Positions 1-64,000 of a DNA stretch of 64,000 nt are shown in pieces (positions within the stretch are counted from its first letter, which is position 1; every line of letters starts with the position of its first letter). The position numbers were made by a program, and so were the translations under genes. This DNA comes from SAR202 cluster bacterium bin22 (GTDB taxonomy: Bacteria; Chloroflexota; Dehalococcoidia; Lucifugimonadales; UBA3495): positions 1 to 64,000 of the forward strand of contig MPMM01000011.1 in the NCBI GenBank assembly GCA_002238505.1. Direction: 5' to 3'. The notes below the pieces were generated by a model. It was not told the origin of the DNA and made no database searches. It saw only the letters and a program-made list of their open reading frames with translations.

Positions 1-723
1 TTGCCGGGTCTCCCGAACCGGTCCTCGAACAGGTAGTGGGACTGCAGCTCGGTGAAGGAACGGGTACGTTGTCTTCGGCCGTCCCCCAGGCTCTTGTGTA
101 ATATCCGGGCCACCGCCAGTTTTGTGTGGTCGTACAGAATGCTCTGGGGAATCCCGCCCAGAAAGGCAAAGGCCGATACGTGACCGTCCAGAAAGGCCTC
201 GGTGGTCTCCGACGGATAGGCCTTCATGAAGCAGCCGTCGCTGTGGGGCAGGTCCAGCACCAGGTAGTGCGCCTTCCGCTCCACTCCGGCGATGACCGCC
301 ACTGCCTCGCCGAAGTCGCACTGGGCGTGGCCCGGTGCGTGGGACAAGGGCACGAACATCTCCTGAGTCCGCCGCCGGTGCTCCCTGACGTAGTCCTTGA
401 CCGTGGCGTATCCCCCGGTGAACCCGTGCTCGTCCCGCAGCCGCTCAAAGATCCGTTTGACCGTGTGGCGCTGCTTCCTGGGAACCTGGCGGTCAGCTTC
501 CAGGATGGCGTCAATCACCCCGGTGAAGGGCTCATCCTGAGCTTGTCGAAGGATTGGGACGCCGGGGTGGGTCCTGGCGCCGGTAACCTGGTGGTGCCGA
601 GTAGGCCAGCATTTTGCGTACCGTGTCCCGGTGCAGGCCGAAAACACGGGAGGCCTCCCGAACGCTCATCCCCTCCACCATGCAGGCCCGGCGAACCCGC
701 GCGTAAAGCTCCACGTTGTACAT
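1..723 (-). pseudogene. istA: IS21-family transposase IstA, frameshifted and partial
   Basis: The N-terminal part, from ATG at 723, starts MYNVELYARVRRACMVEGMS and contains a helix-turn-helix (VREASRVFGLHRDTVRKML), as in IstA. This frame ends at TGA 534-532. From about 536 leftward a different frame continues the same protein: DEPFTGVIDAILEADRQVPR, then the DDE-domain stretch with CDFGEAVAVIAGVERK and YDHTKLAV, open to position 1. The switch coincides with a short dispersed repeat at 531-554 that appears to replace a few linker codons. The transposase is probably inactive in cis unless frameshifting rescues it. Family confidence is high. Whether the rest is intact cannot be seen. Confidence 0.85.
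531..554 (-). repeat. Short dispersed repeat inside istA (core CTTCGACAAGCTCAGGAT)
   Basis: The minus strand reads CTTCGACAAGCTCAGGAT followed by GAG, giving the codons for NPSTSSG and then a stop. From memory, this core is a common short dispersed repeat in many bacterial genomes, often near gene ends. Here it lies in the linker between the IstA helix-turn-helix and catalytic domain and shifts the frame. No second copy was noticed in this window, so its repeat status rests on recall. Confidence 0.5.
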
Positions 724-841
724 CCATAACACCTTCCAAAGACTGATACTCAGCCTTACGGAAGGCGGTGGACGGTACGATTTCCCGCCGCCATAAATCA
801 GCCAGCAGACCCGCCCTTGTGGTCCACTTTACCTCCGCCTT

Positions 842-1216
842 TTACACCAGGGCAGATATGCTGACGGTATGAAGTTCGGTGGCAGTGTTGGCGGGCAGAA
901 GAGCGACCGGTGTTGAGGCTTCGGCGCTTCCTACTCCGTTGCCCTCGCCGCCAGACCCGCCGACTCGCATGATGTAGCAGCGTCCACCACCATTATTGAA
1001 GTAACCATATACCGAGTGGGCCAAATAGGAACCCTCGGTGAATTCACCGAACTGATCCACAAACTGGGTCCAGTTGGTAACCAGGGTAAGCTCGTTGAAC
1101 GGTCACTTTTCCGCGAAACCGACGAATGCAGCTACCGCAGTCCCAACTCCGGCAATCGGTTTACTGCCTCCGTCAACCTCCTCGACGTAAACTCCCAGGG
1201 AAAGATATGTGGGCAT
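842..1216 (-). pseudogene. Contractile injection system / phage tail sheath protein, N-terminal remnant
   Basis: From ATG 1216, with GGAGG seven bases upstream, the product starts MPTYLSLGVYVEEVDGGSKP, continues AGVGTAVAAFVGFAEK, then has TGA at 1105-1103, then PFNELTLVTNWTQFVDQFGE and YGYFNNGGGRCYIMRVGG. This is the conserved N-terminus of contractile-tail sheath proteins. The TGA sits where sheaths normally have Gly (AEKGP), so one base change (GGA to TGA) explains it. The frame then runs into the IS21 end at 846 and terminates at 844-842, leaving about 124 codons of a protein normally over 350 residues. The gene is doubly broken. The remainder may lie beyond the IS element. It belongs with the DUF4255 and AAA genes upstream. 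Confidence 0.85.
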
Positions 1217-1302
1217 GCTTTACCTCCAATAAATTGATTGCTGTTGCCTTCGAGGGCGTACAACTGCGTCTCTCAAAAGTGGTTTACCTTCGTAGAGTTT
1301 GG

Positions 1303-2133
1303 TTAGATTGCGATATCGTAATTCTGTCCTGGCACCTGAAGGGTCGTCCGGATTTCTTCGTAAATGTCCGGGGATTGAACGCTCACCGTGTAAGTACCAG
1401 CCGGAACTCCCGAGAAGATAAACCGGCCCAAACTATCGGTAGTGGTATCGAGGCCTCGTTCAACAAGGGTCAGGCGGGCCGAGGCTATCCCCGCGTCCGG
1501 GTCTCCAGTCCGATGCAGCTTTCCACCAATGCGCAGCGGGGAAACCTCCACATGTCCGGTTGCGGTCGGTCCCTCCACTTGCCGTGAGATCAAACGGGAC
1601 GTCAGGGCAAGACCCACCTCAATCTCCTGGCTCAAGTCGATCCTTGTGGTGACGCGGTAGTCCAGGGAAGGCCGAGCATCGTTGCTCATGGCCCCCCAAT
1701 ATTCGGCCAGCCCCTGGTTTGGACTGGTGGAAGCCACCTCGGTGGGTATCTCCTCACCGGCTAACGAGCTGTGCATTACTTCGTCAGGAATCAGGGGGTT
1801 CTTGAGAAAGGTGACCAGTGCTCGGGCAAGGAGCCGGTGTTCGTCTTCAACTGTATTGGCGAATGCGGTCACCTTGTAGGTGAGGTCCATACGGACTTCC
1901 GCCCTGCTTTTAATTGCCGTATTGTCAGGTCCTCGACGGACGACCCACAGGTTCGGGTTTCTTAGTTCGGTATTCTCTCGTATCTCGAACAGATAAAGAT
2001 TGATAGTAGGGCGGGAAATACCGGCAGCCCATTGCCTGGTGGGCATCTGGAAGGCAATATCAACCTCACCGGAGTCAATATTGCTCCGTTGTATCAACAA
2101 CTGCCTGATTGTTTCGTCCAATTCCGCAAACAT
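1303..2133 (-). CDS. DUF4255 (Pvc16-like) contractile injection system protein with C-terminal carboxypeptidase-regulatory-like domain
   Basis: 276 residues. The N-terminal ~190 residues match the DUF4255/Pvc16 type: MFAELDETIRQLL start, a PTINLYLFEIRENTELRN segment and a long strand-rich region ending in a DYRVTTRIDLSQEIEVG stretch. In extracellular contractile injection systems this family is thought to cap or terminate the sheath-tube. Residues ~195-276 (GKLHRTGDPDAGIASARLTL ... SLGRFIFSGVPAGTYTVSVQ) look like a carboxypeptidase regulatory-like / Ig-like fold, an appendage seen on some members. It starts 27 bases after the ATPase stop and is followed by the broken sheath gene, so it belongs to one minus-strand operon. 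The frame itself is intact. Confidence 0.75.
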   Translation of the reverse strand: MFAELDETIRQLLIQRSNIDSGEVDIAFQMPTRQWAAGISRPTINLYLFEIRENTELRNPNLWVVRRGPDNTAIKSRAEVRMDLTYKVTAFANTVEDEHRLLARALVTFLKNPLIPDEVMHSSLAGEEIPTEVASTSPNQGLAEYWGAMSNDARPSLDYRVTTRIDLSQEIEVGLALTSRLISRQVEGPTATGHVEVSPLRIGGKLHRTGDPDAGIASARLTLVERGLDTTTDSLGRFIFSGVPAGTYTVSVQSPDIYEEIRTTLQVPGQNYDIAI

Positions 2134-2160
2134 TTTCCAGCCCGCAATTACAGGTGAGTG

Positions 2161-4251
2161 TCAGGCCATGGCCATTTCAAAATAGGGGCCAAACTCCTGC
2201 TCCGTCAGCAGCTTTCCCATCTTCTGGTATTCGCGCCGGGTTGCCCGGGTGAGATGTTTCACTTCGATGCTGTTCCCGTCGTAAGCAGCGAGGAATGCGG
2301 CAGCCAGGGCGATATTCTTTATGTTTCCTCCGGCCAGCCGGAACTGCCTGGCCATAAATGCCAGGTCAATATCGGACTGGAGCGGGGCCTCGGCGGGAAA
2401 TACGCGGCGCCAGATTAGCAGCCGCTGTTCCTCATCGGGAAAAGGGAACTCCACAACGAAGTGAAGCCGGCGAAGGAAGGCATCATCCAGGTTGTTGCGA
2501 AGGTTGGTATTCAATATGGCAATTCCCTGGTACTCCTCCATTTTTTGCAGCAAGTAGCTGACTTCAAGGTTCGCATAACGGTCATGGGAATCCCGAATCT
2601 CGGCGCGCTTGCCGAAGAGGGCGTCGGCCTCGTCAAAGAGCAGGATTCTGTTGGCCTCCTGGGCCCGCCGAAAAATTGCTTCCAGGTTCTTTTCGGTTTC
2701 ACCTACATACTTGCTGACAATGTTGGAGAGGTCGATTCGATGCAGGTCAAGATCCAGTGAACAAGCGATTAATTCCGCGGCCATGGTCTTTCCGGTGCCC
2801 GACGAACCAACAAAGAGCAGGTTCAGGCCTTTTCCCCCGGAACTGTCGGGATCAAATCCCCACTGCCCGTAGACGAGGGATGTGTTTCGGAAGCAGGCGC
2901 AGATTTCCAGGAGTTGACGCTTGCGGTCATCGGGCAAGATAAGGTCGTCCCAGGAACGCCGGGCGCGGGAATCGCTTGCCGTTTTACCCTGCCCACGGGA
3001 CGAGGCGTAGCGGAAAGATTCAACAAGGTCGTCGAACGTTACTTCTGCATTGTCGGGCCCACGCCACCTGGCCATGGATGAGGCAAAATCGGTAGACTCC
3101 CTAATCTGTCCGCCGCTGCAGCCGTAATTGCCAACCAGAAGGTCAAGTTCCTCATCGGAAATGGCGGAGCTTTCGTACGGCAGATGCTGTTCCCACAGGA
3201 GCTTACCCTCAGGGTAGCCCGGCGCCGGAATCTCTAGAATCAGTCACGCCAGATCCGGGGCCGTCCCAAAGGGAATCCACGGAGTATGACCACTCATGAT
3301 GGTGACTTCGCGTCGTTCCGACATCAGGACTTCCATGGCCTGGGCCAGCATTCGCTCTTGAGGACCGTGCCCAGAGAGATGATGACTGTTTCGGAAGAAT
3401 ATTATGGCTTCCTGGAGCAACGCTTCTCGATGAGCACGGTGGAGGAGATTCGAAATATCCTGGCCGCAGGTTAAGAGTACGTCCAGGTCTATCGTCAGCA
3501 TTCTTCGGTTCAGGGCATGACAGACAGCCCGGGATGCCGTCTGCTTGCCGCAACCTGCAGGACCAAAGAACTGAAGCAGGACAGTCCGGTCTGATTCGGT
3601 GAGCCGCTCTATATGAACTGGCAATTCCTGAAATCTGCTCTTTGTTTCAGCGGGTAGCACGACATCGCTCCAGGACTGCTCCCCCTCCCAGATACTGGCG
3701 AATTGACCCAACTGATCGTCCAGGAAGTCGACCCCGAGCAAGTAACCCAGCACTCGTGGATCCAGGTTGAGAGATTTGGAGAGACTCCCTGGTGACTGGC
3801 AATACGGGTCCGTAGTCATTTGTACGAGATCGTATTTCAGCAGGGGGGCGCCAGGACTAAATGACTGCCTGCACCGGATTCTGTCCTCCAGGCTGTCGGC
3901 GAGGATCTGCAGTGCCAATTGGCCGGTGGGACGACTCTTGCCGACGTCATCCTGGAGAAGGGCGTAAAGGAGTTCATAGGTCTTGTCGAGTTCGGGAGCG
4001 AGGCACAGGACGATCACGCCCACGTCAAAGTCGCTGAGCTTCAACGCTTGCCTCAACCTCTTCAAGCGGACTCCCTCGCAACCACTCAGATCCAATGCCC
4101 CTGGCGAATCTGGACCGGCTTTCGAAGAGGTATCTTTGATTTGGAATGACGGTGATGCTGCCGCAGGACTGCTGTCATCGGATTGATAGCATTCCAAAGT
4201 GGACTCGATCTGAGTATCCGAAAGAAAAAGCCCTTCCATACCCTCTACCAC
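2161..4251 (-). pseudogene. Two-domain AAA ATPase of contractile injection system (Pvc15-like), interrupted by in-frame TGA
   Basis: One continuous frame of about 697 codons from GTG 4251 (or ATG 4239) to TGA 2161, broken only by TGA at 3246-3244. The first half has a degenerate AAA domain (FFGPAGCGKQTASR). The second has a full AAA module: Walker A FVGSSGTGKTMAAE, Walker B ILLFDEADALFGKR, sensor-like ILNTNLRNNLDDAFLRR. The bases between the halves translate cleanly in the same frame (LILEIPAPGYPEGKLLWEQH and on), so a nonsense change is the simplest reading. Such ATPases accompany eCIS and may help assembly or loading. A selenocysteine here is unlikely: no catalytic Cys is expected at this position. 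The C-terminal half might still be made by restart at ATG 3075. Confidence 0.8.
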
Positions 4252-4278
4252 ATCTTGGTCAACGGCTGAGTATCGAAG

Positions 4279-4383
4279 CTAATGCTCGCGAATTTCCCGA
4301 CAGAGCCGCGAGTTCAACAGTCCGAGGTCTGCCACAAAGCCGGCCGGTATGGTGTTATTCGAACTGACAGTGTTTTTTTCCAT
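4279..4383 (-). CDS. Possible small protein (34 aa) before the AAA ATPase
   Basis: ATG 4383 preceded by AAGGTG at a plausible distance; product MEKNTVSSNNTIPAGFVADL then about 14 more residues. The frame is also open upstream to 4461, but the SD-like site favours 4383. It ends 27 bases before the ATPase start, the same spacing seen between ATPase and DUF4255, which suggests an operon member. No family recognised; it may be spurious. Confidence 0.3.
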   Translation of the reverse strand: MEKNTVSSNNTIPAGFVADLGLLNSRLCREIREH

Positions 4384-4479
4384 TACGGCACCTTGAACTG
4401 GTAGAGGCAGCGCGAGTGAAACGGGGAATATGAGGGCACGCCTCCTGTTGCAGACATGCAACTACGAAGCATGTAGTCG

Positions 4480-4989
4480 CTACTTCCTCAATATCTGATC
4501 CCTTCCCTTCCAAAGGGAACGAAATAGCTCTTTGAGGGGATGAACTGATGGGTCACCCAGGGCTTCCTTTATGATTCCAGCCTCGTACTTGAGAGCGTTC
4601 CTGCCATCTTCAGATACGGCAACTACCTTAATGTGAGGGTATTCGTCTAGAAGGTGTCCGGTCAGGCCTGGGTCCTGCCCTGACTCTGGAAGGTCGACGA
4701 CCACTACGGTGGCCTCTGTGCTGCCCGCCTTCAAGAGGGCATCGATGGTCCCATCGGCAGCCTCAACCAGCTCGATGTCGGTGTCACGTGCAAGTGTGTC
4801 GACCCAGTCTCGCTGTCTGCCATTCGGGGACAGGCCAGGAGTATTCTCAATCGAGGCATACTTGCTCCCAATAACTGCAATTGGGACCCATACATGACAA
4901 TCAGAACATGGAAATTGCACCAATGGGAGAGAACCAAAGGACTCAAAGAGTACTGGAGCAGGTACCGGTAACTCTGGGTTGTTGGGCAC
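4480..4989 (-). CDS. Hypothetical protein, weak receiver-like C-terminal half
   Basis: 169 residues from a GTG. The first ~60 residues look unlike coding sequence and another frame overlaps them, so the true start may be internal. Residues ~60-165 alternate hydrophobic strands and helices (DIELVEAADGTIDALL, ATVVVVDLPES, HIKVVAVSEDG), resembling a response-regulator receiver, but the family is not assignable. It lies between the LuxR-type regulator and the injection-system genes on the same strand and may be a regulatory accessory. Low certainty. Confidence 0.35.
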   Translation of the reverse strand: MPNNPELPVPAPVLFESFGSLPLVQFPCSDCHVWVPIAVIGSKYASIENTPGLSPNGRQRDWVDTLARDTDIELVEAADGTIDALLKAGSTEATVVVVDLPESGQDPGLTGHLLDEYPHIKVVAVSEDGRNALKYEAGIIKEALGDPSVHPLKELFRSLWKGRDQILRK

Positions 4990-5173
4990 GGTTCCGCAGA
5001 TACTGGTTTCCCGGGAGGGAAACTGAAGATATCCAAGTTCCGAGTTGGTTCTGCCGCGACCAATGCATGTCCGTCGGCAACAAAGGGTGCGGAATAAAGG
5101 GGGTTAGTGTTACTTGGAGACACTTTGTAGGGTGTAGTAAGAGGTTGTATAGATTGCCGGGTAGAGAGGTTTT

Positions 5174-5878
5174 CTAGTTTCGACCGGAGCCAGCTTCTAC
5201 CAGGCCTACACTCAGCGCGTAGGCTGCGGCAGCTCTCCTGTTTTGTACCCGGAGTTTCTCCAAGATGTTATGCACGTAGTTTTTGACAGTTTGGAGTTCC
5301 AGATCAAGGCGAGAAGCTATTTCCTTGTTACTTAATCCGTCAGCCAACAGTTGAAGGATTTGGGATTCCCGTCGGGTAAATTGCTCCTGCTTGCCTTCCT
5401 GCTTGACACCCAATTCCCGCCTGACTGTGGCCAGTCGTTCAAACAAATAGCTGGAAATTTCAGGAGGACAAACAACTCCGCCCCGATGCGCGCTGCGCAT
5501 AGTATCTGCCAGTTCACCCGGGGAAACATCGGACAGCGTGTATGCCGACGCGCCTGCCTCAATACAGACGAGTATGTCGTTCCTGGAGTTAGTTACCCCA
5601 AATGCGACGACTTTAGCGCCGTGATAGCGCCTTTTAACGCCCTGGATTCGGGCTTCGAAAGCTTCAAATTCAGGAGTGGCTTCAATTAGTACTATGTCCG
5701 CCTCTATAGGCATGTGCCCCTGCGGTGTAGATCGTGACTCTGATGCAACATCTACGACGAAAATGCCGGGTTCCCCTAGCAGTGACCAGGCAAGAGCCTC
5801 CCGTACAACCCGAAATGGGTGAACAATTCCAATCCTGATGTCTGCTGATACAGCGGCTTCGTCCACGTTACCTGCCAT
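5174..5878 (-). CDS. LuxR/NarL-type transcriptional regulator with degenerate receiver
   Basis: About 234 residues from ATG 5878 (an in-frame TTG lies at 5887). Residues ~10-125 form a receiver-like domain; residues ~170-230 are a LuxR-type HTH (FTRRESQILQLLADGLSNKE, IASRLDLELQTVKNYVHNIL). The receiver lacks key residues: the phospho-acceptor site reads VLIEATPE (Glu for Asp), the N-terminal acidic pair is replaced by IGIVHPFRV, and the usual Lys before the last helix is Ser (AYTLSDVSP). It is therefore probably not controlled by phosphorylation. It lies immediately upstream of the contractile injection genes on the same strand and may have controlled them. Confidence 0.8.
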   Translation of the reverse strand: MAGNVDEAAVSADIRIGIVHPFRVVREALAWSLLGEPGIFVVDVASESRSTPQGHMPIEADIVLIEATPEFEAFEARIQGVKRRYHGAKVVAFGVTNSRNDILVCIEAGASAYTLSDVSPGELADTMRSAHRGGVVCPPEISSYLFERLATVRRELGVKQEGKQEQFTRRESQILQLLADGLSNKEIASRLDLELQTVKNYVHNILEKLRVQNRRAAAAYALSVGLVEAGSGRN

Positions 5879-5987
5879 GATCCCCAACTTCTGCCCTCAC
5901 AATCCTGTCGCAGGGTACCCAATCTTCGCTCGTTGACTTGCAAGAGCTTACTGTCCCGACTTTTCTGTTTACCGAATACCTCGGCAT

Positions 5988-6016
5988 ACAATATAAGGTG
6001 GAATTTCTGTTGGCAA
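5988..6016 (-). promoter_or_regulatory. Putative sigma-70 promoter for the LuxR-type regulator
   Basis: On the minus strand TTGCCA (6016-6011), a 17-base spacer, then TATTGT (5993-5988), about 110 bases before the regulator start, in an AT-richer stretch. Found by eye only. Confidence 0.4.
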
Positions 6017-6372
6017 GTAAACCACAAAAGTATCGCTAATGAATGCTACACAAGGTCTATAACAGTACCTTGTACGGTACTGAAAAAGTACCTGACTGGA
6101 GACGGGTTCATACCAGCCTCTAACCATGAGCGAACAAGCGGCGGGTGCAAGTGGCGGAGGCAAAGTGGGCCGCTCGGGCGGGCGCTGCCGGCAGATCCAT
6201 GGCGGCGGTAAGCGGGGCAACTGCAGCGAATGTTGGAAGAGTCTAAAGTGGAACAGACATCGAAGGCAGGTCAGTCTGGATACGATTGAGGGCAGCGCAG
6301 CGACGCTCCTCAGCGCCACATGCATCGTGGAGAAGCGCCCGAGCATGGGCGCGAAGGCGGTCGTGAGCGGAC
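6017..6372. other. Intergenic region, no gene seen
   Basis: 356 bases between the regulator promoter and the 3' end of the NHL gene. Short open frames here have no recognisable protein features. No terminator with a clear T tract was found. Confidence 0.5.
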
Positions 6373-7371
6373 CTACAGATTTATAGCAGGCTCCACGTAG
6401 TCCTTGACCTTGTTGTAAATTTGGAGCCGGTGATGGTACGACTCCAGGACTATGATCCGGTCGGCGGCGTCAACATTGACGGCCACCGGACGCCGGAACC
6501 GCCATTCAGGTTCGAGGTCTGTTCGACGCCTGGCTTTGATGATATCCGGATTGGCATCGATGTAAGTTTGGGCCCACGGCGAGGGCTCCTGGGCGTCGCC
6601 GACCAGCGCTGTAATGTATTGGCCGTCGGCAGCATAGATCTGGACACGGTGGTTCCCCCAGTCAGTTACGTAAACATCCCCATCCGAGTCCACTGCTACC
6701 CCGGAAGGACCCTTTAGAGACCCCACCCCTGCGCTGGAGCCTTCGAACTTAAGGAGCAACTCCCCGGTAGGGGCGAATTTCTGCACCCGGTTATTTCCCC
6801 AGTCCGCCACGTAAATGTTGTCGTAGCGGTCGAGGCAGATGCCCCATGGCATTTCCAGTTCTCCGTCACCACTGCCGCGCTTCCCGAAGCGAGACCGAAA
6901 CTCACCGATCTGGCTGAAACTTTGCACCCGGTGATTCAGGCTGTCCACCACCCAGATGGTTCCCCATGAATCGAAAGCGATTCCTGACGGTCCGTTCAAC
7001 TGCCCGTCTTCGCTGCCGGACCTGCCCCAGTGGTACCGGTAAGCGCCCTCGTCATCGTAAACGGTGATCCGGTTGAGATGCTCGTCCGAAACGAACACTC
7101 GTCCGTCACGGTCCAAATCGATTGACCGGGGCCAGACAAAGCGCCCATCCTCTGCACCGACAGAGCCGAACTGGCCTTGAAACTCGTGGTCCAGGGTAAC
7201 CTTACTGACACGCTGGCCCAACTGCTCCACGCCGCGGCTTAACACAAACATTCGACCGTTTGGCCCCAGGACAAAATCCTGGGGAGCCCAAAATCCCCGG
7301 CCCGACTGGCTGTACATGCCAATGCAGTAACTATAGTCATATACCCGGCCAGCGGCGACTGTGGTCAGCAT
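6373..7371 (-). CDS. NHL-repeat beta-propeller protein
   Basis: 332 residues with about six NHL-type repeats, recognisable by recurring LNGPSGIAFDSWGTIWVVDS, LEMPWGICLDRYDNIYVADW and LKGPSGVAVDSDGDVYVTDW segments, each followed by N(N/H)RVQ(K/S/I). It would fold as a six-bladed propeller used for protein or ligand binding. No signal peptide is evident; the N-terminus (MLTTVAAGRVYDYSYC) goes straight into the first blade. It is the third gene of a minus-strand set after DUF1800 and DUF1501, separated from DUF1501 by 36 bases, suggesting co-transcription. The substrate is unknown. Confidence 0.85.
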   Translation of the reverse strand: MLTTVAAGRVYDYSYCIGMYSQSGRGFWAPQDFVLGPNGRMFVLSRGVEQLGQRVSKVTLDHEFQGQFGSVGAEDGRFVWPRSIDLDRDGRVFVSDEHLNRITVYDDEGAYRYHWGRSGSEDGQLNGPSGIAFDSWGTIWVVDSLNHRVQSFSQIGEFRSRFGKRGSGDGELEMPWGICLDRYDNIYVADWGNNRVQKFAPTGELLLKFEGSSAGVGSLKGPSGVAVDSDGDVYVTDWGNHRVQIYAADGQYITALVGDAQEPSPWAQTYIDANPDIIKARRRTDLEPEWRFRRPVAVNVDAADRIIVLESYHHRLQIYNKVKDYVEPAINL

Positions 7372-7407
7372 ATCCCTTCTCCCGTGAACGAATTCGGGGG
7401 CCTGAAG

Positions 7408-8550
7408 CTACACGAAAGACATTTGCTCAAAGTGTCCACCGACGATGGGCACCGGATCGAGTCCCAGCCACCTCTCCGCCAAAGTGGAGTAGAAGCCGCG
7501 GAAATCGTAGCTTGGCGCCAGGTCTCCCTCGGTCAGGTCCTCAAGCTTCAACGACGGATAAGTCCCGTACATTCCACCATTCACCCGATCACCGATGGCA
7601 AAGGCCACCCCGGCAGCACCGTGGTCGGTACCAGTGCCGTTATCGCGGACGCGGCGCCCAAACTCGCTGAACAACATAACAACCACTTCGTCTGAGGCAT
7701 CGTGCTCCCGCAGGTCAGCGAAGAAGTCGCGTATGGCGGCGGATACGTCCATCCAAAGCTTGGTATGGGAGCCCATCTGGTCATAGTGGGTGTCGAAGGA
7801 CCCGTAGGCCGTGTAAAAGACCTGGGTACCCAGATCCGCCAGGTGTACCTGGGCCACGTCTCTGAGGCGCCTAGCGATGGGATTGTTGGCATACTCCACG
7901 TTTGAAGAATAGATTTCGGGAGCAACCCTGATGATGTCTGCTCCCTTCAAGGCATCCCGTCCCGCCTGTCCCAGGTATTCCATGGTCGGCCCGGCGCCGA
8001 TGGCGGGAGCGTACATCCTGGCAAAGCTCTCCAATAACTGGTCCCTGTCCTGCTCGGACGTGATCCCCGGATTTGATGAGAGCACACCGTAGGTGGGAAG
8101 ATGATTGACGGAAGTAACGGGAACGCCCTTCATGGCCAGCGCGCGAGGCAAACCCTGGCCCAGGCTCACTCCCTTAAGGACGTTCTCGCCGGCAGGATCC
8201 AGGTCCCGAATCACCTTGGCCAGCCAGCCGTCAGTCCCGATAGAATTTGGTTCGCAGGTATGCCAGATGTCCATGGCGCGGAAGTGGGAACGGGGCGAGT
8301 TTTCGAACCCGATGCCGTGGATGATTGCCATGTTGCCCTGGTCGTAGATATCTTTCAACGGCTCCGTGTCAGACCGGAATGCCAGTTGGTCATCTATGGG
8401 CAGAACCTGGTCTTCAGAGATATGAACCTTGGGCCGGTTGTCCCAGTAAAGAGGGTTGCTATAGGGCACGATGGTATTGAGGTAATCGTTGGCCCCGGTT
8501 AGCTCCATTACCACCAATACGGGGTCTTTATGGGTTGATGCCATATTCAT
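7408..8550 (-). CDS. DUF1501 family protein (alkaline-phosphatase/sulfatase-like fold)
   Basis: 380 residues. Hallmarks of DUF1501 are VVMELTGANDYLNTIVPY near the N-terminus, GNMAIIHGIGFENSPRSHF, FDTHYDQMGSHTKLW and VVMLFSEFGRRVRDNGTGTD followed by HGAAG. The family is usually encoded beside DUF1800, as here: DUF1800 ends 29 bases upstream. Many homologues carry a Tat signal; this protein starts MNMASTHKDPVLVVMEL with no leader, so it may be cytoplasmic or exported with a partner. The biochemical activity of the family is not established. Confidence 0.85.
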   Translation of the reverse strand: MNMASTHKDPVLVVMELTGANDYLNTIVPYSNPLYWDNRPKVHISEDQVLPIDDQLAFRSDTEPLKDIYDQGNMAIIHGIGFENSPRSHFRAMDIWHTCEPNSIGTDGWLAKVIRDLDPAGENVLKGVSLGQGLPRALAMKGVPVTSVNHLPTYGVLSSNPGITSEQDRDQLLESFARMYAPAIGAGPTMEYLGQAGRDALKGADIIRVAPEIYSSNVEYANNPIARRLRDVAQVHLADLGTQVFYTAYGSFDTHYDQMGSHTKLWMDVSAAIRDFFADLREHDASDEVVVMLFSEFGRRVRDNGTGTDHGAAGVAFAIGDRVNGGMYGTYPSLKLEDLTEGDLAPSYDFRGFYSTLAERWLGLDPVPIVGGHFEQMSFV

Positions 8551-8579
8551 ATCCCTCTACATCAACTGTATGCACTTGG

Positions 8580-9989
8580 CTAGGCAAACTGATACTCTCG
8601 CGAGGAGACTATCAAGGTCAATATCCTGCTTACGCTCTGCAGTGACGCAATCAGCTCGTCGGTAGTGTTCCAGGCCAGGTCGCCACATTTCTCAGCGTGG
8701 GCCATCAATTCAGAGTAGGTCGCCTCACCCACTTCCAGCGGTCCCATGGCATCAAGACAAGCGGCCACTATCGCCTTGGGGGAATTGTCCCCATGCACCG
8801 TAACCATAACCTGCTTGAAGATTGCCTGAACGCCAGGCAGTGAAATGTCCCCGAATATCCTGGCGGCAAAATTCACCCGGCGCATCAAGACGCCGGGGTC
8901 GATCCATTCGGAGCCCATGTGCCAGCCCTCCACGCTGGGAGGATTGAGAAGCTCCTGTCCCTGCCAGCCGCACTCCAGGGCCAGGTTGTTGAATCCCGGC
9001 TTGAAGCCGTTATAGTTGCCGGCCATACGCACAGTTCCAACGACCAGCTCAGCCGGGCATTTCACCCGGGCAAACCGGGCATTCTTGAAGAACTCCGAGT
9101 TGAACAACGCTCGCAAAATGGACCGTATGTCGCCGCGGGATTCATTGTAGGCATCTACCAGGAAGTCGATGGCTTCAGGGTCAACGGGTGGCGTAATGTT
9201 CCAACTGGCGACATGGGGCTCGTCGGCGACGAAGAACCTGTACAGGTGGCGGGCCAGGAACCGGGCCGTAGCCGGCTGGTCCACAATAATGTCCACGATG
9301 TCTTCGCCATTGAAGTTGCCGGTATGCCCCAAGAAAGTCTTTTCCCGACCGTCGTGATCCTCGGGCTTGTACTCGAACTCCCAGTGGAAACGGCCGTAAG
9401 GGTTGCGGGGAATCTTCGGGGCAATAGTCCATCCGGTAAAGGCCCTGGCCGCTTCCTTGATATCATCCTCTGAGTAGTTGCCGACTCCGAGGGAGAATAG
9501 CTCCAACAGCTCCCGCCCCCAGTTTTCATTGATGGCGCCGTCGCGATTTCCGTGGTTGTCCAGCCAGAAGATCATGGCTGGCGACTTGGCAACCTCCACC
9601 AGCAGGTCGCGGAAAGCGCCCAGCCCGTATTCGCGGAAGATAGCTATCTGGCGAGTCATCTCCGGTGGATTGTCCACCTTGGAGTTGCCGGTGGCGAACA
9701 ACTGATGCCAGAAGAGGGCCATCTTCTCTTCCAGGGGCCGCCTGGTATTGATCATCCGGAAAACCCAGTTGGCCTGGTTTATTGGAGGCGCACCGGCGCC
9801 CTCATATCCCGGGAAGTAACGGTACAGCAGTTCCTCGTCTATGGCCGGCTGCCGCTCCGGATGCAACAGTTCTTCGACCACAGCGTCGTAGCCCCTGGAG
9901 ACACGCTCCTCCAGTTCCTCGCGGGCATCGCCGAAGCCCGCGCGTCTCATCAAGTGGGCCATCAATCGAATGTCTTCCTGGTGGGACAT
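8580..9989 (-). CDS. DUF1800 family protein
   Basis: 469 residues from ATG 9989, chosen because GGAGAGG lies five bases upstream; the GTG at 9995 falls inside that ribosome site. Diagnostic DUF1800 segments are HLMRRAGFGDAREELE, EEKMALFWHQLFATG, the NENWGRELLELFSLGVGNYS stretch and AARAFTGWTI, later the NPPSVEGWHMG motif. First gene of the DUF1800-DUF1501-NHL group. The DUF1800/DUF1501 pair is widespread with unknown function; secretion or surface roles have been proposed. No leader peptide is visible. Confidence 0.88.
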   Translation of the reverse strand: MSHQEDIRLMAHLMRRAGFGDAREELEERVSRGYDAVVEELLHPERQPAIDEELLYRYFPGYEGAGAPPINQANWVFRMINTRRPLEEKMALFWHQLFATGNSKVDNPPEMTRQIAIFREYGLGAFRDLLVEVAKSPAMIFWLDNHGNRDGAINENWGRELLELFSLGVGNYSEDDIKEAARAFTGWTIAPKIPRNPYGRFHWEFEYKPEDHDGREKTFLGHTGNFNGEDIVDIIVDQPATARFLARHLYRFFVADEPHVASWNITPPVDPEAIDFLVDAYNESRGDIRSILRALFNSEFFKNARFARVKCPAELVVGTVRMAGNYNGFKPGFNNLALECGWQGQELLNPPSVEGWHMGSEWIDPGVLMRRVNFAARIFGDISLPGVQAIFKQVMVTVHGDNSPKAIVAACLDAMGPLEVGEATYSELMAHAEKCGDLAWNTTDELIASLQSVSRILTLIVSSREYQFA

Positions 9990-10486
9990 TACCACCTCTC
10001 CGTTTTTCGAGCCTGAAACACCAGGGGAGGAGCCTGTTCACAACATATTAGGTTTGGCCAAATCGGATGTCAACGAAGGATACAAGGTCCCTTTGACGAT
10101 TGCGACAACACGGCACGGTTATTGCGCGGATGCGGAAAACTCGACCCCATCTTCCCTGCCCGGGCATGCCTGGTTGGCCTGGGAGCCCCTGAAGACGAAA
10201 AGGCAAAGCGGAAGGCAGACTTCCCCTTAAGCCGTGGGGCAATTGTCAGCCTTAAGACCTGTCAGGGGCTTTAACCCCGGTGGCAACCCACGGCTTGCCA
10301 GTCATGTGGATGCTTCGGACGCAAATCCAGACCCAGTCAGAGGCAAAGAACTATGGTGGCGGCGGCCTTGTCATCCTTAACGCGTCCAATATGGGGCATT
10401 TCGCTGGAGGGTCTGGCAAGACTTGACCGAGTTACAACTACAACCTGGAAGGCGCCTGGTTCTGCCTGCCAGTGACAGCGTACCAG
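9990..10486. other. Intergenic region, no gene seen
   Basis: About 500 bases between the DUF1800 start and the reductive-dehalogenase-like stop codon, both minus strand. Short frames lack protein character. It should hold the DUF1800 promoter, but no convincing -35/-10 pair was identified. Confidence 0.5.
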
Positions 10487-11767
10487 TTAGCGGCTGCTTA
10501 CCCAGAAGTCGTTTGACTTCTTGTCAAACTTTCCATTTCCCACCAGGTCGTCCAGCCAAATCCAGGTCTTGTTCAACCATATCCACCGGAAGTTCCTGAT
10601 AAAGAAACGCGGGATGGCATACTTCCTGCTGGGTGGCTTGGTCCAGGCGCACCGGCGCACGCAGGTGCTGCACGTGCTTCCCACACGGTTCTGGAAAGTC
10701 ATGCACTTCTTTGCGTCCAGTTTCCAGGTAAGCACCCCGGTCGCATTGCTTTCGTCAATGGCATCGAAGCTTCGTCCGCCTGTAGTAATTGCTTTTGTGC
10801 CGCACTTCGGTACGCACTTCAGGCATGCGTTGCAGAATTCGGTGATGCCGGAATCCACAGCCCCGGCGGGCTCCAGCGGAAGGTCGGTGAAAATCTTGGA
10901 TATGCGGCAGCGTGCCCCAACCTTGGGGTTGATCAACATTCCGTGTCTCCCCACCTGGCCAAGTCCTGCATCAATAGCCAGCGGAATGCTGAGGCCGGTG
11001 TCATTGGCTGCCGGAATGGCGTTGTAGCCCAGCCCCCTTATGAATTCAGCCACCATCCAAAGGGTAGGGGCCATGCGGGCGTACGCCAGCGTGCTGAGTC
11101 CCTCGGCAAGCAGGGTCGGCGCATGCTCCGTGCCGTCCAGGTCCTTGCCCCACTCGTGGAGCATCACCACCACGTACTTCATCTCCTTGGGAATGACCCG
11201 GGTGCCGTCGTCAAGGCGAACCGGCCGGTCGTGCTGCTCGTACCCGGGTTCATCAGAAAACTTGATGGGGAAAGCTTCTTTAGTCTCAGCGTCAAAGTAA
11301 TGGGAATACACCCAGCGACGGTCAAGTTCGGCAAAGCCTACCTGGTCCGCCCCCAGGAGTTCAGCAGCTTTTCGCACGATCTGGGAGGCTTCTTTGGGGG
11401 AAGTTTCCGGACGGCCCACCGGCGAGGGCTCCAATTCCGATTGCCATGCGGTAGCCTTCGCGTCTGGCTGGCTCTTGGAGAAGTCCATCAGCGAGAGCAA
11501 AGAATCCGCGGCGGAGTCCAGCCCCCAGGCTGTGGACTCATATCCGACGCGTCCCTTCTCCATTAGCAGGCGCTGTTTGTCCTTAAGTTTGTCTCTTTCA
11601 GCCTTGTAATAGGCATCCCAGACCATCTGCGAGCCCATATGGTCTTTCTGATTAAACCGGACGTATGAGTCCTGCACCTGGTACATTTCGGCGGCCGTAA
11701 CGCGACCGTCCTTGGTCGGATTCTCTTCCGATCGGGATTTAGAATGCCGCCGCGTTCCCAGTTTCAT
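10487..11767 (-). CDS. Reductive-dehalogenase-like iron-sulfur protein without Tat signal
   Basis: 426 residues. The C-terminal third has two 4Fe-4S motifs typical of RdhA: C-x2-C-x2-C-x3-C in EFCNACLKCVPKCGTKAI, and C-x10-C-x2-C-x3-C in CMTFQNRVGSTCSTCVRRC. Upstream segments YVVVMLHEWGKD, GYNAIPAANDTGLSIPLAID and LGQVGRHGMLINPKVGARCR match the cobalamin-binding core of the RdhA/queuosine-reductase superfamily. The N-terminus (MKLGTRRHSKSRSEENPTKD) has no twin-arginine motif plus hydrophobic stretch, and no RdhB-type membrane anchor is nearby, so a cytoplasmic enzyme is inferred. The canonical Pro after the first cluster is Gly (KCGTKAI). The substrate could be an organohalide or something else. 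Confidence 0.8.
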   Translation of the reverse strand: MKLGTRRHSKSRSEENPTKDGRVTAAEMYQVQDSYVRFNQKDHMGSQMVWDAYYKAERDKLKDKQRLLMEKGRVGYESTAWGLDSAADSLLSLMDFSKSQPDAKATAWQSELEPSPVGRPETSPKEASQIVRKAAELLGADQVGFAELDRRWVYSHYFDAETKEAFPIKFSDEPGYEQHDRPVRLDDGTRVIPKEMKYVVVMLHEWGKDLDGTEHAPTLLAEGLSTLAYARMAPTLWMVAEFIRGLGYNAIPAANDTGLSIPLAIDAGLGQVGRHGMLINPKVGARCRISKIFTDLPLEPAGAVDSGITEFCNACLKCVPKCGTKAITTGGRSFDAIDESNATGVLTWKLDAKKCMTFQNRVGSTCSTCVRRCAWTKPPSRKYAIPRFFIRNFRWIWLNKTWIWLDDLVGNGKFDKKSNDFWVSSR

Positions 11768-11970
11768 GCTGCGATACCTCCTGCCGGCATAAGACCACTA
11801 CATACTGCGTTACGTCCGGCAATTTTGCAAACGCGCCGCATCCACCATGTCCGGAAGCCCGAATCCAAGCCGATTCAGTGGATAACCGGCGATAAACAAT
11901 CGCTTTACAGGATCACGGCTCGTTTCGCCCAGCTTTAGAGATTGGGGCTCCGGCCCTGATTACCGGTTAT

Positions 11971-12519
11971 TCAAGCGTCAATTCTCCTGTCAGTACTCGC
12001 ACCCTCCAGGCGCATTTCCGTGGCGCAATTCAGGCAAAGGTCAGAACGCTTCTGTTGCTCCCATCTGGCCTCGAACTCTTCGATCCAAAGGGCCGATTTT
12101 GAATCTTCCGGCAAGTGCTGGCCGCAAGAAGTGATGAAGAAGGCAGCGTCGTAATCATCCCTGGCTTTGGTCAGGTATGAATGCCTGGTGGCTCTCCGCA
12201 TCCAGCCTCCTTCCGGTTCCGCGATGAACCGCAATCGTCCCAGGCGCCACCCACTGTTCTTAAGAGTGGCATCAGTTCTGTCGCCATTGCCAGCCAGAGG
12301 GGCTCCAGGCGTCCGGTTTGACGACCTTGAATTATCTTGCCACTTCAGCAGGGGTGGGGCCAGTTCACTTACCCGCTCCTGTGGTGAATAAGTCCCTCTG
12401 TGACACCGGCAGTTGCCATGAAGAGACGGAACAATTGTAGCGCGAAAAGGGCGGGTGTATGATGGGGCGAACGCTGGCGAAGGTACGCTGCAAGGAGATT
12501 TGAGATGGCCGACAAGCAA
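11971..12519 (-). CDS. Hypothetical protein, start uncertain
   Basis: The open frame is 182 codons, but its N-terminal third overlaps the promoter and start of the divergent deacetylase and is of low quality, so the real gene probably begins around 12250 or further in. The C-terminal ~85 residues look protein-like: [60 protein letters not shown], and a terminal Cys-x2-Cys (CLNC). No family recognised. Confidence 0.4.
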
Positions 12520-13383
12520 ATTTTGTGCGCCTTTGGGGTTGACCTGGATGCCGTTGGCGGCTGGCTGGGTTCCTACGGCGGGGAGGACTCGCCTGACGAT
12601 ATTTCACGCGGCATCTTCGCTGGAGAAGTGGGAACGCCCCGGCTGCTGAAACTCTTTGAACGACTGGACATCAAGACAAGCTGGTTCATCCCCGGCCACT
12701 CCATCGAGACCTTTCCCGACGAGTGCCGGATGATCGTGGAGCAGGGGCATGAAGTTGGAATGCACGGCTACTCCCACGAGAATCCCATCTCCATGTCGCC
12801 GGAACAGGAAGAAACGGTGCTGCTGCGCTGCATCGACCTGATTACCGAGGTTTCGGGAAAACGCCCACGGGGCTACGTCGCGCCGTGGTGGGAGTTCAGC
12901 CACGTCACCAACGAACTGCTGCTGAAGCATGGCATCATGTACGACCACAGCCTGATGCACCGCGACTTCGAGTGCTACTACGTCCGCGTGGGAGACCGCT
13001 GGACCAAGATTGACTATGGCATGCCGGCGGACCACTGGATGCACGCCCTGGAGCGCGGCGAGGAGACCGACCTGGTAGAAATACCGGCCAACTGGTACCT
13101 GGACGACCTGCCGCCCATGATGTTCATCAAGGCGTCGCCCAACAGCCACGGCTTCGTGAATCCCAGGGACATCGAATCCATGTGGAGGGACCAGTTCGAC
13201 TGGGTTTACCGCGAATACGACGAGGCGGTGTTCCCCATAACAATCCACCCCGACGTCAGCGGCCGGCCCCAGGTACTGCTGATGCTGGAGCGGATAGCAG
13301 AATACATCCGCTCCCACGAAGGCGTCCGCTTCGTAACCATGGAAGAGATAGCGGACGATTTCCTGGCCAAGCACCCCAGGTAG
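12505..13383 (+). CDS. Polysaccharide deacetylase (NodB-type, HpPgdA-like)
   Basis: 292 residues from ATG 12505. NodB-type CE4 features: [13 protein letters not shown] with the catalytic/metal Asp near the N-terminus, [15 protein letters not shown], and the metal His motif [11 protein letters not shown]. The [14 protein letters not shown] loop and [13 protein letters not shown] resemble the subgroup that includes Helicobacter HP0310 and allantoinase-like PuuE proteins. Such enzymes hydrolyse N-acyl or C-N amide bonds on sugars or small molecules; because there is no signal peptide, a small-molecule substrate is more likely than cell wall. It stands alone, divergent from the neighbouring minus-strand genes. 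Confidence 0.85.
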
Positions 13384-13623
13384 CGGGGTAGGGCAGGGAC
13401 TAGTTGGCGGGTCGGGCCACCTGATCGGCGACGTGGAAGTTGACGTTATCGGCTCGGCCATCAGCATTTCCATAGCTATGGGCATTAACGGCGGCGAGGG
13501 TTTCTGATGCCTGTGGTGCCGCAGGTGAAGCGTCCTGCTTCCCAGAGTTAGAGAATTCGCATCAGCTCTATGTCTTAATGTCGAGATATAACGAAATGGA
13601 AGTTGGTGTCCACTATTTTGGTA

Positions 13624-15060
13624 CTATCTTCTTCCTTTCAGCTTCCGCCCGAGAGAGGCGCTATTCTCGACAATGGAGTCGATGGTAGAGCTGTCGACTC
13701 CGATCAGCTTTAAGAGTTGCAACTGAAACAAGCCCTCCAATCTTCCATGCAGCTCGAATAGCTCATCAGTAGTCTTGGCCCTAGATTCCGTCGTACTTTC
13801 ATCGTAATGAGTCAGATAGTTTCTGGTGTCGTAGGCTTGGTTTACAAATTTACGTCTTTCCCTTTGTGTTCCGAAGTAAGCCTTAAAGGGATCAACGAGT
13901 CTCCTAATTCGCTTCCTGAGGGTGGGGCGATTATTCAGTACATTGAGGAGCCATGTTTTTGTAGTTTCGTCTAAGTCGCTTTGATTTATTTGGTTTAGCC
14001 GATCTTGGAATTGACCGACAGGTAGTTCAGTTTCAGACGAGCACCGGCTGTGAAACGTTTCCAAGGCTTGAGCTAACCAAAGAATTTTGGCTTCCAAGAA
14101 AACGGAATCTTGGGTCCTGGAGGCGAAATACAAGCCGAGGGCAGGACCGAATTTGTCATAGCTATCGAACCAATGGGGTATCACTTTCTCTATTTGTTCG
14201 GCTACCGCAGGATAGCGGAATAGCGCTCGACCCCGCCGAAAGTCTGGGGCCTTATCTGTCCAAGGAGCAAACATGCCATATATTCGAATGGCCTGCCTGT
14301 ATTCTCGTCCCTCAGGGGTCCCGAGCTTCGAATAGCCGGTCAGCGATTGAATACTTACGTTTTCGTCCAGCGCCAAAGAAAGAAAATTGCAAAATTTGTT
14401 TGCGAGAGCCGCAAAATAACTGAGTGGCTTAGGTTCTACACATTGTATGTGGACCCAGGCTGTCTGCTTTACTGTCATCTCGGTTACAAGTGGCGAGCTG
14501 GTTGGCGCGGGAAAGCCGAATCTGAACTTGAACTCGTCACCATTAGAAAGTGTCAAGCTTATATCTTCAGGTTGGCGAAGCCGCACTGAGCCTCTGATAT
14601 TTCCTGCATCTACGTCTCTTGATACTTCTACACTTATGCCTGTTGTCCACAGCCAGGTGATTAGACCCTCCAATTCAAAACTTAACTCTGTAAACTCGAT
14701 TGCTTCATCTGACCCGTATTCTTCACCGACAAACGTATAGCGTGGATGAATCATCGAAGTAGATAATCCATCCCCCGTAAGGCTTTGCACCCAGTAGTCA
14801 CACACATCCAGGGTTAACAAACCACCATCGAGCACTCTTCCGGAAATCCTACTCGATCTTGGATTTTCGTCTTCTCCTAAAGGAGGTTCTACTGTAAAAC
14901 CAATATTCTGGAACGCCGCACGTTCGTCGCCGAAGTGTCCAGATAACTCAACTGTCACCCTGCCAGTCTCGCTTATCCTCAATAGGCCGGGCAATTCTTC
15001 TTCTGGTTTGTTCGGAATCCAAAAGAATCCCCTAGTTTCTATAGGTTCAGCGATTCGCAC
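13624..15060 (-). CDS. ApeA-like HEPN-domain protein (probable anti-phage defence)
   Basis: 478 residues. Residues 1-~290 resemble the ApeA N-terminal domain (start MRIAEPIETRGFFWIPNKPE, then long beta-rich segments, GRALFRYPAVAEQIEKVIPH). The C-terminal ~170 residues form a helical HEPN-like domain with the motif RNYLTH (R-x4-H), the RNase signature, within AYDTRNYLTHYDE. ApeA-type proteins cause abortive infection by RNA cleavage in E. coli (known for the family). Base composition is visibly AT-richer than flanking genes, and it is unlinked to them functionally, suggesting transfer. No partner gene is present, consistent with a single-gene system. Confidence 0.75.
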   Translation of the reverse strand: MRIAEPIETRGFFWIPNKPEEELPGLLRISETGRVTVELSGHFGDERAAFQNIGFTVEPPLGEDENPRSSRISGRVLDGGLLTLDVCDYWVQSLTGDGLSTSMIHPRYTFVGEEYGSDEAIEFTELSFELEGLITWLWTTGISVEVSRDVDAGNIRGSVRLRQPEDISLTLSNGDEFKFRFGFPAPTSSPLVTEMTVKQTAWVHIQCVEPKPLSYFAALANKFCNFLSLALDENVSIQSLTGYSKLGTPEGREYRQAIRIYGMFAPWTDKAPDFRRGRALFRYPAVAEQIEKVIPHWFDSYDKFGPALGLYFASRTQDSVFLEAKILWLAQALETFHSRCSSETELPVGQFQDRLNQINQSDLDETTKTWLLNVLNNRPTLRKRIRRLVDPFKAYFGTQRERRKFVNQAYDTRNYLTHYDESTTESRAKTTDELFELHGRLEGLFQLQLLKLIGVDSSTIDSIVENSASLGRKLKGRR

Positions 15061-15246
15061 AATTGCCTTCCTAAGTTAATGGCCACAATTTGTAATCTGC
15101 AGAGTTAAATCAGACCACGTTGGGGAATAATGCTGAGCATCGGCGACCAATTGCTGTGCTGCCGCCACCGTTACGTCCCTCCACGGGGTGTGGGACTCGG
15201 AATACGGGACGGGGTATTCCCACCGTCCCCAAAGCCTGCCTAACCG

Positions 15247-16161
15247 TCAGCCCCCCGCATCTCCGGTATCAATCCCCCACTGGTGGACCATCTCCAGCAT
15301 GGTGCGGGCGGTTTCCTCGTGGGCTATGTCCACCATGTCTCCGGCGTAGGTTACCACCGCGCTGCCGGCCTGCCTCTGCTCCTCCATGGCCTTCAGCAGA
15401 CCCTTCCAGTGGGCGACCTGCTCGGCGCTGGGGGTGAATACTTCGTTGACTACGGGAACGTGGGACGGGTGAATGAGGTTCATACCGGTATATCCCAGCT
15501 GTTTCAACTGGTTGGCCAGGTCGCGCAGGCCGTCCAGGTCGTGGATATCGAACCAACCGCCGCTGATGGGAAATTCGATTCCGGCCGAGCGGGAATCCAC
15601 CAGCACCTTGGACTTGATGAACAGGGTCTCCATTCCTTCCGGCGTCCACTGGAATCCGATGGACCGCGCCGTGTCCCCGCCCTTTCCGCCGCTGCCGCCC
15701 ATGTGGGCCACCCGGTCCGAGGCCATGGCAATATCGTAAGCCTGCCGGATTCCGTCGGCAGTTTCCAGGCCCGGGTCAATGCAGATCGACCCAATGGCCA
15801 TCCCCGCCTTGCGTTCGAAGAATCTCAGGAGCGTGTCCGCCTCAACCACGTCCTCGGGTCGCTCCACCTTGGGAAGCAGAATGCCGTAAAGATGGGGGCT
15901 GGTCACCGCTTCCAGGTCGAAACCGGTCAGCCCGGTTTCCAGGCGGTTGACACGGACGAAAAGGGTCTGTCCGGCCGACCCCAGTTCTTCGACCATTCCG
16001 GCCACCATGGCGCGGGCCTTCTCTTTTTCGGCCTCCGGCACCGAGTCTTCCAGGTCCAGGATCAGGGCATCCGATCCGTACTGGTGGGCCTTGCGCATCC
16101 AGTCTTCCCGGTTCCCGGGAACGAACATCACCGACCGCAGGGGTTTGGCTTTGAACCTCAT
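15247..16161 (-). CDS. HpcH/HpaI aldolase / citrate lyase beta-subunit-like protein
   Basis: 304 residues. The CitE-like signature is RSVMFVPGNREDWMRKAHQY then ALILDLEDSVPEAEKEKAR, with the Glu/Asp metal ligands, FVRVNRLETG, GILLPKVERPEDV and the C-terminal GYTGMNLIHPSHVPVVNEVF segment. Stand-alone CitE-like proteins act on malyl-, citramalyl- or related CoA thioesters. It is followed upstream by a CaiB-type CoA transferase (61-base gap, same strand), so a CoA-thioester C-C lyase paired with CoA transfer is a reasonable inference. The substrate is not readable from sequence. Confidence 0.85.
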   Translation of the reverse strand: MRFKAKPLRSVMFVPGNREDWMRKAHQYGSDALILDLEDSVPEAEKEKARAMVAGMVEELGSAGQTLFVRVNRLETGLTGFDLEAVTSPHLYGILLPKVERPEDVVEADTLLRFFERKAGMAIGSICIDPGLETADGIRQAYDIAMASDRVAHMGGSGGKGGDTARSIGFQWTPEGMETLFIKSKVLVDSRSAGIEFPISGGWFDIHDLDGLRDLANQLKQLGYTGMNLIHPSHVPVVNEVFTPSAEQVAHWKGLLKAMEEQRQAGSAVVTYAGDMVDIAHEETARTMLEMVHQWGIDTGDAGG

Positions 16162-16222
16162 GTGTTCCTCGCAGATTGGTTGGTTGGACGGGTTGCCGTC
16201 GTATTTCCGTCCTGGCTTTGGA

Positions 16223-17452
16223 TTAGATCACCCCGCCGGACTGTAATCCCTCCAGGTCGGCCTCCTCCAGCCCCAGAAGCTTCCCGTAAATCTCTCCGTT
16301 GTGCATCCCCAGCGTTGGCGCGCCGGGCAGGGTTGGCACTGGCTCGCCCGAGAACACCACCGGAAATCCCGACGCTATCCCGCCGGGCACTGGGGCATCC
16401 ATGCCCCCATGGCGCATGGGCTGCAGCGTTCCCCTCTTGTAGAAATGGGGGTCGTCCATGATGTCGGGCACGGTTCTGACCGGGCCGCAGGGGACGTCGG
16501 ATTCCTCCAGCCGCGCCAGGATTTCGGTCTGCGTCATATTGCCGACACGTCTCTGGACTTCGGCCCGGGCGTCGCGGACATTGATGGACCGTGAGGTGTA
16601 GTCGGTGAAGCGCTGGTCATCCAGGAGTTCCGGGGCGGACAGGGCTTCGCAAAGCCGCCGCCACTGGTCGTCGCTGGCGGCAGTAATTATCAGGTCGGCG
16701 TCGGAGGCGTGGTACAGGCCGGTGGGCCCGCCCCGGCTGGTGTTTCCGGTGCGCAGGGGGTTGCCCAGTTGCACATCCTCCTCCAGGTTTTCCATGAACA
16801 TCAGGGCCGCCAGGGTATCCATCATGGAAACGTCCAGATGCTGCCCATTGCCAGTCTTCTCCTTCTCCCGCAACGCCCCCATGATGGAGTAGGCGGCGAA
16901 CAGGGGCGTTACCAGGTCGCCGATGTAGAATCCCACCTTGGTGGGGGGCCCGTCGGCGTCGCCGTTAATGTCCATCAAACCACTCATGCCCTGGATCTGC
17001 GGGTCGTGAGCCGGGAGGTCGGAATAGGGGCCGGTCTGGCCGTAACCGGCGATGGAGCAGTAGATGATGCCCGGGTTGACCGTGGCTACGTCGTCATAGC
17101 CCAGCCCCAGCCGGCGCATGGACCCGGGAGCCAGGTTTTCCAGGACAATGTCGGACTGGCGGGCCATGTCGAGGAACATCTCCCGTCCCCGGGGGTCCCT
17201 CAGGTTCAGGGTGACGCTCTTGACCCCCTGGCTGCGCTTGAGGAACCGGGTGGAGATATCCAGGTCGGTCTGGGGGGTGTTGTGGACGCCCTCCGGCCCC
17301 GCAAAGGGCCCATTGCCCCGAACAGGGTCTCCGCGCCCCGGAATCTCCACCTTGATAACCTCGGCCCCCAGGCGCGCCAGGTTCATGCTCAGGTACGGGC
17401 CAGCCAGGAATACCGTTACGGCCAGCACTCGGATATCGCTCAGTGGCTGCAT
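16223..17452 (-). CDS. CaiB/BaiF (class III) CoA transferase
   Basis: About 409 residues from ATG 17452 (MQPLSDIRVLAVTVFLAGPY); an in-frame GTG lies at 17464. Class III features: GAEVIKVEIPGRGDPVRGNG, SVTLNLRDPRGREMFLDMAR, DIVLENLAPGSMRRLGLGYD, and a GFYIGDLVTPLFAAYSIMGA segment whose Asp aligns by eye with the catalytic Asp of the family. C-terminal PGAPTLGMHNGEIYGKLLG is typical. It moves CoA between carboxylic acids; with the CitE-like gene next to it, a CoA-dependent acid degradation step is inferred. Confidence 0.88.
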   Translation of the reverse strand: MQPLSDIRVLAVTVFLAGPYLSMNLARLGAEVIKVEIPGRGDPVRGNGPFAGPEGVHNTPQTDLDISTRFLKRSQGVKSVTLNLRDPRGREMFLDMARQSDIVLENLAPGSMRRLGLGYDDVATVNPGIIYCSIAGYGQTGPYSDLPAHDPQIQGMSGLMDINGDADGPPTKVGFYIGDLVTPLFAAYSIMGALREKEKTGNGQHLDVSMMDTLAALMFMENLEEDVQLGNPLRTGNTSRGGPTGLYHASDADLIITAASDDQWRRLCEALSAPELLDDQRFTDYTSRSINVRDARAEVQRRVGNMTQTEILARLEESDVPCGPVRTVPDIMDDPHFYKRGTLQPMRHGGMDAPVPGGIASGFPVVFSGEPVPTLPGAPTLGMHNGEIYGKLLGLEEADLEGLQSGGVI

Positions 17453-17464
17453 TGCAAATACCAC

Positions 17465-17823
17465 GCTTTGTCAGGAGTTGGTGACTTTGAGGCCAGTATA
17501 GCGCGACTGTGGCGGGGGTGCATTCAGATCCGGAAATGGGAGGCGCAAGTGGTGTTGTGACGCCGGATTGGGACTGTCCGCCGCTTGGGAGCAGGTCTGA
17601 GGCGCAAGTCGCAATTCCCCACCAGCAGCAGGCGCCCAGTTCGTATCCTGTACGTGGCTGGTTTCGGCAAATATAGTTTTATCCAACACAAACCATAACG
17701 TGGCGGGCGACTCCACCATGCGGGATTCTGGTATCCAGGCCCTTCACCCTGCGTTCAGTATCCTCAAGAAATCATTAGACAGCAGAGAAACCATGGGCGG
17801 ACACACGATGGCTCAAGGCAAGC
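17465..17823. other. Intergenic region, no gene seen
   Basis: 359 bases between the CoA transferase start and the ABC ATPase stop. Short frames only; no RNA gene or clear terminator recognised. Confidence 0.5.
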
Positions 17824-18798
17824 TCATCGCTTCAGAATGTTTATGTAGGCCTCTTCCAGGGTTGGATCTCGGGACACCATGCTCTCAATGTTGTCCGCGC
17901 CGACGGTCTCTGCGATTCTGCCACGCAGATCGACACCATAGCTGACCGATATTGTCAGCTTCTGGAAAGGACCCTCACCGGATGATTCCACTCGTTCAAC
18001 AGCCTCAAGCTCGGAGGTTCTCGCCACCAGATCTTCCCTCGGTCGATTCACAGTTACTTCAACGATTCCGATCTGGCTGAACTGGCGCTTGATTTCTCCG
18101 GGGGTGCCTGAAGCCGCCAGTTCCCCCCGGTCGATTATGGCGATGGTATCGCACAGCATGTCCGCCTCGGCCATGTAGTGGGTAGTCAGCAAGATGGTCT
18201 TGCCCTCGCTGGCCAGTTCAGGCACGTAGTTTCTTAGCTCCTGCGCCCCGATGGGGTCGATGCCGATAGTTGGCTCATCCATGAACAGTACCGGCGGGTC
18301 GGTCAAGAGGCCCCGGGCAATGTGCAGCCTCTGCTTCATGCCCCGGGAGTAGTTCTCCACTGGCGTCCTGGCATGCTCGCTAAGACCGACCCGGTCCAGG
18401 AGTTGCTCCGTCCGGCGCCTGGCCTCGTTGGGATTGATGTGATTCAGGGCGGCGAAGAATCTCATATTCTGCTCACCGGTGATACGCCCGTAAAGGCCTC
18501 GCTCTCCACCCAGGATGAAGCCCGTGTTCCTCCGCACCTGTTTGGACTGGGACACCACGTCGTACCCCAGGACTCTCGCGGTTCCCGAAGTGGGGGTAAG
18601 CAGGGTAGATAGAATTCGCACCGTGGTTGTCTTGCCAGCCCCGTTGGGCCCCAGCAGGCCAAAGACGGCGCCCGTGGGTATCTCAAGACTGAGGTCCCTC
18701 AACGCGGTAAAATCCCGCCGCCTGCCCACGACGTTTCGGGAGCTATAAACGCGGTTCAAATTTATGCACTCAACGGCATTAGAAATCGCAGCAACCAT
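17824..18798 (-). CDS. ABC exporter ATP-binding protein (DrrA/CcmA-like)
   Basis: 324 residues. Walker A LLGPNGAGKTTTVRIL, signature ENYSRGMKQRLHIARGLL, Walker B VLFMDEPTIGIDP, and H-loop ILLTTHYMAEADMLCD. The C-terminal ~80-residue extension after the ATPase core is usual for DrrA-type exporter ATPases. Last of three consecutive minus-strand genes with two ABC-2 permeases, so it powers a heteromeric exporter. The substrate is unknown; drug, lipid or polysaccharide are possible. Confidence 0.92.
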   Translation of the reverse strand: MVAAISNAVECINLNRVYSSRNVVGRRRDFTALRDLSLEIPTGAVFGLLGPNGAGKTTTVRILSTLLTPTSGTARVLGYDVVSQSKQVRRNTGFILGGERGLYGRITGEQNMRFFAALNHINPNEARRRTEQLLDRVGLSEHARTPVENYSRGMKQRLHIARGLLTDPPVLFMDEPTIGIDPIGAQELRNYVPELASEGKTILLTTHYMAEADMLCDTIAIIDRGELAASGTPGEIKRQFSQIGIVEVTVNRPREDLVARTSELEAVERVESSGEGPFQKLTISVSYGVDLRGRIAETVGADNIESMVSRDPTLEEAYINILKR

Positions 18799-18821
18799 TT
18801 AGTCCCCCGTGTACCAGGGCT

Positions 18822-19607
18822 TTAAAGTATGGACGTTTCGTAGGCTCCGGTTCGTTTGGCGTCCGCCTCTACGACCAGGAACAACAGGTACCCCAACAGA
18901 CCGTAGCAGATGCTAACCGCCAACTCCCACGCAAGGTGAGTTCCCACAGAGGCCAGGTCAGCGCCGTCAAAGGCTTCGCGGAAGGCCGCGACACCGTGCG
19001 TCAGAGGGAGGACATCGCCAACGTAAGGGAGGAATAAGGGCAGTTCGTCCACCGGAATAACTACCCCCGTGAAGACAATTAACAGGCCCGATCCCGCGGC
19101 GCTGATGACCAGCCAGTCGCGAACGACAATGGCGAGAACCCCGATGCACAGCGCGAAGGCCATGGAGGAGAAGCCGATTAGCAGTATCGAGGTAACCAGG
19201 GTTAACCAGTTGGTACTGGAAAAGTCCAGGCCGATAAACACACCGGCGAAGGTCAGGCTGGTCGCCAGCGTTAACATTCCGTTTGGGAAATGCATCGTGC
19301 CCCGGCTCCAATAGATCAGCCACCGGTTTCCCGAGCACCCCAGGACGTGCCCCAGGGTGCCAATTACCCGCTCGTAATAGTTGCACTGGGTAATTCCCCA
19401 GATCAGGATGAAGGGAGTGGAGTAGGCTGCCATTCCCTTGATGTAATAATCCGAATCCAGGGGGCTGTTGGCGAACCTGCCAGTCAGCATCAGCATGGTG
19501 ATATACAGCACCGGCACCAGGAATACGTTCCCGGTGTAAGCCGGCCAGTTCAACCAGAAGAACAGGGCACGATAGGTTAAATAGGACTGAATGAAGAAGT
19601 TTCTCAC
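18822..19607 (-). CDS. ABC-2 type permease
   Basis: 261 residues with about six membrane segments: VFLVPVLYITMLMLTG, GMAAYSTPFILIWGITQ, MLTLATSLTFAGVFIGL, LLIGFSSMAFALCIGVLAIV, GLLIVFTGVVIPV and LAVSICYGLLGYLLFLVV. The pattern and length match ABC-2 exporter permeases. It starts 9 bases after the preceding permease ends, so the two are probably translated together, and the ATPase follows 23 bases on. Confidence 0.85.
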   Translation of the reverse strand: MRNFFIQSYLTYRALFFWLNWPAYTGNVFLVPVLYITMLMLTGRFANSPLDSDYYIKGMAAYSTPFILIWGITQCNYYERVIGTLGHVLGCSGNRWLIYWSRGTMHFPNGMLTLATSLTFAGVFIGLDFSSTNWLTLVTSILLIGFSSMAFALCIGVLAIVVRDWLVISAAGSGLLIVFTGVVIPVDELPLFLPYVGDVLPLTHGVAAFREAFDGADLASVGTHLAWELAVSICYGLLGYLLFLVVEADAKRTGAYETSIL

Positions 19608-19616
19608 CGGGCCTTC

Positions 19617-20408
19617 CTAGAATGCTCTCATGTTCCCTTCGACTCGAACACGATGCTCAACCTTTATCAGCAACACATAGGCCAGGAACAGATACGCCAG
19701 TGAAATTGCCAGGGCTATGGCGAGGTCCCTTGCGCCTTGCAAAGCGTTACCTTCTGGTTCCAGGGCAATGATAACCGCGTCCATGGCCCAGGCCGCGGGA
19801 AGGATACGGGCCACGACCTCTACTCCAGGGGCGAGGAACGCCACCGGGTAGAAGAAGCCACCCAGGACCACGCCTATCGGCCTGATCACGTTGAAAAAGC
19901 CCTCGCGGCCACGTACCAGCAGGAAGAGGGGCGCAAAGATAATTGATACGGACAACACGCTGAACGCCCCTGCCCCAACGCCGAAGGCCAGCAGCAGAGG
20001 TTCGTGAACCTGGATAAATTGCCCTGAAATCCAGACGATTGCCAGAACCGGCAAAAACCCGGACAGGATGCCCAGCACGCTGATGGCCAGCGCCCTGGTA
20101 AATACTACTACCGCAAGGGGTGTGCGAGCGGTGGCGATGTAATCGTACGTGCCCACCAGTATGTCACCAGTGATGGTCCACCCCAGCCTGATGGACACCC
20201 GGTTCCAGATGGACATCAGCAGTACGCCCACGAGCAGATAATCTATGGGGACTGTGCTGGAACCTTTGCTGACGACCCATGCCAGCACCACGGCCAGGGG
20301 GATATTGACCACCAGGAAAAACAGGACCTCTCCCAGTTGCATATCGTTCTTGATCTGTTCAAAGAATGCGCTTCTGAACGCGTACACATAGCCCATTTTC
20401 AGTTCCAA
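19617..20408 (-). CDS. ABC-2 type permease, first gene of exporter operon
   Basis: 263 residues with about six hydrophobic segments (VLFFLVVNIPLAVVLAWVV, YLLVGVLLMSIW, ALAISVLGILSGFLPVLAIV, ALGFAV-like VGAGAFSVLSVSIIFAPLFL, IGVVLGGFFYPVAF, LAIALAISLAYLFLAYVLL). Pairs with the next gene to form a heterodimeric exporter membrane domain. An inverted repeat with terminator character lies about 130 bases upstream. Confidence 0.85.
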   Translation of the reverse strand: MELKMGYVYAFRSAFFEQIKNDMQLGEVLFFLVVNIPLAVVLAWVVSKGSSTVPIDYLLVGVLLMSIWNRVSIRLGWTITGDILVGTYDYIATARTPLAVVVFTRALAISVLGILSGFLPVLAIVWISGQFIQVHEPLLLAFGVGAGAFSVLSVSIIFAPLFLLVRGREGFFNVIRPIGVVLGGFFYPVAFLAPGVEVVARILPAAWAMDAVIIALEPEGNALQGARDLAIALAISLAYLFLAYVLLIKVEHRVRVEGNMRAF

Positions 20409-20530
20409 CCCTCTTTCAGGGTTTCCCGGATAGTTCGTCGTAGATTAGCTTGCGCGATAGAAACACAAGCGGGTCATCACGCCGGGCCGGGCGACGGTTT
20501 AGAAACCCTGCTACCCACCGGCAAGTCAGC

Positions 20531-20582
20531 CCACCAAAAAAATCGGCGGGAAGCTCTGGTCCTGAAATAGAGCTTCCCGCCG
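20531..20582 (-). terminator. Intrinsic terminator, minus strand
   Basis: A perfect 14-base stem (CGGCGGGAAGCTCT at 20544-20557 with its complement at 20569-20582) and an 11-base loop, followed on the minus strand by ATTTTTTTGG. It should stop transcription arriving from the right, yet no minus-strand gene ends near it: the nearest is the channel gene ending at 21413. Confidence 0.75.
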
Positions 20583-21412
20583 TGGCCAACAACTAAAACT
20601 TGAGAAATCTCTAATTCAGAAATAAGCTCCCCCGCCAATGTATTCGTACAAAAAAGACAGCCAAATTCCAGCCGGCGCCCAGGTCATGGGACCGCGAAAG
20701 GGAATTATTAATGTACTGGGCAACTCTCATAACGATATATCCAGGAATTGGGTGCGAGCTAAACTACCACCGGAATTGGAAGACTGTCAATGTAGCGCTG
20801 TAACTTTCAGGGCCAGCGCCTTTTAAGTCGTAACGACACACTCCCACATGTTCGGGCCATTTCGGCTGTCCGAAAACCCTCGAATCACCATTGAGGGTGC
20901 GCTGGGAGCGTCGGTTGATGCTAAACCGAAGGACGGGAACGCCCGATTTGGGGCAAACTGCACCACCTTCGGCCCCTGTTATCCGGTCATTCAAGCTCTT
21001 TGTCCCGCAATCGGCAAAGCGCCTTTGCCCTGCAGACCAGGCCCTTTCACGGAGACTGGCCCGTTGCAGTTGTGCAGACAGTTAAGGGAGTGAATAAACT
21101 ATGCCTTGCCGGCCGCTCCGGAATTCTCCATTCGGCTCAGCATCTCCACCCATAGCTATGAATTGGTAGCGGAGAAAAGTGTCAAACCGACCCCACTGCT
21201 GACCGGCATGGGCACTTGCCCAGATACAAAATGAGCGCAAATGAGGCGAAATTACAGGGAAAATCATTTTTTGCTCTCCACGATGCATTTGGCCCAACCT
21301 GCGCTGCTTCGACACTCTCTCACGGCATCCACCTGTATTCTCTGCCGATCAAAGGCGGTAATCGAAAGTGTGAACGTCAAGAACAGTTGCGGAAAGCCGA
21401 CAGCAGGTTCTC
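20583..21412. other. Long gene-poor interval between terminator and channel gene
   Basis: 830 bases in which small frames on either strand show no protein-like composition. Because a strong minus-strand terminator sits at its left end, this interval may hold a long 3' UTR or a non-coding transcript. No tRNA-like cloverleaf or known RNA motif was recognised by eye. Confidence 0.4.
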
Positions 21413-22378
21413 TTACCTGCTCCACTTCCTGGTAAAGGTGACCAGGAACATGGCCGTGATGAACAGGCCAATGAAGGACTCGATCCCGCCAATACCCCGG
21501 GCCCAGGGACTGGGGTGATCAACCCAGCCTCCGTAACCCAGGGTGGTGAAGGAGACCAGGGAAAAGTAGAAGCAGCCCCACAGCCTCGAGAGAACATTTT
21601 CGGACCACAAACCAGTAGGGTCTGGGCAGAAAAAGTAAAAGACGGCGAAGGCCAGGATTACCCCACCCGCCGCAAAGCATATTCGGAAGGGCCGCTCTCC
21701 ATATCCGAAAAGGGATTCGAAGCTCACAAGGAACAGGAAATGAAGCAGACCATTCCAGTTCTCGGGTTTCAGCAATAGCCAGGGCTTCCACCAGTTCAGG
21801 CCTCGAGAAGCCTTGGCCCATGCCGCCTTGCGCCGGCAGACCCACTCCCGGTAAAGGAATTCCCCGGCCAGATCGGAATATCCGCTGTTCCTGTGCCAGA
21901 CATGCAGCTGCCTATAGGTGGACTGCGCATTGTCATACAGGCCCATGCGTTCCCATTCGCTGATATAACCCTTTCCCCAGTGGACTGCGCCCAGTTCAGT
22001 CTGGGCATTGATGCGCACCGCCAGCAGGAAGGCCCCCTCCAGATTGGCTCGCATCAGAAATGCCCCCTGGAGGTCGGCCCGGAACAGGTCCGACTCCCGG
22101 AGATCCGCCCCAAACAAGTCGCAGTCGTGGAGATCCGCATGGCCCAGGTCGGCGCCGCGCAGCACCGCCCCCCTGAGTCTCAGTCCCGACAAGTCCGCAG
22201 AGTTCAGGTTGCGAAAGGACAGGTCCAGGCCCTCACCCGTGCCGCCGTTGGCACAAATGAGCCCTTCCACGTCCTCTCGGCACAACGGCTCCGATCCGGC
22301 AATAACGCTGGTCCGACCCTGCTCCGTAAGCCACTGGTCCACCAGAGCCCCAGAATGAGCCAGGGGAAAATCCACCAA
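21413..22378 (-). CDS. Pentapeptide-repeat protein fused to a potassium-channel pore domain
   Basis: 321 residues. Residues ~50-125 are A(D/N)Lxx pentapeptide repeats (LNSADLSGLRLRGAVLRGAD, LGHADLHDCDLFGADLRESD, LFRADLQGAFLMRANLEGAF). After a linker of about 90 residues come two hydrophobic helices (FRICFAAGGVILAFAVFYFF; GIGGIESFIGLFITAMFLV) around a pore loop SLVSFTTLGYGGW with a TxGYG-type selectivity filter. It is a two-TM ion channel with a cytoplasmic right-handed beta-helix. Such fusions occur sporadically in bacteria. It stands alone on the minus strand. The pentapeptide region may sense a ligand or partner. Confidence 0.85.
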   Translation of the reverse strand: MVDFPLAHSGALVDQWLTEQGRTSVIAGSEPLCREDVEGLICANGGTGEGLDLSFRNLNSADLSGLRLRGAVLRGADLGHADLHDCDLFGADLRESDLFRADLQGAFLMRANLEGAFLLAVRINAQTELGAVHWGKGYISEWERMGLYDNAQSTYRQLHVWHRNSGYSDLAGEFLYREWVCRRKAAWAKASRGLNWWKPWLLLKPENWNGLLHFLFLVSFESLFGYGERPFRICFAAGGVILAFAVFYFFCPDPTGLWSENVLSRLWGCFYFSLVSFTTLGYGGWVDHPSPWARGIGGIESFIGLFITAMFLVTFTRKWSR

Positions 22379-22966
22379 GGGTCAACCTCCACCAGGGTGT
22401 TTGGAAAAGTTAGTTCAGGTTAACGCGGCCAGCGCAATTTAGTTCTGTTCCGCTAACCGACACGAAACTTTGGGGCGATATGGGGCGTGTCAAAGTCCGG
22501 TCTATCTAAGAATTTCTCAGCTGACAAAGTTGTCAGGGCACGAATCAAATCCCGCGAACCGGGAAAAACGGGGTTCCGCGTCAACCAATAATAATGATAT
22601 GCGAACTCAAGGGGAATACCCCGAACGGGATTCCGGGGCCATTTACCTCGATTCCCAAGGTAAATTAATGCTTCCCCCGGTTTTTGGAGTCGGCAGGGGA
22701 CTTTCCCTGGGATACTCTTTTCCCCGGCGGCGGTGACTGAATGGGCAATGGGCTACCGAGCAGTGACGGCGAGCGAGGCGTTTAGGCATTTCTGCATTGG
22801 GGAAGGCACGAGGATTTTCCCAATTGCCCAGGCCACCCGGCGTGTTGCCGCACTTGTAACCCCCTGGGAAGCGCTTGAAATACCGGGCATCAGCGGGTTC
22901 CGGCGGGGAGCATGGTACGTGGGGCCAGCAGGGTAGTCAAAGACCGGAATTAGTGACGAATAGCTG
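22379..22966. other. Intergenic region, no gene seen
   Basis: 588 bases between the channel start and the stop of the winged-helix regulator. Contains AT-richer patches near 22590-22670 but no gene or structured RNA recognised. Confidence 0.5.
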
Positions 22967-23683
22967 TCAGGAAGGAACCACCATGCCGTATCCGACGTTC
23001 TTGACTGTGCGAAAGTATCGTTCGCCGTGGACTTCCAACTTACTCCGCAGCTTGCGGATGTGAACGTCCACAGTGCGGGTGCCGCCGAGGCTGTCGAACC
23101 CCCAGACGTTGGAAAGCAAAACGCCCCGCGTGAAGACCCGGCCCACGTTCTCCATGAGGAACTTCAGCAACTGGAACTCCATCCATGCCAATGGCACCAC
23201 GCGGCCGGCAAGACGCACCTGGTAGGCGTCCTGGTCAAGCGTAATCCTGCCCACCTCAATGATGGAGCCCGACGGCCCCGTGGAACTCTTGCGAACCAGG
23301 CGCCGCAGACGCCAGGCCAGTTCGGCTACGGAACAGGGAACGACGAGAAAGTCCGCGAATTCTTCGCCCTGAGACAGCGCGGCCCCATCTTCCAGTTCAT
23401 CCGCAGTAACGCAGACGAGCACCGGGGGCATGTCGGCCGGATCTCCCGACTCGTAATCCGGCCGCGGAAGGGCGCGGGCGGAGTCGCAACCCGGGCCAAC
23501 CATTATTACAGTCGGATCCACCAGGGACACGATCTCCGGAGTACCGTGGTCCGAGGGACCGACAAAAGTTAGTTCGCCCTGTCCTGCCAGGGATTTGAGG
23601 TTGGCGCTTAGTGAATCCCACTGGCTGCCAATCAGCAGCACCCTCTCGGCGACGGTGGGCGTCCCGAATCCTGAAACTGTCAC
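22967..23683 (-). CDS. OmpR-type winged-helix regulator with pseudo-receiver
   Basis: 238 residues from GTG 23683. Residues ~140-238 are an OmpR/PhoB winged helix (RVVPLAWMEFQLLKFLMENV, GRVFTRGVLLSNVWGFDS, RTVDVHIRKLRSKLE, FRTVKNVGYGMVVP). The N-terminal ~115 residues have a receiver-like pattern but no acidic pocket (VLLIGSQWDSL), no phospho-acceptor (PTVIMVGPG), and Val for the conserved Lys (FLVVPCSVAEL). It is therefore an atypical, probably phosphorylation-independent regulator. No histidine kinase is adjacent. The target is unknown. Confidence 0.85.
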   Translation of the reverse strand: MTVSGFGTPTVAERVLLIGSQWDSLSANLKSLAGQGELTFVGPSDHGTPEIVSLVDPTVIMVGPGCDSARALPRPDYESGDPADMPPVLVCVTADELEDGAALSQGEEFADFLVVPCSVAELAWRLRRLVRKSSTGPSGSIIEVGRITLDQDAYQVRLAGRVVPLAWMEFQLLKFLMENVGRVFTRGVLLSNVWGFDSLGGTRTVDVHIRKLRSKLEVHGERYFRTVKNVGYGMVVPS

Positions 23684-24232
23684 GACGTCCCTTCGACAGC
23701 AAGAATAACCAAAAATTGCCCGGACCCTTCTCGGGGCAGCGCCGGGCGGTCGGGTGTTGAGGTACTATTCCAGTCTGGTGCGGGTATGTTTCCGCAAAAT
23801 TACACATTGGTTAACTCTATGTAACAAAGGCGCTGGTGCCGGAGCTTCAGGCACGACCCTCATTTCCATTATGAGAATCCAGGCCAACCGCCCTTTCAGA
23901 CACCATTGCCAATGGCCTGCGAAGAAAATTGATTTCTCCAGTCATATCCTGTTATTTCCTGTCTTCTTGTATCTGGGGCTCTCTCCCAGTTGACAGGAAA
24001 ATGCAGCCGGATGAAGGGATTATCCGCCATGACTCCTGCAGCGCCTGTTGCCAGGAAGCTTTGACCAAAAGCGGCAGACAGAGATTCGCGGAATTATCTT
24101 TCAGCACTCTTTTAGGTTAGGCACAGGCTACCCAACCATGAAAGGGGGAAGTGTCAGCCAGTCATAACCAGAGGGGGAGGCAGAGGGTGTTGGCGTGGAA
24201 GATACGATCGCTTTGCCGAATTTTCTCGCCAG
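23684..24232. other. Intergenic region, no gene seen
   Basis: Divergent-type spacer between the winged-helix regulator and the first WxxDG lipoprotein. Frames here lack protein character. The regulator promoter must lie in it but was not resolved. Confidence 0.45.
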
Positions 24233-24262
24233 TTGACTCTCCGGGGGCAACCTGCCGATAAT
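24233..24262 (+). promoter_or_regulatory. Putative promoter of the WxxDG lipoprotein
   Basis: TTGACT (24233-24238), 18-base spacer, GATAAT (24257-24262), about 120 bases before the chosen start. Both hexamers are one mismatch from consensus. Found by eye. Confidence 0.45.
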
Positions 24263-24383
24263 CTACCTTCCTGCGCCCGGGGTCTTGCGGGAATTGCTCG
24301 AGTAATTGGGGCGGTTACCGAAGGGCTTCATCAAACCAGGGGACGCTGTTATCGCGCGCAACAAGTCGAGCCATTTGGCTGGC

Positions 24384-25655
24384 ATGTGGAGGGGAGGGGA
24401 GTTGACGGGGACAAGAAGGCTCTTGTCATTCCTGGCTCTGGCGCTCCTGCTCCTGTGGCCTGCTGTCAGCCTGGCCTGCGACCAGGAAGGTCAGTCATCC
24501 GCGCCTGCAGATTCCGCAGCGCCGGGGACGGCAAACCTGCCGGCGCCGCCGAACGCAATTGTGCCTCAGCCCCCTTCGCCTTTGAACGCAGAACCCAATC
24601 CACCTGGGGCGCCCCCAGGCGCAGGTATTGCCCATACTCCGACACCCAGACCGGTTATCCGGCCCACCACTACACCGACGCCGACGCCGACGCCGACGCC
24701 TACGCCCACGCCTACGCCCACGCCTACCCCTACATCCACACCGACTCCGACTCCGACACCGACTCCGACGCCAACGCCTACGCCTACGGTGACTCCTACT
24801 CCTACTCCAATACCGGCCGTCGTAGCCAACGCGCTGTTTGCAGAAACGGTACCCTGGTGGAGAAACCGGCCAGACCACTTCCATTACAGCGCTGCCGATG
24901 AACTGGTGGCGTTATGGGTTCTGGACCCGGACCTGGGTGAAACAATGGCCGCCAAGGACTGGGTTCAAGACGGGATTGTCGGGGAAGAGCTTCATATTCT
25001 GGGAAACCTGGAAGCAATCGCCAACCGAGATGCAAGACTGGCCCGGAAGATATCCCGGTTGGACTGGTTCGATGGGCCAATAACCAGAAGCTCCGCTTAC
25101 CAGATTGGACACCTGGAGCGAATATCCGCCTACGACCTGGAGGCACTGGAGGCACTGGAGGCGCTGATACAGTTGCCGTGGGCAGGGCAGCAATTTGAGA
25201 GAGAGGCAACTCTCAGTTCTGCGCTGCGGGCTTTCCGTTATTACGTGGAAGACCACCCGGAGAAAGTGGCGGCCCTGCTTCAAACGACCTGGTTTTACCT
25301 CGGGCCTGAATATGCCGGACAAGACCATTTCTCGCGGGCGGTGGGGCTGCTGACCCACCACCGGCCAGAAGGACGCTTCCTGGGGTCGTTGACCTGGATT
25401 ACCAATGTTAATAAGGACTATATGGTTGACGATGCCCTGGACGCGCTCACTAACATCATGGAACAAGATGCCATACTGGCGGAAAACTTATCGAGGACGT
25501 GGTGGGTTATTGACGGGATTAACCCGCTGGAAAGCCGGGCGCTGCAGGAAATTGAACGCAAGGCCGAGACGGACCTGACCACCGCCAGAGCAATGGCTGA
25601 ATCGGTGTATGACGGGGTTAACCGGGAAGACCTGCGTCGCTTGTCTGAGCAATAA
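24384..25655 (+). CDS. Lipoprotein with Thr-Pro linker and WxxDG motifs
   Basis: About 423 residues from ATG 24384; an upstream in-frame ATG at 24306 would precede the signal peptide with non-leader sequence. Leader: [20 protein letters not shown] then LAC lipobox. A Pro-rich region and a (T-P)n linker of about 50 residues (codons for Thr-Pro, tandem DNA repeat 24668-24810) tether a helical domain of about 270 residues. That domain has recurring W-x-x-D-G units ([38 protein letters not shown]), also present in the convergent gene 25713-29447. A short 9-base tandem repeat encodes LEALEALEA near 25137. The function is unknown; an extracellular, membrane-anchored protein is inferred. Confidence 0.75.
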
Positions 25656-25712
25656 CCTCAAGAGGCATTACCCACGACTTTCGCCCCAGATACAGCGGCT
25701 GCCATCTGCTGA

Positions 25713-28700
25713 TCAGGGTGTTGGCTTGGCTCCATCGGGAATGGGCCCGTCGTTCACGGTTAGTGTGTATTTCCCGGTTTCCCCCCTGGGATTCCAGACT
25801 ATCACGTAGTAATTTCCGCCATACCTTGCGTGCCAGGTCAGGTACTTGCCGCCCTCGCGCTCCCCGTCCCTGTGCCAAGCATAGGATGTGTAACCCCTGG
25901 CGTCATAGAACGATAGCAATGTCTCGTCCAGAGCGCTGGGGGCGTATTCGACCAGGATTTCGTATCGCCTGCCGCCTGTGGCATTCAGCTCGAAAAAGTC
26001 GAAGTCATCTGCATGGTCCAGGCTGCCCCCGAGAGGTACGCCTACTTCAAGATCCGTTGCAGTTGACTGAATATTGCCGTGGTCGTCTCTGCCTCGGACA
26101 CCAGGAATGATCTTTAGCTCGTACTTCCCAAGGTCGCCGTCGGGGCTGTGCATAACCACGAAGTAATCGTCCGTTTTGGGAGCCACCCAGGACAGGATTG
26201 ACCCGTAACTCTCCAGCCCGAAGGGTCTGGTAGGACCCAGAGGGGTTTCACCATCAGTATCGAGCAGTTTCAGTGGTTGATCGAACAAATCCAGGTAATT
26301 CACCTTGAAGTGATAAGTTTCTCCCGCAATAGCGGAAAACCGGAAGTAGTCCTGGTCCGTGTCTTCGTTTAATTGCCCCTTCACCCATTGGCCAACCTCC
26401 AGGGGAGTAGCCCAGGATGGTTTGTCGTCGTGCGGGTCTCTGCTGGGTATTTGTTGCTCCACAACCAGCCTGTATTCGCCGGTATCCCCCTGTGGGGAAA
26501 AAACCTTGACGAAATACGTGCCATCACCGGCGGAGCGAAAGGATATTTCAGACCCCTTTAGTCCCCATTGCCAGTGGATCGGTTCAACGAATTCCCCGTC
26601 TGAATCGTAACTCTCCACCTTGGAAAGGTTCAATGTTACGTTTTCTACAACGGCCGCGTAACCCCACCTTGCTATTGTTTCCAGCTTGAAATAATCAACA
26701 TCGCCGGCAGAGTTCAATGCGCCGGCTATTTCTTTACCGTACTCAACGGGCGTGGCTTCCTGGGGATAATCGCCGTGCTGGTCATCCTTGACAAACCCCA
26801 TGTAGAGAGAATAGGGCCCGGAGTATCCATAAAGGCTGTCCACGGCTAAGTAGTAGGCGCCGGACTCGGGCGCTATCCAATAGGTTTCTATATCCCCCAA
26901 ATGCTTTGGTCCAGCCCTCAGGAGGTATCTGATTAGATTGCCATCATCATCCAATATACGTACCCTGAGGTAGGAGTAGAGGGCGCGATTTCGTACCTGA
27001 TGGTTTATGGTCACCCGGTACGCCTTGCCACCATCGGCCAGCGTCCGGAAATGATCCGTATCCCAGGCGTGGTCCAGGACTCCGTGGCGCGTCACGCCGG
27101 CGGGCAGACCCGAGGCTCGGGACTGCTCATCTGAGTGGTCGTCAGGTCCGGAGGGAATGGGTACCGTAATCGGTCCGCCATGCAACCTTCGGAACAGGTT
27201 CTCAAGTTCATCCCGCTGACCAGGCTTAACATTCTGGCGGAAGAAATGGAGAATCAGCTTGTCCGTAAGCCGCCCTCCATCCCGGCTGTAGGTGTAGGTT
27301 AGGATGTCCTTCAGGGATGCGGACGTCACTTCTTCACCCAGAGAGAAATACAGGGCGGACAAGATCAGATTCCCCAATCCCTGTATGCAACCGCCGTATA
27401 GCTGAGGCCGGTCGGAAAGGACGGGCTCGGCCATCTTGCTCAAGTCTCCTGCACCGGCCTGGCAACGCTCGCCGATGCGATCCTCGACGGAGCTTCTCCA
27501 CTGGCTCCTCGAACCATAATTTCCGTTGGCCGATATGTAACTGGCGGCAAATTCCTCGGCGCCTTCAATAGACCAGGTGGGCAATCCTTGAAAATAGTAG
27601 CGGGACAGTTGGAGGAAAAGAGTCTCCCTGAACACCGGTTCACTTCCGAATCTTGGTATCCGAATAAAGGCTCCCAAATGGTCTCCATTCGGCCAGTCCG
27701 TGCTGAGGTTGGACTTGGACAGTTCGAATTCCGATCGGGAGTTTACCCGGGTTATGGACACTATCACCTCCTGGGTGGGCAAGCCCAGGCCGGTGAGTTT
27801 CTCCAGCTGTAGGAGAGCCATCTCAATGTCGAAAAAGAGGGCCTCAGCCTCAGCCAGCGGGCCATTATTGACCAAACGGATTTCGACCCTGCCGCTTAGA
27901 GGAAGGTCAACAGAACGGGGTTCAACATACGGATTCCCATGCATTTCGTAGAATTGGTCGGGAGCGTTAATCAGGATGTCCGGAGCAACCACGAGGAACG
28001 CCTCTTCGTCAGCGTCAACACCATCCCAGTACCACTCCTGCAGCTTGGTTTCCTCCCAGGCTTCCTTGTGACTTCGAAACATGGCCCTGAGGCTGGCTAT
28101 CCGCTGTTGTTGATCCGTCCTCGAACCTGCCACCAGGGAAGCGGCCACTCTCCGGGCCATGGGCAGGTTCTCACTGGCCACAAAGACCAGATCGTCAATG
28201 GGGTCCCAGTGGTTGTGTGATGGAGTCGTTTCCTCAGAGATCCAGGGATGAGAAAGGACAGTCAATGCCAGGTCGAAGTCTGCGCCCACCAGCCTGTTCA
28301 AAGAATAGGCCAACCCGGCGTCATCCTGGTTGATTCCATCTACAAACCAGGGCATGTCAAGAAAAAGGCCAGCGACATCGGGCCCTCTCAGGAAAAATGG
28401 CCGCAGGTCTCTGAAACCCTCTGCTTCCGCATTGGTGAGTCCGTCGGCAAACCAGGGAAGCGTCACCAACTGGAGAGAGATTTCTGGAGACTCAATAGCC
28501 ATCTCCGTAATGGCGGCGGCTCCCCAAGTCTCCCTCACAGTTAACCCGTCCCTCACCCAGTAATAGTCCAGGAGGACATGGCTGGAAGGCCTATCTCGGC
28601 TCATATTTCCGAAGACGTACTGCATTGAGTCAACCTCATCCAGGTCCACCCCGTCAGCAACCCAGTCCAGACCCACTATTCGAGATGCCAGGTCAGCATC

Positions 28701-29447
28701 AAAGAAGGCCAGGTTGGAGATAATCTCCAGGGCTAAGCTCTCATTCAAGCTCATTCCATCTACAACCCACGGGAACCCGGCGACCGCTCTTCCCAGGTTC
28801 GCGTCGGCTACCCGGATTGTCAGCAGCACATTTGCGGCTCTTCTGTGAATGCCCCCCTGGGGGTCGGCAAACCACGGCACCATCTCGGTCAGTTCGGCCG
28901 TAGATGCGGCCTGAACGTTGATGGGAGTGGACGTTGGCTCCGGAAAAACGGGGGCTCTTTCGGTCAGAGAAACCTGCAGTTCCTCGGCAGAGGGAGTCGC
29001 GGTGGGGGAAACAACCCGCGCTTCTTCCGGTGCCGGAGTCACTGTCGGCGCCAGGGTGGGTGTGGCAGTGGCGGCAGGAGCTGGTGTTGGTGTTTGTGTG
29101 GCAGTTGGCGCCGGTGTGGGTGTTGGCGAAGGCAAAGACAAAGGCAAGGGCCCGGTTTCAGGTAAAACCGGCTGCCGGGGAATGGTCACGTTACGAGTCA
29201 GGGGAACGGGTGTCGGGACATAGGCGGGAATGGGCGGCGCCAAAGTTGGGGCTGGTGACGGAAACGGCGCAACAGCAGGGACCTGGGCACCCGGTTGCGG
29301 TGCGGAACTGGACGAAGAGCCTGGTTCCTGATCGTCTTGCTGGCAAGCCAGAAGGGAAACGGCTACCAGGGCAGCCAAGGCCACCAGGATATACCCTCGG
29401 GCAAAGGGCCCCACAGAACGGCTGCCAAATTGCCAGACTCCCAGCAT
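25713..29447 (-). CDS. Large lipoprotein: WxxDG repeats, peptidase-like fold lacking HExxH, four PPC-type domains
   Basis: About 1244 residues from ATG 29447 (strong GGAGGAGGGGAAGT site upstream). Leader ending LVALAALVAVSLLAC (lipobox), Pro/Thr-rich linker to ~residue 165. Residues ~190-420 contain repeats PWVVDGMS-like: GFPWVVDGMSLNESLALEII, LDWVADGVDLDEVDSMQYVF, LPWFADGLTNAEAEGFRDL and MPWFVDGINQDDAGLAYSL. Residues ~560-680 resemble gluzincin peptidases (LPTWSIEGAEEFAASYISAN), but the helix that should carry HExxH reads FRETLFLQLSRYYF. The last ~470 residues hold about four pre-peptidase C-terminal-type beta domains (DTDHFRTL, DVDYFKLE, DQDYFRFS, DFDFFELN). Anchored outside the cell. Probably non-catalytic or using an unknown chemistry. 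Confidence 0.8.
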   Translation of the reverse strand: MLGVWQFGSRSVGPFARGYILVALAALVAVSLLACQQDDQEPGSSSSSAPQPGAQVPAVAPFPSPAPTLAPPIPAYVPTPVPLTRNVTIPRQPVLPETGPLPLSLPSPTPTPAPTATQTPTPAPAATATPTLAPTVTPAPEEARVVSPTATPSAEELQVSLTERAPVFPEPTSTPINVQAASTAELTEMVPWFADPQGGIHRRAANVLLTIRVADANLGRAVAGFPWVVDGMSLNESLALEIISNLAFFDADLASRIVGLDWVADGVDLDEVDSMQYVFGNMSRDRPSSHVLLDYYWVRDGLTVRETWGAAAITEMAIESPEISLQLVTLPWFADGLTNAEAEGFRDLRPFFLRGPDVAGLFLDMPWFVDGINQDDAGLAYSLNRLVGADFDLALTVLSHPWISEETTPSHNHWDPIDDLVFVASENLPMARRVAASLVAGSRTDQQQRIASLRAMFRSHKEAWEETKLQEWYWDGVDADEEAFLVVAPDILINAPDQFYEMHGNPYVEPRSVDLPLSGRVEIRLVNNGPLAEAEALFFDIEMALLQLEKLTGLGLPTQEVIVSITRVNSRSEFELSKSNLSTDWPNGDHLGAFIRIPRFGSEPVFRETLFLQLSRYYFQGLPTWSIEGAEEFAASYISANGNYGSRSQWRSSVEDRIGERCQAGAGDLSKMAEPVLSDRPQLYGGCIQGLGNLILSALYFSLGEEVTSASLKDILTYTYSRDGGRLTDKLILHFFRQNVKPGQRDELENLFRRLHGGPITVPIPSGPDDHSDEQSRASGLPAGVTRHGVLDHAWDTDHFRTLADGGKAYRVTINHQVRNRALYSYLRVRILDDDGNLIRYLLRAGPKHLGDIETYWIAPESGAYYLAVDSLYGYSGPYSLYMGFVKDDQHGDYPQEATPVEYGKEIAGALNSAGDVDYFKLETIARWGYAAVVENVTLNLSKVESYDSDGEFVEPIHWQWGLKGSEISFRSAGDGTYFVKVFSPQGDTGEYRLVVEQQIPSRDPHDDKPSWATPLEVGQWVKGQLNEDTDQDYFRFSAIAGETYHFKVNYLDLFDQPLKLLDTDGETPLGPTRPFGLESYGSILSWVAPKTDDYFVVMHSPDGDLGKYELKIIPGVRGRDDHGNIQSTATDLEVGVPLGGSLDHADDFDFFELNATGGRRYEILVEYAPSALDETLLSFYDARGYTSYAWHRDGEREGGKYLTWHARYGGNYYVIVWNPRGETGKYTLTVNDGPIPDGAKPTP

Positions 29448-29705
29448 ACTTCCCCTCCTCCACACATCGCCTGCCAGGACTTTCCCCGGAAATTATCAGT
29501 GGCTACAGCACCGTCCCTGGTTACCCACAGCATTTTAGCGACAGAAGCAGCGGCTGGCAAAGTTTCGTGAACGTGGAAGCTGACTATCCCTCATCGTGAG
29601 CTGGGGTTATCCCTGTGCCGAAGGCGCGATCGCCGGGGGTGATCTGTCGTTTCGGGGGTAATGGAAAGCCGGGTCAGACACGGTTGAAGGAACCATGCCA
29701 ACAGC
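29448..29705. other. Intergenic region, no gene seen
   Basis: Spacer of about 260 bases between the large lipoprotein start and the promoter of the selenoprotein gene; divergent transcription from both ends. Nothing else recognised. Confidence 0.5.
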
Positions 29706-29734
29706 TTGACGTTGCCGAAGCCTGCAACTATGCT
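29706..29734 (+). promoter_or_regulatory. Putative promoter of the UGGC selenoprotein gene
   Basis: TTGACG (29706-29711), 17-base spacer, TATGCT (29729-29734), ending 85 bases before the ATG. A good sigma-70-like match by eye. Confidence 0.55.
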
Positions 29735-29819
29735 CAAGTTAAAAGAGGCGCCCCGCGATGCCCACGAGGCGATGGCGGCAAAAGCCCTTTAATCACCCCG
29801 ACTTGCGAAGGAATACGGT

Positions 29820-31541
29820 ATGAAAGTGCAGATAATGTCCCCCGCAGCCGACCGCGTGGATTTCAAGGTGCCCCCTGCCCCCAGACTTGCGTCCTTTGAG
29901 GGCAAGACCATTGGCCTGTACAACAACGTGACCGGCGGGGCGGACGTTGCCGTCGAACGCTTCGCCGAGCAGTTGCGGACCCGGTATCCCAGCGTCAAAT
30001 TCGAGCGCTATGGCGGAGACCTGCGCGAGGGGCGTCCGGTACTAAGCCGGGGCGTCCATATCGACGACGAGGAGGCTGCCCGCATTGCCACCGAGGTTGA
30101 CGCCATGGTGGGGGCTACGGCCCATTGAGGAGGCTGCACGTCGTGGCTTAGCCATGACATGGTTGCCATGGAAAAGGCGGGGATTCCCACCGTGGCCATC
30201 GCGGCCCAGAGCTTTGCGCGGGCGTGGCAGTCCTGCGTGGACGGCTGGGGACAGCCCACATCCGCTTATGTCATCATTCCCCACGCCACTACGGGGCAGC
30301 AACCCGACTTTATTCGCAGCATGGTGGACGAGCAGGTTGACGCCATAATCCAGGGCCTCACCACCGTGCAGACTTCTCGCGGGCCGATCACCGCCCAGAA
30401 GACCGGCGGGGCCACCGAGGTTTTCACGGTGGAGATGGACGCCTCCCCCGAGGGCATTGACGCGGTAAACCGTTTCCTGGCCGAACGGGATTGGAGCGAT
30501 GGCATTCCGGTGGTGCCTCCCACTCCCGAACTGGTGGAACGTATGCTGGCTGGCACCAGCCGAAGTCCACAGGACGTGCTGATGGTTATGGAGCCCGGGT
30601 TTGGGGTAGCCACCGTCGAGAAGGTGGCGATCAACGCCGTGATGGCCGGGTGCCGCCCCGAACAGTTCCCGATCCTGCTGGCGGCCATTGACTGCCTGGC
30701 CCAGCCGGAAATGAACCACAGGGATATGCAGGTGTCCGGCCACACCGAGGCCCCGTTGATCCTGGTCAATGGGCCCATTGCCCAGCGGGCCGGCATTAAC
30801 TGCGGCACGTCGGCAATGGGTCCCGGCGTGGTAAACAGCGCCAACACCGCTATCGGGCGGGCGCTGCGGCTGTGCCTCATCAATATCGGCTACTGCAAGG
30901 CAGGGACGGGGGACCCCAACTTCATTGGTTTGCCCACGAAGTTTGGCATGTGTATCGCTGAGAACGAGGAACTCAGCCCCTGGCAGCCGTACCACGTGGA
31001 CCAGGGCTTTCAGCCCCACGAAAGCGCGGTGACGGTGGTAACCGTTACGGGCCCTGGCGACATCCTGGACTCGGGTTCCAGGAGCCACAAGGACACGTTG
31101 AACAACATCGCCCAGCTGATGTACTACCCAGGCTCGGGCAACGGCAGCTGGATTCGCGGCTGGCAATCGGCGCAGGTAGGGCACACCAACCAGCGGGTGT
31201 CATATCCCGGTCCCTACCACCCGGTAATGCTCAGTCCTTCCCGGGCAGTAATTCTTGCGCAGGCCGGGTTCAGCAAGCGGGACGCCCAGGAATGGCTGCA
31301 CGAGCGTTGCCGGGTGTCATTGAAAGAGGCTATCGGCAGCAGAGGCGTTCCCAAGGATGAAAACGGCAAGTGGCTGCATCACCCGGAATTGCAGGCTCTG
31401 GAAAATGATCCGGACGCCACCATCCCCATGCTGGAGAATCCGGAGCAGTACCTGCTGTTCGTCACGGGCGGCACCACCCACTACGCCAACTTTTTCTACG
31501 GGACGTATGGCATCGCCACCCGACCGGTGGAGGAGTTCTAG
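29820..31541 (+). CDS. UGSC-type selenoprotein (UGGC motif) with large C-terminal domain
   Basis: 573 residues if TGA at 30126-30128 is read as selenocysteine (residue 103). ATG 29820 follows GAAGGAA. Residues 1-102 and everything after the TGA are in one frame: IATEVDAMVGATAH, then Sec-Gly-Gly-Cys (UGGC), then TSWLSHDMVAMEKAGIPTVA. This matches my recollection of the UGSC (seleno)protein family, in which U-G-S-C is followed by TSW and a helix. The N-terminal domain is a small alpha/beta fold (KTIGLYNNVTGGADVAVERF). Residues ~190-573 form a second domain (WSDGIPVVPPTPELVERMLA, MSAMGPGVV-like TSAMGPGVVNSANTAIG) that I cannot name. Likely a cytosolic redox enzyme. An ordinary caller would give a 102-residue stub and a headless 460-residue protein starting at 30159. 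Confidence 0.85.
30140..30158 (+). promoter_or_regulatory. Candidate bacterial SECIS hairpin after the UGGC codon
   Basis: Starting 12 bases after the TGA, GTCGTGGC (30140-30147) pairs with GCCATGAC (30151-30158) with one G-U wobble, giving an 8-bp stem and UUA loop. The loop position relative to TGA is that of the E. coli fdhF element. An alternative is CATGG/CCATG with a TTG loop at 30158-30170. The loop lacks the E. coli-type GGU, so this assignment is moderate. Confidence 0.5.
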
Positions 31542-31583
31542 CCAACAGCGGTCACATGCTGTGGCTGTGGCAAGGGAAACAAG

Positions 31584-31613
31584 AGCGGGGTGAAGATGCA
31601 TCTTCACCCCGCT
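31584..31613. repeat. Perfect 30-base inverted repeat
   Basis: AGCGGGGTGAAGATG (31584-31598) is followed directly by its exact reverse complement (31599-31613). It lies 43 bases after the selenoprotein stop and may act as a terminator or REP-like element. No T tract follows. Confidence 0.6.
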
Positions 31614-31780
31614 ACCTTAGTCCCGGTATAACACTCCCGTAGTTAGCACCGGTGTTGCCTTTCAATTGGTCGCGCTGCAAGCACGGGCGGTTCACTAAGC
31701 GCCGCTGCCTTTGGCATGGACTGTTGTTTGGACATTAGAGTAGCCGCACCTGGACTTTTCTGATGCCCTAGCGGGTAGGC

Positions 31781-32914
31781 CTAACCCAGGGATTTGGGGT
31801 TTATGGGGGTAGGCATGGCCTGTACTTCCGGAAGCACTTTCTCGGCGAACAGCTTAAGGCTCTTCTCGGCCTTGTCCCTGGGCATTCCACCGTAGAAGAC
31901 GTGGACCACCAGCTTTTCACAGCTGATGGTAGCCTGCATCGCCCTGATCTTCTCAATGATCTCATCCGGAGTGCCAATGGGCTGGGTTGAGCGCCGGGCG
32001 GCAAAACCGGCCTCCGCGGTACCTACATCGGCGCGCTGGCGCAGCAGGTACTCTTCGTAGCCGGCAATCCCTTCATAGCCAGGGTTGTTCCATTCGAAGT
32101 AATGGCGCTGGGCGGCGGTAAGCTGGTTGAAAAAGTAGGTCCAGCCCTCTTCGGCTTCTTCCGAGGTTTCAGCACAGTACATCCAGAGCAGGGTTGTGGG
32201 CTGGTCTGGGGGAAGACCCAGTTCCCTGCGGATGGCGTTGAACCTCCGTACCTTGTCGGTCATCTCGTCCACGTTGTCGCCAGCGACGAACATTTGCCCG
32301 AGCCCATTCTCCGCGGCCATTCTTGCCGACGCCTCGGTGGTAAAAGCTACCTTGATATCCCTGGTCAATTCACCCTTGTGGCGTGCCTGGGGTCGGATTG
32401 TGGTCGGCGGGATGTCGTAAACGTCGCCCTTAAACTCGAACCGCTCGGCGCCGTCGGAGGCCTTTAGGACGTTGATCACGTCGTAGAAGTACTTGTGGGA
32501 CTGGTCGATGGGATAGCCCAGCGAAGCATACTCATGGGGCGCGATACCCCGGCCGATTCCCAGGTGAAGGCGCCGGCCTTTCAAAAGGATGTCCAGCATG
32601 GAGATTTCGGAGGCCAGCCGTACCGGATTCCACCAGGGGGCGACAATGACGGCGGTACCCACATCCACACGACTGGTGCGGCCCGCCCAGTACGCCAGGT
32701 ACTGGAGTGGATTCGGCTGCATCGAGTAGGCGGAACCGTAGTGCTCGGTTGCCCAGATGGAGTCAAACCCCAGGGGTTCTACCAGTTCACCCATGTAGAG
32801 GGTGTCATCCATATTCTGGGCGTCGGGAATTGCCGGCGGGCGGCCATAATCGCCTTTCATCAGGCGGGGCCAGTCACCCTGGTTATAGCCGGTGACCATC
32901 ACTCCACAGTGCAT
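31781..32914 (-). CDS. LLM-class flavin-dependent oxidoreductase
   Basis: 377 residues. Bacterial-luciferase-like TIM barrel: GFDSIWATEHYGSAY, DVGTAVIVAPWWNPVRLASE, ISMLDILLKGRRLHLGIGRG, then a long C-terminal helical part (STQPIGTPDEIIEKIRAMQA). These enzymes use FMNH2 or F420 to oxygenate or reduce organic substrates. The family is strongly expanded in SAR202-type Chloroflexota (general knowledge). It ends 43 bases after the HpaB-like gene starts its own unit: both are minus strand with HpaB upstream, so they are probably co-transcribed and may form a two-step oxygenation with a shared reductase elsewhere. Confidence 0.88.
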   Translation of the reverse strand: MHCGVMVTGYNQGDWPRLMKGDYGRPPAIPDAQNMDDTLYMGELVEPLGFDSIWATEHYGSAYSMQPNPLQYLAYWAGRTSRVDVGTAVIVAPWWNPVRLASEISMLDILLKGRRLHLGIGRGIAPHEYASLGYPIDQSHKYFYDVINVLKASDGAERFEFKGDVYDIPPTTIRPQARHKGELTRDIKVAFTTEASARMAAENGLGQMFVAGDNVDEMTDKVRRFNAIRRELGLPPDQPTTLLWMYCAETSEEAEEGWTYFFNQLTAAQRHYFEWNNPGYEGIAGYEEYLLRQRADVGTAEAGFAARRSTQPIGTPDEIIEKIRAMQATISCEKLVVHVFYGGMPRDKAEKSLKLFAEKVLPEVQAMPTPINPKSLG

Positions 32915-32957
32915 TGACGTGTTCCTCCTTCAGGCTCTCGGGGCCGGCCGGGCAGCA

Positions 32958-34415
32958 TTAGGAAACGCCCAGGCCAAGGAAATCCCGCACCCTCTCTTTG
33001 AAGGGTTCCTTGTCGTAGTTGGTGTATAAAGCCAGCGCGTTACGCACCGGATTGCCGCCGAACATGCGCTCGTACAACACCTGGCGGCCGCTGAAGGAAC
33101 TGCAGGAAGCGTCCCACGCCAGGTGGAACAGTTTCGAGCGGTCCCAGGCGTTGGTAGTGTCGGTAGCCATGTACTGGCCAACCTCGGCGGCGATGTCCGT
33201 GTCGAAATCTGCCTCGGCGGGCAGAGCCATCAAGCTGCTGGTGCCGAGCATCTGGATGATCTCCACCATTCGCGGATACATGGACCGGCCGAAGAGGGTG
33301 CGGCCCGCCCTTAGAGGTGGAAGCGCCGGACTCATTACGCCCCATCGGTTAGGGGCAGCGTCCGCTTCCGAAGCCCTCAGACAGGCCCACAACGTGTCGC
33401 GCTGGATTATCAGTTCTGCCACCTGTTCCTGGACGTGGGGGATTGTACCCGAACCCAGGGTATCGACAATCAGGTCCGCCAGTCCCAGCATGAACTCGGC
33501 CTTGACCAGGCAGCGGGTCAGCACCTGGTGGCCGGTATGGGCGTCGGAACTGGTGCCCTGGGCGTAGCCGTTGCACAATTCCACGTTTCGCAACAGGAAC
33601 ACCCGCTCCCACGGCACAAATACATTATCGAAGAAGACCACCGAGTCCATCTCCTCAAAGCGAGAGCCCAGCGGATGGTTGAAGTGGGAGCGGCCCAGGT
33701 CGAAACTCTCCCGGCACAGAAACTTTACGCCGGGCGTGTCGCAGGGTATGGAAAAGGAGAAGGACTGCCGGCCGTCGTCGTCGGCAAGGCGGTGGGACGC
33801 CACCGGATAGATGGCTATCTCGTCGGAGATGGGGCCGAGGGTGGCCAGTACACGGCTGCCTCTTACCACGATTCCGGCGTCCGTTTCATTGACCAGGGTC
33901 AAAGCCACCTCTTCGCTCAAGGTGTCGGCGGGGTTGGAGGTGCGGCGACGCTGCAGGTTGACCAGGGCATGGGTCAGGGCCACGTCGTTCTCCCGAAGAA
34001 ACTCGTGGTAGTCCTCGACATTGCGCTGGAACTCCGGTCGGTCCTGGGCGAAATAGCCGGAGGCGCCGGCCCATGCCGAGAAGATCGTATTAAGAAAGTC
34101 GGGCGAACGGCCCATCATGCCGCAGGAAGCCCAGGCCCACCTGGTCATCATCTGCCGCCGCCGGACCAGGTCTTCCGCCGAATTGGGAACCAGGTAAGAC
34201 AGCCCCACTGGCGTTCCGGTGGAAGGTGAGGCGAAGGTCATTTCTTCCCGCAGGTCCGGGTCGTGCTGCATGTCGTACAGGGCAGCCACCGACTTGACGC
34301 CATTCTTCAGGGCCGGGTGAGTGGTCACATCCTTCACCCGTTCCCCGTCGATCCATACTTCCCGTGGGCGGTCGTGGAGTCCCTTAATGTATTCGGCGCC
34401 GGTTCGCGCTGGCAT
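32958..34415 (-). CDS. 4-hydroxyphenylacetate 3-hydroxylase family (HpaB-like) monooxygenase
   Basis: 485 residues from ATG 34415 with TGAGGTGA upstream. HpaB/acyl-CoA-dehydrogenase-like signature: MPARTGAEYIKGLHDRPREV, WIDGERVKDVTTHPALKNGV, the ARRWAWASCGMMGRS-like region TRWAWASCGMMGRSPDFLN, FFDNVFVPWERVFLLRNVEL and C-terminal YERMFGGNPVRNALALYTNY. Members are FADH2-dependent aromatic hydroxylases or, in anaerobes, 4-hydroxybutyryl-CoA dehydratases. The dehydratase Cys/His cluster ligands are not evident, so an aromatic hydroxylase is favoured. First gene of the pair with the flavin oxidoreductase. Confidence 0.88.
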   Translation of the reverse strand: MPARTGAEYIKGLHDRPREVWIDGERVKDVTTHPALKNGVKSVAALYDMQHDPDLREEMTFASPSTGTPVGLSYLVPNSAEDLVRRRQMMTRWAWASCGMMGRSPDFLNTIFSAWAGASGYFAQDRPEFQRNVEDYHEFLRENDVALTHALVNLQRRRTSNPADTLSEEVALTLVNETDAGIVVRGSRVLATLGPISDEIAIYPVASHRLADDDGRQSFSFSIPCDTPGVKFLCRESFDLGRSHFNHPLGSRFEEMDSVVFFDNVFVPWERVFLLRNVELCNGYAQGTSSDAHTGHQVLTRCLVKAEFMLGLADLIVDTLGSGTIPHVQEQVAELIIQRDTLWACLRASEADAAPNRWGVMSPALPPLRAGRTLFGRSMYPRMVEIIQMLGTSSLMALPAEADFDTDIAAEVGQYMATDTTNAWDRSKLFHLAWDASCSSFSGRQVLYERMFGGNPVRNALALYTNYDKEPFKERVRDFLGLGVS

Positions 34416-34728
34416 ACTGTTTCACCTCAAGATGAGGATTGCCTGGCAGGATGGGCTGACGCTGCGTCCCACTGTTACTCTCAGGTCTCAATGCAGGTGT
34501 CCTTTTGCCGACAGTATAGAGGGGTCAGGCAAGGTTAGCCACGACCCGATTCGGTTTTCCAACAGTTCAAGCGCCAGTTCGCGAAAAGGCGCCGTATCCG
34601 GAAAGACTAATACGTGACTGGTTTACACTGGGTACATCAAGAGAGGTTGACCCCTTCTTTGGTGGCCTGCATACTCAGATTCGCCAGGCTGAACAGGGAA
34701 TCCATACTTCGAAGACGTGAGGTGAATC

Positions 34729-37200
34729 GTGGCAGGACCATGTACCGGCCTTACTGTGCTGGATTTCTCGCAGGGTATGCCGGGCGCCATCTGCACCCTG
34801 GTGCTGGCCGACTACGGCGCCGAAGTCATTAAGGTTGAACCTCCCGGCGGCGACCCCTTCCGTTTCCAGCCAGGCTGGATTTCCTGGAATCGAGGCAAAA
34901 AGGGCATAGTCCTGGACCTGGATAGCGAGGAGGGCCGGCTCGCAGCCGTCCGCCTGGCCGGCAAGGCCGATGTGCTGGTGGAGTCCTCCCGCCCCGGAGA
35001 CATGGAAGAATGGGGCTTGTCGTTTGACCACCTCTCGGAGCTTTACCCTGGCTTGGTCTATTGCTCCATTACCGGCTTTGGGCAAAAGGGGCCATTGAAC
35101 CGGGTAAGGGGTTACGAAGGCGTAGTTGCTGCCAAGGCTGGCCGGATGCTGAACATGCAGGGCCAGCCCGACCGTGACGGACCGGTTTACTCGGCAGTCA
35201 ATACCGGAAGCTGGCACGCCAGCCAGGCCGCGGTCCGGGGAATCCTGGCGGCGCTTCGGGTCCGGGACCTGTCGGGACGCGGACAGTGGGTCCAGACCAG
35301 CATTGTCCAGGCCCTGGCATCTCCCCATGACAACAACGCCGGCGCCGGGGGCCTGGTGAATCTGCAGCTCGCTCGGAAGGACCCGGAGCGGTACCCCGTG
35401 CGGGCCGCCAGCCGGGGTCTCTCCACCATAGGCTACATTCCCGTGCGTACCAAGGACGGCGCCTGGCTCCAGCACGCCAACCAGAGAGTCCCCCACATTC
35501 AGGGTCATCTCAAGGCTATTGGCCTGGAGCATCTGCTGGAGGACGAACGATTCGCCAGGGTACCCGCCATTGACGTGGAAAACCGGGAGTTGCTCCGGCG
35601 GGAGATCCTGAAGCAACAGTCGGAACAGACAGCCGAAGAGTGGATGAACCTCTATCTGGAGGACGGCAATATTGCCGCTGAACCCTATCGGAGCAGTGTT
35701 CAGGCCATGGACCATCCGGCGGTGGTCTCCAACGGTACGGTAGTGACAATCAACGACCCGGGCGTGGGAGTTATGCGCACCCTGGCCCCACTTGTGGATT
35801 TGAAGGACACCCCGGGGGAACCCAGCGGCCCGGCCGCGGCTGCCGGTCAGCACAACGATGAAGTTCTGGGTGACTTGGGCGGTCCGGAAAAGGCGGCGGA
35901 AGACTCTCTATCCACGGGAAATGTCGGCAATCTTCCACCGCATCCCCTGTCAGGAATTACGGTGCTGGACCTGGCGACCATCCAGGCCGGACCCTACGGC
36001 GCCTCTCTTTTGGCGGACCTGGGGGCGCGGGTTATAAAGGTTGACGCTACGGACCGTCGGCTGGACGAAGGGCGACGGTCCACCGCCCAGTCAATAGCCG
36101 AACCACGCACCTACGCCGGCAAGGAAGGCATCCAGATAGACCTCCAGACCCCGGAGGGCAAGGAGATCATCCACAAGCTCATCGCCAGGGCGGATGTTCT
36201 GTCACACAACTTTCGCCTGGGCGTTCCGGAACGCCTGGGAATAGACTGGGAGACCTGCCAGAAGATTAATCCCCGCCTGGTCCATGTCTGGATGGGAACG
36301 TATGGCGAGCACGGGGAGCACTCCGGCCGGCCTGGCGCCCACCCCATACCTGGCGCAATTATGGGCGGCGCATTGCGGCAGATGGGTCGGGGAATGCCGC
36401 CTCCTCCGGAACAGGTTCTGGATGTTGAGGAAACAGTGGAAGCAACCCGCTGGATTATGAAGTCCAATTGGGGTCCTGATCAGAATACCTCCCCCGCGCT
36501 GGCCACGGGAGTTATGCTGGCTCTCCGAGCCAGGGACATTACCGGCAAGGGCCAACCCCTCCACGTCACCATGCTCAACGCCAACGCCTGGACCAACGCC
36601 GATGAGTATTTCGATTACGCTGGACGTCCGCCCATTGTTCGTCCGGACGAAGACATTCACGGCCTCGATGCCCTATATCGTCTCTACCGCTGCCGCGAAG
36701 GGTGGGTGTTTCTTGGGTGTCTGTTTCAGGAAGAGTGGGAGGCTTTTTGCCGCGCCGTAGGTCGGGAAGACCTTTTGGCGGACCATCATTACTCCACCCG
36801 GGAGGCAAGGCTGGACAACGACGAGGCCTTGATTGCCGAAATTTCGGCAATTTTCGCGGGGCGTACCGCCGCCGAGTGGGAAGAGTTGCTCATCGAGGCA
36901 GAAGTGGGGTGCGTTCAGGCCGACGAAGCCCTGGAGGGCGATTTCTATGCCGACCACCCCCATGCCAGGGCCAACGAACTGAGCGTTGAGGTTGAACATC
37001 CGTACATCGGCAAATATTTGCGTTACGGCGGGCTCGTTGAATTTTCCCTGACCCCGGGTCTGTACCGTACATCAATTCAGGTTGGCCAGCACACCAGGCC
37101 CCTGCTGCGGGAGTTGGGTTACAGCGACGATGACATCGAAGCCCTGGGCGGGCAGGGCATTGTGCAGTGGCCGGACCTTTCGGCCGGCGGCGAGCCATAG
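34729..37200 (+). CDS. Fused tandem CaiB/BaiF CoA transferase
   Basis: 823 residues from GTG 34729 (GAGGTGA five bases upstream). Two class III CoA-transferase domains in one chain: residues 1-~385 (TVLDFSQGMPGAICTLVLAD, YGAEVIKVEPPGGDPFR, GLVYCSITGFGQKGPLN) and ~405-823 (TVLDLATIQAGPYGASLLAD, LGARVIKVDATDRR, RLVHVWMGTYGEHGEHSG). Class III enzymes are interlocked dimers, so a fusion would make an internal pseudo-heterodimer. At the position of the catalytic Asp, by eye, the second domain has GPDQNTSPA while the first reads NTGSWHASQ with no Asp, suggesting only one active site. Divergent from the HpaB-like gene. Confidence 0.85.
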   Translation: MAGPCTGLTVLDFSQGMPGAICTLVLADYGAEVIKVEPPGGDPFRFQPGWISWNRGKKGIVLDLDSEEGRLAAVRLAGKADVLVESSRPGDMEEWGLSFDHLSELYPGLVYCSITGFGQKGPLNRVRGYEGVVAAKAGRMLNMQGQPDRDGPVYSAVNTGSWHASQAAVRGILAALRVRDLSGRGQWVQTSIVQALASPHDNNAGAGGLVNLQLARKDPERYPVRAASRGLSTIGYIPVRTKDGAWLQHANQRVPHIQGHLKAIGLEHLLEDERFARVPAIDVENRELLRREILKQQSEQTAEEWMNLYLEDGNIAAEPYRSSVQAMDHPAVVSNGTVVTINDPGVGVMRTLAPLVDLKDTPGEPSGPAAAAGQHNDEVLGDLGGPEKAAEDSLSTGNVGNLPPHPLSGITVLDLATIQAGPYGASLLADLGARVIKVDATDRRLDEGRRSTAQSIAEPRTYAGKEGIQIDLQTPEGKEIIHKLIARADVLSHNFRLGVPERLGIDWETCQKINPRLVHVWMGTYGEHGEHSGRPGAHPIPGAIMGGALRQMGRGMPPPPEQVLDVEETVEATRWIMKSNWGPDQNTSPALATGVMLALRARDITGKGQPLHVTMLNANAWTNADEYFDYAGRPPIVRPDEDIHGLDALYRLYRCREGWVFLGCLFQEEWEAFCRAVGREDLLADHHYSTREARLDNDEALIAEISAIFAGRTAAEWEELLIEAEVGCVQADEALEGDFYADHPHARANELSVEVEHPYIGKYLRYGGLVEFSLTPGLYRTSIQVGQHTRPLLRELGYSDDDIEALGGQGIVQWPDLSAGGEP

Positions 37201-37281
37201 GCCGTCGTGGCGGAAGCGGGGCAGGCAATTCTGGCAACCGTCGCACCTATAATCAGTCCAGTCAGCAAAGAGAGGTAATTC

Positions 37282-37641
37282 TTGGCAACTCTGGTCAGTT
37301 TCGATATTGACGGAACCCTGGAAGCCGGAGACCCACCAGGGCCGGTCACTTTCAGTATGGTCAGGAAGGCGCAGGCTCACGGGTGCATCATCGGCAGCGC
37401 ATCCGACCGCCCCCTCCCAGTGCAGCAGTCCATTTGGGACAGGTACAGCATTGAAGTAAGCTTTATCTCATCGAAGCAGGGGCTTCCCGAGGTTAAGGCC
37501 CGCTTTCCGGCCGACGAGTATTACCACATCGGTGACACGGAAATGGACCAGCAATTGGCGGAGGCCGCCGGGTTCCTGTTCGTTTGGATGGTTGACGGAC
37601 ACACTGAACCATGGATTAACGGCGCGGCGAGCCAGAGCTAG
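37282..37641 (+). CDS. Small HAD-superfamily hydrolase-like protein
   Basis: 119 residues from TTG 37282, supported by AGAGAGG just upstream. Motif I is VSFDIDGTLE (DxDGT). A later GDTEMDQQLAEAAGF provides the motif IV-like acidic GD(T)xxD. SASDRP may serve as motif II. The protein is short, with almost no cap, resembling minimal phosphatase-like HAD proteins. It could be monofunctional or regulatory. It ends near a palindromic dispersed repeat. Confidence 0.7.
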   Translation: MATLVSFDIDGTLEAGDPPGPVTFSMVRKAQAHGCIIGSASDRPLPVQQSIWDRYSIEVSFISSKQGLPEVKARFPADEYYHIGDTEMDQQLAEAAGFLFVWMVDGHTEPWINGAASQS

Positions 37642-37681
37642 GCACAATTTGCTTATCCACGATTCACGCGGGACAAGGAAT

Positions 37682-37717
37682 GCAGGGGAGCACGGCCGTG
37701 CGCCCCCACGCCCCTGC
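37682..37717. repeat. Palindromic dispersed repeat, copy A (degenerate)
   Basis: Core GCACGGCCGTGCGCCCC flanked by GCAGGGG and CCCCTGC arms. Shares the GCACGGCCGTGC centre with two copies at 40066 and 40237. Confidence 0.65.
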
Positions 37718-37779
37718 ATTCCAACCGCCTTTCTCATCAAGGAAATCAACAACCTGGAAATGGAGATAACGAAGTAATA

Positions 37780-37974
37780 ATGCCTAACTGGATAGAAGAA
37801 CTCCCGGATGGGACACGAAGATTGCACGTAACGAGGGACTCCCTGGAAGCGGCCTCGATGCTGGACTACGAGGGGGCGCCGGAGCTTACGGACGAACAGT
37901 TTGCCGAGCTTGCCGAGGCCATGCGCGAGGTGGACCAGGAATCGGAAGGGGAAGAGGATCCGGAGGGCGCCTGA
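37780..37974 (+). CDS. Small acidic hypothetical protein (64 aa)
   Basis: MPNWIEELPDGTRRLHVTRD start and an acidic C-terminus (AEAMREVDQESEGEEDPEGA). The middle (MLDYEGAPELTDEQFAELAE) looks helical. AGATAACGA lies upstream of the ATG with no strong SD. Codon use is protein-like and the frame is clean. No family recognised. Confidence 0.55.
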   Translation: MPNWIEELPDGTRRLHVTRDSLEAASMLDYEGAPELTDEQFAELAEAMREVDQESEGEEDPEGA

Positions 37975-38201
37975 CCGGCGCCGCAAAAGGATACGGCCAG
38001 GCTCTCGACGACCTGACCGTATCCGTATTGAGGGCGGCTCAAAGATGATCCTGCCTATCACCGAATATCTCAGTTTCAGACCACCATGGACCATCCAGGA
38101 AAGAGGCTTTGACCAACCGAGGCGCTCTACCTATAATCCTCACCAGAACGTACCTTTAGCGACAACACGCTTTAACAGGGGTTCCGCAGGAGGGAATTAA
38201 C

Positions 38202-38630
38202 ATGTCCACTATTCCAGGATTGGAGAGGCCGGCGCCGGTCCCCAATGAACTGACCCAACCCTTCTGGGACGCCTGTAACGAGCGTCGACTTGTCCTGCAG
38301 AATTGCACCTCCTGCGAGAGACTGCACTATCCACCCACCCAACGGTGCAACCGGTGTGGCTCGGGAGACAACCTGCAGTGGCAAGAGGTGGAAGGCAAGG
38401 GCCACATTGACGTGTACATGGTGATTCGCGACTCTCGTATCCGAGGGTTCCGGTCAGCGCAGCCCATTAACTTTGCCGTAATAACCCTGGATGAGGACCC
38501 GGGCATCAACTTCCTGTCCAACCTTCCGGGTACACCGCCCGGGGAAGTGCCGGTGGGGGCCCCGGTGGAACTGATTTTTGAAGAAACCAGCAACGGCCAG
38601 TTGGTTCACGAGTGGCAGGTAGTCGCCTAG
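38202..38630 (+). CDS. DUF35 / OB-fold acyl-CoA-associated protein with zinc ribbon
   Basis: 142 residues. N-terminal helix (PNELTQPFWDACNERRLVLQ) then a rubredoxin-like zinc ribbon, C-x2-C ... C-x2-C, in NCTSCERLHYPPTQRCNRCG, then an OB fold (VEGKGHIDVYMVIRDS ... INFAVITLDEDPGINFLSN). DUF35 proteins partner with thiolase-like or hydratase proteins (for example ChsH2 and benzylsuccinate-type thiolases). The thiolase-like gene follows 55 bases downstream, so a two-subunit complex is inferred. GGAGGGAATTAAC precedes the ATG. Confidence 0.88.
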   Translation: MSTIPGLERPAPVPNELTQPFWDACNERRLVLQNCTSCERLHYPPTQRCNRCGSGDNLQWQEVEGKGHIDVYMVIRDSRIRGFRSAQPINFAVITLDEDPGINFLSNLPGTPPGEVPVGAPVELIFEETSNGQLVHEWQVVA

Positions 38631-38685
38631 TACGTCCGGGGGCTACGAGACCCATCATTGGCGCAGAGGACCTGAGGGAGCAGAG

Positions 38686-39981
38686 ATGGTTAGCAATACG
38701 GGATGGATGAGAAACCGGGAAGGCATGGGAGTCTGGGAACACCGGGGCAAGGTTGCCTTAGTTGGCTGGGGCCAGTCTCACATGGACCGCCGCTGGGACG
38801 GCGTGGCCCTGGACAGAAGTTGTGGCGGCTTGACCAAGGAGGCGTGCCTGAAGGCCATTGCCGACGCTGGCCTTTCACTGGATGATATAGACGGGCTGAT
38901 CACCAGCCCCGAGACTCGCGCCGAACAGACGTGGGCCCCTCGCCCCTATTTTGACCCGCCCTACGACACTGAGGACGGGCTGACCAAGACGTCGGCAGAA
39001 TGGATACAGCGGGAACTGGGCTTGAAGAACGTCAAGTACTTCAACTCGGACGCCCCCTACATCGGACCGATGATGGGGCTGGCGGCCCAGGCGGTGGGCG
39101 ACGGTCTTTGCGAAACAGCCCTGGTATGGTATCCAATGGTTAACCTGGAGGGCCGATACGGGCACAACAATCCGCAAAACAACAACCAGGAGGCTCCCGG
39201 GGCCTCCGCCTTTACTCTTCCGTGGGGTTACCAGAATGGCGCCATGTTCAATAACCTGGTGGTCTTCCAGCAGTACTGCCAGAAGTACGGCAAGAGCCAC
39301 GACGGTCTGGCCCCGCTTTGCCTGAACCTGCGGAGGAATGGCCTGATGACTCCCTGGGGCTACTACGCCCTTTACGAGCCCTACCAGCTTACCCGGGAGG
39401 ACTACCTGAACGGGCGGGTTATCGAGGAACCCCTGGTAATTTACGATTGCGACCGTCCGGTTAATACCTGCGCGGCCTTCATATTCACTACGGCAGAGAG
39501 GGCAAAGGACCTGAGGCAGAAGCCGGTTTATGTACTTAACCATGCCCAGAACAACGGGACAGGCCGCAGCACCATGGCAACCCTGGAGGAGCATCAGGAA
39601 GCGGTGGCCAGCCTGGCGCGAAAGATGTGGGAGGGATCCGGCCTGGGCCCCGACGATGTTGATATCTTCAACCCCTACGACGGTTACCTGACCTTCACCC
39701 AGCAGTTCCTTGAAGGTTTCCAGTGGCACGGCGTCAAGTGGGGCGAGGCCCACGACTTTTATGCTGAAGACATCAGGGTGGAGGGTCCCCACCCCTTCCT
39801 TTCCAGTGGTGGAAACAATGGGACGGGACGCAACCGCGCTGTCCTGTTCTCGGACAGCATTGAGCAGCTTCGGGGCACGGCAGGGCCGCGCCAGGTAACT
39901 GTGCGGGCCGAAACGGCCCTGGCCGGCTGTAACACCCCCGACAGTTGCGGTTTCCTGATGATGAGCAAGCACCCGAGTTAG
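38686..39981 (+). CDS. Thiolase-like / SCP-x-type lipid-transfer protein
   Basis: 431 residues. Non-decarboxylating thiolase-fold features: VALVGWGQSHMDRRWD, LTKEACLKAIADAGLSLDDI, YFNSDAPYIGPMMGLAAQAV, and C-terminal GLGPDDVDIFNPYDGYLTF and GGNNGTGRNRA segments. The canonical acyl-accepting Cys is not obvious, as in many SCP-x-like thiolases that act with DUF35 partners in side-chain cleavage or retro-aldol reactions. Same strand and spacing as the DUF35 gene suggest one operon and one complex. Confidence 0.82.
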   Translation: MVSNTGWMRNREGMGVWEHRGKVALVGWGQSHMDRRWDGVALDRSCGGLTKEACLKAIADAGLSLDDIDGLITSPETRAEQTWAPRPYFDPPYDTEDGLTKTSAEWIQRELGLKNVKYFNSDAPYIGPMMGLAAQAVGDGLCETALVWYPMVNLEGRYGHNNPQNNNQEAPGASAFTLPWGYQNGAMFNNLVVFQQYCQKYGKSHDGLAPLCLNLRRNGLMTPWGYYALYEPYQLTREDYLNGRVIEEPLVIYDCDRPVNTCAAFIFTTAERAKDLRQKPVYVLNHAQNNGTGRSTMATLEEHQEAVASLARKMWEGSGLGPDDVDIFNPYDGYLTFTQQFLEGFQWHGVKWGEAHDFYAEDIRVEGPHPFLSSGGNNGTGRNRAVLFSDSIEQLRGTAGPRQVTVRAETALAGCNTPDSCGFLMMSKHPS

Positions 39982-40065
39982 GGTTCAGTGCGTCGGCAGC
40001 CTGAATTCCGGCAAGACGGGCCCGTTCTTGAAAATTGAGGGTGCATGCCACGATGTCAGAACCGG

Positions 40066-40092
40066 CAGGGGCGCACGGCCGTGCGCCGCTAC
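40066..40092. repeat. Palindromic dispersed repeat, copy B
   Basis: CAGGGGCGCACGGCCGTGCG followed by CCGCTAC, a near-palindrome related to copy C 145 bases downstream; one mismatch spoils the right arm. Confidence 0.7.
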
Positions 40093-40236
40093 AGGTACCA
40101 AATCCCTCTTTTATCGTCCATTATGATACGCTGGGTCTCGCCTTGGGGCGGCGAAGGCATTTGCACCGCAAGGGGATCCGCTTTTTGTGAGGTTGCGGGG
40201 CATGCGTACCTTGTGCCCGACTTACATGCCAGTCTT

Positions 40237-40264
40237 GTAGGGGCGCACGGCCGTGCGCCCCTAC
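40237..40264. repeat. Palindromic dispersed repeat, copy C (perfect)
   Basis: A perfect 28-base palindrome: GTAGGGGCGCACGG then its reverse complement. Widely scattered palindromes of this type are familiar from other genomes (recall). It lies in the convergent spacer between the thiolase-like and MidA-like genes. Confidence 0.8.
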
Positions 40265-40309
40265 CTGTGCCAGTCGCGCCTTTGCCTAGGGCGAGACCCG
40301 ATTCGCAGG

Positions 40310-41485
40310 TCACCCTTCCTGCTCGCCGAACCCCATAAGCCCAACCTCAAGCACCATTCCTTTTGACTGGGCAAGCACCCTGATTGCGCCATAATCCTCC
40401 GGGTCCACCAGTGACATCATGGCTATTCGGTTCAGTTCCTTTCGGGCGGCGGACAGTTCCAGCTTATCCAATTCCCTAAAGTATGAAGAGATTCCGAGAT
40501 TCTCCAGGAAGCGGCTTTGCTGTATGCAGCCCACGGGATTCAGCCCATGCTGCTCGCCCAAACGCATGAGCGACGTGAAATCCACATGGCAGGTAATATC
40601 CTGCTGCCCGGGCAACCGATACGGGTCTGTCTCGACGATATGCCGTCCAATGCAATAAAGGGTTTCCCCTGAATTCTGCGATGAGTAAAGGCCAGCCGCC
40701 AGATCGCCATAATCGATGGTGAGGACAAACCCGCGTTCCAAAGCCATGGAAAGCTGGGCCGCCCAGTCCTCCATGGCCAGGTTCACCTCGCCGCGGTGCC
40801 CTTCCGGCAGGGACACGTCAAGGCTCGTAAGCCTCTCTTCAATTCGTGGAGTGGATGGCTCAGCCAGGACTTCGGTGAAGTTTTCCCCTTCCAGGGTGAC
40901 ATAGACTTCCCTTATCCTGCCGTCCTGGATGACGAACCGGTGGACTGGGAAGTTGTCGATTAATTCGTTGCACAGGATGCAGCCGGAGACATTACGGATT
41001 GCTCCCAGTCCCTCACCTCTGACGATCTGGACTCCCGAGTCCGGAGTCGCCTTGCCGGCGGAGTTCCAATCCTCACGCGACTGGGGCCAGTCAAAGATGT
41101 GGTCTGGGGAGCGGGACAGGGCGGGGACATAGTCCACGGCAACGTACTGCAGGGCATCCGCAAACCGTGGAGTCATACGCCGGCAGTAACCAACAATGGA
41201 CTGAGCCAGGACGCCATCGCCGGATCCAACCTCGACCGCATGGAAAACGGCAGGCTCCCCCAGAAGACGCCACATCTGCTCCAACTGGCGCGCTATGAGG
41301 GCGCCAAATACCGGGTGACTGGAGGGAGAGGTTCCGAAGTGGGCGTTAATCCAGTCCTTGCGACGGGAATAAAAGCCGCCAACGGGCGAGTACAGGCAAA
41401 TCTGCATGAACTGGGCGAAAGTAATTCGCCCATACTGCCGAATCAGGCCCCTGATTTCCTGCTCTACGGCTGAAGGCACTGTCAC
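40310..41485 (-). CDS. MidA/NDUFAF7-like SAM-dependent methyltransferase
   Basis: 391 residues from GTG 41485. COG1565-type features: RITFAQFMQICLYSPVGGFY, SHPVFGALIARQLEQMW, SAM-binding VEVGSGDGVLAQSIVGY, GCILCNELIDNFPVHRFV, and GFVLTIDYGD. The eukaryotic relative dimethylates an arginine of complex I subunit NDUFS2; bacterial targets are unclear. It starts 27 bases after the GMC oxidoreductase stop on the same strand, so the two are probably co-transcribed, without an obvious functional link. Confidence 0.85.
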   Translation of the reverse strand: MTVPSAVEQEIRGLIRQYGRITFAQFMQICLYSPVGGFYSRRKDWINAHFGTSPSSHPVFGALIARQLEQMWRLLGEPAVFHAVEVGSGDGVLAQSIVGYCRRMTPRFADALQYVAVDYVPALSRSPDHIFDWPQSREDWNSAGKATPDSGVQIVRGEGLGAIRNVSGCILCNELIDNFPVHRFVIQDGRIREVYVTLEGENFTEVLAEPSTPRIEERLTSLDVSLPEGHRGEVNLAMEDWAAQLSMALERGFVLTIDYGDLAAGLYSSQNSGETLYCIGRHIVETDPYRLPGQQDITCHVDFTSLMRLGEQHGLNPVGCIQQSRFLENLGISSYFRELDKLELSAARKELNRIAMMSLVDPEDYGAIRVLAQSKGMVLEVGLMGFGEQEG

Positions 41486-41512
41486 GCCCTGGATAACCGG
41501 GACCTCCGGTCC

Positions 41513-43096
41513 TTACTTGCCATGCTTGATGAATTCCGCGATACGTTCGCCAATCATCAGAACAGTGACATTAATGTTGGCACGAACGCACTCGGGCATT
41601 ATGGAAGCGTCCACCACCCGCAGACCGTCGGCTCCATACACTTTGCCATATTGGTCCACCACGGCCATGGGATCTGAGCCCGGGCCCATTTTGGCGGTGC
41701 AGGAAACGTGATGACCCGTACCCACCCACCGCTTCATCCATCGGTCCAGAGCCTCGTCCGTTTCCAGGTCAGAATCTTCGGGATAGACTCTCTTCTCGAT
41801 AATCTCGGCCATAGCCGGATGGTCCTCCAAGTCCACAATCATGCGGACGCCGTGCCGGTACCGGCGCAGGTCTTCCTCGTGGTCCAGCATGTTGTAGTCC
41901 AGGTAGGGGTAGTCGCGGTAGTCACCGGAGCGAAGCCTGATTTGTCCCTTGGACAGGGCCAAGTTCAGCCCCAGGCTGGCGCCCAGACCCACTACTGCGC
42001 CCATGCCCTCTGCCCCACCCCGCATTCCGCCCCGGTTGCGCGCCATTCCCGCGGCCCCGTTCAGGTAAACGATCATGTCGTTTTCCAAGGGCGAACCCTC
42101 GGCGGTGTACCTTGCCAACAATTGAGCGCTGGGAAGGAAGGGGGTCAAGTCCAATCCGGGTTTCGTGGCCCACAGAAGGTTAATCAGGGGATGGTCGGCC
42201 AGGTTCTGGCCCACCCCCGGCGAGGCGATGACCGTCGCTATGCCGTGCTCAGAAAGGTGGTCAGAGGGGCCAACCCCGGAAAGCATCAGTATTTGCGGCG
42301 ACCCGATGGCCCCGGCGCTTAGGATGACTTCTCCAGCCTCCACTACGAAGGACTCGTCTCCCGAGACTGCCTCTACGCCCGTGGCCCTGGGTCGGCTCCC
42401 GGATGTGTCGAACAGAATCCGCTTCACCGTCACGCCGGGTCTTATGGTCAGGTTCAGACGGTGGCGGGACAGCCCCAGGTAGCCAATGGCCGTGGACCAG
42501 CGGATGCCCTCGGGATTGTTCAGGGTAATGGGCCCCACGCCGGTGGTGCCCGGCAGGTTGTGGTCTTCGCAGAAGGGATGGCCACTGTCCCGCCAGGCCG
42601 CAAACCAGGCCTTATTCCCTTCCCGCCACTGGTCTTCGGGGAACCGGTGGCAGATAATGGGTCCACTATTGCCGTGGAAGTCCCCGGGGTCGTCCTGGTA
42701 GGTGGTGTCTGTCTCCACCATGTTGAAGTAGGGCACCAGTTTCCCGAAGTTCCATTCGTCGTTGCCCCACTCGGCCCAGTTGTCGTAGTCCTTGGGTATG
42801 CCACGGATGAAGATCTGGCCGTTGATGGCGCTGGAACCGCCGGTTACCTTCCCCCGGGGAATTTCAATCTCCGCCTCGTCGGTGGCCCGGGCCCGGTACT
42901 GCCAGTTGTGGTCGCTGTCCCACACGCTCTTGGTGGACATGTAGCCGTACTTGACCTCTTCGGGGAGGCTGTCAATGTCCTGAAAGTCCTGGCCCGCCTC
43001 CAGCAACAGCACCGAGGTATCGGGGTCTTCCGAGAGCCTGGTGGCGACGATTGCCCCCGCTGAACCTGCGCCAATGACAATGTAGTCGTACTTCAC
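41513..43096 (-). CDS. GMC-family FAD oxidoreductase (choline dehydrogenase-like)
   Basis: 527 residues. N-terminal dinucleotide site YIVIGAGSAGAIVATRLSED with VLLLEAG; GMC signature region GKVTGGSSAINGQIFIRG; second signature GEVILSAGAIGSPQILMLSG; C-terminal catalytic region VGTGHHVSCTAKMG and VVDASIMPECVRANINVTVL. Oxidises an alcohol to an aldehyde or ketone with FAD. The substrate is not determinable: choline, PEG-type and aryl alcohols are common for the family. No signal peptide. Confidence 0.9.
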   Translation of the reverse strand: MKYDYIVIGAGSAGAIVATRLSEDPDTSVLLLEAGQDFQDIDSLPEEVKYGYMSTKSVWDSDHNWQYRARATDEAEIEIPRGKVTGGSSAINGQIFIRGIPKDYDNWAEWGNDEWNFGKLVPYFNMVETDTTYQDDPGDFHGNSGPIICHRFPEDQWREGNKAWFAAWRDSGHPFCEDHNLPGTTGVGPITLNNPEGIRWSTAIGYLGLSRHRLNLTIRPGVTVKRILFDTSGSRPRATGVEAVSGDESFVVEAGEVILSAGAIGSPQILMLSGVGPSDHLSEHGIATVIASPGVGQNLADHPLINLLWATKPGLDLTPFLPSAQLLARYTAEGSPLENDMIVYLNGAAGMARNRGGMRGGAEGMGAVVGLGASLGLNLALSKGQIRLRSGDYRDYPYLDYNMLDHEEDLRRYRHGVRMIVDLEDHPAMAEIIEKRVYPEDSDLETDEALDRWMKRWVGTGHHVSCTAKMGPGSDPMAVVDQYGKVYGADGLRVVDASIMPECVRANINVTVLMIGERIAEFIKHGK

Positions 43097-43553
43097 AGCC
43101 TGCCTCCTGGATGTGGCGTTTTAGTGGTTGCCTTAACCGTTGCTGCGATAGTAGGTTCTGGAGCCGGGGCCGTCAATCGCCCACGGCCTCGGCCAGGTCA
43201 TTCGGTTACTGTCGGGCAGTTCCTGGAAACCTTTGGCGTTGAACCTGACAGCAGGCTTGGGACAGCTCGTCGAACCATCCCCGACTCTTTTTGTACCTTC
43301 TCATGGCAAACGGAGGAAGGGATTTCCCCGAATAGGTAAATGACCTGGTGCCGTAGTCCAAAGCCAGGGGCGGTTCGCGAACCGGCCCTGCGGGCGCCCT
43401 GACCACCAGCAAGGGAACGCTGCATTACCTCTCCCTTTGCTAGCTATCCCTCCAACGCTGGGCTATACTTATTTGGCTGTCCCAAAGTCCCCCATAGCGT
43501 CCGCCGGCGGATGCTTCGGAGGCGCCGGTCTGACTCCCCCACTCTAACGGAAG
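43097..43553. other. Divergent intergenic region, no gene seen
   Basis: 457 bases between the GMC start (minus) and the MFS gene (plus). Small frames lack protein character. Promoters for both neighbours should be here but none was clear. Confidence 0.5.
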
Positions 43554-44984
43554 TTGGGCCCCGACAGGGGTGGCAAGGGACTGATTCACGAGCAACTCGG
43601 AGGCCCCATCACGCAGAGCAATTCCGGTTCCCAGCACCCGTCGCAAGCGTCGGCAGATCCGACAGACGGGCCTCCCTCAAATCCCTCAGCCGCAACCGAC
43701 CCTCAAGCCCCCGATTCTACAGCGCAGGATTCAGGCAGGGCGGCGACTTCACGTTCGCGACGCCCGGGTTCACCACTGAATTTCCGCCACACCTTCAGTT
43801 CACTGTCCAACCGCAGTTTCCGGATGCTCTGGTTTGCCATGCTGCTGCTCATGGGAGCCATGCAGATGCAGATGATAGCCCGGGGCTATCTCACCTATGA
43901 CCTGACGGAATCTCCCGCACTGCTGGGCATAGTCTCTGCAGGTTTTGCCCTTCCCATGCTGATGCTGGCCCTGTTCGGCGGCGCTTTTGCCGACCGACTG
44001 GAGCGCCGCCGCATTGTGCAGTTAGGGCAGGCTGGCGCCGGGCTGATTGCCATCTTTGTGGCGGTGTCCATCACCACCGACACCGTTACCTGGTACCACC
44101 TGCTGGCCGCCTCAATGATGCAGGGGGCAGTCTTCTCATTCCTGATGCCCGCCCGCCAGGCCATGATTCCCCAACTGGTGGGGCAGGGACAGTTGACCAA
44201 TGCCATGGCCCTGGACGCTATGGCCATGAGCGCAACCACCCTGCTGGCGCCGGCGGTTGCCGGGTTCCTGTACAACGTTATTCAACCCGACGGGGTATAT
44301 TACTTAGTGGCAGCCATGTGCGTTGGCGCCATCATCCTCACGGGCATGGTGCCCAAGCTCCCGGAAAGCACCGGTACCGGACGCGCCGGAGTGCTCAACG
44401 ACATTCGCGCCGGCCTTTCCTATATTCGCGGCAATTCCCTGGTAATGGCGTTGCTGGTCATTGGCCTCACCTCCACGGTGCTGGCCATGCCCTTCCGCTT
44501 CCTGATGCCCATTTTCATCGTGGACATTTATGAACGGGGACCGGAAGCAATGGGGCTGATGACCAGCATGATGGGACTGGGCACCCTGGGGGGCTCTTTC
44601 TTCATAGCGGGGCTGGGAAGCTGGCAGCGGGGAAAGCTGCTTATATTCAGTTCCTTTGTAAGCGGCATCGCGCTGCTGCTGGTGGCTCTGCTGCCCTTCT
44701 ACCTGGTAGCCCTGTGGCTGATGGTCCTGCTGGGGCTGGGAGACGCCGGCCGCCGCACCCTGAACCAGTCGCTCCTGATGGAGGTAAGCGACGATCAGTA
44801 CCGGGCCAGGGTCATGAGCCTGTTTATGATTAATTTCGCCCTGATACCCCTGGGTGTCCTGCCGGCCGGGCTGGCCGCCGAATTCCTGGGAGGGCAGATG
44901 TCGATAGGCATCCTGGCGGGCCTGCTTATCGCTTTGACCGCGATAATCCTCGTAACCCAGCGAGGACTGCGAAACTTAAGGTAA
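43554..44984 (+). CDS. MFS transporter (MFS_3, Bcr/enterobactin-exporter-like)
   Basis: Up to 476 residues from TTG 43554. The first ~80 residues are a hydrophilic Ser/Pro/Gln-rich stretch that may be non-native, so the true start is uncertain. The core begins SLSNRSFRMLWFAMLLLMGA and has about 11-12 membrane segments, with the MFS loop motif FADRLERRRIVQLGQ between TM2 and TM3. The size and layout match the MFS_3 family (EntS-like). Likely an exporter of small molecules. It is followed 46 bases later by an aldo/keto reductase on the same strand. Confidence 0.85.
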   Translation: MGPDRGGKGLIHEQLGGPITQSNSGSQHPSQASADPTDGPPSNPSAATDPQAPDSTAQDSGRAATSRSRRPGSPLNFRHTFSSLSNRSFRMLWFAMLLLMGAMQMQMIARGYLTYDLTESPALLGIVSAGFALPMLMLALFGGAFADRLERRRIVQLGQAGAGLIAIFVAVSITTDTVTWYHLLAASMMQGAVFSFLMPARQAMIPQLVGQGQLTNAMALDAMAMSATTLLAPAVAGFLYNVIQPDGVYYLVAAMCVGAIILTGMVPKLPESTGTGRAGVLNDIRAGLSYIRGNSLVMALLVIGLTSTVLAMPFRFLMPIFIVDIYERGPEAMGLMTSMMGLGTLGGSFFIAGLGSWQRGKLLIFSSFVSGIALLLVALLPFYLVALWLMVLLGLGDAGRRTLNQSLLMEVSDDQYRARVMSLFMINFALIPLGVLPAGLAAEFLGGQMSIGILAGLLIALTAIILVTQRGLRNLR

Positions 44985-45030
44985 AATTACCTCAAAATCA
45001 GAAACCACCACAATTCACGGAGAGGAAGCA

Positions 45031-45843
45031 ATGGAATACCGAAAACTGGGCAACCTGGACGTTTCAGCCATTGGCCTGGGAACCTTACGAACTTTCGACG
45101 TAACTGACAACGACGAGATAGCCGTTCGCCGGCAGATTGTGGACAACTGCCTTGGCAACGACGTCAACCTAATTGATACCGCCGCCTGGTACGGTCAGGC
45201 CGAGGCGGTAGTGGGCGAGATTACCGAAAACCGGCGTGACCAGTTCTATATCGCCACAAAGGTCCGCACCGAGGGAAAAGAGGCCGGCGAGGCGCAGATA
45301 GCCCAGTCCTTTGAGTACCTCAAGACCGACTACATTGACCTCTTCCAGGTCCACAATATGACCGACTGGCAGACCCAGCTACCCACCCTGCAACAGTTGA
45401 AGGACGAGGGCAAAGTCGGGATGGTGGGCGTATCGGCGATGGTGCGCGATGCCTACCCCACCATCATGGACCTGATGCGGCAGGGCCGGGTGGACGCCGT
45501 CCAGATTCCATATAACGTACTGAACCGGGGCGTAGAGGATGAACTCTTGCCTCTGGCCGAAGAACTGGGCACCGGAGTGCTGGTTATGGAACCATTGCAG
45601 AAGGGCCGCTACGTCCTGGAACTCAAGCAGCAGCCCGACCTGACTCCCTTGCGGGACTACGGTATCAACACCTGGGCCCAGGCCCTGCTGGCGTGGGTCA
45701 TTTCCGACCCCCGGGTAACTTCGGCAATACCTACCACATCCCGACCGGAGCGCATCCAGGAAAACGCGCAGGCAGCCGAAGGGGCGCGACTGCCCCAGTC
45801 TTTCCGGGACTACATCCAGAAAGAGGCGGAGCGGTGTTTGTAG
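45031..45843 (+). CDS. Aldo/keto reductase
   Basis: 270 residues from ATG 45031 with GGAGAGGAAGCA upstream. AKR features: MEYRKLGNLDVSAIGLGTLR, LIDTAAWYGQAEAVVGEI (active-site Asp and Tyr), FYIATKVRTE (catalytic Lys), YLKTDYIDLFQVHNM (His), LKDEGKVGMVGVSAM, and a short C-terminal NADPH-site region (TSAIPTTSRPERIQENAQAA). Shorter than the ~320-residue AKR norm but complete in motifs. Reduces aldehydes or ketones with NADPH; substrate unknown. Confidence 0.9.
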   Translation: MEYRKLGNLDVSAIGLGTLRTFDVTDNDEIAVRRQIVDNCLGNDVNLIDTAAWYGQAEAVVGEITENRRDQFYIATKVRTEGKEAGEAQIAQSFEYLKTDYIDLFQVHNMTDWQTQLPTLQQLKDEGKVGMVGVSAMVRDAYPTIMDLMRQGRVDAVQIPYNVLNRGVEDELLPLAEELGTGVLVMEPLQKGRYVLELKQQPDLTPLRDYGINTWAQALLAWVISDPRVTSAIPTTSRPERIQENAQAAEGARLPQSFRDYIQKEAERCL

Positions 45844-45896
45844 GGAATAGTTGAGGGCGTGTTAGAATCATCCCAGCCGATGGTCCTTGCGGATGA

Positions 45897-47279
45897 ATGA
45901 GTCTACTACAAGCCCGCCTTGCCCTTTATTGGGCAACAACTGCAGCTATTCTGGGGCTGGCGGTTATATCTTGCTCGTCAGGTACGCCGCCAACCCCCAC
46001 ACTAACCCCTGCTGCTATGGTTGAGTCGGCGCCGCAACCGGCCGCTACTGCAGGGCTCACCGCCCCGCCAACTCCTGAAACTACGCCGATAAGGCGTCCC
46101 ATAGCAACGCCAACGCCGTCGCCAACTCCCGAACCTACTTCAACTCCTGCTCCCCCGCCAACGTCACCTTCCGTAGTTGCTCCAACGTTCACACCGACGC
46201 CCGCGCCAACTCCAACGCCCAGCCTGGCGGACATTATAGAAGTGGCAGGTAAGGGAGTAGTTCGGATCGAGACGGACTGGGGCCAGGCGACAGGATTCAT
46301 TGTCGGAATTACCGAGGGTGGAGGGGCGTACGTCCTGACCAACTATCACATTGTCGAAGACGCGAAAGAAGTAGAGGTGGAAGGGGAAGAGGCTTCCACA
46401 TACACGGCTACCCGCCTGGGCTACGACGCCTACAAGGACCTGGCGGTGCTGCAAATCTGCTGCGGAACCTTCTTTGCGTTAACCTTGCAGGGCTCGGATA
46501 CAATCGCGGTGGGAACAGAGGTGATTGCAATCGGCTATCCCCTTGGGATAGCAGGTTCACCCACTGTCACCCGGGGGATAGTTTCCGCGTACCGTTATGA
46601 CGATGACTACCGTTCCTGGGTTATCCAAACCGACGCTTCGATTAACCCGGGCAGCAGCGGAAGCCCCCTGCTCTTGGCAAACGGTGAGGTGGCGGGAATA
46701 AACACCTTCTACATCCGCGACCGCAACGGTACCTCCATCGAGGGAGTGAACTTTGCCATATCCAGTCAGAGTATTCGAGAAAGCCTCCCCAGGTTGAAAG
46801 AGGGAGATCAAATTACTCTCCCCACGCAGGCGGCACCGGAGTGGCATGAATATAGTCACTCCCACTCCGGATTGGCCCTGGAAGTTCCGACCGACTGGAC
46901 TATCGACGGCCAGGAAGAAGGACGACTAGACCTGGTCAGTCCCGATGGAACCGCGGCGGTTCACGTGTTCCTGTATGACTCCCCGGCCGCCTCTTTGGAA
47001 GCCTGGGTGCAGGAAACGATCGTGAGCCTTCGCGAATATCATGCAGACCTGTTCGAAATTATTGACCAGTTCATCGAAATAGACGAAGACGGGAACGGGG
47101 CCGCAGCCATTTTATATCGGGCCAGGACTTCCCCCGAATTTTGCACCACGCTGCGCTCCCACTTGTTTGTGACTGCGGTGCAGGTCAGCCTTATAGTTGA
47201 AACGAGAGTTTGCGAAGAATTTGAGGAAGAGCTCATGCCCGCGCTCGAGCGTATTGTCAAGAGTATGCTTCTGGAATAG
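45897..47279 (+). CDS. Trypsin-like (S1C, HtrA-type) serine protease lipoprotein, copy 1
   Basis: 460 residues. Leader YWATTAAILGLAVISC (lipobox) followed by a Thr/Pro-rich linker to ~residue 110. Protease domain triad: His in TNYHIVEDA, Asp in YKDLAVLQI, Ser in NPGSSGSPLLL; a Cys pair (QICCGTF) follows the Asp. No PDZ domain. The C-terminal ~140 residues (LALEVPTDWTIDGQEEGRLD ... FIEIDEDGNGAAAILYRART) are a PsbP/DcrB-like beta domain. Anchored outside the membrane, probably for quality control or regulated proteolysis. Next to a close paralogue. Confidence 0.88.
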   Translation: MSLLQARLALYWATTAAILGLAVISCSSGTPPTPTLTPAAMVESAPQPAATAGLTAPPTPETTPIRRPIATPTPSPTPEPTSTPAPPPTSPSVVAPTFTPTPAPTPTPSLADIIEVAGKGVVRIETDWGQATGFIVGITEGGGAYVLTNYHIVEDAKEVEVEGEEASTYTATRLGYDAYKDLAVLQICCGTFFALTLQGSDTIAVGTEVIAIGYPLGIAGSPTVTRGIVSAYRYDDDYRSWVIQTDASINPGSSGSPLLLANGEVAGINTFYIRDRNGTSIEGVNFAISSQSIRESLPRLKEGDQITLPTQAAPEWHEYSHSHSGLALEVPTDWTIDGQEEGRLDLVSPDGTAAVHVFLYDSPAASLEAWVQETIVSLREYHADLFEIIDQFIEIDEDGNGAAAILYRARTSPEFCTTLRSHLFVTAVQVSLIVETRVCEEFEEELMPALERIVKSMLLE

Positions 47280-47388
47280 ATGGGACTCGGGCTGAATTAT
47301 ACTTAACCAACAGCCCGTTTACGTTTAAACTGGACTTGGCCCGCTCTGGCCAAAAGAAAAGGCGAGTTTCTTTAACGCGGTCTTAAAC

Positions 47389-48831
47389 ATGACCAGTCCA
47401 CTCACACCAATACTCGCTGCGCTGGCCACGCTATTGCTCCTTACCCTCGCCTGTGTTCCCCAATTCTCTGAGGACCCGGCGCCGCCAACCCCTGTGCACG
47501 TGGCATCCCCCAACCTTGAGGCTACGGTGGAAGCCCTGGTTGCCATGCGGGTAAGGGAAGAACTGGCGGCAATTCCCACCGTTACCCCGGCCCCAACCGC
47601 CACACCCATTCCCACCGCCACTCCACAGGTGGCGCATGCCGGACTTCCCCTGCCTTCATCACCGCAGCAAACACTGGGTTTTTCTCCCGAAGCGACCTCC
47701 CCACCGCCTTCTGGACCAGCCCAATCCGCAACTGCCCCCGGCCTGGCAGAGATGGTGGAACAGGTGAAATCAGGGGTAGTGCGCATCAACACCCCCGGGG
47801 GCGTGGGAAGCGGCATCATCATCAGGAATATTGAAACGGAGAAGGGTCTGGTACTGACAAACTACCACGTGGTGGCCGATTCCTACCGCATCGATGTTCT
47901 GGTGGACGACAGCCGCACATTTCGGGCCCGCGTGGTGGGGTTTGACCAGCAAAGGGACCTGGCCGTGCTGGAGATTTGCTGCGCCGATTTTTCTACCCTG
48001 GAATTCAGCAGCAGCGCGGACATCAGCGCCGGCAGCGAGGTGATAGCCATTGGGTACGCCCTGGGCCTGACCGGCAACGCCACGGTTACCAGGGGCATTG
48101 TTTCGGCAGTGCGTTACCACCCTGGAATGAAGGCCTGGGTAATTCAAACCGACGCTTCCATCAACCCGGGCAACAGCGGGGGCCCCCTGCTTTTGCCGAC
48201 GGGAGAGGTGGTGGGTGTTACCACCTTCCTCCAAAACCAGGATAACCGGGGTAACCGTACGGCCGGGCTGGGATTCGCCATCTCGGAACGTTCAATTCGG
48301 GAATTGTTGCCCGACATGATGAACGGGTCAAGGAAGATTGTACCGGGACTTGGGCCTGGCGCCGCCGATGCCCCATCCCCCTCATCACAGCGGTGGCAGA
48401 CCTACACCAGCAGAAGTCACGGGTACTCAGTTGAAATACCAGACGGATGGAGCATTGACGACGGCGACCGCCAGCGTACCCATTTCGACAGCGCCGACGG
48501 ATTTGCCGGCCTGAGCATCACAGTTCACCAAGAGACGGGAGACTCGGTGAAGGAATGGGTTGATGGAGTCGTTCAGGAGCACCTGAACTTCTACGGAGGC
48601 CGCTTTCAACTCATCGAGCGTGAAGATGACGCCGGGGAAAAACAAGACCGGGTAGCTCATATAGTGTACCGGGCACGGATTACCGACCGCTACTGCGTGT
48701 TGAGGGTTACGGAACTGTTCATGAGGTCCTCGAAAGAAGACCTGGTAGCATCTTTTCATATTTGCGAACACTCTTACTCACGGTACGCCGTCCTGCAGCA
48801 GGCGGTGCTGTCCAGCATTCAGGCGCAATGA
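47389..48831 (+). CDS. Trypsin-like (S1C, HtrA-type) serine protease lipoprotein, copy 2
   Basis: 480 residues. Leader ILAALATLLLLTLAC (lipobox), linker to ~residue 120, then His in TNYHVVADS, Asp in QRDLAVLEICC and Ser in NPGNSGGPLLL. The same C-terminal PsbP/DcrB-like domain as the gene before it (YSVEIPDGWSIDDGDRQRTH), and the same architecture without PDZ. Evidently a tandem duplicate that has diverged throughout. 109 bases separate the two. Confidence 0.88.
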   Translation: MTSPLTPILAALATLLLLTLACVPQFSEDPAPPTPVHVASPNLEATVEALVAMRVREELAAIPTVTPAPTATPIPTATPQVAHAGLPLPSSPQQTLGFSPEATSPPPSGPAQSATAPGLAEMVEQVKSGVVRINTPGGVGSGIIIRNIETEKGLVLTNYHVVADSYRIDVLVDDSRTFRARVVGFDQQRDLAVLEICCADFSTLEFSSSADISAGSEVIAIGYALGLTGNATVTRGIVSAVRYHPGMKAWVIQTDASINPGNSGGPLLLPTGEVVGVTTFLQNQDNRGNRTAGLGFAISERSIRELLPDMMNGSRKIVPGLGPGAADAPSPSSQRWQTYTSRSHGYSVEIPDGWSIDDGDRQRTHFDSADGFAGLSITVHQETGDSVKEWVDGVVQEHLNFYGGRFQLIEREDDAGEKQDRVAHIVYRARITDRYCVLRVTELFMRSSKEDLVASFHICEHSYSRYAVLQQAVLSSIQAQ

Positions 48832-49022
48832 GGCCGGGGTCCACCGCCACAACCTGTGCCGCCAGACATGCCCCCTTCAATCGGCTCCACAGGCACACCG
48901 ATTCAGCTGGTCTCGCAAAAGGGATAAGAGAGGTACAGGGTCTGCCCAGCAGAAGCTCTAATCATGGCAGTACAAGTCCTTTAAAGCTCAGGGGCTCCCC
49001 GTTACCTTGCCGCCCTTGAATT

Positions 49023-49038
49023 AACCGGTGGACCGGTT
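49023..49038. promoter_or_regulatory. Palindrome AACCGGT-GG-ACCGGTT in the spacer after the proteases
   Basis: A 7-base arm palindrome about 155-170 bases before the next gene, in a 362-base spacer (48832-49193) with no other recognisable feature. It could be an operator for the downstream envelope operon. Speculative. Confidence 0.3.
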
Positions 49039-49193
49039 TACTGAACCCTTTCCGCCCCAACTGTCCAGAGAAGTTGTAGAATTCTTTATAGTTTCTTGAA
49101 AGTCAGCCTCTATATTCCTTAATGCGACAGTCGATGGCCGGGGTAAGAAGCCTCGGCCGCTCCCAGGGAGAACAGCAGAGTGGAGGTGTAGAT

Positions 49194-49859
49194 TTGAGGT
49201 TTTTGCGCAACAAGGTTTTTCTTCTTCTGGTAGTAGGGGCGGCGGCGCTTGGCATAGCCGGGGGCATCGCCTTTGCCACAACCGCCGCCAGCGCCCTTGC
49301 CCACGGCGGCTACGGCGGGGGCGGAAGCAACGACGGAACCAGCTTTGCCGCCAAAGTAGCTGAAAAGCTTAACGCGGCCCTGAGTCTGGACGATGACATT
49401 ACAGAGGCGCAGGTGCAGACTGCCTTTAACGGTGTCGTTTCCGACCGGCAGGATGATGTTCTGGAAGCGAAGCTGGACGAACTGGAAGCTGACGACGACA
49501 CCAAGACCGAGATAACGGACTGGTTCGACGACTATCCTTATTCGGATCTGATCCGTCTTCGCACCATTGGCCTGGCCTCTTCCGACACGGTCACCAGCCA
49601 CCTAGAGCGACTGGTGGAGAAGGAACGAATTACCCAGGCCCAGTCCGACGGCATCCAGTCATGGTACGACGATCGGCCTGATCTGCCCGAGGGACTGGAA
49701 CGCTCGGGTCTAGGCCATCACCGCGGCGACGGCGACGGCGCCAACACTCGCTTCCGTGGTCGTCACGGGCACGGCGGTGGTGACAACGGCGCAGGGTCCT
49801 TCTTCCGCGGCCGCTTTGGGCGCGGCGGCGGGGGTGGCTCTGCAGGTAGTTCGATGTAA
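49194..49859 (+). CDS. Secreted or membrane-tethered hypothetical protein with Gly/Arg-rich tail
   Basis: About 221 residues from TTG 49194, chosen because GGAGGTG lies five bases upstream; an ATG at 49122 lacks a ribosome site and gives non-leader sequence. Leader: FLRNKVFLLLVVGAAALGIA. Residues ~40-150 are helical with acidic pairs (VAEKLNAALSLDDDITEAQV, LERLVEKERITQAQSDGIQS). The C-terminus is HGHGGG/RGRFGRGGGGG low complexity. No family recognised; similar DUF2680-like helical repeats exist in secreted Firmicutes and Chloroflexota proteins. First gene of the probable envelope operon. Confidence 0.65.
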   Translation: MRFLRNKVFLLLVVGAAALGIAGGIAFATTAASALAHGGYGGGGSNDGTSFAAKVAEKLNAALSLDDDITEAQVQTAFNGVVSDRQDDVLEAKLDELEADDDTKTEITDWFDDYPYSDLIRLRTIGLASSDTVTSHLERLVEKERITQAQSDGIQSWYDDRPDLPEGLERSGLGHHRGDGDGANTRFRGRHGHGGGDNGAGSFFRGRFGRGGGGGSAGSSM

Positions 49860-50046
49860 TTCCGGGCAAGACTCGGGCCGGGATGGGGCGCAAAGGCTCC
49901 ATCCCGGCTATGAACTTCTTCGTCAGTCAATTTCAACAGGACGAAGTAAGCCGCCGATTTGATTAATTACGGACAGTAGTGGAAGGTAGAGAAATCGACA
50001 GCCATAACCACCCGCGGAGAGCCGAAGGAATGTCAGGCGGCAACTC

Positions 50047-50568
50047 TTGGCAGAAGGGCGCATGCTTGCCGGCCTGACCGCCGGCGCTGCCGCCGCTGTC
50101 GTTGCCGTTTTGGTGTCGCTGCCGTTGCGATCGCCCAGCGATACCTTGCTGAACAGCGCCTCCGTAGCCCTGGCCGGTCTGCTGGCCGGGGCGCTGGCCG
50201 GTCTGCTTTGGCTGGCATTAAGAGGCTCGGGGCGACCGGCGCTCTGGTTCCTGGCAGCCTGGTCGGCCATTGTCCTACCAGCATCGGCAATCGTATTGGT
50301 TCTCGGTCAATCCCAGTTGGATGGCTTCGTTTCCTTTGCCCTTCCCCTGGCCATCATCGTTTACCTGGTAACCGGGCTGTTGACCGTTGCCATTGCCAGG
50401 AAGTTGCCAGACTTTCGCTGGTGGTACGCGATGGCTGCCATAGGCATCGCGCTGGCGGCAGGCTTCGGGCTGGTAACCCAGTCGGACCAGGAGAGCGGCA
50501 GGCTGGAACTTCCCCCACCGGGTTCCCATAGTCTTCCGGCTGAAGCCTCCAGGGACTTTGGGGCCTGA
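50047..50568 (+). CDS. Small integral membrane protein, function unknown
   Basis: Up to 173 residues from TTG 50047; ATG 50062 is an alternative start with GAAGGG before it. About five hydrophobic helices (LTAGAAAAVVAVLVSLPL, SVALAGLLAGALAGLLWLAL, LWFLAAWSAIVLPASAIVLV, FALPLAIIVYLVTGLLTVAI, WYAMAAIGIALAAGFGLVT). No family recognised. Lies between the secreted protein and the YceI-like gene on the same strand. Confidence 0.65.
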   Translation: MAEGRMLAGLTAGAAAAVVAVLVSLPLRSPSDTLLNSASVALAGLLAGALAGLLWLALRGSGRPALWFLAAWSAIVLPASAIVLVLGQSQLDGFVSFALPLAIIVYLVTGLLTVAIARKLPDFRWWYAMAAIGIALAAGFGLVTQSDQESGRLELPPPGSHSLPAEASRDFGA

Positions 50569-50621
50569 CGGCGAAGTTATTCCAATCCTTCCGAATCAAA
50601 AACTGAGGCGGTAGTGAAGTA

Positions 50622-51548
50622 ATGCGAGCAGAACCTGGTAATGCGTTGAACGCCAGGAAGCATAACAACGCGACAGTTGGTCCGGCGGCGTTTGCCCTTT
50701 TGATGCTTCTGGTCATTGGCCTAACAGCATGCGGGGGAGATTCGCAGCCCGCAACCCAACCGGCAGAGCCACAAGCGCCCGCGCAGGCGACTCAGCCGGC
50801 TGCTGCTCCGACGTCTTCGGGTGCGCCACCTAGCCAGCCAGCAGCTACTGAGACTGAAGCAGCCCCGGCCCCTCAGGCCACAGCCACTACCGCCCGACCG
50901 GCTGAACCCGACCAGGGAGCCCCGGCGGAAACTGCCCCAACGGCCACTCCGGAGCCGTTGGCTACGTCTGAGCCAGAAAGCCCTGCCACCGAACCGCTTG
51001 ATTCGCCCACGGCAGGTCCGGAGGCCGCTGGCGGCACGGGCTTTTCCATAGGTGAGGGATCAGAGGCTACTTTTACCGTCAATGAGAAACTGGAGTGGCT
51101 CGACCTGCCCAATGACGCGGTTATGCGCACTTCGGGCTTGTCGGGCGCCATTTATCTAGACGGACAGCCCTCGGTGATCGAATTGGACCTCCACTCGATG
51201 ACCAGCGACTCCGACCGGAGGGACGGCTACGTCCGCAACCGCATGTTCCCCAACGACCAAACTGCCACATTCACCGTGAGCGACCTGGGAGACCTGCCCG
51301 ACCCTCTTCCGGAGGGTGAGGTAATAAGCCAGGAAGTGATGGGCGAACTAACCATTCAGGGTGTTACGAAGCCCGTAACCTTCCAGGTGGAGGCACGCAG
51401 GGATCCAGACAAGCTGTTCGTACTTGGCCGGACCATCTTTACCTGGCAAGACCTGGAAATCCCGCCTCCCAACATTCCGGGGCGGATCCAGGTGAAGGAT
51501 GAAGTGCAGGTAGAGGTACTGCTGTCGGCGGCGCCCAACAACCCGTAA
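50622..51548 (+). CDS. YceI-like lipoprotein
   Basis: 308 residues. Leader AAFALLMLLVIGLTACGG (lipobox), then a Pro/Ala/Thr-rich linker to ~residue 135. The C-terminal ~170 residues match YceI-type beta-barrel lipocalin-like domains: FSIGEGSEATFTVNEKL, LSGAIYLDGQPSVIELDLHS, SDSDRRDGYVRNRMFPNDQT and GELTIQGVTKPVTFQVEARR. YceI proteins bind polyprenyl-type isoprenoids in a central cavity (known for the family). 24 bases before the response regulator, same strand. Confidence 0.85.
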   Translation: MRAEPGNALNARKHNNATVGPAAFALLMLLVIGLTACGGDSQPATQPAEPQAPAQATQPAAAPTSSGAPPSQPAATETEAAPAPQATATTARPAEPDQGAPAETAPTATPEPLATSEPESPATEPLDSPTAGPEAAGGTGFSIGEGSEATFTVNEKLEWLDLPNDAVMRTSGLSGAIYLDGQPSVIELDLHSMTSDSDRRDGYVRNRMFPNDQTATFTVSDLGDLPDPLPEGEVISQEVMGELTIQGVTKPVTFQVEARRDPDKLFVLGRTIFTWQDLEIPPPNIPGRIQVKDEVQVEVLLSAAPNNP

Positions 51549-51572
51549 CCGGTTTCGGCGAGGACAAGTCAA

Positions 51573-52244
51573 TTGCCCAACACAGTGCTAATAATTGAAG
51601 ACGACCCCCACACCACTGAACTGGTGCGCCTGTATCTGGCCAACGACGGGCACGAGGTACTGTCGGCGGCAACCGGTCCCGCAGGCCTGGCCCTGGCCAG
51701 GGCAATTGATCCGGACCTGGTGCTGCTGGGCCTGGACGGGCGGGAAGTCTGCCGGGAAATCCGCGCCGAGTCCGATGTGCCCATAGTAATGCTGACCGCC
51801 AGGGTGGAGGAGGACAACCTGCTGACCGGCCTTGGCCTGGGGGCCGACGACTACGTCACCAAGCCCTTCCGGCCCCGGGAACTGGCCGCCCGCGTCAAGG
51901 CGGTGCTTCGCCGGAGTGGCAGGGATGAGTCGGAAGGCGGTGAAGAACTGGCTTTCGGCCCCATTCGGGTAAACCTGCGCGACCGGAAGGCAATGGCAGG
52001 GGATGTTTCCCTTTCCCTGACCCCAACCGAATTCCGCCTGCTGGTGCTCCTGCTGCGTGAGCCGGGGCGCGTGTTTTCCAGGGAACAAATCATCGACCGA
52101 GCCCTGGGACAGGACTTTGACGGCTTTGACCGCACGGTCGATACCCACATCTACAGCCTGCGCCGAAAACTGGAGAAGCCCCTGGAAGGCGTCAGATATA
52201 TTCACACCATATACGGAATGGGGTACAGACTTGGCAATGCCTAG
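51573..52244 (+). CDS. OmpR-family response regulator lacking the phospho-acceptor loop
   Basis: 223 residues from TTG 51573. Receiver residues are good at the acidic pair (LIIEDDPHTTELVR), Thr (VPIVMLTARV) and Lys (DDYVTKPFRPREL). The central strand reads DLVLLGLDGREVCREIR, where homologues have about five extra residues (typically DLMLP) including the phospho-accepting Asp. This is an exact in-frame loss of about 15 bases in a CTG-rich stretch. The C-terminal winged helix (LSLTPTEFRLLVLLLREPGR, TVDTHIYSLRRKLEK, YIHTIYGMGYRLG) is intact. Paired with the kinase that overlaps its stop by 8 bases. Either it works without phosphorylation or the mutant is impaired. Confidence 0.88.
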   Translation: MPNTVLIIEDDPHTTELVRLYLANDGHEVLSAATGPAGLALARAIDPDLVLLGLDGREVCREIRAESDVPIVMLTARVEEDNLLTGLGLGADDYVTKPFRPRELAARVKAVLRRSGRDESEGGEELAFGPIRVNLRDRKAMAGDVSLSLTPTEFRLLVLLLREPGRVFSREQIIDRALGQDFDGFDRTVDTHIYSLRRKLEKPLEGVRYIHTIYGMGYRLGNA

Positions 52245-53664
52245 CTGGTTTAAGAGCCTCCAGTTCCGGCTAATTGTGGCCTTTACCCTAACTTTGACCC
52301 TGACTCTGGGCTCAGTAGGCGCGCTGGTAAGCCTTCAAGCCGCAGAAGAATCCAAACGTTTCGAAACCAGCAGCCAGGAATTCCGTGTTGGTCGGGTCCA
52401 CCGCATGATAGCCAGCCACTACGAGGAGAACCGGGAATGGGATGGCATCCAGCCTTCTCTTGAACAAGCCGGCTCATTCTTTGGTCGCCGCTTCGTCGTT
52501 ACAAATTCGGAGGGAACCGTGGTTGCCGACTCTCATAAACGAGGGGGCAAAGGACGTTGGGGATTGGGCCGCCACTCCCGATCCAGTTCCATGGCTATCG
52601 AAGTGGAGGGACATCCTGTCGGGTTCCTGGTTTCTGGCCCGGGCAGGTTCGATACTCCGGGCGACGGTGACCAAGCAACCGAACTCCCCGTGTCATTGCC
52701 ACCGCCGCTGGAGGAGGCAAATGAACCTCCGATTTCCCGGATAACGGGGGCTGTCAACAAGTCCCTTCTTTGGACGGGCCTGATTGGCGCTGTCGGTGGA
52801 ATCCTGGTTATGTCCTTTGTCTCCCGACGCATTCTGGCTCCGGTGCATGCCCTTAGCGGGGCTGCCCGCCGGTTGGGCCAGGGCGACCTCGCCCAGCGGG
52901 TTCCGTCGTCAGGGCCCGCAGAGCTTCGCAACCTGAGCGACACCTTCAACACCATGGCCGAAAACCTGGAGACGGCCGAACAGCAGCGCCGGAGCCTGAC
53001 CGCCGACGTGGCCCACGAACTGCGTACACCCTTGTCTAATATTCAGGGATACCTGGACGCGGTCAATGATGGCCTGCTTGAGGCCGACGAGGCCACCATA
53101 AATACCCTGCGTCAGCAGGCGGCCCACCTGGTAGCCCTGGTGGAAGACCTGCGGCTGCTGGCCCTGGCCGAGGCCGGTTCCCTGGCGCTTCACCTCCAGC
53201 TCGAATCATTGCGGGACTTGCTGCAAGAGTCCGTCGAAGCCTTTCGCCCCCGGGCTGATGCGGAGGGCATTAGTCTGACGCTGTCGGCGTCCGATGACTT
53301 GCCCAGCGCGGAACTGGACCGCACCCGCATTTCACAGGTAGTGGGAAACCTGCTGGAAAACGCCATTGTGAACACACCGGAAGGCGGCGTGGTGGCCATT
53401 AGCGCCTTTCAGGAAGACGAGAAGATAGCCGTGTCCATCGCTGACACGGGGACCGGTATCGCGCCGGAAGACCTGGACCGGATCTTCGACCGCCTGTACC
53501 GCGTGGACGCATCCCGTGCCCGGACCACCGGCGGCGCCGGCCTTGGCCTGACCATTGCTCGCCACCTGGTCCTGGCCCACGGCGGAACCATAACCGTAGA
53601 AAGTATTGCAGGGCAGGGCAGCACATTTACCTTCACGCTCCCGCTGAATCGGAGCGGAGGTTGA
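52237..53664 (+). CDS. Sensor histidine kinase
   Basis: 475 residues from ATG 52237, overlapping the regulator stop, so probably translationally coupled. TM1 near LIVAFTLTLTLTLGSVGALV, an extracytoplasmic sensor of about 150 residues, TM2 SLLWTGLIGAVGGILVMSFV, HAMP (RRILAPVHALSGAARRLGQG), H-box ADVAHELRTPLSNIQGYLDA, N-box NLLENAIVNTPEGG, G1 DTGTGIAPEDLDRIFDRLYR and G2 GGAGLGLTIARHLV. A complete BaeS/CpxA-like kinase. It presumably senses envelope conditions and acts on the adjacent regulator, whose receiver lacks the Asp. Confidence 0.92.
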   Translation: MPSWFKSLQFRLIVAFTLTLTLTLGSVGALVSLQAAEESKRFETSSQEFRVGRVHRMIASHYEENREWDGIQPSLEQAGSFFGRRFVVTNSEGTVVADSHKRGGKGRWGLGRHSRSSSMAIEVEGHPVGFLVSGPGRFDTPGDGDQATELPVSLPPPLEEANEPPISRITGAVNKSLLWTGLIGAVGGILVMSFVSRRILAPVHALSGAARRLGQGDLAQRVPSSGPAELRNLSDTFNTMAENLETAEQQRRSLTADVAHELRTPLSNIQGYLDAVNDGLLEADEATINTLRQQAAHLVALVEDLRLLALAEAGSLALHLQLESLRDLLQESVEAFRPRADAEGISLTLSASDDLPSAELDRTRISQVVGNLLENAIVNTPEGGVVAISAFQEDEKIAVSIADTGTGIAPEDLDRIFDRLYRVDASRARTTGGAGLGLTIARHLVLAHGGTITVESIAGQGSTFTFTLPLNRSGG

Positions 53665-53693
53665 CGTAACCCCTTCCCTGCGAGGACACACAG

Positions 53694-56060
53694 ATGGAAG
53701 CACTTTGGAACGCCCTGAAGACCCTGTCAGTCTGGCAGATAATTGTCCTGGTGGCAGTAATGTTTGGTTCGGCGGCTGCCGTCTATTTTCTTTATACCAA
53801 CGCAACGCAACCCGATACCACCGAACTTGCCGAAAACCAGCAGTTGATTCCCGTCCAATACGGCGACATTGTCAACCAGGTATCCACCAACGGCAGCGTA
53901 ACCTTCCCTGAGCGGGAAACCCTGAGGTTTGGGATAGAGGGGACCATCGGGGAGCTTCTGGTAGAAAAGGGGCAGTCAGTCAGCACAGGGCAAGAACTGG
54001 CTCGGCTGGACGCGCCAACCATCGCAACCCTGGAGGAGGCGGTGGCCCAGGCCATGGTAGATGTGCTTGATGCCCAGGAAGACCTGGACGTTCTACGAGA
54101 GCCTTCTTCCGAGGCAACCAGAAACCTGGAGCTGGCTACGGCGGAGGAAGCAGTGGCATCCGCCAGGTTCGAAGTACAGCAGGCACGGGAAGCCCTGGAA
54201 GAATTGCTGGACCCGGAGTTGCCTGGCCCCCTGGAAATTGAGGCGAAGAAAGAGGAGATTGCCGCAGCAGAGTTCTTGATTCAGCAGCGCCAGGAAGAAA
54301 TGGAAGACCTTCTCAACCCCGAGCTTCCATCCAACCAGGAACTCAAGGCCCAGGAGGAATTGATTGCCGACGCCCGGGTCAAGCTGCAGGAAGCAAGGGA
54401 CAGCCGGGATGAACTGGTCAGCCGGAACCTGCAGCCCGATTATGCAATGAAACTGGCCGAAGCCCTGCAGCAACGGGCCGATGCGGAAAAGGAACTGGCT
54501 GAAATTCAACAGTCTCTGGACGAACTGGAACCCTCGGAGAGGGAACTGGCCCAGGCCAGGCAAGACCTGCTGAAGGCCCAGATCGCACTGGACGAGGCCA
54601 ACCAATCCCTGGAAGACTTTCTTGACACTCACGGCTCCAACCTGACCAACCGCCGCCACGAAAAGACAGACCTGGAGGCAGACCTGGCTTCAGCCCGGGA
54701 AACCCTGGGTTCTCTCCAGGAAGCCTATGATCAGGGGAGACTCGGGCTATCCAGCAACATTACCCGCTGGGAAATCTATGCGGTGAACCTGGAGGAGGAA
54801 CTGGAACAGGTCCGGTTCGGCATCGTCTCGGAAGTAGAAGAACTGGAGACTGACGTGGTCCTGGCCCAGGTTGCCCTGGCGGAAGCAGAAGAGCTTTTGG
54901 CAGAGGTGGAGCAGGGACCCGACGCGCTGGAGCGAGCCGCGCTGGAAGCCCGGGTCGAAGCTGTCACCGCTAACCAGGAGGTGGTGGAGCGGGATCTGGC
55001 CGAACTGGAGCAACCGGAGGTTGACCCACAGGAACTGGCCCTGAGGGACGCGCGCATTGTGCTGGCCGAAGCCAACCTGGCCCAGGCCATTGAAGACCTG
55101 GAGGAACTCAAGGAGGATCTGGGAGTGACGCCGGACACGCTGGAACTGGCGTTGAATTCCCAGCAACTGGAACTGGCCGTGGCTGCGCTGGCCGAACGAA
55201 GGGAAGAGTACGCTCAACTGCTGGAAGACATGGAATTCAAGCCGGACCCGTTCGAGGTGGCGCTGGGACAGCAGCGGATTGTGCTGGCCGAGGCCACCCT
55301 GGCGCGGGCTGAGGAAAACCTGTCCGAACTGGTACTGGAGCACGCCGGCCCTCCGGACACACTGGATGTAGCCCTGGCAGAAAAGAAGATCGTTGCGGCC
55401 AATGTGCGGCTTGCCACTGCGGAAGAAGAACTGAGGGCCGCCATTGTTACTTCGCCCCTTACCGGATACGTGGCCGAGGTAAGTGTTGAGCAGGGAGACA
55501 ACATAGAGGCGCGCGCGGCCATTATGGAAGTCGTCGATCCCACTATTGTTGAGATTGACGGCATAGTGGACGAAATCGACGTGCTTCTGGTGCAGACGGG
55601 AACGGCCGCCGAGGTTCAACTTGATGCTCTTCCGGGGATGGTCCTGGAGGGCCTAGTTACCGAGATTGCGGAAATTGCCAATAACGAACAGGGGGTAGTC
55701 AGTTTCCCCATTCGCATCCGGATGGAGGTACCCGAGGGAGTGCGCCCGCGGGAGGGCCTGAGCGCAGTGGCCAATATAGTGCTGCAAGAGGAACTAAATG
55801 TATTGCTGGTGCCGCAGCAGGCGCTGTACGGTTCCTTTGACCGGCCATTGGTCAGAATCCTGACCGACGGGGGCGTGTCGGAGCAACAGGTGGACCTGGG
55901 CAACAGGGATGACTTCTGGGTAGCAGTCAAGGCGGGTCTTTCTGAAGGAGACCAGATTATTTTCGAGTCCGCAGATGTTGGCGCCAGCGAATTCAGCTTC
56001 CGCAACCTTCGTCGCGCCACCGGAGGCAGCCTAGGGGGAGGCGGAGGCGGACGCCGCTAA
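53694..56060 (+). CDS. HlyD/RND-type periplasmic adaptor with very long coiled coil
   Basis: 788 residues. One N-terminal membrane helix (IIVLVAVMFGSAAAVYFLYT), a lipoyl half (VEKGQSVSTGQELARLDAPT), a coiled-coil region from ~residue 110 to ~595 built of AEEAL/LAEANLAQAIEDLEEL-type repeats (several near-repeats of LELAL...RIVLAEATLARAEENL), the second lipoyl half (IVTSPLTGYVAEVSVEQGDN) and beta-barrel/membrane-proximal domains (GLSEGDQIIFESAD). The coil is three to four times longer than in MacA-type adaptors. It belongs with the ATPase and permease that follow and would reach across the envelope or dock an outer component. Confidence 0.88.
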   Translation: MEALWNALKTLSVWQIIVLVAVMFGSAAAVYFLYTNATQPDTTELAENQQLIPVQYGDIVNQVSTNGSVTFPERETLRFGIEGTIGELLVEKGQSVSTGQELARLDAPTIATLEEAVAQAMVDVLDAQEDLDVLREPSSEATRNLELATAEEAVASARFEVQQAREALEELLDPELPGPLEIEAKKEEIAAAEFLIQQRQEEMEDLLNPELPSNQELKAQEELIADARVKLQEARDSRDELVSRNLQPDYAMKLAEALQQRADAEKELAEIQQSLDELEPSERELAQARQDLLKAQIALDEANQSLEDFLDTHGSNLTNRRHEKTDLEADLASARETLGSLQEAYDQGRLGLSSNITRWEIYAVNLEEELEQVRFGIVSEVEELETDVVLAQVALAEAEELLAEVEQGPDALERAALEARVEAVTANQEVVERDLAELEQPEVDPQELALRDARIVLAEANLAQAIEDLEELKEDLGVTPDTLELALNSQQLELAVAALAERREEYAQLLEDMEFKPDPFEVALGQQRIVLAEATLARAEENLSELVLEHAGPPDTLDVALAEKKIVAANVRLATAEEELRAAIVTSPLTGYVAEVSVEQGDNIEARAAIMEVVDPTIVEIDGIVDEIDVLLVQTGTAAEVQLDALPGMVLEGLVTEIAEIANNEQGVVSFPIRIRMEVPEGVRPREGLSAVANIVLQEELNVLLVPQQALYGSFDRPLVRILTDGGVSEQQVDLGNRDDFWVAVKAGLSEGDQIIFESADVGASEFSFRNLRRATGGSLGGGGGGRR

Positions 56061-56076
56061 AGGGGCTTCGGCAATA

Positions 56077-56781
56077 ATGGTCAAGGACGAGAGCGTGAAT
56101 CCGGCAACAATTGAACTCCGGAATGTTACCAAGACCTACCGAATCGGCGACATTGAGGTGGGCGCCCTCCGGGGTGTTTCCGTGTCGATACAGGCAGGTG
56201 AGATGGTGGCAATTATGGGGGCATCCGGTTCCGGCAAATCCACCATGATGAATATTCTGGGGTGCCTGGACGTGCCCACGGCCGGCGAGTATTACCTGGA
56301 GGGGGAAAACGTGGGCCGGCTCAGCGACGACCGCCTGGCCGACATCCGCAACCGCAAAATCGGTTTCGTTTTCCAGACCTACAATCTGCTGCCCCGGCTG
56401 ACGGCTCTGGCCAACGTGGAGTTACCCCTGCTTTACGGCAACGGTCATAACCGGCGGCGACGTTCACTCCAGGCTTTGAACCGGGTGGGGCTGGCCGAAA
56501 GGGTGGGACACCGGCCCGTAGAACTTTCCGGCGGTCAGCAGCAGCGGGTGGGAATCGCCAGGGCCCTGGTGAAGGAGCCCAGCATTCTCCTTGCCGACGA
56601 GCCCACCGGAAATCTGGACAGCCAGTCCAGTGAGGAAGTGGTCGCCATACTCCAGGACCTGAACCGGAGGGAAGGCCTCACGGTCATAATCGTAACCCAC
56701 GAACCCGACATCGCCGCCGCCACCCGCCGGACGATTACCATGCTGGACGGTCTGGTGACCGACGATAGGGAAATCGCATGA
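56077..56781 (+). CDS. MacB/LolD-type ABC ATP-binding protein
   Basis: 234 residues. IELRNVTKTYRIGDIEVGAL, Walker A MGASGSGKSTMMNILGCLD, Q-loop FVFQTYNLLPRLTALANVEL, signature PVELSGGQQQRVGIARALVK, Walker B ILLADEPTGNLDS, and IIVTHEPDIAA. Classic MacB-type nucleotide-binding domain, here separate from its membrane part. It overlaps the permease start by four bases (ATGA), so the two are translationally coupled. Confidence 0.93.
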   Translation: MVKDESVNPATIELRNVTKTYRIGDIEVGALRGVSVSIQAGEMVAIMGASGSGKSTMMNILGCLDVPTAGEYYLEGENVGRLSDDRLADIRNRKIGFVFQTYNLLPRLTALANVELPLLYGNGHNRRRRSLQALNRVGLAERVGHRPVELSGGQQQRVGIARALVKEPSILLADEPTGNLDSQSSEEVVAILQDLNRREGLTVIIVTHEPDIAAATRRTITMLDGLVTDDREIA

Positions 56782-58025
56782 ATCCCCTGGCGACTTTTCG
56801 GATAGCGCTGGCCTCCCTGGGCGCCAACAAGCTGCGTTCGGGCCTGACCCTGCTGGGAATCGTCATCGGCGTTTCCGCAGTTATCTCCCTGATGGCCATT
56901 GGCCAGGGGGTGCAGCAGGCTATTACTTCCAACATCGAGTCCCTGGGAACCAACCTCCTTTTCGTACAACCCGGCGATTCGTTCCAGGGAGGTGTTGGCG
57001 GGGGGGCTGGCAGCGCGGGGACCCTGACCCTGGAAGATGCTTACGCTCTTGAAGATGCCGTATTTGCTCCGCTGGTCAAGTCAGTAGCTCCTGAAATCCG
57101 GGCCTCAGCCCAGGTGTCGGCGGGGCGCAACAACACCTTCGTACAGATTATTGGAGTTACTCCGGAGTACGAGGATGTACGCAACTCTCCCGTGGAGGAT
57201 GGGCAATTTGTGACGGCGGGACAACTGGCCAACAACTCCCAGGTGGCCGTTCTGGGAGCGACCATCAACGAGACCCTGTTCGGAAACAGGGACCCGCTGG
57301 GCCAGCCTATCCGGATCAACGGGCGACAGTTTGAGGTAATTGGCACTCTGAAGAGCAAAGGGGGCGGCTTTTTCGGCAGCCTGGACAGCCAGATCCTGGT
57401 CCCCATAACCACCGCCTACTACCGCATAAATTCCCAGCGCACCACCCACGGGGAAATCAGCGTCGATTCCATTAACGTGCAGATGCCGGACATTGCATCA
57501 ATGGACTCGGGCATGCGCCAGGTCGCCACGGTACTGCGCCTGCGCCACCACATCACCGGCGATGACGACTTTGTCATTACCAACCAACAGCAGACCATTG
57601 AGACCCTGGAGGAGACCACCAGCACCTTCGTGATATTCCTCGGAGCCATCGCGGGCATATCGCTGCTGGTGGGCGGCATTGGAATTATGAACATCATGCT
57701 GGTTTCGGTTACTGAACGTACCCGGGAAATTGGCATCCGCAAGGCAATGGGCGCCAAGCGTCGGGACATTCTGCTGCAGTTCATGTCGGAAGCCACCCTG
57801 CTCAGCCTCGGGGGAGGAGCGGCAGGTGTCATGGCGGGGGCCAGTGTCGCCGGCCTGTTGAACGGCCGCCCCCTGCTGGGCAACAACCCCATGCAGACGG
57901 CCTTTAGCTGGGACATTGCCCTCCTTGCCCTGGGGGTGTCGGCTGCAATAGGTCTATTCTTCGGCATCTACCCGGCCATGCGGGCGGCCAGCCTGCATCC
58001 AATAGATGCGCTTCGCTACGAGTAA
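56778..58025 (+). CDS. MacB-like ABC permease (FtsX family)
   Basis: 415 residues. TM1 near LTLLGIVIGVSAVISLMAIG, a periplasmic MacB-type domain to ~residue 280 (with VGGGAGSAGTLTLEDAYALE and NSQVAVLGATINETLFGNRD), then three C-terminal helices: FVIFLGAIAGISLLVGGIGI, then IMLVSVTERTREIGIRKAMG coupling region, LLSLGGGAAGVMAGASVAGL and LLALGVSAAIGLFFGIYPAM. Mechanotransmission-type transporter that drives the adaptor rather than passing substrate through the membrane. Part of the tripartite set with genes before it. Confidence 0.92.
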   Translation: MNPLATFRIALASLGANKLRSGLTLLGIVIGVSAVISLMAIGQGVQQAITSNIESLGTNLLFVQPGDSFQGGVGGGAGSAGTLTLEDAYALEDAVFAPLVKSVAPEIRASAQVSAGRNNTFVQIIGVTPEYEDVRNSPVEDGQFVTAGQLANNSQVAVLGATINETLFGNRDPLGQPIRINGRQFEVIGTLKSKGGGFFGSLDSQILVPITTAYYRINSQRTTHGEISVDSINVQMPDIASMDSGMRQVATVLRLRHHITGDDDFVITNQQQTIETLEETTSTFVIFLGAIAGISLLVGGIGIMNIMLVSVTERTREIGIRKAMGAKRRDILLQFMSEATLLSLGGGAAGVMAGASVAGLLNGRPLLGNNPMQTAFSWDIALLALGVSAAIGLFFGIYPAMRAASLHPIDALRYE

Positions 58026-58035
58026 GGGAGGCAAA

Positions 58036-58878
58036 ATGAACCGGTCATTCATCATGCTGCTGGTCCTGGTCCTCTTCCTGGGCGCAGGTTTTGGCGGCTC
58101 GTTTATCGGTGGCGTCATTTACGGTCAAACCCTGGAGGACGAAACCAGCGAGCTATCGCCAAGGCTGGGAGCAGCAGGCCAGTTTCCGGGCGGCGACGCC
58201 GGAGCGGCGGCGGGCCAGCGCGGACTGGGCAGGCAGGGGCAAGGAGGCGGCTTTGCCGGTGGGCAGGCAGCGGGAGAGCAGCAGCAGGCCCTTCAACCCG
58301 CCGGACCAGGCAATGCTTCCGGAAGACAGGGCCGGGGCGGCCAGGCCGGAGCGGCCACCGAGCAACTGGGCGGTGGAGAAGGCAACCAGACTGAAGGACA
58401 ACCTGCCCAAGTGCAGCCTGTAAGCGAACCGGAAGGACGGCAGCGAGACGGGACAGGTCAATCCGTTGACAGCCAGGCTGCGAACGAAGCGGCCGCCCCG
58501 GAATCGGCGGCGGCAGGAAACCCCGCTACGCAGACAACTCCATCCATGGAGGATGAAGCCAGTGCAGGAGGCAGCAGCGAGGCATCTGGACGAAGCAGTC
58601 TGGTGGGAACAGTCAGTTCGCTGGAGGGAGATACCCTGACCGTGATTTCGGCGAGAGGCGAGACGGCGGCAATGCTTTCAGATTCCACTTCCGTGTTCCA
58701 GATAGCTGAATCCTCGCGGGATTCCCTCACCAGCGAAACCCTGGTCCGGGTCATTGGCAGCAGAAGCCAGGAGGGTGGTCTGGCAGCGCAGTCAGTAATC
58801 ATCATGCCCGCGGGAACTGAAGACCTGTTTGGAGCAGCAGGCGGACCAGGTGGACGCCGCCGGGGAGTAGGTCCGTAA
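58036..58878 (+). CDS. Exported low-complexity protein with C-terminal DUF5666-like domain
   Basis: About 280 residues from ATG 58036 (GGGAGGCAAA upstream). Leader IMLLVLVLFLGAGFGGSFIG and possible membrane helix; residues ~45-195 Gly/Gln/Ala-rich low complexity; the last ~75 residues (SLVGTVSSLEGDTLTVISAR ... VRVIGSRSQEGGLAAQSVII) look like a DUF5666/OB-type beta domain. It follows the permease by 10 bases, so it is part of the operon. Role unknown; perhaps an extracytoplasmic partner of the adaptor. Confidence 0.7.
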   Translation: MNRSFIMLLVLVLFLGAGFGGSFIGGVIYGQTLEDETSELSPRLGAAGQFPGGDAGAAAGQRGLGRQGQGGGFAGGQAAGEQQQALQPAGPGNASGRQGRGGQAGAATEQLGGGEGNQTEGQPAQVQPVSEPEGRQRDGTGQSVDSQAANEAAAPESAAAGNPATQTTPSMEDEASAGGSSEASGRSSLVGTVSSLEGDTLTVISARGETAAMLSDSTSVFQIAESSRDSLTSETLVRVIGSRSQEGGLAAQSVIIMPAGTEDLFGAAGGPGGRRRGVGP

Positions 58879-58940
58879 CCATATCCTGGTCATAACCTAC
58901 TCTTACACCAACTACACGGACGTAGAAAACCCGAGAACAA

Positions 58941-58966
58941 AAGGGGTGGCGTGGAAGCCACCCCTT
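58941..58966. terminator. Bidirectional terminator between convergent genes
   Basis: AAGGGGTGGC (58941-58950) pairs with GCCACCCCTT (58957-58966) with a six-base loop, in the short spacer between the end of the plus-strand operon (58878) and the end of the selenoprotein gene (58992). The minus side is followed by TTGTTCTC; T tracts are weak. Confidence 0.5.
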
Positions 58967-58991
58967 CATGCATATCTGATCCTGGGGAGGG

Positions 58992-59600
58992 CTACTTCGC
59001 CCCGCCCTCAATCATGGTGGTCATTTCTTCGACACTCTTGTCGCCAAAATCGGGCTCTCCACCGTTGATACGGTAGGTGGGGGTGCCGAACACTCCCAGG
59101 TCCTTGGCCTCCTGGTGCTCGTCCAGGACATACTGCCGGTACTGCCCCGAATCCAGGGCGTCAGACAACTCCTGCCGGTCCAGGCCACATTCGGCTCCCA
59201 GATCCAGCAGCACTTCCTTATTGCCCAGGTCAACCCCATCTTCCCAGTAGGCCCTGGCCGCAGCGTGGTGGAACTCGCCATCCACACCCTTGGCTTTGGC
59301 AAAGGCCGTGGCTTCATGGGCCATGTTTGTGTTGGGGCTCAACGACGGCCGGCGCATTTCGATGCCTGCTTCCTGAGCCCTTTCCTTCCAGGCGTCATTC
59401 AGCTCCGTTTCCGTCTCACCTTCCCGCAGAGGCCGGGGTTCACCCTCAATGGGACGCTCGGGGGCCAGGAGATATGGCCGCCGGTCTATGGCGGCTCCCG
59501 TGGCTTCCGCTGCCTTGTCCAGCCTGACCAGGCCGACATAGCACCAGGGTCAAGTATAGTCGTACCAGACGACTACGTTAGTTGCATTACTGGATGTCAT
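58992..59600 (-). CDS. DsbA-family thiol oxidoreductase, selenocysteine-containing (UPWC)
   Basis: 202 residues if TGA at 59552-59550 encodes selenocysteine at position 17. ATG 59600 has a consensus AAGGAGG upstream. The reading is MTSSNATNVVVWYDYT-Sec-PWCYVGLVRL, where DsbA/FrnE-like proteins have a Cys-Pro-Trp-Cys active site at exactly this place in a DYxCPWCYxG context. The rest is uninterrupted: RRPSLSPNTNMAHEATAFAK, a helical insert, and the cis-Pro loop LGVFGTPTYRING. No signal peptide, so it is probably cytoplasmic. A hairpin with a GGUC loop follows the TGA (see SECIS). Related to 2-hydroxychromene-2-carboxylate isomerase and FrnE. Likely a cytosolic disulfide or peroxide-linked redox enzyme. 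Confidence 0.88.
59516..59538 (-). promoter_or_regulatory. Bacterial SECIS element of the DsbA selenoprotein
   Basis: Starting 11 bases after the TGA, the minus strand TGTCGGCCT pairs with AGGCTGGACA-type sequence: nine pairs including one G-U, with a single bulged G, capped by tetraloop GGUC (59529-59526). Its position and GGUC loop closely match the E. coli fdhF SECIS (loop AGGUCU). It overlaps the codons for YVGLVRLD. Confidence 0.75.
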
Positions 59601-59637
59601 AACGGGCCCTCCTTAGTACTGTCCAGAAATTTGGCGT

Positions 59638-59643
59638 ATTGTA
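59638..59643 (-). promoter_or_regulatory. Putative extended -10 promoter of the DsbA selenoprotein gene
   Basis: Minus strand TGGTACAAT, with TACAAT at 59643-59638, about 40 bases before the start. The -35 region is poor; the TGn extension may compensate. Confidence 0.4.
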
Positions 59644-59738
59644 CCACGGCAGTAGAGCGCTCACGCCGGAGCCCCTCTTTAGAAAACGGCAAGAGGGAGT
59701 GGCTGGCTGACCTGCCCTGTTTGGTTCGCCAAACTACT

Positions 59739-59768
59739 TTCAAGAAGGTCCGAACAATCCGGTATAAT
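59739..59768 (+). promoter_or_regulatory. Putative promoter of the amidohydrolase gene
   Basis: TTCAAG (59739-59744), 18-base spacer, perfect TATAAT (59763-59768), about 57 bases before the ATG. Divergent from the selenoprotein promoter. Confidence 0.5.
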
Positions 59769-59825
59769 GGGGCCGGCTCCAACTGTGTATCTCACACCAT
59801 CCTGCCGATAATGAAGGAGGCCACT

Positions 59826-60845
59826 ATGCCATTCGGAGGCAATGACTGGCTGGCTTTAACCCAGGAAGAGACACTTGAACCCGAGATTCCCATAATTGAC
59901 CCCCATCACCACTTCTGGGACAAGCGAGCGGAGCGCATACCTTACCAGCGATACCTGCTGCAGGAACTGGCAGACGACGTACATGCCGGACACAACATGG
60001 TTTCCACTGTCTTTATTGAAGCGAGGGCAATGTACCGGGCCGACGGTCCAGACGAGATGCGGCCCATAGGGGAGGTGGAGTTTGTCCAGGGACAGGGCGC
60101 GGCCAGCGCCAGCGGGCTGTACGGTCCCTGCCGGGCCGCTGCCGCCATCATCGGCCACGCAAACCTGAACCTGGGCGCCGAGGTGGAAGGGGTGCTGGAC
60201 GCCCTGCACGATGCCAGCCCCTACCATTTCAGGGGCATCCGCCACTCGGTGACCTGGGACCCGCACCCCGAAGTGGAAAACACCGCCGCCCACAACATGC
60301 CAGGCCAACTGGCCAGCGATAAGTTCCGCGAGGGGGCCAGAGTTCTTGCCTCCAAGGGCCTTACCCTGGAAGGCTGGCTATACTTTCCCCAGTTGCAGGA
60401 GATGGCCGACTTCGCCAAAGGGGTTCCCGACCTGACCATCATCCTGAACCACATCGGCGGACTGCTGCGGGTGGGTCCCTACGCCAACGGGGGCGAGGAG
60501 CTAATGGACACCTGGCGCAAGGGCATTGCCGCCGTGGCCGAATGCCCCAACGTGGTTTGCAAGCTGGGCGGCATTGGCATGCCCCGCACCGGCTTCGACT
60601 GGCACCTGCGCGACAAGCCCATCGGGTCAGAGGAACTGGCCAGTGACATGGCGCCCATTATCAACTACTGTATCGAGCAGTTCGGGCCAAGCCGCTGCAT
60701 GTTTGAGAGCAACTTCCCGGTGGACAAGGTTTCCTACTCGCACCACATTCTGTACAACGCCTTCAAGCGGCTGTCGGCGAGCTACTCCGCCAGCGAACGG
60801 GCCGACATGTTCCACGATGTGGCGGCGAGGGTTTACCACGTCTAG
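59826..60845 (+). CDS. Amidohydrolase-family (TIM-barrel) hydrolase
   Basis: 339 residues from ATG 59826 (AAGGAGG six bases upstream). Amidohydrolase-2 type: IPIIDPHHHFWDKRAERIPY (metal His pair), NMVSTVFIEARAMYRADGPD, HFRGIRHSVTWDPHPEVEN, TIILNHIGGLLRVGPYANGG, and CMFESNFPVDKVSYS (terminal Asp ligand). Resembles lactonase and gluconolactonase/L-fuconolactonase-like proteins that hydrolyse lactones or decarboxylate small acids. A free-standing gene; a terminator follows at 60931. Confidence 0.88.
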   Translation: MPFGGNDWLALTQEETLEPEIPIIDPHHHFWDKRAERIPYQRYLLQELADDVHAGHNMVSTVFIEARAMYRADGPDEMRPIGEVEFVQGQGAASASGLYGPCRAAAAIIGHANLNLGAEVEGVLDALHDASPYHFRGIRHSVTWDPHPEVENTAAHNMPGQLASDKFREGARVLASKGLTLEGWLYFPQLQEMADFAKGVPDLTIILNHIGGLLRVGPYANGGEELMDTWRKGIAAVAECPNVVCKLGGIGMPRTGFDWHLRDKPIGSEELASDMAPIINYCIEQFGPSRCMFESNFPVDKVSYSHHILYNAFKRLSASYSASERADMFHDVAARVYHV

Positions 60846-60930
60846 CGGGCAACAAGGCGCAGTACGGGGCTCCCTGTTTTCTCGAGCGAAGTAACAGGAT
60901 CTGTCCCTGGAAAGCTTGTAATCAACGACA

Positions 60931-60964
60931 CAGGGGCGGGTCTTATCCCGCCCCTGACTTTTTG
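60931..60964 (+). terminator. Intrinsic terminator after the amidohydrolase
   Basis: CAGGGGCGGG (60931-60940), loop TCTTAT, CCCGCCCCTG (60947-60956), then ACTTTTTG. Ten perfect pairs and a T-rich tail. It may also serve the opposite-strand amidase ending at 61009. Confidence 0.8.
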
Positions 60965-61008
60965 AGTTGCTGTTCCAGGTTTCGCCACGTACGCCTTGAG
61001 GACAGCGG

Positions 61009-62415
61009 CTAGATTGGTGGCTTCATTTCGTGCCAGCCAGCATGCTGCTGGTAGGTGTAAGCCGCCTGGATGACGCCGGGCTCGTCGAAAGGCTTGCCGG
61101 CGATCTGCATTCCGATGGGGAGACCATCCTCGGTGAAACCGCAGGGCACTGAGATGGCGGGCAGGCCGGTAACATTGAAGGGAGCGGTGAAACTCTTTCC
61201 CCGGACCGTTGCGGTTGGGTCATATCCTTCGAAGGCGGCTGCCGGCTGGGTCATGGTGGGGGTCACCAGGAAGTCCACTGTTTTCATCACCTGGGCAAAG
61301 TCGCGCCGCGCCCAGGTTCGCACTCGCTGGGCCTGGAGGTAGTCGGAGGCGTTCAACATTCCACCAATGCGGAAGCGCCCCCGAACAATCTCACCAAATT
61401 CTTGCGGCCTGGTCTTGAGATTCGGTTCATGGTAGGCGAAGGCCTCGCTGACCATGATTACCGAGTTGGCGGCACGCACGTAGTCCAGGCTGGGCAGGGT
61501 CACTTCCTCAATGTGGGCGCCCAACCCCTCCAGCACGGTTACGGCCTGTTCCACTCTGGTTACCACCTCGCGGTTCACTCCGGGGTCGTCGGCAAAGAAG
61601 TAATGCCGAGGCAACCCGATTCTGACTCCCCGAATATCCTCCCGCAAGGAACGGGAATAGTCCGGCACCGGAGCCTTGCTGGAAGTCGGGTCACGGGGGT
61701 CGTGACCGGCAATGGCCTGCAGCATGATGGCGGTATCTTCCACGGTACGGGTCATGGGGCCAGCGTGGTCCTGGGACCAGCTCAGCGTCACCACGCCAAA
61801 GCGACTGACGCGGCCGTAGGTGGCCTTAAGCCCGACAATACCGCACAGGGAGGCTGGGCCACGAATGGACCCTCCGGTGCAGGAACCCAGGGCGCCGGCG
61901 CACTGCCCGGACGCCACTGCCGAGCCTGAGCCGCTGCTGGAGCCTCCGGTTATGTGGGCCAGGTTCCACGGGTTGCAGGCCGGCTCGAAGGGTGTGGTCC
62001 AGTCAGGACCGCCCAGGGCGAATTCATGCATAGCCAGCTTGCCCAGCAGGACTCCACCGGCCTCCTTGAGCCTGGCAGTTGTGGTGGCGTCCTCGGTAGG
62101 AACCCGGTCAATGTCCACCTGGGAACCGGAGGTAGTCCGGATACCGGCGGTATCGTACAGGTCCTTCAGGGCAAAGGGTATGCCGTGCATCGGCCCCTTG
62201 TAGGCCCCACGAAGGATATCTGCCTCAGCGGTACGCGCCTGGGCCAGCGCATCGTCTGCCAGCAGCATTATAAAAGAATGGAGGCGCTCGTCGGTGGCTT
62301 CGATACGGTCCAGGCAGGCGCGGGTCAGTTCTACCGGAGACAGTTCTCCCTTTCGAATCAGTTCGCCGGCTTGCCGAATGGTCAGGTAATGGAGTTGAGC
62401 GTCGGAAGTTGACAT
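61009..62415 (-). CDS. Amidase (amidase signature family)
   Basis: 468 residues. Ser-cis-Ser-Lys triad context: GIPFALKDLYDTAGIRTTSG (Lys), ITGGSSSGSGSAVASGQCAG (cis-Ser), and ALGSCTGGSIRGPASLCGIV (Ser nucleophile). GatA/AtzE-like overall, with KATYGRVSRFGVVTLSWSQD and the C-terminal GLPAISVPCGFTEDGLPIGM. Hydrolyses carboxamides. It is followed upstream by a 66-residue protein (62662-62462) resembling AtzG/GatC-type small partners, so a small-subunit-assisted amidase of the AtzE type is inferred rather than a tRNA amidotransferase. Confidence 0.9.
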   Translation of the reverse strand: MSTSDAQLHYLTIRQAGELIRKGELSPVELTRACLDRIEATDERLHSFIMLLADDALAQARTAEADILRGAYKGPMHGIPFALKDLYDTAGIRTTSGSQVDIDRVPTEDATTTARLKEAGGVLLGKLAMHEFALGGPDWTTPFEPACNPWNLAHITGGSSSGSGSAVASGQCAGALGSCTGGSIRGPASLCGIVGLKATYGRVSRFGVVTLSWSQDHAGPMTRTVEDTAIMLQAIAGHDPRDPTSSKAPVPDYSRSLREDIRGVRIGLPRHYFFADDPGVNREVVTRVEQAVTVLEGLGAHIEEVTLPSLDYVRAANSVIMVSEAFAYHEPNLKTRPQEFGEIVRGRFRIGGMLNASDYLQAQRVRTWARRDFAQVMKTVDFLVTPTMTQPAAAFEGYDPTATVRGKSFTAPFNVTGLPAISVPCGFTEDGLPIGMQIAGKPFDEPGVIQAAYTYQQHAGWHEMKPPI

Positions 62416-62461
62416 TGTTGCAGTCCTCCTTGAATTGGCTGGTTAGACCTGTGAACCCTTG

Positions 62462-62662
62462 TCAGGCCTCCGGCCAGTCAGGGTGGAACTCGACGACCAT
62501 TTCCTCAGCGCCGAAGCTCAGAGTGTGCAGTTCACGGGCATAGGCGGCGTAAAGCTCATAAACAGGTTTGAGCGCGTCAAGCTCCTCCTGGCTCATGCCC
62601 AACCCGGCCCGGTCGGCCATCAGTTTGAACTCTTCCATGGAAACTTCTCCCGATTCAGGCAT
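62462..62662 (-). CDS. Small AtzG/GatC-like partner of the amidase
   Basis: 66 residues from ATG 62662 (GGGAGG upstream); the frame is open further upstream, but that part lacks protein character. Helical sequence SMEEFKLMADRAGLGMSQEE, LDALKPVYELYAAYARELHT, ending SFGAEEMVVEFHPDWPEA. The size, helices and C-terminal pattern recall AtzG-type and GatC-type subunits that brace amidases. Located 46 bases before the amidase start on the same strand, consistent with co-expression. Family assignment is tentative. Confidence 0.6.
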   Translation of the reverse strand: MPESGEVSMEEFKLMADRAGLGMSQEELDALKPVYELYAAYARELHTLSFGAEEMVVEFHPDWPEA

Positions 62663-62950
62663 TGCGCAACCTCCCTTTTCCGTATTGGTTGGGGTATCCA
62701 ACTGTGGACTCGAAGGAATGAGGGGATTATACATCCCTGGCTTGCCTTTGGAGTATCGGCGCCCGCGGCAACCGTCGAGACCAACCACGTCGGCCCTCTT
62801 CCATGGGAGAACAAGCTTTTGACGAAGGTATCGGGATACTGTTCTTAAAGAAAGCTTCAGATACTGCCATAATTATTAACGATTCAATCACTTCTGTTAA
62901 GAATATTTCGCCAATATGTACTGCATTGCCATTGTATTTCCGAAAACTGC

Positions 62951-62979
62951 TTGCGACTCTTGATGAGCCACCTTAAGAT
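62951..62979 (+). promoter_or_regulatory. Putative promoter of the right-edge flavin oxidoreductase
   Basis: TTGCGA (62951-62956), 17-base spacer, TAAGAT (62974-62979), 50 bases before the ATG, in an AT-rich divergent spacer (62663-63028) with no other feature recognised. Confidence 0.45.
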
Positions 62980-63028
62980 GTACCCAAATACCCGGCGCGA
63001 CAAAGCAGAATCTCGCAAGGAGGCAGCC

Positions 63029-64000
63029 ATGACCGAACAACTGGCACGCCCCAAGGACAAGGCGGAAATCTACTGGTTTTCGGAGCAACCCTACGGCCAC
63101 GTCACCAGCCAGGACCTGGAACAATACGACTCGGGGCGGTTAGGGTTTCCCAAATCCTACTTTGATCCGGAAAAGGCTCACGTCCTTTACAACCAGTACC
63201 ACGAACAATATGCCCTGGCCGATGAGGTTGGGTTTGACGGCATTATGAGCAACGAGCACCACGCCTCCTACTGGTGTATGAAGCCCTCGGTCAATCTGGA
63301 CGCGGCGGTAATCAGCAAGCTCACCAAGAACGTCAAGATAGCCATCCTGGGCAATGTCATAGCCGTCAACGACCCCATTCGCATGGCCGAAGAAATCGCC
63401 ATGCTGGACTGCTACTCCGGCGGCCGGATAATTTCCGGCTTTGTGAGGGGTACCGCGGTGGAGACGCTGCAGGCGGGCATAGCCCCGCCGGAGAACCGGG
63501 AACGCTTTGAAGAAGCCCATGACCTGATTATCAAGTGCTGGACCACGCCGGGGCCCTTCCGGTACGAGGGAAAGCATTACAAGTATCGCGTGGTGAATCC
63601 CTGGGTGCTGCCGGTGCAGAAGCCCCATCCCGACATCTGGTTCCCCGGGACGGGCAGCCCGGAGAGCGTGGTCTGGGCGGCCAAACACCGGCATCCCTAC
63701 ATGAACCTGGGCGCCCTGGTGGACACCACCGAGTGGCTGCGGCAGGTGTATATCGACACGGCGAAAGATGAAGGCTATCAGGCCGGTCCGGAACACTTTG
63801 GATACCTGCTGCGGTGCCTGGTGGCCGATACCGACGAGAAGGCCATCGAAATCGGCCGGGAGTTTATGTGGACCATCGAGCATCGGCAGAGGGGCCCCAT
63901 GGAGCACAACGACCCGCCAGGCTACCAGTCGCGGGCAGCGGTAGAGGTGAAGGCTCAGCGTCCCACCGGCAACGTGGCGGGGGCCGGCGGACTGGGAGTG
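63029..64000 (+). CDS. LLM-class flavin-dependent oxidoreductase, right-truncated
   Basis: At least 324 residues from ATG 63029 with AAGGAGG five bases upstream; the frame is open to the window end. Luciferase-like barrel: ALADEVGFDGIMSNEHHASY, KLTKNVKIAILGNVIAVNDP, IRMAEEIAMLDCYSGGRIIS, GFVRGTAVETLQAGIAPPEN and PHPDIWFPGTGSPESVVWAA. Similar to but distinct from the enzyme at 31781-32914 (different N-terminus and substrate loops). It probably uses reduced flavin to oxygenate an organic substrate. The C-terminal end is outside the window. Confidence 0.88.
   Translation, partial: MTEQLARPKDKAEIYWFSEQPYGHVTSQDLEQYDSGRLGFPKSYFDPEKAHVLYNQYHEQYALADEVGFDGIMSNEHHASYWCMKPSVNLDAAVISKLTKNVKIAILGNVIAVNDPIRMAEEIAMLDCYSGGRIISGFVRGTAVETLQAGIAPPENRERFEEAHDLIIKCWTTPGPFRYEGKHYKYRVVNPWVLPVQKPHPDIWFPGTGSPESVVWAAKHRHPYMNLGALVDTTEWLRQVYIDTAKDEGYQAGPEHFGYLLRCLVADTDEKAIEIGREFMWTIEHRQRGPMEHNDPPGYQSRAAVEVKAQRPTGNVAGAGGLGV

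Follow-up and report, generated by a model that had tools for sequence, protein, structure and literature searches.

The epoxyqueuosine reductase QueG belongs to the superfamily of cobalamin-dependent reductases with two 4Fe-4S clusters, which it shares with the RdhA proteins. As described in the accessible text of PMC10463259, RdhA subfamilies are respiratory, transmembrane, or catabolic with or without a reductase domain. RDases without a Tat leader are already in print: besides the catabolic enzymes BhbA, NpRdhA and JtRdhA, they include Roseobacter Ros_A3X954, a reported debrominase, and Pararhodobacter A0A2T7UTL8, reported to reduce triiodophenol (PMC13101508, in part), together with Loki- and Thorarchaeal enzymes, archaeal RDases having been described (PMC6737245, in part). 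The lack of the leader is therefore not new as such, and the protein studied here, which resembles these RDases in this trait, is compared with them by description only. Some rdhA-type genes lie in genomic islands; the vcrABC islands found at ssrA in Dehalococcoides are flanked by a 20-bp duplicate of that gene's 3' end, according to the accessible text of PMC3146451.

Within the Dehalococcoidia, the available part of PMC10284905 states that members outside the Dehalococcoidales have no identifiable homologs of RDase complex components, and that of PMC7506110 mentions, for marine representatives, a small number of rdh-like genes of unknown function, which are likewise set beside the present gene by description only. 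Two SAR202 papers refer to dehalogenation, in their accessible text, only as background or in references (PMC5864207, PMC5395668), and the part of the SAR202 dehalogenase literature available to us yielded no report of the present gene or of rdhA at tRNA sites.

Results

The gene and its product

The window, as the term is used here, is the whole stretch of DNA analysed, 64,000 nucleotides of contig MPMM01000011.1 from SAR202 cluster bacterium bin22. The initial annotation had placed a cytosolic reductive-dehalogenase-like protein at 10487-11767 and gave no strand; a 426-aa open reading frame starting with ATG does occupy these positions, and it is read from the minus strand.

10487..11767, minus strand: rdhA-like gene of 426 aa (P0001), stop codon included (ORF, profiles, PDB match)
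10802..10834, minus strand: first 4Fe-4S motif, CxxCxxCxxxC then Gly, residues 312-322 (sequence, alignments)
10703-10705, minus strand: codon of Cys355, part of cluster 2 (sequence, alignment)
10649..10672, minus strand: second 4Fe-4S motif, CxxCxxxC, residues 366-373 (sequence, alignment)

The protein scored 182.2 bits with the RDH profile TIGR02486 (curated cut-off 160.35) and 37.1 bits with PF13486 (cut-off 24.3), and its weak match to the QueG profile TIGR00276, at 51.7 bits, stayed well under the equivalog cut-off of 200. The best PDB match found with phmmer was Sulfurospirillum PceA (4uqu, E 1.6e-49), followed by 8q4h, a tetrachloroethene reductive dehalogenase that we take to be Desulfitobacterium PceA (E 9.1e-44), and by 4ras, presumably NpRdhA (E 1.3e-21). 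Both RdhA-type 4Fe-4S motifs that the initial annotation had recognized are complete and placed after the cobalamin core. Cluster 1 reads CNACLKCVPKCGTKAI (residues 312-327), cluster 2 comprises C355 and CSTCVRRCAW (366-375), and all motif Cys are invariant both in an 11-row alignment of orthologs and in an 11-row diverse alignment. Judged by these matches and motifs, the gene is real and its predicted product belongs to the RdhA superfamily (TIGR02486/PF13486).

It had also been pointed out that the first cluster lacks the usual Pro (CGTKAI). We found CG in place of CP at the end of cluster 1 in 15 of the 16 distinct orthologs; in the sixteenth (L058), with 24 undetermined residues in its translation, the motif was not located. 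Among the relatives, L059 (45% identity) has CA and L080 has CP. The missing Pro is a trait of the clade. The protein is of single-core length and has no reductase domain; judged by that length of 426 aa and by a single RDH profile match (residues 120-377), a vestigial second core is absent as well. Catabolic RdhA differ in both respects: in the accessible text of PMC10463259, they have a second core in vestigial form and, for the most part, a reductase domain.

Phylogenetic placement

In a tree of 63 rows, from which ten duplicates or fragments had been dropped (L035, L037, L038, L041, L064-L067, L093, L095) and for which the fused RdhAs L098-L101 had been trimmed to the region around the RdhA core, the 16 orthologs formed a clade with a support of 100/100. 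Together with L059, from the same genome family, and L080, from another Chloroflexota lineage, they made up an 18-row group (100/99), which was contained, along with Tat-bearing RdhAs and a Tat-less clade of the SAR202 order (L023-L027), in a 37-row group supported at 96/82. The Tat-bearing RdhAs of Dehalococcoides and Sulfurospirillum joined at 88/93, and the branching order among the three parts of the 37-row group was not settled by the tree. Another clade was formed by the BhbA/Nitratireductor type and L029, a protein of the SAR202 order, and an AU test rejected the window group and the BhbA type as one clade (p-AU 0.00146). The initial annotation had proposed comparing the protein with QueG by phylogeny; the three QueG rows formed a separate 100/100 clade, with the present protein outside it. 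Holding the window group with QueG was not rejected (p-AU 0.0964), a value that concerns where the long QueG branch attaches, that is, the rooting, and not membership. The deep placements deserve less trust than their support values imply, since the tree groups were named after the tree had been seen, the respiratory references were picked on score, and a number of long branches come together. In this tree, the Tat-less branch groups with respiratory RdhA and not with QueG.

Catalytic positions and substrate pocket

Three codons correspond by alignment to catalytic positions of Sulfurospirillum PceA, whose Y246 and R305 have documented roles (PMC10624902, in part).

11081..11083, minus strand: codon of Tyr229, aligned to catalytic Tyr246 of PceA (alignment)
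11003..11005, minus strand: codon of Asn255, aligned to PceA Asn272 (alignment)
10904..10906, minus strand: codon of Arg288, aligned to PceA Arg305 (alignment)

At the positions of PceA 305 and 272, the BhbA-type rows have Lys and Asp and the NpRdhA fragment has Lys and His, and neither the PceA Tyr nor the PceA Arg is present in the two aligned QueG rows. As aligned, the set Tyr229/Arg288/Asn255 is of the respiratory PceA type and not of the Tyr/Lys/Asp-or-His type. With this set, and with the BhbA grouping rejected, the suggestion of the initial annotation that the protein may be a catabolic enzyme is not supported in the NpRdhA/BhbA sense. The PceA pocket residues W376 and Y382 are replaced by Gln359 and Thr365; the substrate pocket therefore differs, and the substrate may be unlike known ones. 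An AlphaFold2 model built from 11 close orthologs reached a pLDDT of 33.6, the alignment being too shallow for better confidence.

Leader, membrane anchor and cell location

Ahead of the ATG there are just 10 in-frame codons, not enough for a Tat leader, and no twin-arginine motif occurs in frame. No 19-residue window of the protein exceeds a Kyte-Doolittle mean of 0.88, and there is no strongly hydrophobic segment. The Tat motif was found in all 14 respiratory rows and in none of the wider 18-row group (the 16 orthologs plus L059 and L080); L057 has one chance RR.F before its ATG, with no hydrophobic run behind it. A scan for small hydrophobic same-strand ORFs of 50-160 aa within 1 kb of rdhA revealed no RdhB-like gene at any of the 16 ortholog loci (at L051 the scan was limited to 340 bp of downstream sequence) and detected an anchor ORF beside rdhA in both respiratory controls. 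The absence of leader and nearby anchor gene, which the initial annotation had described for this locus, is thus found throughout the orthologs. A cytosolic location is the natural reading of a protein with neither Tat leader nor RdhB, and the product would act in the cytosol.

Altogether, the protein resembles respiratory RdhA (Sulfurospirillum PceA, Desulfitobacterium PceA, Dehalococcoides RdhA) in its core, its two 4Fe-4S motifs, its Tyr/Arg/Asn set and its place in the 37-row group, and differs from it in lacking a Tat leader and a nearby RdhB, in the Gly after the last Cys of cluster 1, in having Gln and Thr for PceA W376 and Y382, and in its occurrence in SAR202 genomes. With catabolic RdhA (BhbA, NpRdhA, JtRdhA) it shares the absence of the leader, whereas those enzymes fall in a different clade and have Lys with Asp or His at the catalytic positions.

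Distribution and transfer between SAR202 families

The gene was carried by 20 of the 197 related genomes searched (own genome included), belonging to families f1, f6, f10, f15, f31 and f35; 18 had a full or near-full copy at an identity of at least 77% and two had fragments (G037, G026). Some match at E 0.001 or better was present in 147 of the 197 genomes and none in 50. All ten relatives confirmed from 20 pattern matches came from SAR202, Dehalococcoidia or Chloroflexi/Chloroflexota assemblies, among them an ALOHA assembly and SAR202 AC-647-P02, presumably a single-cell genome; the RHO and SB assemblies we take to be from sponges.

The RdhA-like protein was more identical than partial RpoB (pieces of 1112-1262 aa, cut by locus ends) in 102 of the 105 pairs among 15 genomes, a comparison that left aside G095 (no RpoB match), G002 and G004 (partial rdhA) and the two genomes with fragments. 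Median interfamily identity was 80.8 for Rdh versus 65.5 for RpoB; the f35 and f1g5 copies are ~90% identical for Rdh versus ~62% for RpoB. Family f6, one clade by RpoB, is broken by f31 in the 15-row Rdh tree on starred branches; five of the 12 inner branches of that tree are unstarred, several deep forks among them. Carriage by plasmids, phages or viruses was rejected: the best plasmid match reached 34.6%, the five phage matches listed of seven records were all at 31% or less, and none of 14 pattern matches among viral contigs was a relative.

Upstream DNA and gene neighbourhood

Similarity between orthologs with differing neighbours extends a short way upstream of the start codon.

11768..11817, minus strand: ~50 bp of upstream DNA kept between orthologs with differing neighbours (pairwise identity)
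11777..11782, minus strand: AGGAGG ribosome-binding site (sequence; conserved upstream of orthologs)
11799-11804, minus strand: TATGTA box, candidate -10 (within the conserved upstream DNA)

In the first 25-bp block, mean best-offset identity over 21 pairs of seven representatives was 0.64 versus 0.44 for shuffled sequence; in the second it was 0.51 versus 0.42, and in the third the difference was marginal (0.46 versus 0.41). In the same 21 pairs no likeness was found beyond 75 bp upstream or after the stop codon. The orthologs share the ribosome-binding site and a TATGTG-like box upstream, and the conserved DNA may hold a promoter. With ~50 bp of upstream likeness and none after the stop codon, the transferred unit is read as the gene plus its proximal upstream DNA, and the evidence supports its exchange between SAR202 families as a self-contained piece.

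Within the genus, downstream DUF1800 and DUF1501 genes are common to the four named congeneric loci (L032, L033, L034, L036) and an NHL gene to three of them, the contig of L033 ending before it; in L035 a DUF1800 gene at 54% lies about 7 kb from rdhA. Being shared within the genus only, these genes were rejected as functional partners. Outside the genus, no between-group neighbour pair exceeded 52.3% identity in a comparison of 172 ORFs (100 aa or longer, up to 6 kb from rdhA, 16 loci). The best pairs were an 88-aa stretch at 52% (L049, L053) and flavin-monooxygenase-like proteins at 48% over 540 aa (L056, L058), and the MFS genes adjoining rdhA in L056 and L054 are 23% identical; none of the three recurrences was taken as linkage. 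The flavin-monooxygenase-like genes (L056, 3852-5492; L058, 5943-7577) lie within 1.7 kb of rdhA copies that are ~90% alike, and for them a catabolic partnership is conceivable, as is chance. The 20 neighbour proteins outside the genus scanned with Pfam were a mix of housekeeping, transport, catabolic and transposase functions, none of them halogen-related.

CaiB and HpcH/HpaI genes directly adjoin the relative L080, and in the window they also lie near rdhA. As a linked pathway they were rejected, because between the window and L080 their products share just 28% and 37% identity, and CaiB matches number 25 in this genome. The region of L080 itself (L124, 3590-7763, minus strand), in which L080 is followed by the CaiB-like CoA-transferase (28% to that of the window) and the HpcH/HpaI-like lyase (37%), also holds a cupin-like ORF identified by eye and is a possible catabolic operon. 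Elsewhere in the window, the gene at 13624-15060 (minus strand) encodes an ApeA-like protein (Pfam ApeA_NTD1 and HEPN_Apea), of a family linked to anti-phage defence. It lies between a PuuE-like and an HpcH gene that adjoin each other in the sister genome (L032), and thus looks like a strain-specific insertion.

tRNA and tmRNA sites

At three of the 16 ortholog loci, rdhA is found on the 3' side of an RNA gene, at a distance of 112-151 bp; this gene is tRNA-Met in L052 (genome G115, a single contig), tmRNA in L040 (VEXB01000012.1) and tRNA-Val in L056. Four of the five tRNA/tmRNA genes detected in 17 loci sit less than 200 bp from rdhA. Across rdhA, the 3' end of the RNA gene is copied over 30/31 nt in L052 (exact 24-mer) and over 22/27 nt in L040, matches that none of 200 shuffles, which preserved base composition only, equalled in either case; the copy in L056 (11/11 nt) is weak, with 16% of shuffles as high. 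From RNA end to copy end, the distances in L052, L040 and L056 are 1,528, 1,592 and 1,538 bp; these ~1.5-kb intervals consist of rdhA (about 1.25-1.28 kb) and less than 200 bp on each side, with no integrase of their own. In at least two lineages, this evidence supports rdhA lying in a ~1.5-kb single-gene segment bounded by an RNA 3' end and its copy, as site-specific integration would leave; an integrase would then act in trans. Neither the horizontal spread nor these tRNA-linked copies had figured in the initial annotation.

The remaining 13 loci, that of the window among them, showed no RNA-end copy. The copy in the window bears no trace of tRNA integration: the 64 kb contain no tRNA gene, rdhA has no flanking repeat, and a T-loop motif is absent within 800 bp. 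Direct repeats occur at two other loci (an 11-mer within 400 bp in L039, a 13-mer within 1.5 kb in L049), and L048 and L057 each have one T-loop-like motif, at -614 and +642, respectively.

The corresponding sites in relatives are variable on the 3' side. At the tmRNA gene of f35, a 258-aa gene on the 5' side is kept, at 62-91% identity, wherever a match was found (11 of 11 other genomes), and the 3' side differs from L040 in all ten readable genomes, being of several kinds, some common to relatives. By eye, this 3' cargo looks like a luciferase-like flavin monooxygenase in L157-L159 and like an amidase in L153. No tmRNA-end copy within 1.5 kb exceeded shuffles at ten other f35 tmRNA sites (L151-L160), and the test was negative in L150, a shortened copy of the L040 locus past whose end the copy lies. 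A tRNA-Arg/tRNA-Val pair adjoins an M42-peptidase gene in nine of ten loci, and is followed on its 3' side by rdhA in G146, by similar sequence in L135-L139 (with a cupin-like ORF, seen by eye in L135) and by other sequence elsewhere. G099 has the HisS-tRNA-Met pair with no rdhA after the tRNA and a differing further flank, and no tRNA was found at the HisS site of G063. A precise empty site was not found in relatives, either at tRNA-Met-HisS in G099 or on the tmRNA 3' side in f35.

The arrangement is the one typical of tRNA/tmRNA integration sites, and it resembles the Dehalococcoides ssrA islands with vcrABC in that an rdhA-type gene lies by a tmRNA gene and is bounded by a copy of its 3' end. 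It differs from them in that an integration module of six genes, with serine recombinases, is present in sixteen of the islands, in the accessible text of PMC3146451, whereas here rdhA is the sole gene of a ~1.5-kb segment that uses tmRNA and also tRNA-Met, and perhaps tRNA-Val.

Other RdhA-like genes

The genome of the window encodes two further Tat-less RdhA-like paralogs, of 423 and 425 aa (L061 at C53:485277 and L062 at C12:70925), with the motif CQVCQVCVNRCPGRA and scores under the RDH cut-off. They form a deep separate clade with proteins of other Chloroflexota and keep the PceA Tyr and Arg, with Asp in place of Asn. A QueG-clade protein is encoded as well (C16). In another genome of the SAR202 order (G154), a 416-aa RdhA (L029/L067) branches with the BhbA/NpRdhA catabolic clade. 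A different Tat-less RdhA-like protein (31%) is encoded in L064 (7.9-9.1 kb) and L065 (7.4-8.5 kb), in a tight run common to both genomes with PALP, GDPD, Cons_hypoth698 and YchF-type genes (Pfam in L064 only). Directly after the 45% RdhA relative L059 lies a gene of the glyoxalase/dioxygenase superfamily (6903-7493, minus strand).

Discussion

Our preferred reading, which we hold to be probable though well short of secure, is that the gene encodes a cytosolic, dehalogenating reductase of the RdhA superfamily, with cobalamin and two [4Fe-4S] clusters, that has moved as a single-gene unit. Dehalogenation is the activity that the sequence evidence makes most likely. Electrons would reach cob(I)alamin from a low-potential cytosolic donor, ferredoxin or flavodoxin, by way of both clusters; Tyr229, with Arg288 stabilising it, would give a proton; and a halogen (or another leaving group) would be taken off an organic substrate, for which a natural marine organohalogen is the most plausible candidate. 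Its carbon skeleton could then be catabolised or detoxified. The corrinoid may be obtained by salvage. In a genome listed at 97% completeness, CobS is present and CbiJ was not found; this suggests, and does not prove, salvage rather than synthesis.

The most serious competitor to this reading, unlikely in our view and yet deserving attention, is a corrinoid reductase of a non-halogenated substrate, with QueG-like chemistry on an epoxide or another C-O or C-N bond. QueG is the nearest non-dehalogenase family, the AU test (p 0.096) does not reject its attachment beside the window group, the pocket residues are unlike those of PceA and no Pfam-scanned neighbour is halogen-related; the protein nonetheless passes the RDH cut-off and stays far from that of QueG, keeps the PceA Tyr and Arg unseen in the two aligned QueG rows, and coexists with the genome's own QueG-clade protein (C16:464615). 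It is quite improbable that we are dealing with a catabolic RdhA of the NpRdhA/BhbA kind, a cytosolic ortho-halophenol reductase that has merely been truncated, even though the Tat leader is absent, BhbA of Comamonas 7D-2 is 25.9% identical by tblastn and a SAR202-order protein (L029) branches with BhbA. Such an origin conflicts with the rejection of a single clade (p 0.00146), with Arg in place of Lys at the PceA-305 position and Asn in place of Asp or His at 272, and with a length of 426 aa, the RDH match covering residues 120-377 only, versus open frames of 1070-1184 aa in the fused plasmid proteins.

A respiratory RdhA whose leader and RdhB were recently lost, or are encoded elsewhere, would account for the common 96/82 group and the retained catalytic residues, but the leader and a nearby anchor are missing at all 16 ortholog loci, in six families, with positive controls, which makes this very doubtful. 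Vertical descent of an exceptionally constrained gene, for which tRNA adjacency and RNA-end copies arose by chance, could draw on the five unstarred inner branches of the Rdh tree, several deep forks included, and on loss as a cause of the patchy presence. We consider it highly unlikely given that Rdh is ~90% identical between f35 and f1g5 at ~62% for RpoB, that f6 is broken by f31 on starred branches, that two tRNA/tmRNA-end copies beat 200 of 200 shuffles, and that between-group neighbour pairs never exceed 52.3%.

Beyond the preferred reading of a cytosolic dehalogenase exchanged as a single gene, it is possible, if only as a tentative proposal, that a respiratory-type dehalogenase retooled for the cytosol spreads as an integrase-less ~1.5-kb cassette via tRNA and tmRNA 3' ends, with a recombinase in trans, and provides a portable organohalogen-degrading step for SAR202 of the dark ocean and of sponges. 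According to the accessible text of the respective sources, the dark ocean harbours SAR202 in abundance (PMC5864207), and sponges, in which SAR202 are found as well (PMC10640470), make brominated metabolites and have Desulfoluna spongiiphila as their predominant debrominating species (PMC12203066). A Tat-less branch beside respiratory RdhA would show how catalysts of organohalide respiration and cytosolic catalysts can be interconverted, and a one-gene unit at tRNA and tmRNA sites would be a minimal parallel to the Dehalococcoides ssrA islands. Together they hint that the breakdown of natural halogenated compounds in the sea may be portable.

Follow-up and report, generated by a model that had tools for sequence, protein, structure and literature searches.

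A single in-frame TGA lies within an otherwise open reading frame of SAR202 cluster bacterium bin22, raising the question of whether this locus encodes two proteins or one selenoprotein, and of what such a protein might do. The frame is located in a 64,000-nucleotide stretch of the genome (hereafter the window), where it runs on the + strand from an ATG at 29820 to a TAG at 31539-31541. If the lone TGA, codon 103 at 30126-30128, is read through, the gene (29820..31541) encodes 573 amino acids. The initial annotation proposed that this TGA specifies selenocysteine in a protein of the UGSC type fused to a second large domain. Here we examine that proposal and the likely role of the two parts.

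Selenocysteine decoding of a single gene

The reading frame has the outward features of one gene. A Shine-Dalgarno-like GAAGGA (29807..29812, +) is found 7 nt upstream of the ATG at 29820, while no such sequence is apparent upstream of the ATG at 30159. The TGA is followed by codons for Gly-Gly-Cys-Thr-Ser-Trp and remains in an open frame, with 470 codons between the TGA and the TAG. Downstream of the gene is a 13-bp palindromic hairpin (31584..31613) that is a possible terminator; it is listed on the minus strand, and the inverted repeat is symmetric. A 380-codon open frame also runs antisense to the gene (30042-31184, −), and most probably arises from the high G+C content of the coding strand.

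A scan of species genomes identified full-length homologues at 35 loci in as many genomes, with 66-96% identity to the window protein. In all 35, codon 103 is TGA and UGGC is retained, a degree of conservation far beyond what chance would produce, confirming the proposed union of a 102-codon N-terminal part with about 470 codons in the same frame. Apart from one bin labelled Proteobacteria, with a gene that falls inside the same group, their hosts are SAR202, Dehalococcoidia and Chloroflexota metagenome bins. More distant haloarchaeal and proteobacterial members carry Cys in place of residue 103. Comparison with the nearest four homologues gave dN/dS values of ∼0.05-0.09 upstream and 0.03-0.08 downstream of the TGA, indicative of purifying selection on both sides.

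A SECIS-like stem-loop (30140..30158, +; GUCGUGG/CCAUGAC) begins 11 nt 3′ of the UGA, and its 7-bp helix (GUCGUGG/CCAYGAC) is intact in 18 of 19 representatives and has a single broken base pair in the remaining one. Over the ten codons that follow the TGA, synonymous codon divergence drops to 0.19, whereas its median is 0.47; just 3 of the 573 ten-codon windows show values this low. The folding z-score of the stem in the window sequence is −2.0. An early G, usual in the loops of classical bacterial SECIS elements, is missing from the predicted loop (CUUGC or UUA), and this is the sole imperfect point in the case for selenocysteine decoding. Loops at the same place in three UGSC paralogues from this genome contain GU, although one of these structures is not the minimum-energy fold. 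An Rfam search of the window returned no match, so the SECIS-like element is without Rfam support.

The genome also encodes the machinery needed for selenocysteine insertion, namely SelA, SelB, SelD and a tRNA-Sec with a TCA anticodon. The SelD gene (G000:C57:40142-41065, locus L094) carries a TGA of its own within the motif CAGUAAK, and its product is itself a selenoprotein. A conserved in-frame UGA, Cys in other homologues and a host with Sec machinery, three features by which bacterial selenoproteins are recognized, are present.

Standard annotation would treat the TGA as a true stop, leaving a decayed or split gene pair. We consider this highly improbable given the TGA in every one of the 35 homologues, the strong selection on both sides of it and the complete Sec machinery. 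Moreover, an independent C-terminal protein beginning at 30159 is not observed among homologues: where the C-terminal part is encoded separately, its alignment with the window protein begins at residue 181 or later, mostly at residues 203-226 and never at codon 114 (30159), and the gene adjoins a separate UGSC gene. On this sequence evidence, TGA 30126 is a selenocysteine codon within a single 573-residue gene.

The UGSC domain and its kinship with selenoprotein B

An HMM search with the read-through translation confirmed its assignment to the UGSC type. Residues 5-181 (29832..30362, +) match Pfam family PF24696 with an E value of 6e-30 and 105 bits (cut-off 25), covering profile positions 2-171 of 172. 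The NCBIfam UGSC equivalog model NF041046 scores 84 bits, below its curated cut-off of 125, and the window protein is therefore assigned to a divergent UGSC branch. By sequence it belongs to the same superfamily as NF041046 but to a different subgroup. Features in common with the known family are the first 180 residues, a Sec-containing UxxC motif and the SECIS-like stem; the UGGC motif, the sub-cut-off score and the fused partner domain set it apart.

The literal UGSC motif is absent from the window protein and its 35 homologues, all of which have UGGC, and occurs in this genome's three paralogues. The Chloroflexota loci examined carry UGSC, UGGC, USTC, UGAC or UAGC, and one fused copy has lost the Sec/Cys pair. 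UGGC, initially regarded as an oddity, is thus a conserved subtype among several.

A functional lead comes from selenoprotein B of glycine, sarcosine and betaine reductases (GrdB) and its D-proline reductase counterpart (PrdB). A comparison of a profile of 27 UGSC domains with one of nine GrdB-type proteins that included the Sec region gave a probability of 94.7 and an E value of 6e-8, and the alignment places Sec over Sec and Cys over Cys. Its score of 55.2 compares with at most 27.9 in 30 column-shuffled controls. Detection of this relation required the Sec end in the profile; the PF07355 region alone, which lacks this end, gave no match to UGSC. NCBIfam models for GrdB, GrdF, GrdH, PrdB and selenoprotein B also match UGSC domains weakly but repeatedly, with the GrdB model matching 14 of 27 members (best single E value 9.7e-5). 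Matches of this type in the window protein span the Sec motif, with the GrdB model scoring 12 bits against a cut-off of 602. The profile E value and the NCBIfam matches together place the UGSC domain with the Sec-bearing C-terminal module of GrdB and PrdB, and support its homology to that domain at the sequence level.

Structure prediction adds a likely topology. A model of residues 1-185 (pLDDT 83.6, pTM 0.82) has a Rossmann-like alpha/beta arrangement, with strands at 30-35, 60-64, 95-99, 124-129 and 149-153, helices between them, and Sec103 opening the helix that follows the third strand. UxxC after a beta strand is shared with GrdB and PrdB. A structure search with this model returned generic Rossmann/flavodoxin-like matches, the best being 8s7v_H (Z 10.1), which stands barely above unrelated entries, and we claim no specific fold relative. 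None of the matches listed is a thioredoxin, an absence that is not evidence by itself. The modelled Rossmann-like topology speaks, provisionally, against the thioredoxin-like fold proposed in the literature. A search of the UGSC domain against PDB sequences gave no credible match.

No kinship with the rest of the GrdB and PrdB systems was detected. The N-terminal GRDB region (PF07355) was not matched in the window protein, which has a different partner domain and no recognizable GrdE or PrdA pyruvoyl subunit. Two short GrdB-like proteins are encoded elsewhere in the same genome (G000:C39:37378-37788 and G000:C53:155111-155596). The first of these (L104) runs on through a TGA (TPTUPLC) and is predicted to represent a further selenoprotein class in this organism.

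The partner domain, its pairing and its neighbours

The remainder of the window protein is a C-terminal domain (30420..31538, +) of about 370 residues; the initial annotation was correct in describing a large fused domain, although its estimate of some 400 residues was too high. An alignment of 26 members contains about 340 alignable positions, 16 of which are invariant, including Asp, Asn, Arg, Glu and Trp. No invariant Cys able to give a pyruvoyl group occurs in this alignment. The domain has no match in Pfam, NCBIfam (to an E value of 1) or PDB sequences, nor could any similarity to GrdE or PrdA be detected; the whole protein has no match in PHROGs. A full-length AlphaFold model built with 29 close orthologues had a mean pLDDT of 47.5 and was not used for claims about the fold.

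Wherever we examined a locus, the UGSC domain is either fused or adjacent to this partner. The three additional UGSC genes of the same genome contain TGA and each adjoins a separate gene for a C-terminal domain homologue (C53:121990 with 122589, C53:189916 with 191252, and C19:122340 with 121249). In a sample of the phylum, 32 of 301 genomes had a match, and all 29 divergent loci from those genomes carry both domains, as a single-frame fusion or as neighbouring genes. About half of the Chloroflexota genomes with both domains have fused copies, while the rest have neighbouring genes. A tree of 46 C-terminal domains places most fused copies, including that of the window, in one large group and requires at least four changes between fused and separate states, though several branches are weakly supported. 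This repeated pairing across loci and in the tree indicates that the fusion reflects joint working of the two parts and is not an oddity.

The architecture is also not as unusual as initially suggested, since fused copies are widespread and a fusion of UGSC with an uncharacterized domain termed Unknown_1 was reported in 2008 from marine metagenomes of the Global Ocean Sampling data (Zhang and Gladyshev, PMC2398784). Unknown_1 is likely the C-terminal domain of the window protein.

Plasmids carry the pair in several other lineages. The Cys form is found as separate genes in haloarchaea (CGSC) and in Roseovarius, Arthrobacter and Variovorax sp. SRS16, and as a fused gene in Variovorax boronicumulans, whereas Acidovorax sp. 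T1 has a fused Sec form. The latter gene (L111:5929-8603) sits on an IncP plasmid amid insertion sequences and metabolic genes. It is annotated only up to its UGA, just the splitting that was expected of standard annotation, and serves as a warning that annotation pipelines cut such genes at this codon. Fused copies that lack the redox pair adjoin aconitase X and DUF126 genes on plasmids of Vibrio europaeus (L113) and Sporomusa termitida (L114). On contig C21 of a further genome (G178), two fused copies lie close together (L064, 50384-51808; and 46373-47953), one with TGA and the other without a Sec/Cys pair (GDTRSGS); these are possibly an active and an inactive partner. No relatives were found on viral contigs.

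Genes near these loci provide some indication of an electron source. The top recurring neighbour in Chloroflexota is a gene for a TrxB-type flavoprotein, which is present on the same strand at 4 of 28 loci (at distances of 7, 22, 228 and 603 bp) and at 0 of 20 control regions, small counts that are suggestive only. TrxB is also encoded at plasmid loci L115, L117 (together with TrxA) and L118, and by similarity at L112. The window copy itself has no adjacent TrxB gene. SDR, CaiB, acyl-CoA dehydrogenase and ABC transporter genes were rejected as linked neighbours, either because they recur as often, or nearly so, in controls or because they are found at few loci.

Solute-binding proteins of tripartite carboxylate/TRAP transporters, CoA transferases and isocitrate lyase/PEP mutase-type genes are neighbours on the plasmids, which suggests that the substrate is a small organic acid. 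No substrate clue was consistent across loci. In the window, genes for an F420/FMN-type luciferase-like monooxygenase, an HpaB-type monooxygenase and a double CaiB CoA transferase (34729-37200, +; an 823-residue open frame with tandem CaiB-type halves) all lie past the downstream end of the selenoprotein gene, and none is obviously in an operon with it. On the other side, a 1250-residue open frame (25713-29465, −) has a lipoprotein-like start (LLACQQ), a proline/threonine-rich stretch and no NCBIfam match.

A proposed two-part reductase

We propose, with a probability of roughly 0.55, that the window protein is a selenol/thiol reductase of a small organic acid that is fed by thioredoxin reductase and acts in the manner of selenoprotein B within glycine or proline reductase. 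In glycine reduction, NADPH is the electron donor, and thioredoxin reductase and thioredoxin relay the electrons to GrdA and GrdB (PMC3091704); the TrxB neighbours would provide a similar link here. The enzyme selenolate participates in cleaving the bond that holds the leaving group, and a selenoether has been proposed as the intermediate (PMC10298544); a GrdB-like enzyme has been proposed to cleave the C-F bond of fluoroacetate (PMC10838667).

The sequence evidence supports decoding of UGA 30126 by SelB and tRNA-Sec, aided by the stem downstream of it. By analogy with these reductases, the C-terminal domain would hold the acid while the selenolate of Sec103 attacks a polarized bond in it. The UxxC residue Cys106 would then close a selenenyl-sulfide as the reduced product is released, and a TrxB-type reductase and thioredoxin, to judge from homology and gene neighbourhood, would restore the selenol. 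The obligate pairing and the conserved polar residues suggest that the C-terminal domain holds and polarizes the substrate; by binding and activating it, the domain would stand in for the pyruvoyl subunit that glycine and proline reductases use.

Several observations count against this proposal. The window copy has no TrxB gene beside it, and its C-terminal domain resembles neither GrdE nor PrdA and has no invariant Cys. In addition, the redox pair is lost from some fused relatives (Vibrio, Sporomusa and G178), and therefore not all members can work as Sec/Cys reductases. Such copies, two of them next to aconitase X and DUF126 genes, would be explained if the C-terminal domain were the catalyst and UGSC served only in electron transfer or regulation, in which case proteins lacking Sec and Cys would still be enzymes. 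The 16 invariant positions of the domain are in keeping with this idea, but nearly all other members retain Sec or Cys together with the second Cys, and we regard it as unlikely, if still a serious contender.

A less probable explanation is general thiol redox chemistry, in which UGSC would act as a thioredoxin-like peroxide or disulfide reductase and the C-terminal domain would be passive. The 2008 survey (PMC2398784) listed UGSC as likely thioredoxin-like, the UxxC motif agrees with this view, and TrxB neighbours would suit any thiol reductase. However, the modelled fold is Rossmann-like and has Sec following its third strand, the detected homology is to GrdB and PrdB, and pairing with a conserved, enzyme-like domain is obligate.

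UGSC and its partner may constitute a separate and largely uncharacterized branch of selenol/thiol-dependent reductive bond-cleaving enzymes, an idea we put forward tentatively. Such enzymes would be kin to glycine and proline reductases, have a new domain for substrate binding where those enzymes have the pyruvoyl subunit, and occur in SAR202, other bacteria and haloarchaea. UGSC proteins rank among the most common marine selenoproteins, with 255 sequences in the Global Ocean Sampling survey (PMC2398784), yet they have had no assigned function. The kinship of UGSC with GrdB and PrdB, the universal pairing with the partner in sampled loci and the link to TrxB are new here, and fused genes such as that of the window lend themselves to single-chain expression. 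With an obligate partner, GrdB/PrdB kinship and TrxB neighbours, what was an “unknown redox protein” becomes a two-part reductase that can be put to the test.
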